In this document: one piece after another, positions 1 through 48,552 of the stretch
How positions within the stretch are numbered: the stretch's first letter is position 1
Layout of the letters: each line of letters opens with the position of its first letter
NCBI GenBank assembly: GCA_937925925.1
Contig: CALANA010000168.1
Coordinates: 1-48,552 of the forward strand
DNA: 48,552 nucleotides
DNA from: an uncultured Chloroflexales bacterium
GTDB taxonomy: Bacteria; Chloroflexota; Chloroflexia; Chloroflexales; Chloroflexaceae
Direction: 5' to 3'
Program-made: the position numbers and the translations under genes
Notes under the pieces: model-generated
Told to the model about the DNA's origin: nothing
What the model saw: the letters and a program-made list of their open reading frames with translations, nothing else
Database searches by the model: none

Positions 1-135
1 AGACCTGCCAGCTATCGCAATCGGCTCGATACGTTAATATCGCGCCTGCGCACCAGGCTCGAACCGACAGCGTTTCAGATTGAGAGTATTCGTGGACAGG
101 GCTACCGTCTGGTGCCGAAGAAGGCGGACAATTAA
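1..135 (+). CDS. Response regulator, OmpR/PhoB-type DNA-binding C-terminus (partial)
   Basis: The window opens inside a gene: frame 1 is open from base 1 and stops at TAA 133-135, giving 44 residues. The text reads LDTLISRLRTRLE followed by IESIRGQGYRLVP, the end of the winged-helix domain (Trans_Reg_C) of OmpR/PhoB-type regulators: recognition helix, then the beta-hairpin wing with the RG-x-GYRL signature. The receiver domain and start lie upstream of the window, so the partner kinase and regulon are unknown. A stand-alone winged-helix regulator of the SARP/CadC kind is a less likely alternative. Confidence 0.8.
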   Translation, partial: RPASYRNRLDTLISRLRTRLEPTAFQIESIRGQGYRLVPKKADN

Positions 136-209
136 ATCGCCGGAGATCGCAATACCTGGGGTAACCGTTCAGGTGCGGTGGTTGGGCGGGGCACGACCCC
201 GCCCGGAGG

Positions 210-318
210 TTCCCGGGGGTTGTGCGGGCCGCAGGCCTCCGCAACATGCACCGTCACTGTTGCTACCGGATACGAAAGCGCGTTCCCGGGGGTTGTGCGG
301 GCCGCAGGCCTCCGCAAC
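210..318. repeat. 36-bp direct repeat, two copies
   Basis: The same 36 bases, beginning TTCCCGGGGGTTGTGCGGGC and ending CCTCCGCAAC, occur at 210-245 and 283-318 with 37 bases between them. The unit contains the small palindrome GGCCGCAGGCC. It lies in the gene-free stretch 136-805 and I see no coding function. It looks like a dispersed GC-rich intergenic repeat. Confidence 0.85.
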
Positions 319-445
319 CCCCGCTGGCGAAAGTTCCCCTGAACGGTTACTTACCTGGGTGTGTTATATTGATACTATACGATTCTTGTATCTACGACCG
401 TTTCGACCTGAATATTCCGACGCGCAGCAGTTCGTTCCAGGGGTA

Positions 446-795
446 GGTTCGTTGTCATATGCGAAAGTGTAAGACTGACCACCGGACTCGGACGGTCGAA
501 GCCACATTGGTATTATACCGCTGTGACTTGAACCTTCCGCATGTGCTTGCCATTCCTACTCCACCGAGACTACGTCTCGGCGGGGGGCGAGGGCCTGCGG
601 CCCCCGCCCATGTTCCTTTTCTGGTGCGGCGTTGCTTCGCCGCGCCGCACCAGAAAGGGGATTTTGGCGTAGAGACGTTGCATGCAACGCCTCTCTGCCC
701 CTCGACATCTTTTTCGAGGGGAAGGCTCGTTGTCGCATGAGCAAGCGTAAGAGGAACCAAAGGATGCGGAAGGTCGAAATCACATTGGTATGAAA
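446..795. repeat. Dispersed repeat family F: two direct copies flanking a palindrome cluster
   Basis: Bases 446-515 and 725-791 are diverged direct copies of one roughly 68-bp sequence. Both have GTTCGTTGTC/GCTCGTTGTC near the left end and GGTCGAA-x-CACATTGGTAT at the right. Between them (564-721) lie three stem-loops in a row: CCGAGAC-tac-GTCTCGG (564-580), a perfect 13-bp stem (619-631 with 643-655) and CCCCTCGA/TCGAGGGG (698-721). The last is followed by no useful T-run. A third, inverted copy of the same family lies at 16507-16640 and shares the GCGTTGCATxCAACGC palindrome. The element looks like a non-coding, MITE-like repeat. Confidence 0.7.
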
Positions 796-805
796 GGGTC
801 AGAAC

Positions 806-1330
806 GTGTGCGCGATGAGCGAAGAAAAAACGCCCCCTGCGGCTGACCAGCACGGTGAGTCTGATAGTGACCCCACGCGGTCTGAACCAGCACAACCATT
901 GACGCACCGCAGCTTTCAGAGCATCGTTGATCAACGCATTGCCGCAGCCGAGGCGGCCGGTCTGTTCGCTGATCTGCCCGGAGCGGGCAAGCCGCTGAAG
1001 CTTGATGATGATGCACTGGTACCTGAAGAGGATCGGGCGGCGTTTCGCCTGCTGCGGAACGCCGGGTTCGCGCCACCGTGGATCGAGTTGCAGAAGCAGA
1101 TCCTGGCCGATCAAGCCCGCCTGAAGGCCTGGTGCGAGCGCATCCAGCAGCGTTGGACGCTGCTAGGGCAGAGTGAGCGCGATCGCCTGCGGGCCGACTA
1201 TCGGCAACAGCTACAGGAATTGAATACGCTGATTATGCACTACAACCTGATTGTGCCGCGTGCTGCCGGTCAGCTGGCACCATTGCATATTGAGCAAGCG
1301 TTGATGGGGTTGGAAGGGCGTGAGGAGTAG
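806..1330 (+). CDS. DUF1992 / DnaJ homologue subfamily C member 28-like protein
   Basis: This is a 174-residue cytoplasmic protein. Residues about 30-100 match the DUF1992 (DnaJC28 conserved) domain: SFQSIVDQRIAAAEAAG, then FADLPGAGKPL, then the LRNAGFAPPWIELQKQI segment. The family is widespread in bacteria but its biochemical role is not established. No J-domain is present. GTG at 806 is preceded by AAAGGG at a good distance, while ATG at 815 (MSEEK) is an equally reasonable start. The N-terminal 30 residues are acidic and Thr/Pro-rich, probably disordered, and the rest is helical. The 5' end abuts a copy of repeat family F. No operon partner is present. Confidence 0.85.
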   Translation: MCAMSEEKTPPAADQHGESDSDPTRSEPAQPLTHRSFQSIVDQRIAAAEAAGLFADLPGAGKPLKLDDDALVPEEDRAAFRLLRNAGFAPPWIELQKQILADQARLKAWCERIQQRWTLLGQSERDRLRADYRQQLQELNTLIMHYNLIVPRAAGQLAPLHIEQALMGLEGREE

Positions 1331-1440
1331 ATTCCATCTGGGTGTTCGTAATGATACCTTCAGGCAATCAAGATGACCGGAACCGCCTGAAGGCGTTACG
1401 ACTGGTTGAAAGAACGCTGTCTTTGCGTTAAAGTCTCACC

Positions 1441-1466
1441 GGGTGCGACGCCAGAGCGCCGCACCC
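1441..1466. terminator. Candidate terminator hairpin between DUF1992 gene and gltB
   Basis: An 11-bp stem with one mismatch (GGGTGCGACGC against GCGCCGCACCC) and a 4-base loop lies 22 bases past the gltB stop and 110 bases past the DUF1992 stop. The two genes converge here, so it may end both. There is no T-tract on either side, so intrinsic termination would be weak. Confidence 0.45.
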
Positions 1467-1488
1467 ACACATACCAACTTCACAGATC

Positions 1489-4400
1489 TTATACCGCCAC
1501 CGGTTGCTGCTCATCCTGCGTGCGCGGTGGTTTGGGGTTGGACACAGCCACCGGTGCTTCCTTTGTACCCTCAGCCGCCGCTTCTAGCTTCGCCACTGCT
1601 TCATGGGGCATAACACGACGGAAAAGCGGGCGATACACATCCCAGTGTGACAGCACCTCGGCTGCCCGTGGGCTACGGGTCAGTTCCGCATGGCGTCGCA
1701 GGAGCGACAACAGCCGGGCCTCATCCTGCACACTTAAGGGATCGATACGCACCAGTTGCGGATTATAGCGCAATGCCAGCGTGTGCGTATCGTCGAGTAC
1801 ATATGCCACACCACCGGTCATGCCAGCCCCGAAGTTACGTCCAGTCTGCCCGAGAATGACCACCGTACCACCCGTCATATACTCGCAGCCGTGATCGCCT
1901 ACGCCCTCAACCACCGCGGTCGCACCGCTGTTACGGACGGCAAAACGTTCACCGACCTGTCCAGCCGCATACAACTCGCCGCCAGTGGCCCCATAGAGCA
2001 GCGTATTGCCCGCAATCACATTTTCATGCCAGCGGAAGCGAGCCTGTTCACTGGGTCGCACCACAATGACGCCACCGGCCATACCCTTGCCAACGTAGTC
2101 GTTGGCCTCACCAATCAACAGCAAATCCATACCGGGTGCGTTGAACGCCCCAAAGCTCTGCCCGGCTGTACCGTGCAATGTTACCTGTACGGTGTGGGGT
2201 GGCAGGCCTTTCTCACCGTACATCTGCCCAATCACCCCTGCGAGACGGGCACCGAATGTGCGGTCACGATTGCTGATCGTATAGTGAAGCGTAACCGAGC
2301 CATGCCCAGAAAGCGCCGTGTGTGCATCGTGTAGGAGGCAATCGTTCAGCGTCTTGCCGGGAGGCAGCGGGTTGCGCTGTCCGTTGTGCCGTATCTCCTG
2401 CGTATGCACGCTGGCAGCCGCGCCAAGCATGGGCGTCAGATCGAGCGAATCTACAGTAGGCATACCCGTCTTGCGCTGGCGCAGCAGATCGGTACGGCCA
2501 ACGGCTTCTTCCAGCGAACGCAGACCGAGTTCGGCCAGCACCTCGCGGATTTCCTGGGCCAGATAGCGGAAGAAGGCCATGACCATCTCTGGCTTGCCGG
2601 GGAACCTGGCCCGCAAATCCTCACGCTGAGTAGCAATACCGACCGGACAGTTGTTGGTGTGACAGGTACGGGCCATCACACAACCCTCGGCAATCAGCGC
2701 CGAGGTACCGAACGAGTACTCGTCTGCACCAAGGAGTGCGGCTAACACCACATCTCGACCGGTTTTGAACCCACCGTCGGCGCGCAGCCGCACGCGCCCG
2801 CGCAGGCCATTGAGCAACAGCGTCTGCTGCGTTTCCGCCAACCCCAGTTCCCACGAAATACCTGCGTTCTTGATACTGCTCAGGGCCGAAGCACCCGTGC
2901 CACCCGAATGCCCACTGATTAAGATCCCATCGGCATATCCCTTGGCTACACCGGCCGCAATCGTTCCCACGCCAGCGGTTGCGACGAGTTTGACCGAAAC
3001 GCGGGCATTCGCATTCACCTGCTTGAGGTCATAAATCAATTGCGCCAGATCCTCAATACTATAAATGTCGTGATGCGGCGGCGGGCTAATCAGTGATACC
3101 CCAGGAACAGTATGCCGGATACGGGCAATCTCGGCGCTCACCTTATGGCCGGGGAGTTGCCCCCCTTCACCGGGCTTACTGCCCTGAGCCATCTTGATTT
3201 GCAGCTCATCGGCGCTGGCAAGATAGGCCGGCGTCACCCCAAAACGCCCCGAGGCAACCTGCTTGATGCGGCTGTTGCGCTCATCAGTAAAGCGTTCAGG
3301 AGCCTCACCGCCTTCACCGCTGTTGCTCATACCGCCCAGGCGATTCATCGCAATCGCCAGCGTTTCGTGCGCCTCGCTGCTGGTGCTGCCGTGGCTCATC
3401 GCGGCCGTGCTAAAGCGTTGCACAATGGCCTCGATTGGCTCCACTTCATCCAGGGGCACGGGTGGGCCTGCGGGCACAAATTCGAGCAAGTGGCGCGGCT
3501 CAACCGGTGGACGATGGTTGACCATATCGGCATAGGCGCGATAGTTTTTGTAGCCATTTAACGCTGAATGCGAGTCACCGTTGAGCGCATCTTCGCTGTA
3601 CACCGCCTTGTGGAGCGCATGTACGACAGACGGGCTGAAGTCGTGATACTCACCACCCTTTTTGAACTTATAGAAACCAGGGTGTGGCAGTTTGAGCGGC
3701 TCGGTGCCAAACGCCCGCTGATGACGCGCCAGAACATCGTGGGCCAGTTTCTCATAGCTGATACCGCCAATGCGCGATGGGGTATTGGTGAAACAGGCAT
3801 CGATCAACTCCTGAGCCAGACCAACCGCTTCAAAGATCTGCGCCCCACAGTAGCTATCGAAGGGTGAGATCCCCATTTTGGACATAATCTTGAGCAGACC
3901 TTTGTTCAAAGCACTGATAAAATTCTGTTCTGCCTCATGCAACTGGCGTTCTCCATCCGTGGCAGTGGCTGCCGCATCTGGCAATATACCATCTTGCCGC
4001 ACATTCAACTCCGCCCGTTTGAGCGCCTGCACACTGTTCAGCGCCAGGTACGGATTGACCGCTTCGGCACCATACCCGACCAGACAGGCCAGGTGATGTA
4101 CCTCACGTGGCTCGCCGCTCTCCACCACCAGGCTTAGATAGGTGCGCAGCCCGGTGCGAATAAGATGGTGATGCACCGCGCCGAGCGCCAGGAGCGAGGG
4201 AATAGCTGCATATTCGGCATTGACTCCCCGATCACTAATAATCACGATCGGCGCACCATTGCGGACGGCCTGTTCGGCCGCAGCGCACAACTGCTGGATG
4301 GCTGTTCGTAGCCCTTGCGTCGCCTGCTGGGAATCGGTCAGCATTGCACTGGTGACGGGGAACAGCGCCTGGATAGTTGTTGGGCGCAACAGCGGGTCGG

Positions 4401-6198
4401 GATTAGACCGAATGGCCGCCAGTTGCGCATCTGTCAAAACCGGTGTTTGCAAATACAAGAGATGGGCATGTTCCGGCGTTTCCTGCAAAATGTCCAGGCG
4501 TCGTCCCAGACCAATACTCAACGACATAACCAGATCTTCGCGGAGCGGATCAATGGGCGGGTTGGTCACTTCGGCAAAGCGTTGCTTAAAGAACTGGAAT
4601 AACGGTCGCCCCAATTCGAGCTGTGACAGTACGGCTGCTGGTGTATCATCGCCCATTGAACCGACTGGCTCCTGTCCACTGCGGAGCATTGGTTTCAGGA
4701 TAACGTTGAGTTCTTCGCTGGTATAGCCAAAGGCCATTTGCTGGGACTCGAGTTGTCCGGCATCCATATCAGACAACGTCGGCAGAGGTGTTGGCAGGGC
4801 ATCGAGGCGACTCATCAGTGTTTTGAGCGAGCGATGATGCTGGGCCACCCAGTGTTCATACGGTTGGCGCCTGGCAAGCATATCCTTGATCTCCTGGTTG
4901 GTATAGAAGTGACCGGCGATCGTATCCACGGCAATCATCTGACCAGGGCCAAGCTTGCCTTTGTGGACAATGGTACGCTCATCAATCGGAAACGCACCTA
5001 CTTCACTGCCACTGACAACCAGACCATCCTCAGTTACCAGATACCGCGCCGGGCGCAACCCGTTACGATCCAATGCCGTACCGACAATCTGTCCATCACA
5101 GAAAGTCAGGGCGGCCGGGCCATCCCATGGCTCCATCAGGCACGCATGGTATTGGTAGAACGCCCGCAGCGACTGCGGGAGGTCACAGATTTTTTCCCAG
5201 GCTTCAGGCACCATCATACTCATTGCGTGGCGAATATCGCGCCCACCGAGTACCAGCAGTTCCAGCGTATTATCGAGTTGAGCCGAGTCGCTGCTGTCCA
5301 TATCGATAATATTGTGGATTGGCTGGGAGACATAGCCCCCGTCGCCGGTTGGTGCCGGGAAGTGAATGGTACCTTCACGCGCCCGCATCCAGTTCACGTT
5401 GCCCTGAAGCGTGTTGATCTCGCCATTGTGCGAGAGCATACGAAACGGCTGGGCACGATCCCAGGTTGGAAACGTATTGGTCGAATAGCGCTGATGATAG
5501 ACCGCCAGTGCCGTGACATAGGTCGAGTCACGCAGATCGGGATAGAAATCAGCCAGATTTGAGCCAAGCAACAACCCTTTGTAGACAATGCTGCGTGCGG
5601 AGAGCGACGCGATATAGGTTTCTAGTCCCTGAGATTTGAACGCTGCCTCCATATCCTTGCGGGCCAGATACAACGTGCGTTCATACGCCAGAGCATCCAT
5701 CTGGGCCGTGCGCGTGATCAACACCTGACGCAACTGCGGCTTCACCAGCAATGCGCGTTGCCCCAGCGCACTCTCATTGGTTGGCACGTCACGCCAGCCA
5801 GCCACTGTTAACCCGCGTGCCGTCAACGCCTGGGTAATAATCTGGCAACTGACGGCGGCAGCGGTGGTATCCTGCGGCAAAAACAGCATCCCCACGGCGA
5901 GGTCGTCGGGATTGATCGTGGTGCCCTGACGCTCCAGTTCGCGCATCAACAGGCTACGCGGAATCTGGGTCAAAACACCAGCACCGTCACCCGTTTTTGC
6001 ATCATCGGCGACAGCGCCTCGGTGTTCCAGATTACTCAAGGCAGTAAGAGCCATTAACAAAATATTGTGGCTCGGCTGACCATTGATCCGGGCCACAAAA
6101 CCGATACCACAGCCATCATGTTCAAACTGCGGGTCGTACAATGAGCGCTGCGGGTCGTACCATGTACGCTGAAGAATACCATAAGTGGGAACTTGCAT
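1489..6198 (-). CDS. gltB: Glutamate synthase, large (alpha) subunit
   Basis: 1569 residues, the usual length. GOGAT makes two glutamates from glutamine and 2-oxoglutarate in the cytoplasm. The class II amidotransferase domain starts at Cys30 (DGCGIGF), so a 29-residue propeptide is presumably removed to expose the nucleophile. A central domain (about 480-780), the FMN/2-oxoglutarate synthase domain (about 840-1230) and the C-terminal GXGXG beta-helix (about 1290-1500) follow. The 3Fe-4S ligands are visible in CVMARTCHTNNCPVGIA near residue 1175. The start is supported by AAGGTG upstream of ATG. No gltD lies on either side in this window, so the electron donor (ferredoxin, or NADPH through a distant GltD) cannot be decided. 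The 42 bases at 6127-6168 are a tandem 21-bp duplication in the propeptide, giving YDPQ twice. Confidence 0.97.
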   Translation of the reverse strand: MQVPTYGILQRTWYDPQRSLYDPQFEHDGCGIGFVARINGQPSHNILLMALTALSNLEHRGAVADDAKTGDGAGVLTQIPRSLLMRELERQGTTINPDDLAVGMLFLPQDTTAAAVSCQIITQALTARGLTVAGWRDVPTNESALGQRALLVKPQLRQVLITRTAQMDALAYERTLYLARKDMEAAFKSQGLETYIASLSARSIVYKGLLLGSNLADFYPDLRDSTYVTALAVYHQRYSTNTFPTWDRAQPFRMLSHNGEINTLQGNVNWMRAREGTIHFPAPTGDGGYVSQPIHNIIDMDSSDSAQLDNTLELLVLGGRDIRHAMSMMVPEAWEKICDLPQSLRAFYQYHACLMEPWDGPAALTFCDGQIVGTALDRNGLRPARYLVTEDGLVVSGSEVGAFPIDERTIVHKGKLGPGQMIAVDTIAGHFYTNQEIKDMLARRQPYEHWVAQHHRSLKTLMSRLDALPTPLPTLSDMDAGQLESQQMAFGYTSEELNVILKPMLRSGQEPVGSMGDDTPAAVLSQLELGRPLFQFFKQRFAEVTNPPIDPLREDLVMSLSIGLGRRLDILQETPEHAHLLYLQTPVLTDAQLAAIRSNPDPLLRPTTIQALFPVTSAMLTDSQQATQGLRTAIQQLCAAAEQAVRNGAPIVIISDRGVNAEYAAIPSLLALGAVHHHLIRTGLRTYLSLVVESGEPREVHHLACLVGYGAEAVNPYLALNSVQALKRAELNVRQDGILPDAAATATDGERQLHEAEQNFISALNKGLLKIMSKMGISPFDSYCGAQIFEAVGLAQELIDACFTNTPSRIGGISYEKLAHDVLARHQRAFGTEPLKLPHPGFYKFKKGGEYHDFSPSVVHALHKAVYSEDALNGDSHSALNGYKNYRAYADMVNHRPPVEPRHLLEFVPAGPPVPLDEVEPIEAIVQRFSTAAMSHGSTSSEAHETLAIAMNRLGGMSNSGEGGEAPERFTDERNSRIKQVASGRFGVTPAYLASADELQIKMAQGSKPGEGGQLPGHKVSAEIARIRHTVPGVSLISPPPHHDIYSIEDLAQLIYDLKQVNANARVSVKLVATAGVGTIAAGVAKGYADGILISGHSGGTGASALSSIKNAGISWELGLAETQQTLLLNGLRGRVRLRADGGFKTGRDVVLAALLGADEYSFGTSALIAEGCVMARTCHTNNCPVGIATQREDLRARFPGKPEMVMAFFRYLAQEIREVLAELGLRSLEEAVGRTDLLRQRKTGMPTVDSLDLTPMLGAAASVHTQEIRHNGQRNPLPPGKTLNDCLLHDAHTALSGHGSVTLHYTISNRDRTFGARLAGVIGQMYGEKGLPPHTVQVTLHGTAGQSFGAFNAPGMDLLLIGEANDYVGKGMAGGVIVVRPSEQARFRWHENVIAGNTLLYGATGGELYAAGQVGERFAVRNSGATAVVEGVGDHGCEYMTGGTVVILGQTGRNFGAGMTGGVAYVLDDTHTLALRYNPQLVRIDPLSVQDEARLLSLLRRHAELTRSPRAAEVLSHWDVYRPLFRRVMPHEAVAKLEAAAEGTKEAPVAVSNPKPPRTQDEQQPVAV

Positions 6199-6767
6199 AA
6201 CTTACACCTTACCCAATTCAAGGTTCAGCTTTCCTGACCGGCGATGTCTGGAAGTACCAACGTTCAAACGCGAACAGCGAACGGAAATTGCATCCTGTGC
6301 ATCCTGCATTATCAATCAACAGCAATAACTACAACTCCTCGTATCCTGAATTTTTGCAGAAATAACAAACGCTCACACAGGGCTCTCAAATCACTGAGTC
6401 CAGGCGAGCTTCGTTGGCGCATGATATTTTCAGAACTGTATGATAAAAAGAGATCCTCGTTGCGTCTTCGGAACGAGCATCTGGTGTACCAGCGAATTAT
6501 GGTGTTAGAAGATAGCCGTGTGGTTATCGACTTCCACTGGCACTGGCCTCACAGGGGCCGATAGACGGTACAATAATGATACTAGCGAACCAGAATGTGG
6601 GGATATACCATGGCCCGGCGATTCCCTCGCCTTGTTGAGGGTACTTCGGGCTTCGTTACACACTGACTGCGTAGCTAAAAAACTGTTAATTAAAGAAAAC
6701 TATACTATAATAGACTGCTTTTGTCAAATAGTTATTTGGATAGATCTTACAAATACAGGGCATATTT
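6199..6767. other. Gene-free divergent promoter region
   Basis: This 569-bp AT-richer stretch separates gltB (-) from the glycosyltransferase gene (+). The right end carries the predicted promoter at 6683-6711. An open frame at 6244-6564 has no ribosome site or recognisable protein character and I do not accept it. I see no convincing -35/-10 pair for gltB, although GATAAT on the minus strand (6308-6313) is a possible -10. Confidence 0.5.
6683..6711 (+). promoter_or_regulatory. Predicted sigma-70-type promoter for the GT4 gene
   Basis: A perfect TATAAT (6706-6711) sits in an AT-rich block. The hexamer 17 bases upstream is CTGTTA (6683-6688), a poor -35. Transcription would start near 6718, leaving a leader of about 50 bases before ATG 6768, which has AGGG seven bases upstream. 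Confidence 0.5.
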
Positions 6768-8201
6768 ATGGTTTTACCACGCATTGCCTATTGCTCGCCG
6801 GTCAACCCGGCTGCATCCGGTATTTCCGACTATAGTGAGGAGTTACTGCCCTATCTGGGTCAGTATGCAGATGTGACACTCTATCTTGCTGATGGTCTAC
6901 GACCCAATAATCCCGATCTGATGCGCTCGCTGGAGATACGCCCCTTGCGCCGCCTCGAACGCGATCAACGCCGCCAGCCATATGCAGGTATCGTGTATCA
7001 TATAGGCAACAGCCCGGTTCACGCCGACATCTGGCGTGTGGCACAACGTCTGCCTGGTGTGGTAGTATTACACGATTTTGTGTTGCATCATTTTATGCTC
7101 TGGTATGCCGCAAATGTCCAGCGAGACGTGCAATGCTATGTGCAAGACATGCAGCAACGGTATGGCGCAGAAGGGGCGCATGTGGCGCAGTTGATGATTC
7201 GCAGTCGTTTTACCGATGCCGCCTTTCGCTTCCCCTGTTGCGAGCCAGTGCTGGCTGCTGCCAGGGGCGTGGTAGCCCATAGTCGTTATGTCGAGGCGCA
7301 TGTGCAGGCGTTGCGCCCGACGTTACCCAGTGTGGTGGTGCCGATGGGCGTGCCGTTGCCACCCTTGATTGATCGTACCGAAGCACGGGCCCGGCTGGGA
7401 TTGCCCCTGGATGCGCTGGTGCTGGCAAGTTTTGGTCATATCAATGCCTACAAGCGCCTGGAGGCAGTATTACGAGCGGTGCTGGAGTTACGCCACGAGT
7501 GGCCGGATCTACGCTACATTCTGGTGGGCAGCCGATCCCCGCACTATGATGTTGTGGGCTGCATTCGACGCATGGGACTGGAGGATACGGTGATGATTAC
7601 GGGCTACGTGCCACGCCCGGTATTTGAGGATTATGTGGCGGCGACGGATATTTGTTTGAACCTGCGCTATCCTACGGGTGGGGAAACCAGTGCTAGTCTG
7701 CTCCGTCTATTGGGTGCCGGGCGGCCTACGCTGGTGAGTGCCACTGGTGCCTTTGCCGAATTACCTCCCGATGTGGCGGCACAGGTGGATCCAGATGCCA
7801 GCGAAGGAGATCTTATTCTGGCCTATTGCCGGTTACTGGCATGTCGTCCCGATGTCGCGGCAGCATTGGGAGCGCAGGCACGCGCCTATGTTGCCCGTGA
7901 GCATAATCTGGATCGGGCAGCACAGGGATACGCTCGCTTCCTGGCCCGATTGTATGGCTGGCAAACGGTACAACGCTGGCGACCGGCACCACTCTGGCGT
8001 GTGGCAGCGACCGAAGAGACTGGCCGTGCTGCCAGTCCTCCATCAGCACCAGATGCTGCCACGGTTGTGGCTGTGCCACCTTCAGACCCGGCTGTCGCTG
8101 CCACGATGACGGCCGCTTGCCAGGCACTGGTCGAATTGGGGATGACCGAACACGACGAGACGTTGCTGCGGGCAGTGGCCGAGCGTCTGGCCGAGTTGTA
8201 G
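6768..8201 (+). CDS. Glycosyltransferase, GT4-like (GT-B fold)
   Basis: 477 residues. The N-terminus RIAYCSPVNPAASGISDYSEELLPYL is the acceptor-side Rossmann start of GT4 enzymes, with the glycine-containing loop after the first strand (described here in two pieces: RIAYCSPVNP, then SGISDYSEELL). Residues about 205-380 form the donor-binding domain (Glycos_transf_1): LVLASFGHINAYKRL, a YILVGSRSPHYD strand, then ETSASLLRLLGAGRPTLV where family members place the nucleotide-sugar contact. The last 75 residues are an Ala/Pro/Thr-rich linker plus a short helix and are not catalytic. Sugar donor and acceptor are unknown. No signal peptide is present, so it is cytoplasmic or membrane-peripheral. The gene is followed after 40 bases by the sensor kinase gene; the functional link is unclear. 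Confidence 0.88.
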   Translation: MVLPRIAYCSPVNPAASGISDYSEELLPYLGQYADVTLYLADGLRPNNPDLMRSLEIRPLRRLERDQRRQPYAGIVYHIGNSPVHADIWRVAQRLPGVVVLHDFVLHHFMLWYAANVQRDVQCYVQDMQQRYGAEGAHVAQLMIRSRFTDAAFRFPCCEPVLAAARGVVAHSRYVEAHVQALRPTLPSVVVPMGVPLPPLIDRTEARARLGLPLDALVLASFGHINAYKRLEAVLRAVLELRHEWPDLRYILVGSRSPHYDVVGCIRRMGLEDTVMITGYVPRPVFEDYVAATDICLNLRYPTGGETSASLLRLLGAGRPTLVSATGAFAELPPDVAAQVDPDASEGDLILAYCRLLACRPDVAAALGAQARAYVAREHNLDRAAQGYARFLARLYGWQTVQRWRPAPLWRVAATEETGRAASPPSAPDAATVVAVPPSDPAVAATMTAACQALVELGMTEHDETLLRAVAERLAEL

Positions 8202-8241
8202 CCAGCAGCCTGGATCCGCAAAGGCAAAGAACCAAAACCGT

Positions 8242-10653
8242 ATGAACATAGATCTGCAAACACTGTTAAAAGAAGAATATCCTGGTTTGCTGCGCTTTGC
8301 TGGTACACGTGGATTTGTGCTAGATGTGGAAACCAGTTTCTGGGCATTGTGGCAGGAGATCGAAGCTCTGGCCGGGCCGCAATTGACCAGTGTGCTGATG
8401 CACCGTGCTGGTACACAGGCTGGCATAGCTTTTGCCCATGCTTTTTTGAGCCAGATCCTTCCAGCGCAATCAACGATCCAGACTGATGCGGCGGATCGGA
8501 CGACAGATATAACCACTGTGCTGTCCGATCCGCCGGCCAGTAGGCATCAGATCCAGGAGTCGCTGTCCACGACATTACGTGCCTGTATTGCGGCGTATCA
8601 GGTGACTGGTGCCGGGCGGTTCGAGGTGGACAGCATCGACTGGGCGGCCCTTGATGATCGTCATCATGCGATTGCCAGCATCCGTATTCGAGCCTGGGAC
8701 ACGCTTGAAGTCTGGATGGTGCGTCAACACAGTCTGCCTGTAACCGGGCCGGTCTGTGTGTATACCAGTGGCGTTTTGTGTGGTCTCGTGACAACTATTA
8801 TTGGGCATCATGATCTCATCTGTGTGGAGCAGGCCTGTCAGTCGCAGGGGGCCGAGGCATGCCTGTTTGCAGTTATGCCAGTCGCGCAGGCTCGTGTTGC
8901 CGAGGGCGACCAGACGGGTGAGCCGGTGCCAGGCGCACCAGATGCGACCATGGTTGCATCTGAACAACATATCCTGGAAACACGTCTGAAGGAGCAGACA
9001 GCGGTTTTGCTCCGAGCCAACACCTTTTTGCAATCGCAGATCATTGAGCGGCGGCGTGTGGAAGAAGTCTTGCAAGAGACACAACGCATTCTCTCGACCT
9101 TGATGAGTAATCTACCCGGTATGGCCTATCGCTGCCACAACCAGGAAGATTGGATGATGGAGTTTGTCAGTGAGGGATGTCTGGATTTGACGGGGTATCA
9201 GCCCGCTGACCTGCTGTACAATAAGGTTGTGAGCTATGTGAGCCTGATCCATCCTGATGACCGTGCTAATGTCTTGAACAGCATTCGGGAGGCACTCGAT
9301 GCAGACCGTCCGTTCCGGTGTGTCTATCGGATTATCACCGCAACTGGCGTGGAGAAGTGGGTGTGGGAGCAAGGCCGTGGGGTGCTATCGCCCACGGGCA
9401 AGCGCATGATCGAAGGCTTTATTAGTGATAACACCGAACGCATGCAGGCCTATCATTTGCTCGAACAGCGTGTGACTGAACGGACACAGGAGCTGCGACG
9501 CCGACGTGAGGTGGCTGAAGGTCTGCGCGGTATTCTGACTGTTCTGAACTCGAATCGATCACTGGAAGAGATTCTGACCTATATCGTGGCGCAAGCCTGT
9601 CGATTGTTGGGCACCAACGCAGGGGCGATTTATCGGCTCGAACGTGATATGCTCACCATCCAGGCGTATCAGGGCTTGCCAGCGGCCTATGCTGAGGTCA
9701 AACTCCCCTTTGGTTGGGGGGCCACTGGTAAAGCCGTGGCGCAGCGTCAACCGGTAGCGATCTCCGACACGCAAATTTTTCTCACCACGCTGGATAATTC
9801 GGTGATCGTGCCCCATCATCGTCCGCTCATGGTGCAGGTGATGCAGCAGTTTCAGTCCCTCCTGGCAGTACCGCTGGTTATTAAGGAAGAAGTGTATGGC
9901 GGTATCACTATTTATCATACCGATAGGCATGAGTTTACGGCTGAGGAAATCGATCTGGCAGTCTCGTTCGCTGATCAAGCGGCCCTGGCGATCGAGAATG
10001 CGCGCTTGCGTGAGCAGACCGAGCGGGCCGCAGCCGCAGCGGAACGGAGCCGACTGGCACGCGATTTGCACGACGCCGTCACCCAGACACTCTTCTCGGC
10101 CAGCCTGATCGCCGAGGTCTTGCCCCGCCTGTGGGAGCGGAGTCCCGAAATGGGCCGCCAGCGGTTGGAGGAGTTGCGGCAGTTAACGCGCGGCGCACTG
10201 GCCGAGATGCGAACGCTGTTGCTGGAACTGCGGCCGGCGACATTGACGGAAGTAGGCTTGCCCGACTTGCTGCGGCAGTTGACCGAGGCCATTACTGGGC
10301 GAGCGCGGGTACCGGTGATACTATCCGTTGAGGGGCAGCGGTATCTACCACCCGATGTTCAGGTAGCCCTGTATCGTATTACGCAGGAAGCGTTGAACAA
10401 TGTTGCCAAACATGCCAGCGCCAGCCGGGCGGCTGTTATTCTGCGCTATCAACCGACAGGCGTCATGTTGCACATTAGCGATGATGGACGGGGATTTACC
10501 CTGGAACAGACCTTGCCGGACAGTCTCGGCCTGAGCATTATGCGTGAGCGGGCTGAGGCGATCGGGGCGCAATTGCGCATTGAGAGTGAACCGGCTGAAG
10601 GGACACAGGTGATGGTTGTCTGGACTGACCCGCATCAGGTGGAGGAGTTATGA
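8242..10653 (+). CDS. Sensor histidine kinase, V4R/XylR_N-like + PAS + GAF + NarL-type kinase
   Basis: 803 residues with no clear membrane segment, so probably cytosolic. In order: an N-terminal region (1-215) whose end VYTSGVLCGLVTTIIG and then QGAEACLFAV resembles the V4R/XylR_N small-ligand domain; a coiled linker; a PAS fold (about 281-400, GYQPADLLY and LIHPDDRANV); a GAF domain (about 430-590); a HisKA_3 dimerisation helix with the phospho-acceptor His610 in LARDLHDAVTQTLF; and an HATPase domain (about 690-800) with the N-box EALNNVAKHA and the G-box DDGRGF. This is the NarX/DegS/LiaS type. The stop overlaps the start of the response-regulator gene (ATGA), so the two form a pair. The ligand is unknown; V4R domains in other proteins bind small hydrophobic or tetrapyrrole-like molecules, so such a cue is possible but inferred. 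Confidence 0.92.
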   Translation: MNIDLQTLLKEEYPGLLRFAGTRGFVLDVETSFWALWQEIEALAGPQLTSVLMHRAGTQAGIAFAHAFLSQILPAQSTIQTDAADRTTDITTVLSDPPASRHQIQESLSTTLRACIAAYQVTGAGRFEVDSIDWAALDDRHHAIASIRIRAWDTLEVWMVRQHSLPVTGPVCVYTSGVLCGLVTTIIGHHDLICVEQACQSQGAEACLFAVMPVAQARVAEGDQTGEPVPGAPDATMVASEQHILETRLKEQTAVLLRANTFLQSQIIERRRVEEVLQETQRILSTLMSNLPGMAYRCHNQEDWMMEFVSEGCLDLTGYQPADLLYNKVVSYVSLIHPDDRANVLNSIREALDADRPFRCVYRIITATGVEKWVWEQGRGVLSPTGKRMIEGFISDNTERMQAYHLLEQRVTERTQELRRRREVAEGLRGILTVLNSNRSLEEILTYIVAQACRLLGTNAGAIYRLERDMLTIQAYQGLPAAYAEVKLPFGWGATGKAVAQRQPVAISDTQIFLTTLDNSVIVPHHRPLMVQVMQQFQSLLAVPLVIKEEVYGGITIYHTDRHEFTAEEIDLAVSFADQAALAIENARLREQTERAAAAAERSRLARDLHDAVTQTLFSASLIAEVLPRLWERSPEMGRQRLEELRQLTRGALAEMRTLLLELRPATLTEVGLPDLLRQLTEAITGRARVPVILSVEGQRYLPPDVQVALYRITQEALNNVAKHASASRAAVILRYQPTGVMLHISDDGRGFTLEQTLPDSLGLSIMRERAEAIGAQLRIESEPAEGTQVMVVWTDPHQVEEL

Positions 10654-11291
10654 CCAGAGCGACGCGAATTCGGGTAGCGATTGTTGATGATCATGCGGTG
10701 GTGCGCAGTGGCCTGGGTGCGTTTCTGCTGGCCTATGATGATCTGGAACTGGTGGGTGAGGCGGGCAATGGTATGGAAGCCGTGAGTCTGTGTGATCAGA
10801 TCCAACCCGATGTGTTGTTGATGGATCTGGTGATGCCTGAAATGGATGGCGCGACGGCTACGCAGATTATTCGGCAGCGCCATCCGCACATTCAGGTCAT
10901 TGCGCTGACCAGCTTCAAAGAAGAAACCCTGGTGCAACAGGCACTGGAAGCTGGGGCCATTAGCTATCTGCTCAAGAATGTTTCAGCCGATGAACTGGTT
11001 GAAGCTATACGCGCTGCACATGTCGGGCGGCCAACGCTGGCACCTGAAGCAACTCAGGCTTTGATCCATGCGGCAACGCATGCGCCTCTGCCGCACTATG
11101 ATTTGACGCCGCGTGAACTGGAGGTGCTGACCTTGATTGTCGAGGGGCTAAACAATACCGAAATTGCCAGACGCCTGGTCGTGAGTCGTTCCACGGTCAA
11201 ATTCCACGTGAGTAGCATTCTTTCCAAACTCGGTGTTGCCAGTCGCACCGAAGCAGTGGCATTGGCCGTGCAGCATCATCTGGTACCTTGA
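10650..11291 (+). CDS. Response regulator, NarL/FixJ (LuxR) family
   Basis: 213 residues. The receiver domain (1-120) has the acidic pocket in VAIVDDHAVVRSGL, the phospho-acceptor Asp59 in LLMDLVMPEMDG, the switch Thr/Ser in IALTSF and the Lys in SYLLKNVSADEL. The C-terminal LuxR-type helix-turn-helix (about 148-210) reads LTPRELEVLTLIVEGLNNTE, then RSTVKFHVSSILSKLGV. ATG 10650 overlaps the kinase stop by four bases (ATGA), so translation is coupled and the kinase at 8242-10653 is the cognate partner. Target genes are unknown; autoregulation or control of the adjacent surface-polysaccharide block is a possibility only. Confidence 0.96.
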   Translation: MTRATRIRVAIVDDHAVVRSGLGAFLLAYDDLELVGEAGNGMEAVSLCDQIQPDVLLMDLVMPEMDGATATQIIRQRHPHIQVIALTSFKEETLVQQALEAGAISYLLKNVSADELVEAIRAAHVGRPTLAPEATQALIHAATHAPLPHYDLTPRELEVLTLIVEGLNNTEIARRLVVSRSTVKFHVSSILSKLGVASRTEAVALAVQHHLVP

Positions 11292-11352
11292 TGAAGCGTT
11301 GAAGCGTTCAAGCGATCTGAGCGGTGCAACACTCGAACGGTTGAATGCTTGA
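11288..11352. repeat. GCGTTCAA-type octamer array (degenerate)
   Basis: Directly after the response-regulator stop the sequence cycles through GAAGCGTT, GAAGCGTTCAAGCG and diverged CGGTTGAATGC units. It is a short, decayed member of the 8-bp GCG-anchored repeat type described at 15352, 15520, 24219, 30161 and 42809. Confidence 0.5.
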
Positions 11353-11388
11353 CCGTGTTTCTGCTATAGCAGTTCTATTATACTTGTA

Positions 11389-11445
11389 AACCGGGAGTCC
11401 CGGCTTGAGCCGGGACGGAGCGCTAGCGTCAAGTCGGGACTCCAA
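11389..11445. repeat. Dispersed palindromic repeat (family G), copy 1; possible terminator
   Basis: The core is a perfect 9-bp stem GTCCCGGCT-tg-AGCCGGGAC (11397-11416). The block starting GTAAACCGGGAGTCCCGGCT matches, in inverted orientation, the block at 19947-20008. It lies between the convergent response-regulator and ABC-permease genes and could end transcription from either side, but its dispersal argues for a repeat element. Confidence 0.65.
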
Positions 11446-11474
11446 TACTTCACAACTGCTGCAGGAGCGCTCTA

Positions 11475-13370
11475 TCAAATCTCCTCACCAAACTGGCCGC
11501 TGTGGCGTTGGAAAAACCAGTAGCCTACGGCTAATACCAGCAGTGCTGTCACCAGCACGCGGGCGACGCTGTCCAGGGCGGGCAGGCCAGGCGTAGGAAT
11601 CTGCCCCACGCTCACCGGGTTGCCATACAAGATCTCGCGGTAGAACTCGATCAGCGAAGCCATGGGGTTAAGCCAGCGAATGAGGCGCACGACCGGCTCG
11701 CTGAGGTTGACAAAGTTCAGCGAATAGAAGACCGGTGTCAGAAAAAACCAGAACTGCATAAGAATGCCAATGAGATGCACCGTGTCACGGAAAAAAACGG
11801 CCACCGTACTCAGAAACAATGCCATCCCCGCCAGGAACAACGTTTGAATAAATAACAGCACCGGCAAATACGTCATTGTCCACGAGAAGTTGAGCCGCCC
11901 CTCCAGCGGCGCATACACCATCTGCACCACAACCATAACCAGGAGCATCATCGGCAGCGAGAGCAGGTAGTTAACCATGCTCGAAAAGACACACACCAGT
12001 GGCAAGACTTCACGCGGAAAGAACACCTTCTTGATCAGATTGGCATTGTCGATCACACTGCGCGTGCCGCCAGTCACCGCCTCAGAGCAGTAGTTCCAGG
12101 GCAATAAACCCACAATCAGAAACACCGCAAACATGGCAATCGACGATTGGAACAGGGTGCTAAAGACAAACCAGAACACCAGCATCAGCATCAGCGGTGC
12201 CAGTTGCGTCCACAGATAGCCGAGCGCACTGCCTTTGTAGCGCACACGTAAGTCGCGTAGCACCAGATTGCGGATTAACTCGCGGTAGGCCCACAGATCT
12301 TGCAGCTTGGGCATGACTCCGGCTGAGCGATCCACTGCTACACTGATGCCGCCAGCGGTTAAACCCGCCAGTGTTGCCAGCATGAGCGACAGGCCAATCT
12401 GCCGGGGCACTGGCTGCAACGGCAGTTCGGCGGTGATCCGTTGCACCGTGCCCGGTGCATCAGGGGTGAAGGTCATACCTTGCACCTGATGCATATAGCG
12501 TAACGCCTGGTCAATCGCCTGACGACGCGCAACCGCCTGATTTCGGAACGTCAATTCCTGCTGAATCAGATCATTCAGCGCCGCACAGTCGCGCAATGCC
12601 GCCTCACGCACGGCCGTCGCGGCGCTCGTGGCCGTGCCACACCAGGCATCGAGCGTTGCGTTGCGTGTATTAATCTCTACAGTCCACAGATCATAGCGTG
12701 ACTCAAGCGCTCGGGTCAGATCATTCTGTTCCTCTGCCGGTAAAAGCTCCACCTGAAACCGCTCAGAGACTGGCTGGAGGTCACGACTCAATGGGAAGGC
12801 ATGCTGCGCAATGATTGTGCGCAGATAGATTTGAAAGGGAGTGAGCGGGGCTTCGCCATCAAGCGCGGCCATGAGTTCCCAGCCAAGCAGGTTGCGCAAG
12901 ACCTCGCGCCCACCAGCAGCGCGAATCTGCCGGGTCAACTCTGCGGCACCGAGATTCGCCAGCAGTTGTGCTTCAGCCGCGGTTTGCGCCACACCGCGCA
13001 CCTGCACGATACCAGGTTCAGGCGAGACGTACTCGATGCGGAAGTCGGGTGACCCAAAGCGTAACTCCCGCTGCGCCAGGAAACGTTGCCGTAACGCCTC
13101 AGTCGCATCGCGGGCCGCAACGTCAAAGCCCGTTACCCCAGGAGCTACCTCGGCATAGATGCCACCATAGAGCGCAACATCAAAGCGCGTCTCAGCCAGG
13201 GTCTGATAGATAATCGGCTGTGACATGACCCGTGGTGCAGTTATCGCCAGCACGCCCAGAACGCACAGGACGATCCATAACCACTGATAGAGCCGTAGCC
13301 CGGCATGTTGCCGGCCGAGCGCTCCCATCCAGCGGTAGGCCTGATTTGAAAAGGTTAGACTACGGGCCAT
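11475..13370 (-). CDS. ABC-2 polysaccharide-export permease with N-terminal Wzz-like domain
   Basis: 631 residues. An N-terminal membrane segment (about 27-47, WLWIVLCVLGVLAI) is followed by a roughly 270-residue extracytoplasmic part with helical, Arg/Gln-rich heptads and a second membrane segment near 325. This layout is that of Wzz/KpsE chain-length (co-polymerase) domains. Residues about 360-625 are a classic ABC-2 permease of the KpsM/RfbD/TagG type: ELIRNLVLRDLRVRYKGSAL, then six membrane segments and the TPVFYSL-type loop. The role inferred is export of a capsule, O-antigen or similar glycan. The start lies inside the end of the upstream deacetylase gene (16-base overlap) with GAGG seven bases before ATG, so expression is coupled. 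No ATPase subunit (KpsT/RfbE-like) is adjacent in this window. I infer the Wzz likeness from topology, so that part is less certain. Confidence 0.85.
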   Translation of the reverse strand: MARSLTFSNQAYRWMGALGRQHAGLRLYQWLWIVLCVLGVLAITAPRVMSQPIIYQTLAETRFDVALYGGIYAEVAPGVTGFDVAARDATEALRQRFLAQRELRFGSPDFRIEYVSPEPGIVQVRGVAQTAAEAQLLANLGAAELTRQIRAAGGREVLRNLLGWELMAALDGEAPLTPFQIYLRTIIAQHAFPLSRDLQPVSERFQVELLPAEEQNDLTRALESRYDLWTVEINTRNATLDAWCGTATSAATAVREAALRDCAALNDLIQQELTFRNQAVARRQAIDQALRYMHQVQGMTFTPDAPGTVQRITAELPLQPVPRQIGLSLMLATLAGLTAGGISVAVDRSAGVMPKLQDLWAYRELIRNLVLRDLRVRYKGSALGYLWTQLAPLMLMLVFWFVFSTLFQSSIAMFAVFLIVGLLPWNYCSEAVTGGTRSVIDNANLIKKVFFPREVLPLVCVFSSMVNYLLSLPMMLLVMVVVQMVYAPLEGRLNFSWTMTYLPVLLFIQTLFLAGMALFLSTVAVFFRDTVHLIGILMQFWFFLTPVFYSLNFVNLSEPVVRLIRWLNPMASLIEFYREILYGNPVSVGQIPTPGLPALDSVARVLVTALLVLAVGYWFFQRHSGQFGEEI

Positions 13371-15211
13371 ATTTGCACCTCAATTGCCTGTCCAGATGGA
13401 ATAGTCAGCGAACATACCGCGCCAGCACAGTCCACAGGCTGCGGGGTCACGGCGTCGGCGGTCTGCACGATAGCGTGTGCGACATCAAAAGGCAACTGCA
13501 ACGTCACGCCTGATAATGTATGCGCATTGTTATTACTAATCATCAGAACGATTCCTCCATCTGATTCCTCACGTGTCACCCTGAGCGTCACCTGAGAAAG
13601 TGCATACTGCCAGTCGGTGATCTCACGCAGAGGTGCGATCCATAGCCCAGGTTGGGCAGTCGCATACGTCACCACGCGCCGCCAGGCAGCCTGCTGTTCG
13701 TCTGTGACGACCTCCTCGGTGTGTGCCCACAGATCGATCATTCCACCGACTTCCAGCGTGCGGTCGATCTGTACCAGCGCCCGTTCGGCGCTTTCGGGGG
13801 TGAGATAAAAATCGGGACAGGCCAGGATGCGTGGATGTCCAGGTAGTGGACGGCAACGCGGCGTCACTGCCAGACCATCGGCGTCGCGGGGAAACAGGTT
13901 ATATTGCGACTGGTGGCTCATGCGCGTGACCGACGTAATGCCGGCCTCCTGCAAAACATGCCAGTTAGCATCGCTCATACCACCACTGCCACTCCAGGGA
14001 AATGCCAGCGAGCGCATGGGCGGCACCCCCTGCACGGCAGCCACCTCATTCCAGGCCGCAATGTCATCGCGCCAATCGTGTGGCATCACAAAACCACCGT
14101 AGAAGTGGCTAAAGGTATGGCTCTGAATATCCTGTTGTTCCCGCTGCAAGATCGGGATGAGATCGCCAAAATACCAGGCCGGGTGGCTCTGCACCGTGCC
14201 ATAGGGATCAAACGCAAACCAGGGCGTCATCTGCCAGTGATCGGCAGACCAGTGATTCTGGCGGTTGGCCCAGGCATAGGTAGGATTGCCCATAAATTGA
14301 CGGCGGGCGGTGTTGCCCATCAAGAAATTATACCCTGTGGCATAATAGGTGGCACGAATGCCATATGGACGAAAGATATTCAGCGTGGTGGTGATGCCCT
14401 CACGCATACGTATGCCCCGCAGTTCTGGATCGTCGTCGGCATAGGGATCGCCCACCGAGCGTGAGTGAATCAAGCCACCCATCGCCGTCTCCCAATCGAA
14501 CGAGAACGAGAGTGCAGCGCGGTAGCCATACGGCCAGGGTGCCAGCGTTACCTCCGGTTGTGCCGCAGACTGGCCGGTCATTGATGACCTGTCCAGGGGC
14601 TTGCCTGCCTGTCGCAAGCGCATAGCGTCCAGATATACCCGATCATCAGCTGCGGGATGGATGCGCACTAGCAGCGAAGCCGCGCCAGCCGGTGCCCGAA
14701 ACGCAGCGTTGATCGGTGACCAGCCATCCGGTGGGGCATCGGGTTGCCATAGCACGACCGGTTGCCAGTCGCTGTAATCTTCGGCCAGCAGTTGCGCCTG
14801 GGCATCGTGCCAGTGAAAGCTCAAACGCAAGCGTGTAGGGGCACCTTTGTCGGAGTCGGTTAAAGCCATGCCGGTGAAACAATAGCTATGTCCAGGTTGT
14901 ACTGGTATCGCTGGAGTCTGCACATAATTGGCAATCCCGATCAGTTGTAATGCACGCCCATCTTCCAGCACAAACCCCTCACCGTCAATAGCTGGCCCAC
15001 GCAACTCAACTCCGCCTGCCGCCCGGCTCCAACCTGCGGGCATACCCGCTTGCGCACCAGGCTGCAGGGCTGCATTCGGTAAGATATTTTCCGCCAGCAG
15101 GGGGACATAAGCGCAGCGGTCAATCCGCCGTTGCGTGTAGAATATCACCGCCAAAAATCCTGGCACAACACAGACGCTGATTACAACCACCAGGAACCAT
15201 CGTGAACGCAT
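13355..15211 (-). CDS. Membrane-anchored polysaccharide deacetylase-like protein
   Basis: 618 residues. One N-terminal membrane segment (WFLVVVISVCVVPGFLAVIF) anchors an extracytoplasmic protein. Residues about 45-200 look like a carbohydrate-binding beta-sandwich (YCFTGMAL, LRLSFHWHDAQ). Residues about 225-500 carry NodB-homology features: ALSFSFDWE (the metal-site Asp strand), the conserved turn GIRATYYATG, and QSHTFSHFYGG, which fits the HSxxH-like metal motif. The C-terminus (about 535-618) is another beta-rich module. It probably trims N- or O-acetyl groups from a surface glycan handled by the neighbouring permease and glycosyltransferase. It is translationally coupled to the permease gene. 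Metal binding is likely from HTFSH, but catalytic competence is not proven. Confidence 0.82.
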   Translation of the reverse strand: MRSRWFLVVVISVCVVPGFLAVIFYTQRRIDRCAYVPLLAENILPNAALQPGAQAGMPAGWSRAAGGVELRGPAIDGEGFVLEDGRALQLIGIANYVQTPAIPVQPGHSYCFTGMALTDSDKGAPTRLRLSFHWHDAQAQLLAEDYSDWQPVVLWQPDAPPDGWSPINAAFRAPAGAASLLVRIHPAADDRVYLDAMRLRQAGKPLDRSSMTGQSAAQPEVTLAPWPYGYRAALSFSFDWETAMGGLIHSRSVGDPYADDDPELRGIRMREGITTTLNIFRPYGIRATYYATGYNFLMGNTARRQFMGNPTYAWANRQNHWSADHWQMTPWFAFDPYGTVQSHPAWYFGDLIPILQREQQDIQSHTFSHFYGGFVMPHDWRDDIAAWNEVAAVQGVPPMRSLAFPWSGSGGMSDANWHVLQEAGITSVTRMSHQSQYNLFPRDADGLAVTPRCRPLPGHPRILACPDFYLTPESAERALVQIDRTLEVGGMIDLWAHTEEVVTDEQQAAWRRVVTYATAQPGLWIAPLREITDWQYALSQVTLRVTREESDGGIVLMISNNNAHTLSGVTLQLPFDVAHAIVQTADAVTPQPVDCAGAVCSLTIPSGQAIEVQIWPVV

Positions 15212-15351
15212 GCTGTTGTTACTCTCTCCTCCTCAAACACCAGGAGTATAGCACTGATCGCTGTGACCGGGCCAACCAGTGCTACCCTGCTCAACAGCAG
15301 GCCATTCTAGCACAAAAGGTGGTAGACACAAAATGCTGACCCGACGACGGC

Positions 15352-15463
15352 GCGAGGACGCGAGAACGCGAGGACGCGAGGACGCGAGGATGCGACGGCG
15401 CGAGGACGCGAGGAGGTGAGGATGCGACGATGCGACGATGCGACGACGCGAGGAGGCGACACG
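15352..15463. repeat. Octamer array, 14 units of GCGAGGAC type
   Basis: From 15352 the sequence falls into 14 consecutive 8-base units, nearly all beginning GCGA: GCGAGGAC, GCGAGAAC, GCGAGGAT, GCGACGGC, GCGAGGAG, GCGACGAT and so on. Only one unit departs at the second base (GTGAGGAT). The register is kept while the last five bases vary, so the GCG anchor seems to be what is conserved. It lies between the divergent-looking borders of the deacetylase and GT2 genes, both minus strand. Confidence 0.9.
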
Positions 15464-15580
15464 GCAGGTAGCGCGTCCCTCCGCGACGCGGGCTGCGGTC
15501 GGTTGGGATGTGGTAGAAAGCGGTCTGAGCGGTCTGAGCGGTTTGAACGCTTGAGCGCTTGAACGATTGAACGCTTCGCA
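15464..15580. repeat. Repeat family H copy and GCGGTCTGA/CGCTTGAA array
   Basis: Bases 15468-15512 (GGTAGCGCGTCCCTCCGCGA, then GCGGTCGGTTGGGATGTGG) are a diverged copy of the block seen twice at 30225-30270 and 30323-30367. They are followed at 15519-15579 by units of 8-9 bases (AGCGGTCTG twice, AGCGGTTTG, AACGCTTG, AGCGCTTG, AACGATTG, AACGCTTC). As at 30161, a GCG octamer array sits right beside the family H block. Confidence 0.75.
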
Positions 15581-15586
15581 GCCGGC

Positions 15587-16483
15587 CTACATTCCTGTGC
15601 GTTCCGTGCTTTCCACATGGCGCATTCTGCGGGCAACAGTGTACCAACCTGCCACATAGCCCAGTGCAGTCACGTAGCTGGTCAGTGCTTTGAGAGGCTT
15701 GCAGCCGGGTTGCCAGGTAGGAGCAGCAAACGAGTAGGGCAAAAAGGTATTCGGTAGCAGCAGTAACGTGCGTAACAGCACATAGCCTGCCGCGTGCAGC
15801 GGGGTGTGCAGCCAGCGCCCCCGCGCCCGTGTCGGATCGGCCCAGACCTCCTGGGCATGACCCATACCATACAAGAAGTGTTTGTGCAGCAGCGACTGCA
15901 GGTTGTTGGGCGCAGGGTGATAGACCCAGGTTTGCCCCACCAGCAACAGGCGATAACCCTGCCGCCGTACGCGCACGAAGAACTCAGTATCTACACCGCG
16001 TATGAGCGTCTCGTTGAAGCCGCCGACCTGTGTAAATACGGCGCGGCGCATGGCACAGCACGTTGTCGTGATGTCACAGTAGAACGACGGCGGATCAGGG
16101 TTCGTCTCCTGAGTAGTGGCGACAACAGGATGCACGATACGGGGCACCTCGCGGGCAACGTACCGCTGCCAGGCTGAGGCGTCCGGTGGCAAAATGCGGG
16201 CCGCGCCCGTGACGCCCACGGTCGGGTCTGCCAACAAGGGTGCGACCAGTTGCGCCACCAGTTGTGTGTTACCCGGCACTGCATCGTCGTCCATAAACAG
16301 CAGCAGATCGGCCGTGGTATGTGCGACACCCAGGTTCCGGGCACGGCCATTGGGGGCCACGCCCACCACCACCTCCACTATCTGTGGCTGCAGCGTCTGG
16401 CGCGCAATGCTGGTAAGCAATGTCTTCCCCGCTCCCGTGAGCGAGGGAATGATCAACGCTATCTCTGGGATGGTGTTCGTCAT
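15587..16483 (-). CDS. Glycosyltransferase family 2
   Basis: 298 residues from ATG 16483 (MTNTIPEIALIIPS), which has AAAGGT nine bases upstream; an in-frame ATG at 16501 would put that ribosome site inside the gene. GT-A features: ALIIPSLTG first strand, ARNLGVAHTTADLLLFMDDDAVPG with the DDD metal-binding cluster, the acceptor strand CCAMRRAVFTQVGGFNETL, and GVDTEFFVRVRRQGYRL in place of the ED/QxxRW region. C-terminal hydrophobic stretches near 230-280 suggest membrane association. Its position beside the deacetylase and exporter genes points to synthesis of a surface glycan; the sugar is unknown. A gap of 375 bases of repeats separates it from the deacetylase gene, so it may be a separate transcript. 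Confidence 0.9.
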   Translation of the reverse strand: MTNTIPEIALIIPSLTGAGKTLLTSIARQTLQPQIVEVVVGVAPNGRARNLGVAHTTADLLLFMDDDAVPGNTQLVAQLVAPLLADPTVGVTGAARILPPDASAWQRYVAREVPRIVHPVVATTQETNPDPPSFYCDITTTCCAMRRAVFTQVGGFNETLIRGVDTEFFVRVRRQGYRLLLVGQTWVYHPAPNNLQSLLHKHFLYGMGHAQEVWADPTRARGRWLHTPLHAAGYVLLRTLLLLPNTFLPYSFAAPTWQPGCKPLKALTSYVTALGYVAGWYTVARRMRHVESTERTGM

Positions 16484-16506
16484 CGGTATTGTACCTTTCA
16501 TTGTGG

Positions 16507-16660
16507 TTATACCAAGGTGGCTTTGACCTTCTATATCCTGTGGTTCGTCTTCCGCTCGCTCCTACGCTAACGTGCCTACCCCTGGCACGAGATGGCGCGG
16601 GGCGCGGAGGGGCGTTGCATACAACGCCCCTCCGCCGCCCCCTGCGGGGGCTTACAAGAT
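16507..16660. repeat. Dispersed repeat family F, inverted copy
   Basis: ATACCAAGGTGGCTTTGACC at 16509 and the following 60 bases are the reverse complement, at roughly three-quarters identity by eye, of 725-791. The segment GGCGTTGCATACAACGCC (16611-16628) matches the palindrome at 675-690. It occupies most of the gap between the GT2 gene and the transposase remnants. Confidence 0.7.
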
Positions 16661-16759
16661 TCCGCTGGTTTCTTACACAGGTAGGTTTTTTGATGCTGCG
16701 CCACGATTTTCTGCTCTGCTGTAAAGTGTTTTGAAACATACCAACAGGGGCGAAAATCA

Positions 16760-17117
16760 ATGGCACAACAAGAGAAATTATCGCGATGGATCAGCACCGT
16801 GTCAACGCAGATGCCGCACCTGAGTACCCCCAGGCGCGGGTGTTGGCACTGTACAGCTTTGGGGTGGTCATTGTGCAGTCGTGTGGGCAGACCTCCGTGG
16901 TAGTCGTGGTAGGGATGCTGCTGCATCAGCCGGAAACCATGCTCCGACAGCGTCTGCGCGAGTTCTATCAGGACGCTGCTGACAAACGGGGCGCGAATCG
17001 CCAGGCCGTGGTGGTGACGACGTGCTTCGCGCCCTTGTTGCAGTCGGTGTTGACCTGGTGGACACCGGATGAGCGCCGCCTGGGGGTGGCGATGGACGCC
17101 ATGTTCATGGGTTCCCC
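16760..17117 (+). pseudogene. DDE transposase, N-terminal fragment, frameshifted
   Basis: ATG 16760 opens MAQQEKLSRWISTVSTQMPH and then loses frame at a run of five C (16829-16833). Adding one C restores QARVLALYSFGVVIVQSCGQ, then MLRQRLREFYQDAADKRG, VVTTCFAPLLQSVLTWW and RRLGVAMDAMFM. The last motif fits the strand holding the first catalytic Asp of a DDE transposase, and the homology ends there at about 17117. The insertion sequence family is not certain (IS4-like group). The reading frame is broken and about two thirds of the protein is missing, so it is not functional. Confidence 0.8.
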
Positions 17118-17735
17118 AGGAACGGCAGACCGCGGCCTTTGGCGCTCAGCGCTTGATTTGGCTGGTGGACGATCTGGTCGCCCAACCGACCGCCAGTGTC
17201 CCACAGGCGTGTGGCGCATGGGCCGCGACCAAAGCCGCCTATACCTTCTGGAACGCTCAGCAGGTCACGCCAGAGGCGATCCGTGCCGCACATCAGGATC
17301 AAACACGCGTGCGCGTGCAGGCCACCTCCACCGTGCTGGTTATCCACGATACGACCGCGATCAATGTGACGAACCATCCCGCTACGAAAGATGTGGGGGA
17401 TCTCGATCATCCCAAACGTCGCGGCTTATAAGGTGCATTCCGCCCTGGCAGCGACCCATGATGGCGTACCGCTGGGCCTCATCCATACAAGCGGTTTGAA
17501 CCCGTGATCCGGCACCATTGGGCACCAAACGAAGCCGGCAGCAGCGTCCCCCGTCCGAGCAGGAACGCCAGCGCTGGTTGACCGCGTGGCACGCCACCCA
17601 GGCCGCCCTGACCGATAATATCCGGATCGTGACCATCGCCGATCGGGAAGCCGACCGGTCTGATCTGTGTACACCCGAGCGCCTGGATCACCATCAGGTG
17701 CGTATCCGCGCTGCCTATCATCGCGGTGCGGGGCA
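17118..17735 (+). pseudogene. IS4-family (Tn5-like) transposase remnant, multiple frameshifts
   Basis: A second, different transposase begins abruptly at about 17118. In one frame: ERQTAAFGAQRLIWLVDDL, ASVPQACGAWAATKAAYTFW, VIHDTTAIN and DLDHPKRRGL up to TAA 17429-17431. One base too many there shifts the frame, and KVHSALAATHDGVPLGLIH follows. After another break, SEQERQRWLTAWHATQAAL and VTIADREAD continue to RIRAAY near 17727. The W-AA-KAAY-FW segment and the DREAD motif are typical of Tn5-like IS4 transposases. The glutamate half of the catalytic domain is missing. No terminal inverted repeats could be recognised. Confidence 0.8.
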
Positions 17736-17739
17736 TCCT

Positions 17740-17992
17740 GACCGACCAGGCCCATATAGCCGATTAACCGCCACAACGCCGCCGCATCAAAATAGCCCTG
17801 CCACTCGATCCGGTGCAGATACTCCTGCCCCTGCGGGCTACGCACCCGCACCAGGGTATCGAGAAACTGCTTGCTCATCGGCAGTTCACAGACGACCACC
17901 TCAATCACGCTCGCGGCTGGCACGCCCAGCAAGGGAATGAGATCGGCGGCACGGAGCGTGGTCAGGAGTTTCAAGGGAATATCTGTTTTCAT
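17740..17992 (-). pseudogene. Rpn-family recombination-promoting nuclease, 5' fragment cut by transposon debris
   Basis: From ATG 17992 the minus strand reads MKTDIPLKLLTTLRAADLIP, LLGVPAASVIEVVVCELPMS, QFLDTLVRVRSPQGQEYLHR and IEWQGYFDAAALWRLIGYMG. This is the N-terminal half of the Rpn (PD-(D/E)XK_nuclease_2, putative transposase) family, with the IEWQGY strand that carries part of the active site. Homology stops at about 17740, exactly where the plus-strand transposase remnant ends, and the frame then runs on into antisense transposase sequence. The gene has been cut by an insertion and is not expected to work. An upstream in-frame ATG at 18043 is a less likely start. Confidence 0.75.
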
Positions 17993-18103
17993 TACAGTGC
18001 TTCCGGTATCAGGAGCCATAGTCCAGGATGTATTGTAGCACATTTGGCAGTAGTCACGCGCCGCGGCCGCCCGTGTCGTCGCATCCTCGCGTCGCGCATC
18101 CGC

Positions 18104-19621
18104 CTACTCCACCCGCCTCGGGCGGTACTGAATGGCCTCGGCCAGGTGGGCAGGGGCGATCTGCTCGCTACCGGCAAGGTCGGCGATGGTGCGTGCCAGC
18201 TTGAGAACGCGATGGTAGCCACGTGCCGACAGATTGAGTTGACGCACGGCCGCCTTCATCAGGCTCTGGCCAGCACTGTCGAGCGGGCAGTAGTCGCGGA
18301 TCTCGGCTGCACCCATATCACTATTGGACAGCAGCCGCGTACCCTGAAAGCGTGCCTGCTGCCGCTCGCGGGCAGCGCAGACGCGCTGGCGGATGGCAGC
18401 GGATGGCTCACCCTGCCGCTCGCTGCTCAGTTTGTCGTAGTTCACCCGTGGCACCTCAACATGAATGTCGATCCGGTCGAGCAGTGGCCCGGAGATGCGG
18501 CGCTGATAGCGCGTGATCAGCGCGGGACTGCACGTGCAGGCGCGTTCGGGGTCGCCGTACCAGCCACATGGACAGGGGTTCTGCGCTGCCACCAGCATAA
18601 ACGATGCGGGGAAGGTGACACTGCCCGATGCGCGACTCAGCGTGACGACGCGATCTTCCAGTGGCTGGCGCAACACCTCCAGCTTGGGGCCAAATTCGGG
18701 CAACTCGTCCAGGAAGAGGACGCCACGATGGGCCAGCGAGATCATCCCTGGCTTGATGCGCCCGCCGCCACCGCCCACCAGTCCTGCCAGCGACGTGGTG
18801 TGATGCGGTGCGCAGAACGGGCGCTGGCGGATCAGCGGCGTGTCTTTGGGCAGTTGTCCGCTTACACTGTAGATTTTGGTGACCTCAATCGCCTCGTCCA
18901 GGCTCATCGGTGGTAGGATGGAGTTCATCGCACGCGCCATCAGGGTTTTGCCTGCGCCGGGGCTGCCTGACATCAACACATTATGCCCGCCGGCCGCCGC
19001 CACCTCCAGCGCCCGCTTCACATGCTCCTGCCCGCGCACATCTTTGAAGTCAACCGGATAGCTCACCTCGATCGCATCAAAGCGCAATGTGGACAGGTAG
19101 GGCGCCAGCGGGCGTTCGGCACAGATATGCGCCGCCAGGTCGGGGAGCGTGCGTACCGGCACAATCGTCAATCCCTCGACCAGCGCCGCTTCGGGCGCGT
19201 CTTCATAGGGCACATACGCGGTTTCGATCCCTTGCGCCCGCGCCACGGCCACCATGGGCAACACCCCATCGGTGTGACGCAGTGTGCCATCGAGACCCAG
19301 CTCGCCAATGAACACCGCTTGTGCGACATCGCCATAGATCTGCTCCGATGCCAGCAACAACCCGATCGCAATCGGTAAATCATAGGCCGGGCCGGCCTTG
19401 CGCAAATCGCCCGGTGCCAGGTTGACCGTGATGCGCTTCAAGGGGAATGTCTGCCCGCTGTTACGAATGGCGGCGCGTACCCGTTCACGACTCTCCTGCA
19501 CCGCCGTGTCACCCAGACCGACCACGGTGAAGCTGGGCAGGCCATTCGCAATATCAACCTCTACCTCCACCAGCATTCCCTCCAGGCCAATCACCGCACA
19601 GCTATAGACTTTCGCGAGCAT
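18104..19621 (-). CDS. comM: YifB/ComM-family Mg chelatase-like AAA+ ATPase
   Basis: 505 residues, full length for the family. The N-terminal Lon-protease-like ChlI domain (1-165) starts MLAKVYSCAVIGLEGMLVEV. The AAA+ core (about 190-395) has Walker A GSPGAGKTLMARAM near residue 220, Walker B GVLFLDELPEF, the Cys-rich loop NPCPCGWYGDPERACTC and the arginine region RISGPLLDRIDIHVEVPR. The C-terminal Mg_chelatase_C helical domain ends AHLAEAIQYRPR. In Gammaproteobacteria ComM is a hexameric helicase that promotes branch migration in natural transformation; assignment of that role here is by homology. The start has a perfect AGGAGG four bases upstream. The gene stands alone, and a shred of GCG-octamer repeat lies past its stop. 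Confidence 0.93.
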   Translation of the reverse strand: MLAKVYSCAVIGLEGMLVEVEVDIANGLPSFTVVGLGDTAVQESRERVRAAIRNSGQTFPLKRITVNLAPGDLRKAGPAYDLPIAIGLLLASEQIYGDVAQAVFIGELGLDGTLRHTDGVLPMVAVARAQGIETAYVPYEDAPEAALVEGLTIVPVRTLPDLAAHICAERPLAPYLSTLRFDAIEVSYPVDFKDVRGQEHVKRALEVAAAGGHNVLMSGSPGAGKTLMARAMNSILPPMSLDEAIEVTKIYSVSGQLPKDTPLIRQRPFCAPHHTTSLAGLVGGGGGRIKPGMISLAHRGVLFLDELPEFGPKLEVLRQPLEDRVVTLSRASGSVTFPASFMLVAAQNPCPCGWYGDPERACTCSPALITRYQRRISGPLLDRIDIHVEVPRVNYDKLSSERQGEPSAAIRQRVCAARERQQARFQGTRLLSNSDMGAAEIRDYCPLDSAGQSLMKAAVRQLNLSARGYHRVLKLARTIADLAGSEQIAPAHLAEAIQYRPRRVE

Positions 19622-19739
19622 GCTGCCTCCTTTGCCAGACGATGGTGCGGCATACGCAACGGATGAACGTGCCGCACTGGGTTCAGGTTTTGATTACGAG
19701 GGAGTATAGCATGCCTGGCGGGTTGGTACGAATCTGGTA

Positions 19740-19748
19740 TGGTATAAT
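19740..19748 (+). promoter_or_regulatory. Extended -10 promoter element (predicted)
   Basis: TGGTATAAT (19740-19748) matches an extended -10 (TGnTATAAT). No good -35 hexamer lies 16-18 bases upstream. It points toward the DA1-like gene, but 390 bases and two repeat blocks lie between, so the target is uncertain. Confidence 0.35.
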
Positions 19749-19777
19749 TAGGAATGCTCAATGACAGGACTTACGCA

Positions 19778-19905
19778 GTGGTCTGGTCAACTCGCCTTTT
19801 CGCCTTCGGCAGAGCGGTACTTGCTCTGTTTTTTGGGTCTCATTAAATGAGACCCAAAAGATGGTCGCTTCGACGCCGCTGCAGGCGAAAACGGTTGTCG
19901 GATGA
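19778..19905. repeat. Long imperfect inverted repeat with perfect 13-bp central stem
   Basis: The centre (19831-19859) is TTTTGGGTCTCAT-taa-ATGAGACCCAAAA, a perfect 13-bp stem with a 3-base loop. Further out, TGGTCTGGTCAACTCGCCTT (19780) is partly mirrored by AGGCGAAAACGGTTGTCGG and ATGACCCA (19883-19909). GGACTTACGCAG just outside resembles termini common in insertion sequences. The whole looks like a MITE-like palindromic element; the centre could also act as a bidirectional terminator. Confidence 0.6.
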
Positions 19906-19946
19906 CCCACCATGTAACTTGTGTCAATGAGTGACAAAAAACTGAA

Positions 19947-20008
19947 GTCCCGGCTACAGCCGAGACGGGGCTAGACCCACACTAAAGCCGGGACTCCGGT
20001 TTACCATT
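19947..20008. repeat. Dispersed palindromic repeat (family G), copy 2
   Basis: AAAGCCGGGACTCCGGTTTACC (20 of its bases shown: AGCCGGGACTCCGGTTTACC) is the inverse of the start of the 11389-11445 block. The left part AGTCCCGGCTACAGCCGAGAC is a slightly decayed version of that copy's stem. Non-coding. Confidence 0.65.
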
Positions 20009-20141
20009 GGGATAGGCTTGCTCAATATGTGGACAGATTACATCCGTAATGGCAACACAACCCTGCGCTGATGTCGGATACAAAACGTGCCAACGTGCAA
20101 TCGTTTCAATGACCAGAAACCCGCCAACCTGCAACCAGATA

Positions 20142-20873
20142 ATGACCACACCTTCCAATCAATCGTCCATATCAGCCTCGCTCGATCACTGTGCCGCTTG
20201 CGGCTGCCAGTTGACCGGTGCCTATTACACGCTCCTCGACAGCGATGAGCGCTATTGTCCGCAGTGTATTGATACCCGCCCGCGTTGCGATAGCTGTGGT
20301 GCGCCGCTTGGCCCGCACTACTGGCAACTCCACGATGGGCGGTTGCAGTGTCCACGTTGTCATCGCACGGCGGTCTACGACTCGGAGCTGGCGAAGACGT
20401 TGTTTGACGAGACGGTGGCCGGGGTAGTGACGCAGCTCAGTCTGACGCTCAATGTCGGGGTTGAGTTTCGGCTGGTTGATGTACCGACTTTGCAATCGGT
20501 ACGCAGCCAGGATCTGCGGCACACGCTGGCAGGCTATGAGCGCGTCCTGGGCCTGTATCAGCGTCAGGGACGCCTGCGGGTGATCTATATGCTCTATGGC
20601 CTGCCCCGGCTGTTGTTTCGGGCGACGGTGGCGCACGAGTATGCGCACGCCTGGCAGGGCGAACAGTGCCCGCTGTTGAGCGATGATCGCTTGCGCGAGG
20701 GCTTTGCCGAATGGGTCGCCTACCGCCACTTGCTCTGGCTAGGGTGTATGAAGGCGGCACAGCGTATGTTGAGTGGCTCGCATCCATACCTGCCTGCGTT
20801 GCGGTATGTGCTGGAATTGGAACAACAAATGGGTATTCCGGGTGTCATCGCCTATATCCGAAAGGCCGAATAG
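20142..20873 (+). CDS. DA1-like zinc peptidase with LIM-like zinc fingers
   Basis: 243 residues from ATG 20142 (MTTPSNQ); in-frame ATGs at 20049 and 20109 are alternatives and none has a clear ribosome site. Residues about 15-75 carry CxxC pairs (CAACGCQL, CPQCID, CDSCGAPLG, CPRCHR) in the order of a LIM-type zinc domain. The C-terminal half has VAHEYAHAWQ, an HExxH metallopeptidase signature, followed by LREGFAEWVAYRHLL with the Glu expected as third ligand. This pairing is that of the DA1 family (Pfam DA1-like), ubiquitin-activated peptidases in plants; bacterial members are uncharacterised. It ends two bases before the helicase start, so the two genes share an operon. The substrate is unknown. 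Confidence 0.8.
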   Translation: MTTPSNQSSISASLDHCAACGCQLTGAYYTLLDSDERYCPQCIDTRPRCDSCGAPLGPHYWQLHDGRLQCPRCHRTAVYDSELAKTLFDETVAGVVTQLSLTLNVGVEFRLVDVPTLQSVRSQDLRHTLAGYERVLGLYQRQGRLRVIYMLYGLPRLLFRATVAHEYAHAWQGEQCPLLSDDRLREGFAEWVAYRHLLWLGCMKAAQRMLSGSHPYLPALRYVLELEQQMGIPGVIAYIRKAE

Positions 20874-20875
20874 CG

Positions 20876-23614
20876 ATGGATTTTACTCCGGCCCAGCATC
20901 AGGCTATTCATCTGGACGATAACTTGATTGTCACTGCTGGTGCGGGCAGTGGTAAGACACGGGTGCTGGTCGAGCGCTACCTGCGCTTGTTGACAACGGA
21001 TGCGCTGCAGGACGACGCGGCGGCTTTTGCGGCAGTGGCGTCAATCCTGGCGATCACCTTTACCGAAAAAGCGGCCCGCGAGATGCGCGAGCGCGTGCGG
21101 CAGGCGGTCGAGCAACGGGCACAGGAGGCACCTCGTGCCGAGCGCCCAACCTGGGAAGCCCGTCGTAGCGCCATCGAGGTGGCGCGGATTGGCACCATTC
21201 ACAGCTTCTGCGCCACACTATTGCGCAGCCATCCGGCAGAGACTGGCCTTGATCCCCACTTTCGCGTCCTTGATGAAGTCGAGGCGCTGTCGTTGCTGGC
21301 CGAGGGCGTTGATGCTGCCCTGATGGAGACCGTCTGCAGAGGCACCTCTTGTGGGTGCCCGCGTGGCCCTGATCCCGACATACCTGATCTGCCACTACTA
21401 TTGGCCGAGTTTGGGCGCGAAGAGTTGCGCACGATTCTGACCGATATGGTGCGCGGCGGGGCCGAGGTGCGGGCAGCGCTGACACATATGCCCGCCACAG
21501 TGGACGCATTGCAGGCACTGTGGCAGACCTGGTTGACCACGACACGTGCCAATGTGCTGGTGGCACTGATCGGTCACCTGCGCTCATGTGCCGCCCGTGT
21601 TGAACTGGATCGTCTGGCCGCAATCGCCAGTGATCAGGATGTGATTGGCAAGCAAGTGCGGGCGGTGCATGACTGGCTGGCGCACCTACCGGTCATAGAT
21701 GTGACCGTCGGTACGCCTGAACCGTTGACCAACATATCCATACCTGATTTTACACCAATCAGGACTATCAAACTCAATGGTGGCAGCAAGAAAAACTGGC
21801 CCACCGCTGAGGATCTGGTGGCAGCGAAGGCGGCGCTGGACATGGTGCGCGCGGCGTACAAAGACTACAAAGACAAAAACCTGCTAGAACTGACGCTTGA
21901 TGCCGAGCTAGAGCAGCGGGCGGCGCAGGTGACCCTGAGTCTGCGCACGCTCTATATGCAGACGGTGGCGTGTTATACCCAGCGCAAGGAGCAGATCGAC
22001 GCGCTGGACTATGATGACCTGGAGCAACGCGCCCGCGCATTGCTGGAGCAACATCCCCAGGTGTGCGCCCGCTGGCAGGCCGAGTTGCGGGCGGTGCTGG
22101 TGGATGAGTTTCAGGATACCAATGATGAGCAGCGGGCGATCATCTATGCGCTGACGGGCATGCACCACCCGTCACCCGCCGCCGACAACCCGTCCAGCGC
22201 GGCATGTGCGCCACCAACGCTGTTTGTGGTTGGTGATGGGAAGCAGTCGATCTATCGCTTTCGCGGCGCAGATGTGAGCGTCTTCCGCCGCGTTGCGTCT
22301 GACATTGTGGCCCGTGGTGGGCAAGCGGTTGCGCTAGATACTTCTTTTCGCAGCCATGCACTGCTGTTGACCTGGATCAATCGGGTGACAGCCCAGGTAT
22401 TTGCGCGCCCGCAGCCCCTGCGAGCCTATGAAATCCCGTTCGAGGCCTTACATGCCCACCGTCCCGCTCCGCCACACCCCTGCTGTGTGGAGCTGCATCT
22501 CGTCACCGACAGCGCGAGTGCCGAGGCGTCACGCGAGGCCGAGGCCCAGGCCCTGGCTGCACGTATCCGGGCGCTGGTGCAGGGGACTGAAGGGGCGCTG
22601 GTGTATGGGCCGCAGGGCTGGCGCATACCGGAGTATGGCGACTTTGCGCTGCTGTTTCAGGCTTCCACGGTGTTTGACCATTATGAACAGGCCCTCCGCG
22701 CAGCGGGTATTCCCTATCTCACCACCGCCGGGCGTGGCTATTATGGCCGCAAAGAGGTGCTGGATCTCATTCATTTGCTGCGTGTGCTGGACGATCCGAC
22801 CGATGAACTGGCACTGGTGGGCGTGTTGCGGTCGCCGCTGTTTGCGCTGGACGACGCTACCATCCTGCGCTTGCGCTTTGCCCATCCGCACAGCCTGTGG
22901 GCGGCGCTGATGCAGACCGCTGCCGAGACACCTGAGACCGCGTATGTACCGCTGGATTTTGCGCGTACGACCCTGCGTGACCTGCACGACCTGCGCGGAC
23001 GGGTCACGGTGGTTGAGTTGCTGCGTGCGGCGCTGGCGCAGACGGGCTATCTGGCAACGATCAGTGGGTTGCCGGATGGCGAGCGGCGGCGGGTCAATGT
23101 GGAGAAGTTGCTGGAGGCAGCGCGGCGGGTGGGCAGCGGCGGCCTGGGCGTTTTTCGGGTGTACCTGGATAGCCTGCTGCAAGCCGAGTCACGCGAAGGC
23201 GAAGCGCCGCTGGAGGCGACCGGCAGCGTGCAGTTGATGACGGTTCACCGCAGCAAAGGCCTGGAGTTCCCGATCGTCGTGCTGCCCGATCTGGGGCGCA
23301 AGCCACCACCGCAGAAGGCCCCCTGGCTGGCGCGGCGGCCGTATGGACTGGCGCTGCAACTGCGCGATACGACGGGCGAAAAGGTGCCCACCGTGGCCTA
23401 TCACCTGGCGCTAGCCGAGGAGCGGCGGATGGAGCAGGCCGAACGCGAGCGTCTGCTGTATGTGGCACTGACCCGTGCCCGTGACTATCTGCTCCTCAGC
23501 GGGCCGGCACCACAGCCGAGCGGCGAGGACTGGCTCAGTCGCCTGATGAGCGCAGCCGGAGAGTCGTGGGAAAGTGGCGGCTCAGCAGGGTGTGTGCGGG
23601 TGTTTTATGTTTGA
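20876..23614 (+). CDS. UvrD/RecB-type superfamily 1A helicase, AddA-like, lacking nuclease domain
   Basis: 912 residues from ATG 20876, two bases past the DA1-like stop, with AAAGG upstream. Motifs: Q-motif FTPAQHQAI, Walker A VTAGAGSGKTRVLVERYL (about 20-37), Ia AITFTEKAAREMRERV, the IGTIHSFCATLLR strand, motif II VLVDEFQDTNDEQ (near 408), motif III VGDGKQSIYRFRGADV, motif IV LDTSFRSH, motif V TVHRSKGLEFPIVVLPDL, and motif VI ERLLYVALTRARDYLLL (near 860). The order and insert sizes follow AddA/RecB rather than UvrD. Classical AddA is about 1200 residues with a C-terminal PD-(D/E)XK nuclease; here the protein ends about 50 residues after motif VI, so the nuclease part is absent, by truncation or natural design. 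It is a 3'-5' DNA helicase by homology, probably in recombination or repair. Confidence 0.92.
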   Translation: MDFTPAQHQAIHLDDNLIVTAGAGSGKTRVLVERYLRLLTTDALQDDAAAFAAVASILAITFTEKAAREMRERVRQAVEQRAQEAPRAERPTWEARRSAIEVARIGTIHSFCATLLRSHPAETGLDPHFRVLDEVEALSLLAEGVDAALMETVCRGTSCGCPRGPDPDIPDLPLLLAEFGREELRTILTDMVRGGAEVRAALTHMPATVDALQALWQTWLTTTRANVLVALIGHLRSCAARVELDRLAAIASDQDVIGKQVRAVHDWLAHLPVIDVTVGTPEPLTNISIPDFTPIRTIKLNGGSKKNWPTAEDLVAAKAALDMVRAAYKDYKDKNLLELTLDAELEQRAAQVTLSLRTLYMQTVACYTQRKEQIDALDYDDLEQRARALLEQHPQVCARWQAELRAVLVDEFQDTNDEQRAIIYALTGMHHPSPAADNPSSAACAPPTLFVVGDGKQSIYRFRGADVSVFRRVASDIVARGGQAVALDTSFRSHALLLTWINRVTAQVFARPQPLRAYEIPFEALHAHRPAPPHPCCVELHLVTDSASAEASREAEAQALAARIRALVQGTEGALVYGPQGWRIPEYGDFALLFQASTVFDHYEQALRAAGIPYLTTAGRGYYGRKEVLDLIHLLRVLDDPTDELALVGVLRSPLFALDDATILRLRFAHPHSLWAALMQTAAETPETAYVPLDFARTTLRDLHDLRGRVTVVELLRAALAQTGYLATISGLPDGERRRVNVEKLLEAARRVGSGGLGVFRVYLDSLLQAESREGEAPLEATGSVQLMTVHRSKGLEFPIVVLPDLGRKPPPQKAPWLARRPYGLALQLRDTTGEKVPTVAYHLALAEERRMEQAERERLLYVALTRARDYLLLSGPAPQPSGEDWLSRLMSAAGESWESGGSAGCVRVFYV

Positions 23615-23646
23615 TATGGTATATAGGAACAGTCCCTGGAAAATCC

Positions 23647-24114
23647 ATGATCTGCATTGAACGTGCTACCCTGGCTGACGCCGCGGCTATTCTGGATCTA
23701 CAATATCGCGCCTATCAAGGCGAGGCCGAGCGTTACAACGATTGGCAGTTACCCCCTCTGACCCAGTCGTATGCTCAACTGCTGGTCGAGATCGAACAGC
23801 AGATCTGTCTGAAAGCCACATGGGGCACCCATCTGGCTGGCTCCGTGCGGGCATATCTGGCAGGGGATACCGGCTACATTGGCCGCCTGATGGTCGAGCC
23901 AGCGCAGCAACGACAGGGGATTGGCACGCGCCTGATGGAGACCATTGAACGGGCGCTCCCCGACGCAACGCGCTTTGAGCTATTCACCGGCAGCCGGAGC
24001 GAGCATAGTCTGGCGTTGTATCACAAGCTGGGCTATCGCATTGTGCGCTCGGCATATGTGCATCCCCACTTGACGCTGGTGTATCTGGAAAAAAAGCGGG
24101 TACGCCCGGCGTGA
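23647..24114 (+). CDS. GNAT-family N-acetyltransferase
   Basis: 155 residues from ATG 23647 (MICIERATLADAAAILDL). The GNAT fold is visible: beta-1 and helix N-terminal, the core strand GDTGYIGRLMVEPAQQRQGI with the acetyl-CoA loop Q-R-Q-G-I-G at about residues 90-96, and SLALYHKLGYR in motif B. An acetyl group from acetyl-CoA is transferred to an unknown amine. An upstream extension to 23566 would overlap the helicase gene and has no homology, so I reject it. The gene starts 32 bases after the helicase stop and runs in the same direction. Confidence 0.88.
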   Translation: MICIERATLADAAAILDLQYRAYQGEAERYNDWQLPPLTQSYAQLLVEIEQQICLKATWGTHLAGSVRAYLAGDTGYIGRLMVEPAQQRQGIGTRLMETIERALPDATRFELFTGSRSEHSLALYHKLGYRIVRSAYVHPHLTLVYLEKKRVRPA

Positions 24115-24143
24115 GCCATCGGTGGTCAATGAGGGTGGGCGCT

Positions 24144-24593
24144 ATGGACTGGATCACATGGGCCGAGGTGTTGAGTTATGTCGTGACGATCGTGGGCCTG
24201 CCATTCGCCATCATTCAAGCGGGCTGAGCATTCAAGCGTTCGAGCGGGCTGAGCGTTCAAGCGCTCCAACGCTTCAGCGCTCCAACGCTCCAACGCTCCA
24301 ACGCTTCAACGCTTCGTGGTGCGCCGCAGGAATTGACCGAGGAGCAGCAGGAGCGCCGCCTCGTTATTTTTGAGATGCTGATTGCGCTCTTTGAACGGGC
24401 CTATATTCTGGTCTATGAGGATCATATGTCAGCGCACACGCAACGTCTGTGGCGCACGTGGGACGATTATATGCGTTACTGGTGTCGCCGCCAGGATTTC
24501 CGCGCGGCCCTGCCGATGCTGATTGAAGGCGAGGATGCTGACTTTAGCCGCTATATCCTGGCGGTGCTGGCCAACGAGATGGCAAAGTCGTGA
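24144..24593 (+). pseudogene. Small membrane-anchored protein gene broken by an octamer repeat array
   Basis: ATG 24144 begins MDWITWAEVLSYVVTIVGLP and FAII, a short N-terminal membrane helix, then reads into the repeat array (24219-24318) and meets TGA at 24225-24227. After the array the same frame is open again: QELTEEQQERRLVIFEMLIA, LFERAYILVYEDHMS, LWRTWDDYMRYWCRRQDFRA, to the stop at 24591-24593. Both halves look like one family of about 150-residue membrane-anchored proteins of unknown function (N-terminal anchor, helical cytoplasmic domain). About 35-45 residues that should join them have been replaced by repeat. Only the single TGA prevents read-through. Re-initiation at ATG 24375 or a non-ATG codon near 24333 could make the C-terminal part. 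The stop overlaps the next gene's GTG. Confidence 0.7.
24219..24318. repeat. GCG-anchored octamer array inside a gene
   Basis: Units of 8-9 bases run in register: GCGGGCTGA, GCATTCAA, GCGTTCGA, GCGGGCTGA, GCGTTCAA, GCGCTCCA, ACGCTTCA, GCGCTCCA, ACGCTCCA (twice or more), ACGCTTCA, ACGCTTCG. This is the same unit type as at 42809-42915 and 15519-15579. It lies in the reading frame of the gene at 24144-24593. Confidence 0.85.
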
Positions 24594-25696
24594 ACATCCT
24601 GTTCCTCAACCCCTACCACGGCGGCTCGCATGCGGCGGTGGCCGAGGGCTATGCTGCCCATAGCCAGCACGAGGTCACGCTGTTGACGTTGTCCAGCGCT
24701 GGCGGCTGGCGCTGGCGGATGCGCGGCGGCGCAGTGACGCTGGCGCGGCTGGCGCGTGCCCAGTCCAGCCCGCCCGATCTGATCCTGACCACGTCAATGC
24801 TTGATCTGGCAACCTTTCGTGCGCTCACCCGCGATTACTATCCACCTCACATTCCGGTCGTCGTCTATTTCCACGAGAATCAGTTGACCTACCCGCTGCC
24901 GCCGGGCCGTACCCGCGATCTGAGCTATGCCTGGATCAACTATACCAGTGCGCTCACCGCTGACGCGATCTGCTTTAATTCAGAGTTTCATCGCCGCGAG
25001 TTCCTGGCGGCGCTGCCCACGCTGTTGCGGCGCTATCATGACTACCACGAACTGGCGACGATCGACGCTATAGCTACAAAATCGCAGGTACTGGCACCGG
25101 GGATTGACCTCCGGCGTCACGACCAGGTGGCCGCTCCAGCACTGCCCGCCAGTGCTGGCCCGCCGATCATTCTGTGGAACAGCCGTTGGGACTACGACAA
25201 GCAGCCGCAGGCCTTCTTCGCGGCGCTGGAGGCACTGGCGGCGCGAGGCCTGGATTTCCGGTTGATTATCGCCGGCGAACATGTTGATCCGAACGCACCG
25301 GAGTTTGTGGCCGCCCGCCAGCGCTGGGCGGCGCATATTGTTCACTGGGGCTACGCCGCCGATCCGTCGCACTACAGTCGCCTGCTGCACCAGGCCGACA
25401 TCGTGGTCAGCACAGCCATCCAGGAGTTTTTCGGCATCGGCGTGATCGAGGCGCTCTACTGCGGTTGTATGCCCATCCTGCCGTGCCGTCTGACCTATCC
25501 CGACCTGCTGCCCCCGGCCTATCACGCCGACTGCCTGTATGACTCGTCGCAAGCGCTGGTGGAGCGGCTGCAGGCCGCTTTGCAGCACAGCCACCTCCGC
25601 CGTCAAGACTGGCGCACCATCGCCGCGCCCTACGACTGGTCGCGGCTGGCCCCGCGCTACGACGCGCTGCTGGCGGAGGTACGGTCGGTGGGGTAG
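24590..25696 (+). CDS. tRNA-queuosine mannosyltransferase-like glycosyltransferase (DUF3524/QTMAN family)
   Basis: 368 residues, GTG start at 24590 overlapping the previous stop (GTGA), which indicates coupled translation. The N-terminus MNILFLNPYHGGSHAAVAEG with LLTLSSAGGWRWRMRGGAV, VVYFHENQLTYPLPPG and SYAWINYTSALTADAICFNS is the DUF3524 domain that defines the GTDC1/QTMAN group. The C-terminal GT-B domain has PIILWNSRWDYDKQPQAFF, VHWGYAADPSHYSRLLHQAD, VVSTAIQEFFGIGVIEAL and YCGCMPILP, the GT4 donor-binding region. The vertebrate enzyme adds mannose to queuosine in tRNA-Asp; bacterial homologues are less studied, so the tRNA role here is inferred from family only. No queuosine biosynthesis gene is in the window. 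Confidence 0.88.
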   Translation: MNILFLNPYHGGSHAAVAEGYAAHSQHEVTLLTLSSAGGWRWRMRGGAVTLARLARAQSSPPDLILTTSMLDLATFRALTRDYYPPHIPVVVYFHENQLTYPLPPGRTRDLSYAWINYTSALTADAICFNSEFHRREFLAALPTLLRRYHDYHELATIDAIATKSQVLAPGIDLRRHDQVAAPALPASAGPPIILWNSRWDYDKQPQAFFAALEALAARGLDFRLIIAGEHVDPNAPEFVAARQRWAAHIVHWGYAADPSHYSRLLHQADIVVSTAIQEFFGIGVIEALYCGCMPILPCRLTYPDLLPPAYHADCLYDSSQALVERLQAALQHSHLRRQDWRTIAAPYDWSRLAPRYDALLAEVRSVG

Positions 25697-25738
25697 GGAA
25701 CAGGGAACAGGGAACAGGTGACAGGTGACAGGTGACAG
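25697..25738. repeat. Heptamer tandem array, 3 x GGAACAG + 3 x GTGACAG
   Basis: Six 7-base units begin at the base after the glycosyltransferase stop codon. A partly complementary stretch, CCTGTCCCTGTGACCTGTTC, follows at about 25764-25784, so the transcript could fold into a long hairpin and end the operon. The rest of the gap up to 25945 has no gene. Confidence 0.8.
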
Positions 25739-25945
25739 ATGCTCAGGCTGGTTGGTGGGGCTGCCTGTCCCTGTGACCTGTTCTCTATTCAGCGTAAGGC
25801 GTGAGGCGAAGAAACGAAGCGTTTGTGTGTTAATACCCGCTAACGTGTCAACATGCCAATGTGCCAACGCTGATTACCTTTGCGTTTTTACGTTCAAAAG
25901 AGTGGCAACGACGTGACGAGGAGATGAGACGCGAGGTTGTGTCAA

Positions 25946-26290
25946 CTACCCCTCATACGCCAGCACTTCGCACACGGTGAGCCGGGCGGCGTTGCGGGCA
26001 GGAACGTAGCTTGCCAGGAGTGAGAGTACCAGCACCAGCACCAGCCAGATCCACACCGCACTCCACTCGTAGGTATAGACCAACGGCATATTCAACAGGC
26101 TGAACCCGATGCGTTCGCTCATAAACTGACTGATCGGGAACGAGAGCAGCGTGCCCAGCAGCCACGAGAACCATCCAATCAGCATGCCCTCGACCAGAAT
26201 AATCCGTTGGATTGTCCCATCCGACGCACCGATAGCGCGCATTACCCCGATTTCGCGTGTGCGCTCAATCATGTTTTGGGCGATCAGCCG
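25946..26290 (-). pseudogene. MacB/FtsX-type ABC transporter permease, C-terminal remnant
   Basis: The minus frame from about 26290 reads RLIAQNMIERTREIGVMRAI, then GASDGTIQRIILVEGMLIGW, two further membrane segments (WIWLVLVLVLSLLASY) and the closing YVPARNAARLTVCEVLAYEG. This is the last 110 or so residues of an FtsX-domain permease of the MacB/LolC group. The N-terminal membrane segment and periplasmic domain are absent. Upstream the frame enters a CTG/CCG-rich stretch and then the end of the MalT-like gene, 59 bases away. An ATG at 26272 exists inside the conserved helix, but a working permease cannot be made from this piece. Confidence 0.8.
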
Positions 26291-26331
26291 GGATGATTGG
26301 CGTACAGATGCGGCAGGTGCGGCAGCAGGGG

Positions 26332-29085
26332 TTACAGCAAGCCCAATGTGCGGGCACGGGCAAGGGCACGGGTGCGACTATTCACGCCCAGTTTGCCATA
26401 GATATTGCGAATGTGGGTCTTGATGGTGCCCATCGACACCACCAGGCGCTCGGCAATCTCGCGGTTGGACAGGCCATCGGCAACCAGACGTAAGACCTCA
26501 AACTCGCGCTCGCTCAACGCCTCAATGAGCATGTCGGTGTCAGGTAGCTCTGGCGGTGAGGGCGCGGTCGGGAGCATTTCACATGCAGGAAAGGCGGCCA
26601 GGAGCATGTGTCTGTACGCTGCCAGTTTCTCATCAGTGGGGCGATACTGGTCGAGCAGGTGCGCCATCGGTGCGCCTTCATCAACAAACAGGCGGATGTA
26701 CCCTTCCGGTTGGGCCAGTGTCAACGCCTGCTCCAATGCCGTCAGTGCTGCGTCGCGGTTCTGCTGACCGTGGAACGCCAGGGCCTCCAGCAGATAGCAC
26801 TCAATCACGCTGCTGATGCGCTCGGCGTCATTGGCCGCGCTGCGCAGGGCATGCAGTTCAGCCAGAATAGGGTCGAGCGTGGTGCCTGGCGGTTCGCTGC
26901 GCGCCTGTGCGAGCCGCACGCGGATGCGGGTTAGTTGCACAATATCGCGCAGTTGCGCGATCCAGATCGCTTCATCGTCGATCATCTCCTCGGCTACTCG
27001 GAGGGCGGCAAGGGTCTCTCCCTGGGCTAGCCAGAAACGGATTTCATAGGCGCTCACCAGTGCCAGCGTTTGCAGCGGCAAATTGAGCCGATAGACCAGT
27101 TCCTTCAGTTGTTGCAAGGCAGCGAGCGTCGCATCCCAGTCGTGCCGAGCCTGTTGCACCCGTGCGAGCGACGCATATGTGTCGAACAGCCCCAGTTCAC
27201 CCCACTGCTGGCAGAGTGCCAGACCTTTGTGCAGCATCTCCAGCGCTCCTGGCAAATCGTTCCATTCGCGCAGAATAACACTCAAGCCAACATAGGCCAT
27301 GCTCGATACCGGCACCGGTACGGCACTATGTGCGCCCGCAATGCGCAATGCCTGGCGGTACAGGGTTTCGGCCTGCCGTAACCGGCCCTGCCAGATGTAT
27401 ACTTCAGCCAGATGGCTCAACGCGATCAAGCTAATCATTGCATTCTGATTGGCCTGACCGTCGGCGACGAGTTCGGCAAAGATCTGCCTGGCGGCCCGTA
27501 GATCGCCCTGGAACATATAGGCCGCGCCAAGTGTCCAGATCGTCATCCCGCGTAGAAAGCTACTGGCCGGCAAGCTTTGAACCGCTTGCCGGGCCAGGCT
27601 GATGGCCTGTGTTGCATCGAATTGCAGCATAACCATAAATGCCCGCAGCGCGGTCACTTCGCCCTGGAGCTGAATCTGTTGCGCTGCGTCCAGGATGATC
27701 GACTGGTGTAACGTCTGTTCTACATCGTACAGATATGGCTCGACGGCCTCGATTTGCCCACTGAAAAGCATGGCACAGGCCGCGAAAAGACTCAAGCGGG
27801 GCCGGGCCTGCACCAGGTCTGGGGGCAGGGCAGTCAACCAGGCAAGCAGCGTCACAATTTCGCTCTGCATCAACAGCTTCTCGGCACTGGCCTCGATCAG
27901 CCCGGCAGCCAGCGCAAAATCACGGGCGGCCAGCGCATGGCCAACTGCCTCAACCATCAGGTTATGCTGGTGATACCATATGGCTGCGCGCCGATGGAGT
28001 CCAGGCACGTACTCCGCATGTGTCTGTTGCACCATACGCCGCAATACATCAAGAAACAGGTGATGGTAGCGATACCACCGGCGCTGGTCATCCAGGGCAA
28101 TCACAAACAGGTTGTCACGCTCCAGCTCTTCCAGCAACTGCTGACTAACGCCGGGGGCCTGGTCGAGGACTGCCGCGCACAATGATCCACACATCCGATC
28201 TAGAATAGCGGTACGCAACAGAAACTGCTGAATACCTGCGCTCTGCTGCTGGAGTACTTCCTGTACCAGATAGTCGGCAATATAGCGCTGGCTGCCTGTG
28301 AGCGCGAGCAACCGTTCAGCCACATCGGGTTGTCTCTGAAGCGATAGCGCCGCCAGTTGCAACCCGGCGATCCAGCCTTCTGTTCGTGCCTCCAATAGTG
28401 CCACATGCTGTGGATCGAGCCTCAAGCCCATCACATCGCGCAGGAAGAGCGCGGCCTCCTCCACCGTAAAGCGCAGATCATCAGTCCGCAGTTCATGCAA
28501 GGCACCCTGTGCCCGAAGTTGTGCCAGCGGTAATGGCGGATCTTCACGGGTGGCAATAACCAGGTGCAACGGCGCGGGCAGATGTTTCAGGATGAACGCG
28601 ACGGCCTCGTGTACTACCGGCGATTGCAGCAGGTGGTAATCATCCAGCACCAGGATGCTCTCAGCCTCTAATGTCGCCAGATCATTCATCAGGGTTGCTA
28701 TCAGCGTTTTATAGGATGGCGGTTGGGGCAGGTGTAAGAGAGTCAGCACCGTGTTTCCCACACCCGGAATCATCGACTGCAAGGCCGCAATCAGGTAGCG
28801 CAGCCAGCTATACGGATCGTTATCGCTGGCATCGAGCGCTAACCATGCCACCGGGTGTGCCGTGTGACGCAACCAGTCGACCAGCAGGGTGGTTTTGCCA
28901 TACCCGGCCGGTGCCGAGAGCAGGATGAGCGCACGATGCAACCCGGTGTCGAGGCACGTGAACAGGCGTGGACGGGAAATACACGTGGTTCGTGCATGGG
29001 GGACACGGATTTTTGCCGTGAGTATCGGAAATAAGCTGCGCTCAGCCGGCTGAGATGAGGCAATCATTGGCGCGGGATCGATCAT
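26332..29085 (-). CDS. MalT-like LuxR-family ATP-dependent transcriptional regulator
   Basis: 917 residues. The N-terminus ILTAKIRVPHARTTCISRPR precedes an STAND-class NTPase: Walker A SAPAGYGKTTLLVDWL near residue 62, Walker B ESILVLDDYHLL. The middle (about 360-800) is a helical TPR-like array (SLIALSHLAEVYIWQGRLRQ and similar 34-residue steps). The C-terminal LuxR helix-turn-helix reads LSEREFEVLRLVADGLSNRE, then GTIKTHIRNIYGKLGVNSRT. Such proteins bind an inducer and ATP, oligomerise and activate transcription. MalT senses maltotriose; the inducer here is unknown. The start at 29085 has only a weak GAAAG ribosome site, and ATG 29067 is an alternative. The gene lies just upstream of the permease remnant, perhaps a lost target. 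Confidence 0.93.
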   Translation of the reverse strand: MIDPAPMIASSQPAERSLFPILTAKIRVPHARTTCISRPRLFTCLDTGLHRALILLSAPAGYGKTTLLVDWLRHTAHPVAWLALDASDNDPYSWLRYLIAALQSMIPGVGNTVLTLLHLPQPPSYKTLIATLMNDLATLEAESILVLDDYHLLQSPVVHEAVAFILKHLPAPLHLVIATREDPPLPLAQLRAQGALHELRTDDLRFTVEEAALFLRDVMGLRLDPQHVALLEARTEGWIAGLQLAALSLQRQPDVAERLLALTGSQRYIADYLVQEVLQQQSAGIQQFLLRTAILDRMCGSLCAAVLDQAPGVSQQLLEELERDNLFVIALDDQRRWYRYHHLFLDVLRRMVQQTHAEYVPGLHRRAAIWYHQHNLMVEAVGHALAARDFALAAGLIEASAEKLLMQSEIVTLLAWLTALPPDLVQARPRLSLFAACAMLFSGQIEAVEPYLYDVEQTLHQSIILDAAQQIQLQGEVTALRAFMVMLQFDATQAISLARQAVQSLPASSFLRGMTIWTLGAAYMFQGDLRAARQIFAELVADGQANQNAMISLIALSHLAEVYIWQGRLRQAETLYRQALRIAGAHSAVPVPVSSMAYVGLSVILREWNDLPGALEMLHKGLALCQQWGELGLFDTYASLARVQQARHDWDATLAALQQLKELVYRLNLPLQTLALVSAYEIRFWLAQGETLAALRVAEEMIDDEAIWIAQLRDIVQLTRIRVRLAQARSEPPGTTLDPILAELHALRSAANDAERISSVIECYLLEALAFHGQQNRDAALTALEQALTLAQPEGYIRLFVDEGAPMAHLLDQYRPTDEKLAAYRHMLLAAFPACEMLPTAPSPPELPDTDMLIEALSEREFEVLRLVADGLSNREIAERLVVSMGTIKTHIRNIYGKLGVNSRTRALARARTLGLL

Positions 29086-29137
29086 TTCTCGGCTTTCAAC
29101 ATGACAAATGCTTCTTTTCCCCCTGGATGGTAATCAT

Positions 29138-29158
29138 TATAATCGAGAACAAAAGGAG
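29138..29158 (+). promoter_or_regulatory. -10 box and strong ribosome binding site for a short ORF
   Basis: TATAAT (29138-29143) is followed by AAAGGAG (29152-29158) and ATG at 29167, eight bases on. The -35 position is not recognisable. TATAAT and the ribosome site are only eight bases apart, so the leader would be very short or the transcript leaderless. Confidence 0.4.
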
Positions 29159-29166
29159 ATTCAACT

Positions 29167-29427
29167 ATGGTATGTGCTGTAACCGTTCAAACCTGGGGTG
29201 CAGCGCTGTCGCACGCGTTCACTGTTCGCCTGGGAGCGCAAGCGTCCCGCCCGCACCTGGGAGCGCGGGTATCTTGCCCGCACCTCTGCCTGGGAGCGTG
29301 GGTGTCCCGCCCGCTGGCGGGCCAGCGGCCCGCGCTGCCGGGAACGCGCTTTCGCCTGGGAGCGCAAGCGTTCTGTTCAAACCTAGACTCCGATCTCTAC
29401 CACCGATGTACGATTGCCCCTGGCTGA
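29167..29427 (+). other. Short ORF with good translation signals but repeat-derived body
   Basis: 86 codons. The first 15 (MVCAVTVQTWGAALS) follow an excellent AAAGGAG site; the remainder is translated from dispersed CTGGGAGCGCAAGCGTCCCG-type repeats (29229-29385). I do not recognise a protein. It may be the 5' end of a gene overwritten by repeats, or a chance frame behind a promoter. I would not count it as a proven gene. Confidence 0.25.
29229..29385. repeat. Dispersed repeat family C (CTGGGAGCGC-type), four or more units
   Basis: CTGGGAGCGC recurs at about 29228, 29260, 29291 and 29357, followed by variants of AAGCGTCCCGCCCGC or GGGTATCTTGCCCGC. The same unit fills 32405-32570 and 45343-45525, and occurs inverted in the 72-bp duplicates at 33478-33658. 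Confidence 0.8.
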
Positions 29428-29630
29428 ACCATGACACACAACCTGTGTCGGACTGGATCATAGGGATATGGCAAAATTGACACCGACATTCCCGTGCATG
29501 TCTGGTATGATATATGAGTGGTCGGTGTACCACCTTGAGACACCAGCCTGGCTGTTGCGGTATGCTGACCGAAAAGCTTGATCCTTCCGAGTTGGGAGTG
29601 ATCATATACAGACACTTGGGGATCGATGGA

Positions 29631-30149
29631 ATGCAACCACAGACACAGAGCAGTGAACGCATGACCCGCGCTCGTGACGGTGCCCTGGATATCACCTATG
29701 GAGCAGCACTATGGGTACGTTCTATTCTACGCTTTATTACCCGTCCGATCGAGATAGGCGTGCGGGTACTGGTGGTTGATGGTGACGAGGTGCTACTTGT
29801 GCGTCATCGTCGAGGCAAACTGCCCTGGAGCCTGCCCGGTGGCGGCGTTAAAGCCCAGGAAACACTTGAAGCGGCGGCTTGCCGTGAAGTATGGGAAGAG
29901 GCTGGCTGCACTGTGCGGATTGAGCGCTTGCATGGCATTTTCTATACCTTTGGTGCCGGATTTAGCAACTATACGGCGGTGTTTATTGCCACACCGCTGG
30001 CAGCGCTACAGCCACCTGTGGGAGACCTGGAGATCGTCGATGCCCGTTTTGTGCCGTTGCATGCCTTGCTGGATGGCACCGATCCGGGCACACGTGACCG
30101 TGTGGCCGAGTATCTGCGCGGTGAAACCGGTTTGTCGCGGGAGTGGTAG
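29631..30149 (+). CDS. Nudix hydrolase
   Basis: 172 residues from ATG 29631 (MQPQTQS); ATGs at 29562 and 29661 are in frame and none has a strong ribosome site. The Nudix box is complete: GGGVKAQETLEAAACREVWE followed by EAG, matching G-x5-E-x7-R-E-U-x-E-E-x-G. The preceding strand IGVRVLVVDGDEVLLVRHRR and LPWSLPGG fit the fold. It hydrolyses a nucleoside diphosphate linked to some other moiety, using Mg2+; the substrate cannot be predicted. An N-terminal helix (ALWVRSILRFITRP) precedes the domain and might touch the membrane. The gene is followed 11 bases on by octamer repeats. Confidence 0.9.
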   Translation: MQPQTQSSERMTRARDGALDITYGAALWVRSILRFITRPIEIGVRVLVVDGDEVLLVRHRRGKLPWSLPGGGVKAQETLEAAACREVWEEAGCTVRIERLHGIFYTFGAGFSNYTAVFIATPLAALQPPVGDLEIVDARFVPLHALLDGTDPGTRDRVAEYLRGETGLSREW

Positions 30150-30160
30150 TGTCCGACGAG

Positions 30161-30224
30161 GCGCGGATGCGAAGATGCGCGGATGCGAAGATGCGCGGAT
30201 GCGAAGATGCGCGGATGCGAAGCG
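30161..30224. repeat. Octamer array, alternating GCGCGGAT / GCGAAGAT
   Basis: Eight units alternate in a strict 16-base super-repeat (GCGCGGAT then GCGAAGAT), 11 bases after the Nudix stop. A shorter version with GAGGCGAA units lies at 30296-30322. Confidence 0.9.
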
Positions 30225-30367
30225 CGACGTAGCGCGACCCTCCGGGGCGCGGGCGGCCGTCGGGGATGTGCGGCGGCGATGATTGGGCGCACGGATGCGA
30301 AGAGGCGAAGAGGCGAAGGGCGACGTAGCGCGACCCTCCGGGGCGTGGGCGGCCGTCAGGGATGTGG
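30225..30367. repeat. Repeat family H, two direct copies
   Basis: GCGACGTAGCGCGACCCTCC followed by GGGGCGxGGGCGGCCGTC and GGGATGTG occurs at 30222-30270 and 30320-30367 with only a few differences. A diverged copy is at 15468-15512. In all three places an 8-base GCG array is immediately upstream. The rest of the gap to 30461 holds CGCATCCG-type shreds and no gene. Confidence 0.8.
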
Positions 30368-30461
30368 CGGCATGGCCTGGTGCCCTGGCCTCTTTGCGCT
30401 TGCACTGGATCGCGCATCCGCGCATCCGTGCCTCGCGCATCCTTCCGGTGTCTCGCGCACC

Positions 30462-31124
30462 CTACCGCACCATATCAAACACACCGAAGTCGAGCGGGTT
30501 CAGGTTGACCCACTGCCCATTTTGTAATTGCCATACCTGGTAGTCCAGGTGTGGGCCAGAGGATTGTCCTGTCGAACCAACCGTGCCTATCTTCTGTCCA
30601 CGCTCAACCACCTGACCGCTCTCCACCGCAAAATCTTGCAGATGTGCATACCCGGTGCGATACTGCTCATTGATGATCCAGACGTGGTTGCCCGCCGGCC
30701 AGGTGTCACGGGAAACCTTGACTGTTCCGGAATGCGTGGCATAGATCGGATGCCCCCAGGTCGCATCGGGATCAGCACGCCCATTGCCGGTGCCATCAAT
30801 CGCAAGATCGACCGCGCCCCAGATGTGGGCCGGTGCGTGCGTGCCGACACCATAGCCCTGGGTCATCACCGTATTTGCTACCCCCAGTGGATTACCCTGC
30901 GGACGCAATGAGCCAGCCGTCAAGCCCTGGCCTGCCGGCTGAAACACACTGCTGAGACTGGCAGATTGCTGCGCTGCCGCACCAACCATGGGCCCACGCC
31001 ACGCACTCAACTCTACCGGAGTCGCGTGCATGGTCTGGAGTATCAGCCAGCCCATACCGATTAAGGCCAGGATCAACACGATCGCCCGTCCGCGCGTCAG
31101 ATACGGCTGGTCATAATCAAACAT
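30462..31124 (-). CDS. LytM/M23-fold protein with atypical metal ligands
   Basis: 220 residues. An N-terminal membrane segment (AIVLILALIGMGWLIL) anchors an extracytoplasmic domain. Residues about 85-210 have the M23 fold: GYGVGTHAPAHIWGAVDLAI, the ATHSGTVKVSRD strand, NEQYRTGYAHLQDF, VERGQKIGTVGSTGQSSGPH, then LDYQVW. Canonical enzymes have H-x3-D and H-x-H; here the first His position is Trp102 (His100 is two residues earlier) before Asp106, and the last is His192-x-Asp194. So it may be a non-catalytic LytM factor, like EnvC or NlpD, or bind metal with Asp. ATG 31124 shares one base with the upstream stop (TGATG), so it is coupled to the glucosaminidase-like gene. Role: cell-wall remodelling, inferred. 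Confidence 0.85.
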   Translation of the reverse strand: MFDYDQPYLTRGRAIVLILALIGMGWLILQTMHATPVELSAWRGPMVGAAAQQSASLSSVFQPAGQGLTAGSLRPQGNPLGVANTVMTQGYGVGTHAPAHIWGAVDLAIDGTGNGRADPDATWGHPIYATHSGTVKVSRDTWPAGNHVWIINEQYRTGYAHLQDFAVESGQVVERGQKIGTVGSTGQSSGPHLDYQVWQLQNGQWVNLNPLDFGVFDMVR

Positions 31125-32305
31125 CAGCGTGGCACCCCATTGGAGCGCCAGGAATCGACCAGACGCTCAACTGCATTGACATAGCCCTGGACATCATTTT
31201 CAAAAGCGGGGGCATAGATCGGAATAATCTCAGCCACGGTCACCGTACCGCGCCCCCGAATATACTCAACCGCAATCAGGCGATACCAATCCTCAATACC
31301 CTCTTCCCACGAGCTGTAATCGCGGAAGCGACCATAGCAGCGCGGATACCCGGCGCAAATAATATTGCCCACATTGTGGGTCGTTGCGCCGCCTGGTTTG
31401 ATCCCGGCCCAGCGCGGATTGGTGCCCGCGCTGCTCTCGTGAATAAAGAAAGCGACGGCATAGGCCGGGTCAATCTCGTATTTCTGGCCCAGCCGCAGCC
31501 ATACCGCGCCCGTGCCAGTAGCGGGTGAGCCATATGACGCCAGAATACGGTCAATCTGGGCCGCAGTCAGGCTCGGTGCGCCGCGCACATCGTGGTCACC
31601 CACCGAACGTATCGCGTATTCACTGCTCGGTTGTACTGTGGTTGGCAATAGTTCACGCCCCGGCCAGCTACTGATCACCGCGCTCCCAAAGCCAAGGATC
31701 TGCTGCAAGGCTCCCAGTACCCCGGTTGAGTTTGCGGTCTGCGGCCATGTGCGCTCGTTGCGCACCTGCGGCAGGTGATAGGCCTGCGGGGTATGCCAGA
31801 TCGTTTTCTCGGCAATCCCATTCAGGGCCAGAATGCCAATACTCACAACGGCTACAATGATCGTGAGTGTTGGACTGGGTTGCCACTCGGCTGACCGTTG
31901 CGGGTAGATGTGCTTGCGCTGCCCCGTGGGAGCAATGCCAGCCAGTGACTGTACAGTCGCTCCCAGCGCATACCACAGCGCCAGCAGCGAAGTGAGCCAT
32001 GCCACCATTGGACGCGGAAGGGTATGCACAAATGGCAGCGGGTGTACCACACCTGATCTGCGCCGGCGCGGGTGGCGCTCTTGATACGGATGATAGGGTC
32101 GGGCACGCAGTTGCTCGGCTGACAGAGATGCCCGGTTTGCAGTTGATTGAGCCGCAGGTCTGTCTACTTCGCCTGGCGTCGGTGTACTAGTTGTTGTAGT
32201 GGTTGGTAGCGCTGATGATTTGTGTCTCGTTATGGTGGAGGACGTACCCGATGAGGAAGATTGTCTGGTGATTCCTCGGGGGCGTAGTTTGGACTCGTCC
32301 GACAT
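31124..32305 (-). CDS. Membrane-anchored glucosaminidase/lysozyme-like protein
   Basis: 393 residues. The first 95 are Ser/Thr/Pro/Arg-rich and probably cytoplasmic; hydrophobic segments lie near 100-125 and 148-162. The C-terminal 150 residues form the enzyme-like domain: ILASYGSPATGTGAVWLRLG, EIDPAYAVAFFIHESSAGTN with a Glu in the position of the catalytic acid, THNVGNIICAGYPRCYGRFR, and SWEEGIEDWYRLIAVEYIRG. This matches glucosaminidase (LYZ2/Bax-like) proteins that cut peptidoglycan. The start has AAGG and AGGT upstream of ATG 32305. It forms a two-gene operon with the LytM-like protein, a pairing that fits cell-wall cutting and its control. Confidence 0.82.
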   Translation of the reverse strand: MSDESKLRPRGITRQSSSSGTSSTITRHKSSALPTTTTTSTPTPGEVDRPAAQSTANRASLSAEQLRARPYHPYQERHPRRRRSGVVHPLPFVHTLPRPMVAWLTSLLALWYALGATVQSLAGIAPTGQRKHIYPQRSAEWQPSPTLTIIVAVVSIGILALNGIAEKTIWHTPQAYHLPQVRNERTWPQTANSTGVLGALQQILGFGSAVISSWPGRELLPTTVQPSSEYAIRSVGDHDVRGAPSLTAAQIDRILASYGSPATGTGAVWLRLGQKYEIDPAYAVAFFIHESSAGTNPRWAGIKPGGATTHNVGNIICAGYPRCYGRFRDYSSWEEGIEDWYRLIAVEYIRGRGTVTVAEIIPIYAPAFENDVQGYVNAVERLVDSWRSNGVPR

Positions 32306-32404
32306 GACCTGCTACCTTTTCAACAACTATCAGCCAGACATTAACCTGCAAAGTATAGCGTAACCTGCACTATTCTGCAACATGTATGAGCGGTACCTGT
32401 TCCT

Positions 32405-32572
32405 CTGGGAGCGCGAGAGGGCGAGACGCCCGCGCTCCCAGGTCGGCGAGACGCCCGCGCTCCCAGGAAGGTGCGAACCCGCTGCCCAGGGAGCGCGGGC
32501 ATCTTGCCCTCGACGACAAGGCAACGGCGGGCGGCATGCCCGCGCTCCCCGGCGGGCACGGGTTCCCACGTG
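32405..32572. repeat. Dispersed repeat family C, four or more units in mixed orientation
   Basis: GGGAGCGCGAGAGGGCGAGACG, seen as CTGGGAGCGCGAGAGGGCGA, then two GCGAGACGCCCGCGCTCCCAG-type units (inverted), GGGAGCGCGGGCATCTTGCC and GGCATGCCCGCGCTCCC. It occupies much of the 517-bp gap 32306-32822. Open frames here on both strands are repeat translations and are not genes. Confidence 0.8.
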
Positions 32573-32749
32573 TAAACAGGCTCCATACCTGCTCGCTATG
32601 GCGCACATAGCCCTACTCTTATCTTGAACCGCGAAGCTGGCGAGGATTTTGAATGACCGGGGTTACGTTTACCTAACAGAACGCTGGTTGCTGGCAGAGG
32701 CACGGCGCTACAGGCTAAGAGCGCAAGCCTACATGCATTGTGAAGAACG

Positions 32750-32775
32750 GGCGTCCAGGCGTTCGCCTGGACGCC
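32750..32775 (-). terminator. Candidate terminator hairpin after the FG-GAP-like gene
   Basis: A perfect 12-bp stem, GGCGTCCAGGCG-tt-CGCCTGGACGCC, lies 48 bases past the stop of the minus-strand gene at 32823. No clear U-run follows on that strand. It could also belong to a dispersed repeat. Confidence 0.5.
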
Positions 32776-32822
32776 AATGTACAACTGAGCGAGACTTGCT
32801 ATAGACATGCGCTGACAACAAT

Positions 32823-33344
32823 CTAAGGCGCACGTAGGAGCAGCCGTTCTTCTGGCGTTGGCAGGCGCAGCCCACCGTCTCGATTGAGATACACTATCTG
32901 CTCATTGCGTACATTCAGCACAACATCCGGCAACCCATCACCATCCACGTCCGCCAGGTCGATGATCACCGGCGTGAGATCTTCATGCGCACCGAAGAGA
33001 TACGGGCCGGGCCAACTGCGTACCTGCGTTGGATCGCTGCCAGGTAATTCTAGTACCACAACTTGCCGGTTCAGATTCATGGCAATAAAGTGTGTGGGTT
33101 GCCCATACGCTTCCTCCGCCCGCCCGACAAACCCCGACAGGTGCATGGTACGTGGGCGGCCATAGCGCAGATCATCAAGGCGCACCTGGCCCCAGTTGAC
33201 CACCCACCCGACCAGCACATAGATGGCAAGCATTGCCACCAGCAGCGTCGCCAGGTGTACAACAGAAAAATTCCACTGTACGCCGGGTAGCACAGCGCTC
33301 TGGTGCGACTGTGGCGCACGTATTTCTCTACTGGTGACCGCCAT
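32823..33344 (-). CDS. Small membrane-anchored protein with FG-GAP-like motif
   Basis: 173 residues from ATG 33344; a TTG two codons upstream is less likely. Residues about 25-50 are a single membrane helix (LATLLVAMLAIYVLVGWVV). Beyond it the protein is beta-rich, with AEEAYGQPTHFIAMNLNRQV, VVLELPG, and IDLADVDGDGLPDVVLNVRN, a D-x-D-G-D-G-x-x-D calcium loop as in FG-GAP/VCBS repeats, here only one or one and a half blades. Function unknown; it faces outside. The gene is single and has the best promoter in the window (33398-33427), with a LexA-like palindrome in it. Confidence 0.75.
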   Translation of the reverse strand: MAVTSREIRAPQSHQSAVLPGVQWNFSVVHLATLLVAMLAIYVLVGWVVNWGQVRLDDLRYGRPRTMHLSGFVGRAEEAYGQPTHFIAMNLNRQVVVLELPGSDPTQVRSWPGPYLFGAHEDLTPVIIDLADVDGDGLPDVVLNVRNEQIVYLNRDGGLRLPTPEERLLLRAP

Positions 33345-33397
33345 AATCAACCAACGTCTTTCTCTCGTCCAGATAATCGAGAATCACGAATAGTTGT

Positions 33398-33427
33398 ATT
33401 ATAAGATAGAACATATGTTCTTGTCAA
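33398..33427 (-). promoter_or_regulatory. Strong promoter with LexA-type palindrome between -35 and -10
   Basis: On the minus strand, perfect TTGACA (33422-33427) and perfect TATAAT (33398-33403) are 18 bases apart. The spacer holds AGAACATATGTTCT (33408-33421), a perfect 14-bp palindrome that fits GAAC-N4-GTTC, the SOS box of Bacillus- and actinobacterial-type LexA. Its overlap with the promoter core is where a repressor would act. Transcription would start near 33391, 47 bases before the ATG of the FG-GAP-like gene. Confidence 0.7.
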
Positions 33428-33477
33428 GAGTGTGGGTTGGAAAGTCTGTTGTTTCTTTAACGCAACGAGGCAACAGA

Positions 33478-33658
33478 GCAAAGACCAGAGTGCCGATGCC
33501 CGGTGTCGAGGGCAAGATGCCCTCGCTCCCAGGCGTGCATGCTCCTAGTCGTGCATGTTCCCTTGAGTGTGAACAGGTACGGCGGGGCAAAGACCAGGGT
33601 GCCGATGCCCGGTGTCGAGGGCAAGATGCCCTCGCTCCCAGGCGTGCATGCTCCTAGT
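33478..33658. repeat. 72-bp direct duplication
   Basis: 33478-33549 and 33587-33658 are 72-base copies with a single A/G difference, separated by 37 bases. Each contains GGGCAAGATGCCC-like and CTCGCTCCCAGGCG, an inverted family C unit. Near-identity suggests a recent duplication. Confidence 0.9.
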
Positions 33659-33782
33659 GCATACTACCCTCGCATTGCCGCACGAAAACAACTCGTTCCC
33701 AAAGGAGTATGCTGTAACGACTTTCCTTGTTTTTTAGGCTGTAGAACGACTAAAGTCGTCAGTCCATAGTGTCGCTGCATGG

Positions 33783-33890
33783 GTTGTAGCGACACCTGAT
33801 ATATGAAATCGTGTCTAACATGGTTTCTCCGTTGCTTTCTCTGCTGGTTCCTTGTTGTAGCGACACCTGATATATGAAATCGTGTCTAAC
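33783..33890. CRISPR. Possible minimal CRISPR array: two 37-bp repeats, one 34-bp spacer
   Basis: GTTGTAGCGACACCTGATAT plus the next 17 bases (ending GTGTCTAAC) occurs identically at 33783-33819 and 33854-33890, with a 34-base unique spacer. Repeat and spacer sizes, GTT...AAC ends and internal partial dyad GACAC/GTGTC fit a CRISPR repeat. Against it: only two copies, no cas gene in the window, and the first repeat's start also pairs with GTGTCGCT at 33769, so it may be another palindromic repeat. Direction and type cannot be assigned. Confidence 0.4.
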
Positions 33891-34002
33891 GTCTTATAAA
33901 CTTTGACATCTTATCCAGATACGCGCACGACCGAGATCCAGGCTTCAGACCGATCTGCATTGTCACAGGAGTCTGTCAGTGACCGCATAGCTACCGCACC
34001 TC

Positions 34003-36276
34003 CTACCGCCGCCAGCGCACAAGCGGCAGCAACGGGCGCAGGGTGCGCCGCTGGCGGCATCCGCGCCAGACGCCGACCTGGTATGCGGTTAACTCCAGCC
34101 AGTAGAGCGCAATGAACAGGGGCAGTGCCAGCCGCGGGCGCTGGCGCCGGTAATCGGTGATTGGCGGCACAAGGAGCAGCAGCAGCAACGGTAGCAGCGA
34201 TGGTGTCCAGAGCAACCCGATCAGCAGCAGCGGCAAGCTGTAGTAGCGTGCCACGTTCGCGCCCAGGTGATACAGCGACGCGCCGTGTTCGAGCAGAATC
34301 GCGCGGCGCACCTGGTGCGCGGGCAGATCGACGCCGACGCGCCTGAGCTGGCGTGTCTTCTGGGCAATTTCCAGCACCACCGTCATCACAGCCAGTAGCA
34401 ACAATACCGCGCTGACGACCCATGCTATGCCCAGGCTGGCCAGTGCCAGCAGCAACAGCAGGCTCACCAGCGGCAACGTCATCACCCGCCGCCCGTCCGG
34501 GTGCCGACGCTGCAAATCGGCCTCGGACGAGCCGTAATCCGCCCGCCGCCGCAGCAGCGCCGCCAGTTGCACGCGATGATAGTGGATCACCTGCGCTGCG
34601 GGCACATAGCGGGCACCCACGCCGGTGCGCAACGCTCGCCAGATAAAATCCACATCCTCGCCTAGCGTCATAGCCGGGTCAAAGCCCTGCAAGCGCATCA
34701 GCAGATCGCGGCGCACCACCAGATTGCACGTTGGCATGTAACTGATAACCGACCCTGGCCCCACCACACCGGCGGTAGCGCCCATATCTAGCGGCGAGCG
34801 CACGGCTTCAAAGGCGGCGACCGGCCCGTTCACCGGCGGCGCGATCACCCGTCCGCCCGCAATCCCCACCGCCGGGTCATCCAGCACAGCGACCAGCCGC
34901 TGCAACCAGTACTGATCCGCCCGGCAATCATTGTCAATAAACGCCAGCAGCGCCCCGCGTGCCGTCTGTGCCGCTCGATTGCGCGCCGCCGACTGACCGG
35001 CGTTCTGCTCCTGGCGCAGCAGGCGGATCGGCAAGTCGGCCAGTGCGCCGGCCAGCGGTGGCTGCGAGGCATCGTCAACCACGATGATCTCCAGTTGCGC
35101 GCGTGGATAATCCAGCGCCAGCAGTGAGGCAATGCAGGCCCGCGTTGCCTCCGCTCGCGCATAGGCCGGGATGATGATCGAGACCATCGGCCAGCAGGTC
35201 AGCGCGGGTGGGTGCTTGAGCAGTAGCCGCCGTTGGAGCAGGGTTTCCAGGAACGTGGTGACATCAACTAGCGATAGCTCCGGGCGGCCCACCGCCAGTT
35301 CGGCCGCTGTGCGACCGCCATCTCCGTCAGCATTATCGGTCAGGCTGGCGATCATCTCCGCTGCCTGGGCATTGAGGCGCATCGCAACCAGTGGCTGCGT
35401 CGAGAGCAGGATGGCCCCCTGCGCATCGCGGCGTAGCTCCAGTCCAGCAGCGAGTTGGTAGCGGGGGCCGGTGCCCCGACGCATGATCAACGTTGACCCG
35501 GTGGCCTGCTCCAGCCACAGACCGAGTTGGGCCGCTTCGCGTAGCAACAGGTTCGGGTCGTGCCAGAGATGCATGGGGTGCAGTGCATCCGGGGCGGGCG
35601 GCAGGTGGATAAACAGCGTGCCACCTGGCCGTAATGCGGTTGTCAGTTGCGCCAGTGTGTGTAGCGGGTCGGGCAGGTGTTCCAACACATCGACCGCACT
35701 GATAAAATCAAAGGCTGCGCTGGGGAGTAATGTCGGTGATGGAGACGCTGGATCAGCAGCGGACGCAGTGGTCGCGGATACATCGAGTACCTGCACCGGC
35801 AGATTGCGGCGGGCAAAACGCCAGCGGGCGTAGGCGTTCAAGTCGGGTTGTACATCGGCCAGGGTCACAGCCATGCCGTGCTGTGCCAGAAGCAACCCCA
35901 ACGAGCCGATGCCACTGCCAAAGTCAAGAACGGTGTGCGCATAGTGTGCCAGCGCAGCCTTCAGCGCCTGCACCTGAACCAGGGCACTGCGATCGGCTTG
36001 CAGCGTGTGCCACCAGGTCAGGTCATACAGATAGGTATCCGCCTGGCGATAGAAGGTAGCAATCGCGGTTGCATCGGGCGGAGCAGCGACCTGCCAGTTC
36101 CGGGCCAACTCGGCCGCAGCGTTGCGGCAGCGGTCGGCCACCTCGTTCACCGGTTGCTCCAGATAGTCCGCCAGTTCTGCCACCAGACTTGTCGCCAGAT
36201 CCGGCTGACCGGGCAGTAGCAGTGCCGCTGTCCACAGCGCGTCATGGCTATCGTGTTGCGGATCGGTTGCCATCAT
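34003..36276 (-). CDS. Fusion: SAM methyltransferase + PqqD-like + GT2 glycosyltransferase (MftF-like)
   Basis: 757 residues. Residues about 80-270 are a class I methyltransferase: TVLDFGSGIGSLGLLLAQHG (SAM loop), LADVQPD, FISAVDVLEHLPDP and LRPGGTLFIHLPP. Residues about 285-365 look PqqD-like (LLSTQPLVAMRLNAQAAEMI, then VTTFLETLLQRRLLLKHP). A GT2 domain (about 368-600) follows: VSIIIPAYARAEATRACIAS, IIVVDDAS, LLAFIDNDCRADQYWLQRL and TLGEDVDFIWRA. Two to three membrane segments close the protein. PqqD-like plus GT2 in this order is the architecture of mycofactocin glycosyltransferase MftF; the methyltransferase in front is extra. No mycofactocin genes are here, so the substrate is open. It is last in the operon begun by the PQQ-type dehydrogenase. 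ATG 36276 is followed by a second ATG. Confidence 0.82.
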   Translation of the reverse strand: MMATDPQHDSHDALWTAALLLPGQPDLATSLVAELADYLEQPVNEVADRCRNAAAELARNWQVAAPPDATAIATFYRQADTYLYDLTWWHTLQADRSALVQVQALKAALAHYAHTVLDFGSGIGSLGLLLAQHGMAVTLADVQPDLNAYARWRFARRNLPVQVLDVSATTASAADPASPSPTLLPSAAFDFISAVDVLEHLPDPLHTLAQLTTALRPGGTLFIHLPPAPDALHPMHLWHDPNLLLREAAQLGLWLEQATGSTLIMRRGTGPRYQLAAGLELRRDAQGAILLSTQPLVAMRLNAQAAEMIASLTDNADGDGGRTAAELAVGRPELSLVDVTTFLETLLQRRLLLKHPPALTCWPMVSIIIPAYARAEATRACIASLLALDYPRAQLEIIVVDDASQPPLAGALADLPIRLLRQEQNAGQSAARNRAAQTARGALLAFIDNDCRADQYWLQRLVAVLDDPAVGIAGGRVIAPPVNGPVAAFEAVRSPLDMGATAGVVGPGSVISYMPTCNLVVRRDLLMRLQGFDPAMTLGEDVDFIWRALRTGVGARYVPAAQVIHYHRVQLAALLRRRADYGSSEADLQRRHPDGRRVMTLPLVSLLLLLALASLGIAWVVSAVLLLLAVMTVVLEIAQKTRQLRRVGVDLPAHQVRRAILLEHGASLYHLGANVARYYSLPLLLIGLLWTPSLLPLLLLLLVPPITDYRRQRPRLALPLFIALYWLELTAYQVGVWRGCRQRRTLRPLLPLVRWRR

Positions 36277-36320
36277 AAAAATCTCTACGCTCGTCGCGTT
36301 AGAACGTTAGAACGCTCGGC

Positions 36321-37280
36321 TCACAGCCGCAGCTTGCGCAAGCCATCGACCTGCTGCTGGTAGGCGGCAAAGCTGTCGGCATCGAGCGCCATATGTCCAT
36401 ACCAGACGCGATCAAACGTATCAACAATCGGCACCAGCCACAGCCGCAGCTCGGCATTGTCGCTCAGACGCTCTAGATACTCCCGGTTGGTGAGTGTCCG
36501 ATCATAGCGCAACATGCCGCGTTCGTCCAGCCACAACAACGATGAGAGATAGAGATAGCGCACGGCTGTGCGATAGTCGCCACCGCGCGCCAGGATAGTT
36601 GCCTGCTGCAAGGCCGTATTCGCGGTCAGGTGCGCTTCGGGATCGTCTGCGTCGTTTATCTGCGCCTCACGTGTCCACGAGCCGCGCAGACCACGCAACA
36701 GATAGATCAGCATGCCCAGCAATAGCAGCAGGCCTATGCCCGCGATCATCCAGTTCATTGCCTGCCCTGTCACCGGATCAACCTCAGCCTGCCGAAACAT
36801 GCGTGACAGCATGCGCAGCACCCAGTCGATCAAGCGCCCGATCAGTGTCAGGCGCGGTTGTTCGACCTCGGCAAAGGGGGGGTGATTCAGAATGGTATCG
36901 AGCCGCTGTCGCGCATCAGCGGGCACGGACGGATCAGGTTGTACCAGCGCATCGAGCAGTGCCCCCAGACGGGCATCAATGGATGGCAGATCGGGGTCAG
37001 GCTCGTCCAACGCCGTGGCCAGCCAGTCATTATTGACCGGCACGACGATGTCATCTGCGACCTGCACCTGTGTAGTCTGTATCAGATTGGCAGCGACTTG
37101 CTCCAATCCTAGACGATCGCCACGGCTGGCTGTGACCCGGGCCTCGCGCAGCCAGCCTTCATAGGTCAGCAGATCAGGGATCGTTGCCTGCGCACCCACG
37201 GCAGGAACGGTGAGGGTCATCACGGCTACAGAGATGGCTAATCCGAGCCATATTGTGTAGATATGGAACCGGTGTTGCAT
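36321..37280 (-). CDS. DUF4129-domain membrane protein
   Basis: 319 residues. An N-terminal signal or anchor (LAISVAVMTLTVPAVGAQA), a helical extracytoplasmic part, a membrane segment near 180-200 (WMIAGIGLLLLLGMLIYLL) and a C-terminal cytoplasmic DUF4129 domain: GGDYRTAVRYLYLSSLLWLD, ERGMLRYDRTLTNREYLERL and VDTFDRVWYGHMALD. DUF4129 is found as the tail of membrane transglutaminase-like proteins and as stand-alone proteins near MoxR ATPases; its role is not known. It starts six bases after the preceding gene's stop, so the genes are co-transcribed. No MoxR or DUF58 gene is nearby. Confidence 0.82.
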   Translation of the reverse strand: MQHRFHIYTIWLGLAISVAVMTLTVPAVGAQATIPDLLTYEGWLREARVTASRGDRLGLEQVAANLIQTTQVQVADDIVVPVNNDWLATALDEPDPDLPSIDARLGALLDALVQPDPSVPADARQRLDTILNHPPFAEVEQPRLTLIGRLIDWVLRMLSRMFRQAEVDPVTGQAMNWMIAGIGLLLLLGMLIYLLRGLRGSWTREAQINDADDPEAHLTANTALQQATILARGGDYRTAVRYLYLSSLLWLDERGMLRYDRTLTNREYLERLSDNAELRLWLVPIVDTFDRVWYGHMALDADSFAAYQQQVDGLRKLRL

Positions 37281-37286
37281 CAGCGC

Positions 37287-38330
37287 CTATTCTCCCGTTC
37301 CAGCTAAAGCCTGCTCGCCTGCGGTTGGATTGGTAACCTGTGCCGCCCGCAGTTGCAAATCATAGCCCTCTTTGCGCACTCGCACATCATAATACAACAG
37401 GGTGTAGGCACTCAAGGAGATCGGCAACACCAGGATCTGGGCAGCATAGGTGGTCAGCAACGTAATCGACTGGCGCAGCAAGTAGTTTTGCAGCGGATCG
37501 GCTGCACCGCCTAGCATCAAGGAGAGGACCATGCTGATGATTATCACCGGTATCCACACGACGATCTGCACCAGAATCATCAGTAACACCACAATGCCCA
37601 GCACGCGCCAGAACGAGCCGCCAATGAGCTTCCAGCTTCGGCCCAGTGCCTCCAGCGGGCCATGATCCTCCAGAACCACGGCCTGCGTAACAAACAGGAA
37701 GCGGAGCGCAATCATCGCAAAGAGAATCACCGCCACGATCAGCAACAACACCATAAGCAGCAGCGTCAGAATAGCTGCCACCGCAGCCCTGACACCGCTC
37801 TGAGTGGCGGCAACACTCACCATCAGAAACAGGCCCCCGAAATAGATACCGCCCAGCACCACCGCCACCACAATCGTCAGTATCGCCACCAGTACGCCCA
37901 CGATCAGCAGCGCAGACAGGCGGCGTGCCCCAAAGTTGTAGGCCTCCAGCACCGAAATCGGCTGCCCCAGATAGCGCCGCGCAATGGCGTTTGCCATCGC
38001 CCCATTCAGCAGTTGCTGTACCACGATAATCTGCAGCAATGCCAGCACAAAGCTCAGGCCGTAATAGAGCAATGGATTAGCAATCGGCAGATCGGTCACC
38101 GAGTCAGTTTGTGGGTTAAAAAAGGGAAGTTCGTTGATGATCTGCATAAGATCTGCGGTAGACTGTCGCCCCAGGGCAACCTCCAATCCCATCTGGATCA
38201 CAATCATCGGAATCTGGATCAGGGCCGCGATCCCTATGAAGACCAGAAAATTGTTACGATAGAGACGAAAGATCGTATCAAAAAGATCGCCAATACCCAG
38301 CGGACGTAAGCGTGGCACGGTTGCTTGCAT
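37287..38330 (-). CDS. Polytopic membrane protein, GPDPase_memb/YciC-like
   Basis: 347 residues with about six membrane segments. The start MQATVPRLRPLGIGDLFDTI and FRLYRNNFLVFIGIAALIQI is the typical opening of the glycerophosphoryl diester phosphodiesterase membrane-domain family and similar uncharacterised proteins. Later segments include LLIVGVLVAILTIVVAVVLG and VLGIVVLLMILVQIVVWIPV, and the C-terminal 30 residues are cytoplasmic. No enzyme motif is visible. AGGTGA lies five bases upstream of ATG. It sits between the GH5-like gene and the DUF4129 gene with gaps of 15 and 6 bases, so all three are one transcript. In many genomes this family and DUF4129 proteins are neighbours, which suggests one membrane assembly. 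Confidence 0.78.
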   Translation of the reverse strand: MQATVPRLRPLGIGDLFDTIFRLYRNNFLVFIGIAALIQIPMIVIQMGLEVALGRQSTADLMQIINELPFFNPQTDSVTDLPIANPLLYYGLSFVLALLQIIVVQQLLNGAMANAIARRYLGQPISVLEAYNFGARRLSALLIVGVLVAILTIVVAVVLGGIYFGGLFLMVSVAATQSGVRAAVAAILTLLLMVLLLIVAVILFAMIALRFLFVTQAVVLEDHGPLEALGRSWKLIGGSFWRVLGIVVLLMILVQIVVWIPVIIISMVLSLMLGGAADPLQNYLLRQSITLLTTYAAQILVLPISLSAYTLLYYDVRVRKEGYDLQLRAAQVTNPTAGEQALAGTGE

Positions 38331-38345
38331 GGTTCACCTGCCTCT

Positions 38346-40493
38346 CTACGGTGTATACCGACACTGCCTATCCCAGGCCCAGTTCCCCAGGCGACTGATC
38401 TCTACCACCTGCGCGGTGGCGTTCCATTCCAGGCGTCCATGTTCAAAATACTGCACCCACGTCGGCGTACCATTCACATCTTCTGACAGTTCCTCCGAAA
38501 TCGGCAAGCCTAACCGCCAGCGATTGAACGCATCCTGATAAAAGGCCAGAAACTCCCCGCCGACCGTGTAGCCGCTTTCAAAGCGTTGCGCACCGGCCGG
38601 TGTCTGTCCGCGTTGCGCGAATGAGCGCTCACCGGCATAGGCGCGCCCGATCGCAACCGGTTGTACCAGGCGCATGGCTTGCTCAGCCGGAGAAAGTTGG
38701 TCAAACTCGGCATCGCGGCGTACACCGCGTCGCAGTTGCAACGGTGTCACCTCAAAATATTGGATAACAATATCGTTGCCGCGCTCGTCCTGCCCCTGTA
38801 CAAAGGCGTTACTCAAGGGTAAGCCAAAACTGCTCTGCCCACCCAGAGTTTCCCAGGCGCGCCGAAAGGCACCCTTCACATAATACCCGCTTTCGGCAAT
38901 CAAGAGGGGGGCCTCTGCGCCCGATGGCGGACGGGGATTGGTCGATGTGAGCGGCACATTGGTGATCGTATGACTGGGCAGGGGTAGGGCCGAATAATCA
39001 CGAAAAATCAGCGCGGCCGGTTTCAGGCTATCGTCGGGACGATAGAGGCCATAATGCTCCTCGCGGGTATCCCAGCGGCGTGTGGGGCCGGCGTCATAGT
39101 CGCGTAACGTCCAGGCAAACACACCCGCCACGCGCCCTTCAACCGCGGTCAGCATGGTGCGGTACATCTCAGCCTGATGATCCTCGGTATAGTTGTGGAC
39201 AGCACAGGGGGGGCCGGTGGGCCAGCCAAATTCTTGCAACAAGATCGGCTTGTCGGTATAGGTACGCAACTCATAGAGTTGCCGTTCGGCATCGGGAGCA
39301 TTATAAATATGAACGCTGATCACATCGCTGTAGTCGATCACCCGCCGTCCATCCGGGCCAGGCTGCCAGAAATTATAGTGCTGGCCCATGCCCACCGTAA
39401 CCAGTTGGTGCGGCGCAATGCGATGCACCTCATCGGCCATACGGCCCAACCAGCCCAGTACCTGCTGTGCGTTGCCCTGTTCCCACATCGGGTAGTGATC
39501 GGGTTCGTTATGCAAATCCCAGGCAAAAATACGATCATCGCCGGTGAAATTGCCCAGCAGGGTACGCAAGTAGATCAGATTTTCCTCCTCCTCGCGGGTG
39601 CCCGGTAGTGGGAAATCGTTGTAGAAATCAAACAAGGCCACGATCATCCGCATATCCAGGTTGCCCACAATCTGCGACATCTCGCGCAGGCGTTCGAGCA
39701 TACGTCGCTCAACACGTTTCTCGCTGGATCGATCATACGATTGTTGGTAGGGCAGCAGCACGCGCACCGCATTGATCCCAAGCTGATCGCGGGCCAGGCG
39801 CAACTCGCGCTCGATCTGGGGCGCATCCCATGCTTCCCACATTTCGGCCCAGGGCCGGCCCTGCGGGTAATAGTTGACGCCTTTGATTTGCACCGATTGG
39901 CCGAGGCGCGTGAGCTGCGAGCCGGAAACCTCGATAAAGCCGCCGCGCTCCAGATGCGCTTCTTGCATGCTCTGAATAGCCGGTGGTTCGGTCGGCTCGG
40001 GCAGGTCGGGCGGTGGTTCGGCCACAGGTGGCGTATTCGGGTCTGGTTCCACCGGCGGGTTGGCAGCACTCCAGTCCACTGTTCCGGTAACTGTATTGTC
40101 CTCCGTAACCATCAGGGTAGGATCGGACATTGCCGGCTGTGCGGGTACGTCTGGCTCTGCTAATGAGGTGTCTGGGCGACCTCGCTCATCTAGAGCGGGG
40201 GGAGTGGGACTGGCGGCAATGGGCGTCGCGGTGGGACTGGCAGCGATGGGTGTCGCGGTGGGACTGGCGGCGATAGGCGTCGCGGTGACGCTGGTTGCGG
40301 TGACTGACTGGAGGCCTGCGCTACGCTCCAGGGGTAAGGTGGCAGGATCATCCAGCGGCAGGGTGGCAATGCGATCATCGGCATTGCTGTGTTCGTCCCG
40401 CACCATGCGTAGCGGATGGGGCGAGATCAGCATTAGCAGCAGCAACAGGATGAAAAATGGGAACGAAGGGAACACGAATACTCGTCGTTTCAT
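38346..40493 (-). CDS. Secreted GH5-like glycoside hydrolase with stalk and C-terminal repeats
   Basis: 715 residues. An N-terminal membrane anchor (FFILLLLLMLISPHP) is followed by a low-complexity stalk with TATPIAASP repeated three times and PEPDPN-like stretches. Residues about 185-480 form a (beta/alpha)8 domain of GH5/cellulase type: IKGVNYYPQG, NAVRVLLPYQQSY, WDLHNEPDHYPMWEQG with the acid/base Glu, and KPILLQEFGWPTG with the nucleophile Glu. The C-terminal 170 residues hold two copies of a module with LGGQSSFGLPLSNAF and QYFEVTPLQLRRG, then RLGLPISEEL and VQYFEHGRLEWN, a repeat common in Chloroflexota secreted proteins. The glycan substrate is unknown. GAGGAAA precedes ATG 40493, and the previous gene ends 29 bases upstream. 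Confidence 0.85.
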   Translation of the reverse strand: MKRRVFVFPSFPFFILLLLLMLISPHPLRMVRDEHSNADDRIATLPLDDPATLPLERSAGLQSVTATSVTATPIAASPTATPIAASPTATPIAASPTPPALDERGRPDTSLAEPDVPAQPAMSDPTLMVTEDNTVTGTVDWSAANPPVEPDPNTPPVAEPPPDLPEPTEPPAIQSMQEAHLERGGFIEVSGSQLTRLGQSVQIKGVNYYPQGRPWAEMWEAWDAPQIERELRLARDQLGINAVRVLLPYQQSYDRSSEKRVERRMLERLREMSQIVGNLDMRMIVALFDFYNDFPLPGTREEEENLIYLRTLLGNFTGDDRIFAWDLHNEPDHYPMWEQGNAQQVLGWLGRMADEVHRIAPHQLVTVGMGQHYNFWQPGPDGRRVIDYSDVISVHIYNAPDAERQLYELRTYTDKPILLQEFGWPTGPPCAVHNYTEDHQAEMYRTMLTAVEGRVAGVFAWTLRDYDAGPTRRWDTREEHYGLYRPDDSLKPAALIFRDYSALPLPSHTITNVPLTSTNPRPPSGAEAPLLIAESGYYVKGAFRRAWETLGGQSSFGLPLSNAFVQGQDERGNDIVIQYFEVTPLQLRRGVRRDAEFDQLSPAEQAMRLVQPVAIGRAYAGERSFAQRGQTPAGAQRFESGYTVGGEFLAFYQDAFNRWRLGLPISEELSEDVNGTPTWVQYFEHGRLEWNATAQVVEISRLGNWAWDRQCRYTP

Positions 40494-40522
40494 GCGTCTA
40501 TTTCCTCAGCATCGTTCAATCG

Positions 40523-41857
40523 CTATGGTGAACGATGTTCCTGGTGTACAATCAACGGCAGATAGCAGTGATGGTCAGGCTGCGGGTCAGGCTCTGGCTG
40601 CGGGTCAGGCTCTGGCTGCGGGTCTGGCTCTGGCTCTGAATCGCGTAGATGGTAGATGCGCCCGTTGGAATAATCGGCCAGATATACCTCGCCGCTCTCG
40701 TCTTCGCCAAAGCTTGAGATTTGAAAGGGTGCATCATACAAGAGTTGGTTGTGCCACACATCAGCACTGCGGCGCAAACCCCAGATGCGCCCGCTCACAT
40801 AGTCGGCATAAAAATAGATGCCCTGGAGCGCCGGATAACGCTGCCCGCGATAGACAAAGCCGCCAGTAATCGAGCGATCGCCGTCGGTATGATCATACTC
40901 AAACACCGGCAAGGTCAACCCGTTCGGATCACAGGTGGTGCCGGGTGGATAGCAGTGGCTGGCTTCCATAATGTTCCAGCTATAGTTTTCGCCGCCTGGA
41001 CTGCTGGCCGGTTGCCAGTTGATCTCCTCATAGGCATTTTGCCCGACATCGGCAATGTAGAGATCGCCGGTGGCGCGGTCAAACGAGAAACGCCAGGGGT
41101 TGCGTAAACCCAGCGCCCAGATCTCATCACGATAGTCTGGATTGGTACGAAACGGATTGTCCTCTGGAATAGCATAGGGTGCGTCGCCTGTATCTTTAAC
41201 GTCAATGCGCAGCAGTTTGCCAAGCAAATCCTGGGGATCCTGGGCGCGATTGTCGGGATCGCCCCCGGAACCGCCATCACCCATGCCGATATAAAGATAG
41301 CCGTCTGGCCCAAACGCCAGTTGACCACCATTATGATTGGTAAATGGCTGTTCGATGGTCAGCAGCACCTGTTCACTTTCAGGATCGGCGCGGTTGGGAT
41401 CGGCACTTACTGCAAATCGTGATAGCCGGGTTGCATTATCCGGCGCACGGGTGTAGTTGACATAAAAATAACCCTGCTGCGCAAAATCGGCCGGAAAGGC
41501 GACGCTGAGTAGCCCGCGCTCGCCGCAGCAGTTGACCCGCGAGCGTATATCCAGGAAAGGATCGGGTAGGAGCTGACCATCTGCGATGAGCCGAATCCGT
41601 CCGCGCTGTTCAACCACAAACAACCGCTTGCTCCCGTCACCAGCGTGCGTTATATGCACCGGTTGATCAAAGCCTTCAGCCAGAGCGGTCAGGGTTATAT
41701 CCGGCCAGGGTGGTGGTTGTTGAGCGGTTGTAATAAGCGGCCTGACCAGCAGGGCTATGGCAAGCAGGAGCAGGACGCTCACGCTTATGCTGGCTACCGG
41801 CCAGGGTGTAGCGGTTATGCTGCGGTTTTGTGCAAAGAATTGTCGTGGTTGAAGCAT
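40523..41857 (-). CDS. PQQ-dependent sugar dehydrogenase-like secreted protein
   Basis: 444 residues from ATG 41857 (MLQPRQFF); a GTG 14 codons upstream is possible. A membrane anchor (ISVSVLLLLAIALLVRP) precedes a six-bladed propeller of the soluble glucose/aldose dehydrogenase family: GFDQPVHITHAGDGSKRLFV, VEQRGRIRLI, CCGERGLLSVAFP (catalytic-His region replaced by the Cys-Cys pair as in Hhip-like members), FTNHNGGQLAFGPDGYLYIG, MGDGGSGGDP, and LGLRNPWRFSFD. It would oxidise a sugar with PQQ outside the membrane. No PQQ biosynthesis gene is in the window. The C-terminus is four PQPEPD repeats and then CYLPLIVHQ, resembling the stalk end of other surface proteins here. It is first in a five-gene operon. 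Confidence 0.85.
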   Translation of the reverse strand: MLQPRQFFAQNRSITATPWPVASISVSVLLLLAIALLVRPLITTAQQPPPWPDITLTALAEGFDQPVHITHAGDGSKRLFVVEQRGRIRLIADGQLLPDPFLDIRSRVNCCGERGLLSVAFPADFAQQGYFYVNYTRAPDNATRLSRFAVSADPNRADPESEQVLLTIEQPFTNHNGGQLAFGPDGYLYIGMGDGGSGGDPDNRAQDPQDLLGKLLRIDVKDTGDAPYAIPEDNPFRTNPDYRDEIWALGLRNPWRFSFDRATGDLYIADVGQNAYEEINWQPASSPGGENYSWNIMEASHCYPPGTTCDPNGLTLPVFEYDHTDGDRSITGGFVYRGQRYPALQGIYFYADYVSGRIWGLRRSADVWHNQLLYDAPFQISSFGEDESGEVYLADYSNGRIYHLRDSEPEPDPQPEPDPQPEPDPQPDHHCYLPLIVHQEHRSP

Positions 41858-41941
41858 AGGGAATAGCTTTTGTCCTGGTATAGATCTTGTCTCCCTCACA
41901 TCCTACCACAACCCGGGCCACAAAGCATGGTGGGCAACGCA

Positions 41942-42040
41942 GGGGGCACCCACGTACGGGCAGGGGGCACCCACGCACGGGCAGGGGCACCTATGCAGGG
42001 ACACCCACGCACGGGCAGGGGCACCCACGAGGGGTGCCCC
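41942..42040. repeat. 21-bp tandem repeat with GGGGCACC hairpin
   Basis: Four to five units of GGGGGCACCCACGxACGGGCA follow one another, and the last forms an 8-bp stem GGGGCACC/GGTGCCCC (42018-42025 with 42033-42040). Downstream at 42218-42241 is a separate 10-bp stem CGCCCTCCCC-agcg-GGGGAGGGCG. The 747-bp gap 41858-42604 holds no convincing gene; minus frames across it are translated repeats. Confidence 0.8.
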
Positions 42041-42532
42041 TACACATATCGGTTGTTTCGTGCAACGCGGGGATGGCCGCATCAGGCCCACCCAGCGGGT
42101 GGGCTGGGGCACCTGTGTGGACGGCGGGGGTGATCGAATCGCTGAGGCGCTGAGCGGTCTGCTGGGGCTGATGGGGCTGTGGCTCGTGTAGGCGACGGGG
42201 TGTGGCCCGCTGCGTTGCGCCCTCCCCAGCGGGGGAGGGCGTTGCGGCGCATCCCAACGGGATAGAATGACAAAAGCTACCCTGGTGAACCGGGAACCGC
42301 GCAGGTTCCCCACCGCCGCCGGGTCGCATATCAGCGGAATCAGACGGCCATACGAATGGTACACCCGTGCCGGAGTTCAGCGCGTCAGCGATTCAAACCT
42401 ACGCGGGGGGATGTTGCGCCATCAGGATGTCTCCCCGGACAGCGGGGGTGATTGAACGCTGATCTGTATGATACCGGACGGCGTGGCGATACTTATTGGC
42501 CGCAATACGCCTTCGCTTGTATTGACATAATG

Positions 42533-42561
42533 TTGGAATTACAGGAAAGGCGTGCTATAAT
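42533..42561 (+). promoter_or_regulatory. Strong predicted promoter for the glycine-zipper gene
   Basis: TTGGAA (42533-42538), a 17-base spacer and TGCTATAAT (extended -10, TATAAT 42556-42561). A stem ACCGG/CCGGT in the short leader (42571-42589) precedes the ribosome site AAGGAGGTC at 42592-42600, five bases before ATG 42605. These are the best expression signals on the plus strand. Confidence 0.75.
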
Positions 42562-42604
42562 GAACACAGTACCGGTTTATGATTCCGGTTGAAGGAGGTC
42601 TGGT

Positions 42605-42991
42605 ATGGCCGATGAGCCGCAAAAACAGCCTGATGAAACCGGCGCGATGGCCGGGATGAGCGCTGGTACCGTTACGGGTGCCAGCATTGGGACAGTGTTG
42701 ATACCCGTGCCTTTCGTTGGCACCTTTGCGGGTGCGCTGGTGGGGGGGATGCTCGGCAGCAAGATGGGCCGGGCGATTGGTAATGCGGTGCAGAAAAAGA
42801 AGCGGGAGAGCGTTCAAGCGTTCAAGCGTTCAAGCGTTCAAGCGGGGGAGCGGAAGAGCGGGGGAACATTCAAGCGTTCAAGCGTTCAAGCGTTCAAGCG
42901 CTCGAACGCTCAGGCGCTCAGAAGGCAAGATTGCTTCAGGATTGACGAGGGGGGAAAAGACAATGTTTGTCCAATTTCATCATCGCGCTGA
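42605..42991 (+). CDS. Glycine-zipper protein with repeat-derived C-terminal tail
   Basis: 128 codons. Residues 1-65 are a coherent small protein: a charged start (MADEPQKQPDETGAM), then AGMSAGTVTGASIGTVLIPV and VGTFAGALVGGMLGSKMGRA, a glycine-zipper membrane-active helix pair, and a basic end (NAVQKKKRES). From residue 66 on the frame is translated GCGTTCAA array (SVQAFKRS repeated), because three 8-base units make eight codons. The original stop has probably been displaced. The C-terminus overlaps the start of the phosphoribosyltransferase gene by 29 bases. Glycine-zipper proteins often sit in membranes; function unknown. It has an excellent promoter and Shine-Dalgarno. Confidence 0.75.
   Translation: MADEPQKQPDETGAMAGMSAGTVTGASIGTVLIPVPFVGTFAGALVGGMLGSKMGRAIGNAVQKKKRESVQAFKRSSVQAGERKSGGTFKRSSVQAFKRSNAQALRRQDCFRIDEGGKDNVCPISSSR
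42809..42916. repeat. GCGTTCAA octamer array inside the 3' end of a gene
   Basis: GCGTTCAA is repeated four times without change (42813-42844), followed by diverged units with GCGGGGGA/GCGGAAGA, then four more GCGTTCAA-like units and GCGCTCGAACGCTCAGGCGCTCAG. It is the least decayed GCGTTCAA array in the window. Confidence 0.9.
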
Positions 42992-43649
42992 AGCCGGGCA
43001 ACTGCTGGCGACACGTTTGCGAGCCTATGCCAATCGCAGCGATGTGCTGATTCTGGCGCTACCACGCGGCGGTGTGCCGGTTGGTTTTGAACTTGCCACT
43101 GCACTCCATGCCCCGCTTGACGTTTTCCTGGTGCGCAAGCTGGGTTTGCCCGGCCATGAAGAGTTGGCGATGGGGGCCATTGCCAACGGTGACATACAGG
43201 TACTCAACGACGATGTGGTTGAGGCGCTGGAGATACCACCGTATGTGATCGAACGGGTGGCGCAGCGTGAACGGCAGGAGTTACTCCGCCGGGCCGCGTT
43301 CTATCGTGGCGACCGCCCCCTACCCGAGGTGCAAGGACGGGTGATTATTCTGGTTGATGATGGGATTGCCACCGGCTCGACCATGCGCGCCGCCATTGCC
43401 GCCTTGCGTGCGCAGCAACCGGCCCGCCTGGTGATTGCGATTCCGGTTGCTCCCCCCGACACGGTGGCGCTGCTCCAGGGGGAAGCTGATGAAGTGGTGT
43501 GCTTGATGACCCCCCGGCCATTCCATGCCGTAGGCTACTGGTATCGTGACTTTTCCCAGACCAGCGACGCCGAGGTACGTGATCTGCTGGCGTGGGCTGC
43601 CCACGACTATCAGCGTGTCTCCGGCTCAGTCCCGGTGACGACCGAATAG
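42963..43649 (+). CDS. Phosphoribosyltransferase (type I PRTase fold)
   Basis: 228 residues from ATG 42963, which has GGGGGGA upstream; longer readings to 42717 run through the repeat. Core features: LILALPRGGVPVGFELATAL, FLVRKLGLPGHEELAMGAIA, and the PRPP motif VIILVDDGIATGSTMRAAIA (two acidic residues then the TGST loop). The closing part PFHAVGYWYRDFSQTSDAEV is typical of the stand-alone bacterial phosphoribosyltransferases of unknown substrate, often encoded beside hydrolases or stress proteins. It presumably moves ribose-5-phosphate from PRPP to or from a base, but that is family inference. It is translationally linked to the glycine-zipper gene, and its end overlaps the convergent fabF gene by 24 bases. 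Confidence 0.9.
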   Translation: MFVQFHHRAEAGQLLATRLRAYANRSDVLILALPRGGVPVGFELATALHAPLDVFLVRKLGLPGHEELAMGAIANGDIQVLNDDVVEALEIPPYVIERVAQRERQELLRRAAFYRGDRPLPEVQGRVIILVDDGIATGSTMRAAIAALRAQQPARLVIAIPVAPPDTVALLQGEADEVVCLMTPRPFHAVGYWYRDFSQTSDAEVRDLLAWAAHDYQRVSGSVPVTTE

Positions 43650-44879
43650 AAGCGCAACATTGTGACCGCCAAAGCCGAACGAGTTGGAGAGAACGTGGCT
43701 CAGTGATGCCGGCATAACCGCACCGGTCACAAACTGGAGCGTACAGTCCGGGTCGGGTTGTTCCAGGTTACGGATGGGCGGTAGCGCCTGGCATTCGAGT
43801 GCTTTGATTGCAGCGATGGCCTGGGTTGCTCCGGCACCGCCAAGCAGATGCCCCAGCGCAGCTTTGATGGCGGTCACGGGAATGCGTGTCGTTTCCGCGC
43901 CGAGCGCCAGCTTCAGCGCCTGCGCTTCGGCGCGATCACCAATGATCGTGGATGTGGCGTGGGCAAAGATGGCATCGATCGCTGCCGCAGTCAGGCCAGC
44001 CTTCGTCAGGGCACGCACGATGGCGCGGGCGGCATGGACACCAGTGGCTTCGGGATGCGTTTCGTGCAGCGCATCGGTGGTGGTGGCATAGCTGACCAGC
44101 TCGGCATAGATGCGTGCCCCACGTTGCAGCGCGTGATCGCGCTCTTCTAGCACCAGCACGCCGGCACCCTCGCCCAGCACAAACCCATCGCGGTCGCAAT
44201 CAAAAGGTCGGCTGGCCTGCTCTGGCGCGTCGTTGCGTGCCGAGAGCGCCCCCAGCGCCTGATCGCCGGCCAGTGTCAGCGGAGTAATGCATGCTTCGGC
44301 ACCACCACACACCATCATTGTCGCATCACCGCGCCGAATGATCTCCGCTGCCTCGCCAATGGCATGCGCACTGGTGGCACAGGCCGAGCCAATCGTAAAA
44401 CTGGGGCCGCGCAGTTCCAGGTGCAGCGCAACTTGCACCGCCGCCATGTTGCTTAACATACGTGGAATAAGCCGGGGACTGACCTTGCGTGGCACCTGGC
44501 GAGCATTGTCTACCTCGGCCAGCAGTGTCTGCTCACCGCCATGACTCGACCCGATCAGCACACCGATGGCATACGGATCGTGGTTGTGCGACGCAAGACC
44601 GGCATCCTGCCATGCCTCCAGCGCGGCGGTCAGGCCAAACAGCGCGAAACGATCCATGCGCCGGGCCTGTTTGGGGCCAATCACCGCTGGCACGCTCAGT
44701 TCGGTCACTTCAGCGGCAATTCGGGTGCGGAAGGCCGTGGGATCGAAGAGGGAAATGCGCCGCACGCCACTGTGTCCGTGACACAGGTTAGTCCAGAAGG
44801 TCGCAACATTATGGCCCAACGGCGTCACCGCGCCCATACCGGTAACTACCACGCGGCGGTTCGTATCCTTCGTAGCCAT
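43626..44879 (-). CDS. fabF: Beta-ketoacyl-ACP synthase II
   Basis: 417 residues from ATG 44879 (MATKDTNRRVVVTGMGAVTP) with GGAGGG five bases upstream; the frame extends 27 codons further without homology. The active-site Cys is in GPSFTIGSACATSAHAIGEA, the first His in IFAHATSTIIGD and the second in IKAALGHLLGGAGATQ, so the C-H-H triad of condensing enzymes is complete. The first His strand has Phe instead of the usual Asn before AHAT. It elongates acyl-ACP with malonyl-ACP in fatty acid synthesis, in the cytoplasm. No acpP or fabG is next to it, which is unusual for fabF. Some polyketide or specialised KAS enzymes look similar, so FabF is the best but not the only reading. Confidence 0.92.
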   Translation of the reverse strand: MATKDTNRRVVVTGMGAVTPLGHNVATFWTNLCHGHSGVRRISLFDPTAFRTRIAAEVTELSVPAVIGPKQARRMDRFALFGLTAALEAWQDAGLASHNHDPYAIGVLIGSSHGGEQTLLAEVDNARQVPRKVSPRLIPRMLSNMAAVQVALHLELRGPSFTIGSACATSAHAIGEAAEIIRRGDATMMVCGGAEACITPLTLAGDQALGALSARNDAPEQASRPFDCDRDGFVLGEGAGVLVLEERDHALQRGARIYAELVSYATTTDALHETHPEATGVHAARAIVRALTKAGLTAAAIDAIFAHATSTIIGDRAEAQALKLALGAETTRIPVTAIKAALGHLLGGAGATQAIAAIKALECQALPPIRNLEQPDPDCTLQFVTGAVMPASLSHVLSNSFGFGGHNVALLFGRHRD

Positions 44880-44930
44880 GGTTACCCTCCATTGTGATTG
44901 TGCTGAACATACGATTGCCCCTTCCTTATT

Positions 44931-44960
44931 TTCATACGCCACGGTCATATTGTAAGACAA
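44931..44960 (-). promoter_or_regulatory. Predicted promoter of fabF
   Basis: On the minus strand TTGTCT (44955-44960) and TATGAA (44931-44936) are separated by 18 bases. Both hexamers match the consensus at four positions. Transcription would start near 44924, 45 bases before the fabF ATG. Confidence 0.4.
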
Positions 44961-45000
44961 AGCCTGTCTCTAGGAAAGCGGGCCGGGCATGTGGTGATTT

Positions 45001-45055
45001 CCTAACCTGTTTTTAACAATAGCTTAACACAAGATGAGAAAGAACGACGTACAAT
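45001..45055 (+). promoter_or_regulatory. Three 11-bp-phased TTAA boxes (Pho-box-like) with a -10 downstream
   Basis: CCTAACCT (45001-45008), TTTAACAA (45012-45019) and CTTAACAC (45023-45030) are 8-base direct repeats with 3-base gaps. That is the geometry of the cyanobacterial Pho box, and TTAACA-N5-TTAACA also matches Bacillus PhoP boxes. TACAAT (45050-45055) lies downstream as a possible -10. The next gene on this strand begins 613 bases away at 45668, and fabF is divergent. Confidence 0.4.
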
Positions 45056-45342
45056 CATAACCGTACTACCTTAAGATATGGAAGCTACCTGACAGGTTAC
45101 ACGCCCGTCGTAGCGTCTTCAGTCGGTTAACAGCGTCAGAAACGATGAAAGTCGTCCTGCCTGCTGGCACCAACCGGGCAGGTGGTACGGCCTGTTCGTG
45201 CATGAAGGATCTTCATTCGTGGTCGCATGCCTGGTTGTATGCATAGACGGCAGATTCGATGTGTAACTCTGCGTATGTCGGCTACCATGGACATCTTCAT
45301 TTTTCAACAATGCTTTGTTAGCGCAAATAAGCGGTGGGTTAA

Positions 45343-45525
45343 CCTGGGAGCGCGGGCGTCCCGCCCTCGGAGTGCGCCTGGGAGCGCGGGCGTCCCGCCC
45401 TCGGAGTGCGCCTGGGAGCGCGGGCGTCCCGCCCTCGGAGTGCTGTAGTGCTGGGAGCGCGGGCGTCCCGCCCTCGGAGTGCTGTAGTGCTGGGAGCGCG
45501 GGCGTCTCTCGCCCTCGGAGTGCTG
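45343..45525. repeat. Family C tandem array, five units
   Basis: CCTGGGAGCGCGGGCGTCCC followed by GCCCTCGGAGTG starts at 45343, 45377 and 45411 (34-bp period) and again at 45450 and 45490 with CTGTAGTG added (39-40 bp period). The last unit has GTCTCTCGCC for GTCCCGCC. No gene is in the 788-bp gap 44880-45667; the open frames here are repeat translations. Confidence 0.9.
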
Positions 45526-45667
45526 CCAATCTTTTTGACAGTAGCTACGCAGTGTATGGTTCTTTTTGCTATCGGTTGCACCAGATGTCTATTTGAAAAG
45601 ACCTTGAGATCTGCGATGTTTCCAGGCTCCGATTGCCTGTTCGTATGCGAGTAAGGAGAGACGTGCT

Positions 45668-48552
45668 ATGGGTCACCTGCAGCCTCGTTGGATGCGCCCG
45701 CTGTATGTGCTGCTGACAGTTTTTATTCTGTTCAATACCCTGTTTATGCCTGCGGCGGCGATGCCCTATCGCCCGCTCGTCATTGACGAGGCACCGACCA
45801 GTAATCCGCTTCAGGCGCTGCCCGCCAACCCGGATACGGCTACCCAGGTTGCGCCGCTGGTCGTCTTTGTGGCCGACAGCGTCGCGCCCGACCAGTTGCA
45901 GATTTCAGCCGGTACCACGGTAGTATTCCGCAATGATAGTGCTACAACTCTCGATGTACTCATTACCGATCAGCTTCCCGCTGAGCCGAGCGACCCACGT
46001 GAGCCAGGTGAGCCGAGCGACCCACGTGAGCCACGTGAGCCAGGTGAGCCGGGTGACCCGACCGATCCGGGTGAGCCGGGTGAGCCGGGTGATCCGCGTG
46101 ATCCGACCGACCCGCGTGATCCGCGTGAGCCAGGTGACCCGCGTGAGCCAGGTGACCCGCGTGACCCGGGTAACCCGCGTGACCCTGATCTTGCCACACC
46201 GACGGCAACAGTTGGCCGGGCCACGCTTACCCCCACCGCGCCCAGCAGAGCTACCGATCCCATGCCCACGCCCACGTCTATTGTGCAACCCGACCCTGCC
46301 AGCCGGCACGTCGTGTTCTTGCCGATCATTCAGCGGAGTGGTGCTGGGGTGACTGGCACGTCGGCAGCGACCACTACCGACCCTGCTGACGCTGCCGCCA
46401 GTGCCGGTGCAGATATGGACGTTATGCCGATGACGTCTGATGCGAGCGATCCTGACATACTCGCCATTGCGGGCAACCAGGTGGCTCAAGCACAGATGAC
46501 GACCAGCACGAATGCGCCGGGTGGCACGGTCATATCTATTCCCCCTGGCGCAACCCGCTCCTATGCCTTCAATCTGGTCGGAGTGTGGTATGCGGTCAAT
46601 CAGGTCTTGCCCACTGTGTATGCCACCATCACCGTGCTGCCGGTCGAGAACCCACCCCCGGTACCATTCGACATAGACCTTGCGCTTGACCGCAACCAGA
46701 CCGTCACCGTTAATCTGGCCGACCTGGGGGCGATTGCGCCGACTGGTGATCCACTCATCTTTGCGCTGGCAACGCTGCCCCAACACGGCACCGCGACAGT
46801 TGTCACCACCACGCTGACCTACACACCCGCTCTGGACTATGTGGGTACCGATCAGTTAACCTTCAGTGTCACCGATAGCGCTGGACAGTCGGCGATTGGC
46901 ACCGTCTCGGTGGTAGTGCGACCGCCCAACCGCCCTCCGCTTGCCAATGATCGCACGCTAACTTTCGATCCGGCAGCAACGGCGGGCCTGAATATTTCGC
47001 CGCTGGGCTACGACTTCGAGAACGATCTCCTCACCTACGATGTCACGATCGTCTCACGGGCCACGCTACCCGAAACAGATGAGCCGGATTTTGCCAACGA
47101 CGTGCCGCTTGAATCGACGGTCGAACTCCCCACCGACATCTTTACCACCACCGGCTACATCAGTTACACCGTGACCGATTTGCCGCAATATGGACAGTTT
47201 GCCTTCACGCCCAATATGCTGGAGTATTTCCCCGACGAACGTTTTGACGGCAGCGATGTTGTGGTCTACACCGTAACTGATCCGCAGGGAAGCAGTGCCT
47301 ATGGACAGATCCAGATGATTGCTCTCACGCCGGAAGAGGCCAGCGGATCTATCCCGATTGTCGAATTCAGCACCCTGAAGATGTATGCCGACAGTCCCGG
47401 TGCGAGCCTTGACCTGGCAACCCTGGCCCGTAACCAGAACGGTACAACGCCAGCCCTGACGCTGGCAACTACCGGGGTGCTATCGGGCAACCTGCGTCTG
47501 GATGGCACGGTGCTGACCTACACGCCCACCGCGCCGGTCGAGAGTGCGCCCTGGTATGAGTTTGTCGATTTTGTGGCGACAGATAGCAACGGGCAGCAGG
47601 CAGTAGGTACCGTAACCGTGCAGGTGCAGCCAGCGGTGGACTTCCCGCGCCGCCCGCAGATCAATACCACGCGCCCGGTCTGGCTGGCGATTGAACCGCG
47701 CACGGCGCTGCTCACGGCACCGGGTACAACCAGAACGCTCACGCTGGTCGGCTACGATAGTCGCGGCAACCCGGTGCCGATTGACCCCGTTCTCTACCGG
47801 GATATTCAGTGGAACGCCGAGAATCAGGATGGCGGACTGACCTATACCATAAACCCGACCAACCCGACCCGTGTCACGGTACAGGCCGCTGCGCCCACCG
47901 GCTACCTGCAACTGCGGGTGCGCTGGGCCGACGTTGATTCAGCGTCCAGCGTCGTGGTAGCTGCCCGGCTGCATGCTGGCGTCCAGGTAGTCCCCGACAC
48001 GGCGATTATTGCGCCCATTAGCGCCGCCCCGCTATCCGGGCGGGGCCTGGAGAACGTGACCAGCATCGCCGAGTTTGAAGACTGGCTGGAGCGCAATCCG
48101 CCACGCTTCCAGACGGTGCTGGATGCCAGTCGGCTCACTGCCCCGCTGACCCCTGGCACCCGTTTTACGACGGATGGCGACAGCCCGGTTGCCGGACAGG
48201 TGGTGAGCGCTACCGCCACGGCCGGCGGTATTGTGCTGGTGTACGAAGTGGTGCCGATGGAAACCGTGATTGCCGAAGCCGGATTTGAGGCTACCTATAC
48301 CCAGAACGACATTCTCTTCAATACATTTGCCATCGCATCCGCTGGTGGCGTGGGGAGTACCGGGCGAATGCCAGGGGTAGCGCGGCCGCTGGATATGCTG
48401 CCCCAGGTTGCCAGCCATATGCCTGCGAACATCTCGTTTAGCGGCAGTCTTGCTGATCGCTTTGAGGTGACAGAAGAATTTGAAGTATCAAATGGACGCT
48501 TTTTTGCGGAAGCGAAAGATAAATATCGTATTGAAGGGCGCGTGAGCGGTCG
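45668..48552 (+). CDS. Large secreted surface protein with split cupredoxin-like and cadherin-like domains (partial)
   Basis: The frame is open from ATG 45668 to the window end: 961 codons and no stop. AAGGAGAG lies eight bases upstream. Residues 9-35 are a signal peptide or anchor (PLYVLLTVFILFNTLFMPAA). Residues about 60-100 look like the first half of a cupredoxin-like fold (DQLQISAGTTVVFRNDSATT). Then comes a stretch of Glu/Asp-Pro-x tripeptides (about 104-178), a Thr/Pro linker and HVVFLPIIQRSG (about 215-226). The second cupredoxin half appears at about 285-325 (GGTVISIPPGATRSYAFNLV, then TITVLP). After it come at least two Ig/cadherin-like beta modules (LTYTPALDYVGTDQLTFSVT). No enzyme motif or calcium-binding array is obvious. 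It is likely a cell-surface or adhesion protein. The 3' end lies beyond the window. Confidence 0.85.
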   Translation, partial: MGHLQPRWMRPLYVLLTVFILFNTLFMPAAAMPYRPLVIDEAPTSNPLQALPANPDTATQVAPLVVFVADSVAPDQLQISAGTTVVFRNDSATTLDVLITDQLPAEPSDPREPGEPSDPREPREPGEPGDPTDPGEPGEPGDPRDPTDPRDPREPGDPREPGDPRDPGNPRDPDLATPTATVGRATLTPTAPSRATDPMPTPTSIVQPDPASRHVVFLPIIQRSGAGVTGTSAATTTDPADAAASAGADMDVMPMTSDASDPDILAIAGNQVAQAQMTTSTNAPGGTVISIPPGATRSYAFNLVGVWYAVNQVLPTVYATITVLPVENPPPVPFDIDLALDRNQTVTVNLADLGAIAPTGDPLIFALATLPQHGTATVVTTTLTYTPALDYVGTDQLTFSVTDSAGQSAIGTVSVVVRPPNRPPLANDRTLTFDPAATAGLNISPLGYDFENDLLTYDVTIVSRATLPETDEPDFANDVPLESTVELPTDIFTTTGYISYTVTDLPQYGQFAFTPNMLEYFPDERFDGSDVVVYTVTDPQGSSAYGQIQMIALTPEEASGSIPIVEFSTLKMYADSPGASLDLATLARNQNGTTPALTLATTGVLSGNLRLDGTVLTYTPTAPVESAPWYEFVDFVATDSNGQQAVGTVTVQVQPAVDFPRRPQINTTRPVWLAIEPRTALLTAPGTTRTLTLVGYDSRGNPVPIDPVLYRDIQWNAENQDGGLTYTINPTNPTRVTVQAAAPTGYLQLRVRWADVDSASSVVVAARLHAGVQVVPDTAIIAPISAAPLSGRGLENVTSIAEFEDWLERNPPRFQTVLDASRLTAPLTPGTRFTTDGDSPVAGQVVSATATAGGIVLVYEVVPMETVIAEAGFEATYTQNDILFNTFAIASAGGVGSTGRMPGVARPLDMLPQVASHMPANISFSGSLADRFEVTEEFEVSNGRFFAEAKDKYRIEGRVSG
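45987..46185 (+). repeat. 9-bp/tripeptide tandem repeat in the surface protein gene
   Basis: Codon triplets for (D/E)-P-(R/G/T/S) repeat about 24 times: GAGCCAGGT, GACCCGCGT, GATCCGACC and variants. In-frame 9-base periodicity implies expansion under coding constraint. The minus strand is also open here (SPGSRGSPGSRG-type), but only as a shadow. Confidence 0.9.

Follow-up and report, generated by a model that had tools for sequence, protein, structure and literature searches.

Rickettsia palindromic elements are mobile repeats, palindromes of about 100–150 bases, that land in genes and are translated; they insert into the host gene and do not replace it. In the phase-variation loci of Haemophilus influenzae, the repeat lies within an otherwise whole gene. 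The locus described here is a small gene at 24144–24593 of a 48,552-nucleotide stretch of DNA from an uncultured Chloroflexales bacterium (the window; the assembly it comes from is the window genome). It resembles the Rickettsia elements in that a repeat has landed inside a gene, and differs from them in that the repeat is an octamer array and takes the place of host sequence. With the tetranucleotide phase-variation loci of H. influenzae it shares an in-frame tandem repeat whose unit is not divisible by three (PMC2651432). Here, on the other hand, translation meets a stop ahead of the tract, and the gene has lost a segment.

Among dispersed repeats, the closest described systems have units of seven bases. 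Chloroflexus aurantiacus carries dispersed heptamer satellites, (GATAGRA)n (PMC6749651). The likeness lies in a single short-unit tandem family, scattered through the genome of a related phototroph and specific to the species; the difference is a unit of 7 bases and another sequence. Arrays of the heptamer GGGNATC occur in Xanthomonas and Nostoc and overlap genes in 7–11% of cases in Xanthomonas, which is close to the share in the window genome (PMC4692102). There, as here, short-unit arrays are many, mainly intergenic and often near stop codons, but those heptamers form G-quadruplexes and prefer four units, whereas the arrays of the window genome are GCG-centred octamers with several related units. 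Small variable segments, abundant in membrane-protein genes, have been ascribed to illegitimate recombination in other bacteria (PMC2884548).

The window case fits these known kinds, dispersed satellites and small variable segments. It is less common for arrays to replace gene segments repeatedly within one genome, and a search of the literature for octamer arrays of this group gave little. Taken alone, the finding would amount to one dead gene. Together with the other cases presented below, it shows that a short-unit satellite can spread into bacterial coding sequence and replace gene segments, beyond its intergenic sites, and that the arrays sometimes stay open inside working-looking proteins. 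The array-carrying genes are clear sites at which to study array movement.

An interrupted gene and its intact homologues

The window gene follows a single frame (frame 0) on the forward strand from ATG 24144 to the TGA ending at 24593, and its sole internal stop is TGA 24225–24227, in agreement with the one stop codon reported by the initial annotation. The N-terminal remnant (24144–24214) spans about 24 codons, with the start codon and a membrane helix; its sequence, MDWITWAEVLSYVVTIVGLPFAII, aligns with residues 1–24 of intact homologues. The C-terminal remnant (24314–24593), which begins with GAPQELTEEQQERR and runs to the stop, shares its frame with the N part and gives a profile match of E=2.6e-40. 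Between the two, Tandem Repeats Finder placed a composite array (24214–24313). Its first part (24214–24263) is a 25-base unit present twice (period 25, 92%) and contains the only in-frame stop. Its second part (24262–24313), the only clean octamer tract, is made of 6.5 octamers of the CGCTCCAA/CGCTTCAA type (period 8, 88%) and belongs to the same repeat family genome-wide. The stop thus sits in the irregular part, upstream of the octamer tract, whereas the regular part is stop-free in frames 0 and 2. The 8-base period previously assigned to the whole array holds for the second part, and in the first part it gives way to a 25-base duplication.

With the C part as query, two genomes of the same family gave intact relatives, which a wider search assigned to Candidatus Chloroploca asiatica, mongolica and strain Khr17; the wider search added a verrucomicrobial MAG, Didemnitutus, and a partial homologue on a Verrucomicrobiales contig. 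Every whole homologue is one continuous protein of 161 residues. Identity to two intact homologues is 12/24 and 14/24 over the N part, and 47/78 and 54/78 over the C part. Both flanks match one protein, and two genes of no common family, the outcome named in advance as speaking against a single interrupted gene, were not seen. Alignment with intact homologues, the check proposed in the initial annotation, bears out its central claim that N- and C-terminal pieces of one protein flank a middle replaced by the array: about 44–46 residues of the homologues are absent, and about 33 array codons stand in for them.

The lost segment includes the conserved positions Y42, L45, Y49, F52, L55, L57, H59 and L62 (Chloroploca numbering), which are retained even by a homologue of 30% identity in a different chloroflexotal family. 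The structure predicted for the intact protein is all helices, with modest confidence (mean pLDDT 67). On this model, the array would take out the end of the first (membrane) helix and all of helix 38–57. Intact homologues elsewhere, a disrupting stop and the loss of conserved residues are, together, the marks of a pseudogene.

Searches of Pfam, PHROGs and NCBIfam gave the small protein no family name, with weak, chance-like matches only. Its distribution is patchy, and relatives occur on plasmids of Sinorhizobium, Deinococcus and Paracoccus. The search of the window genome yielded no second copy. In the same-genus genome G001 (85% complete) we found neither the small gene nor the full-length downstream gene QTMAN, so this genome cannot serve as an empty-site control.

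Octamer arrays across the genome and inside other genes

To define the repeat family we used four consecutive CGYTYNAR units as a pattern, counting overlapping matches, with the reversed pattern as control. The window genome (G000) has 720 matches, genome G016 has 49 and the other family members have 0–6, while the reversed-pattern control gave 0; the array at 24214–24313 is not a chance sequence. Other CG-centred octamer arrays are also abundant in G013, G024 and G012; the arrays listed there have different units, such as CGAGGAGG and CGTGTCCC in G012. The generic CG-every-8 pattern is a less clean test of family, as GCG arrays are picked up by its reversed control too. From these comparisons, this bacterial family seems to have undergone repeated amplification of octamer arrays.

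In a sample of 80 further stretches of the window's assembly (1.08 Mb), we counted 60 period-8 arrays, 6.5 kb in all. Only 6 of the 60 have coding sequence of one strand on both sides, compared with 1436 of 3000 random places (48%); scoring required about 200 bases between an array and the end of its stretch. The median distance from an array is 20 bases to gene 3' ends and 124 to 5' ends. With many unrelated sites, mostly outside genes, and a lineage-specific amplification, the family behaves as a dispersed short-unit satellite. The window itself has further intergenic octamer arrays at 15345–15576, 30154–30222 and 42803–42920. Their units differ yet are related, and the last array comes immediately after the end of a reading frame. 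Octamer arrays lie at or near an end of contigs C14, C18, C46, C53 and C54 of the window genome, so these repeats fragment its assembly.

Other genes also carry arrays. An ABC permease (stretch L098 of contig C24, 7153–8046) reads as an N part ending in WQRL, an array with one stop, and a C part resuming at FAFIFGAYEAPELLG in the same frame; judged against seven homologues, 19 residues (RYVTLPLVLPGLAAGAALV in the closest one) are replaced by 68 codons. On the minus strand of the same stretch, a metallophosphatase (12221–13035) is also split by an array, its C part resuming in another frame. Over 114 bases, the metallophosphatase array is identical, in inverted orientation, to the permease array 5 kb away, which suggests copying of array sequence between sites. 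In a putatively DUF2298-like membrane protein, an open, in-frame array lengthens a loop of about 17 residues to about 50. Predicted genes overlap with further arrays of the sample, and several of these arrays keep an open frame within multi-helix membrane proteins; for one, on contig C222, the coordinates of homologues suggest that about 10 residues were replaced by about 42. Large membrane proteins with in-frame open arrays, located in loops or near the N-terminus, are encoded at 6503–8770 of L094, at 8880–11429 and 11879–14284 of L129, and at 1–1656 and 1999–5457 of L139.

A test of whether the openness of the arrays points to selection for translation came out negative: on average 3.48 of the 6 frames are open per array, against 3.22 when the eight unit positions are permuted, and 32 of 200 permutations reached as high a value. 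The openness is what composition predicts, and a single stop in the window array is unremarkable. Frame-keeping was likewise set aside as functional evidence. The halves share a frame in both the small gene and the permease, which has a chance of one in three in each case, and open cases are easier to spot.

Explanations for the interruption

Probably, the window gene encoded a small helical protein with a membrane anchor and was inactivated recently, one of its segments having been replaced by a spreading satellite-like repeat. With 44–46 codons lost and about 33 codons of composite octamer array in their place, the array stop would follow soon after the N-terminal helix, so that only a short peptide of 27 residues is expected and presumably no functional product is left. 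Mechanistically, the gene would have suffered a break with loss of host bases, and the gap would have been filled during repair by copying from an array elsewhere. Direct support extends to the replacement, the repeat family, the stop and the lost motif, as well as to the host sequence missing in two genes with clear homologues, and to the array sequence that different sites have in common. The age of the break is judged from the C part, which is not accelerated: it has 11 lineage-unique residues, the same number as Chloroploca, and its differences fall as 22/9/44 over the three codon positions. The break is therefore probably recent, and too little time would have passed for the C part to erode.

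Alternatively, selection could still act on some product, which would likewise explain why the C part has not accelerated. This bears on a split but working gene, in which read-through or re-initiation would yield the C-terminal domain, alone or joined to the N part. The C part is open over 86 codons, with no erosion of codon bias or amino acids, and bacterial in-frame stops under purifying selection have been reported (PMC7918605). We nevertheless regard such a gene as unlikely. The only starts ahead of the C-terminal domain are TTG 24333, which has no clear ribosome-binding site, AGGA lying directly against the TTG, and later internal ATGs; a read-through product would in turn carry about 33 array codons where the conserved helix belongs. 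The initial annotation had suggested a different possibility, a phase-variable gene in which gain or loss of octamers shifts the frame and turns the protein on or off. A unit of 8 is indeed not divisible by 3, and the two stop-free frames of the regular part would suit such a switch, but the stop at 24225 lies upstream of the tract (24262–24313). Slippage in the tract could neither remove this stop nor rejoin the halves, because translation has already ended there. Moreover, about 44 residues with the conserved motif are absent whatever the unit number, which leaves no otherwise intact frame for that number to switch, the tract is short and 88% regular, and arrays of this class are mainly intergenic. 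With the stop ahead of the regular tract and conserved residues lost in every state, a switch by octamer number is not supported, and we consider it very improbable.

An error of assembly, in which a short-read assembler made a false join at the repeat or dropped part of the sequence there, has a slim chance of accounting for the structure. Array tracts stand at several contig ends and are hence troublesome to assembly, but most of these contig-ending tracts measure 179–510 bases, whereas an array of about 100 bases can be spanned by ordinary short reads. In addition, both flanks come from the same gene in the correct order, strand and frame, and the ABC permease has the same build. The occurrence of in-frame arrays in several genes might also suggest a removable insert, intron-like or bypassed by the ribosome, to which we give almost no credence: conserved host residues are missing in both the small gene and the permease, and removal would not restore the protein.

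Replacement of a segment in a now inactive gene is, accordingly, the reading we retain for the window. A broader proposal, which we put forward tentatively and hold to be rather doubtful, is that octamer arrays act as copy-and-paste patches at broken DNA: after a loss of host bases, sequence copied from another array would close the gap, open patches being kept as new protein segments such as the loops of membrane proteins. If this were true, patching would have failed in the small gene and in the ABC permease.

The neighbouring genes and QTMAN

Downstream of the small gene, on the same strand, lies an intact gene for a tRNA-queuosine alpha-mannosyltransferase-like protein (QTMAN, 24590–25696; Pfam PF12038, E=2.3e-59), which is found full length at 60–70% identity in relatives; a homologue at 60% identity or more is kept in most genomes of the family. 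Directly upstream of the small gene is a GNAT acetyltransferase gene (23647–24114, forward strand; Pfam PF00583, E=5.6e-14), and ahead of it a UvrD-like helicase gene (20876–23614, forward strand), which adjoins QTMAN in two relatives. In these two genomes (G002 and G018), QTMAN stands directly behind the helicase, and both the acetyltransferase and the small gene are missing from that interval. From this comparison, the acetyltransferase and the small gene (23647–24593) appear to be later arrivals, a two-gene insertion between UvrD and QTMAN.

It had been proposed that QTMAN is translationally coupled to the interrupted frame. As geometry, this stands: the GTG start of QTMAN (24590) and the stop of the remnant (TGA 24591–24593) form a 4-base overlap, and coupling to the remnant is possible in the window genome. 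A general dependence does not follow, since the position of QTMAN right after UvrD in the two relatives indicates that its expression is generally independent of the small gene. In several other genomes, pieces of UvrD lie upstream of QTMAN at a distance.
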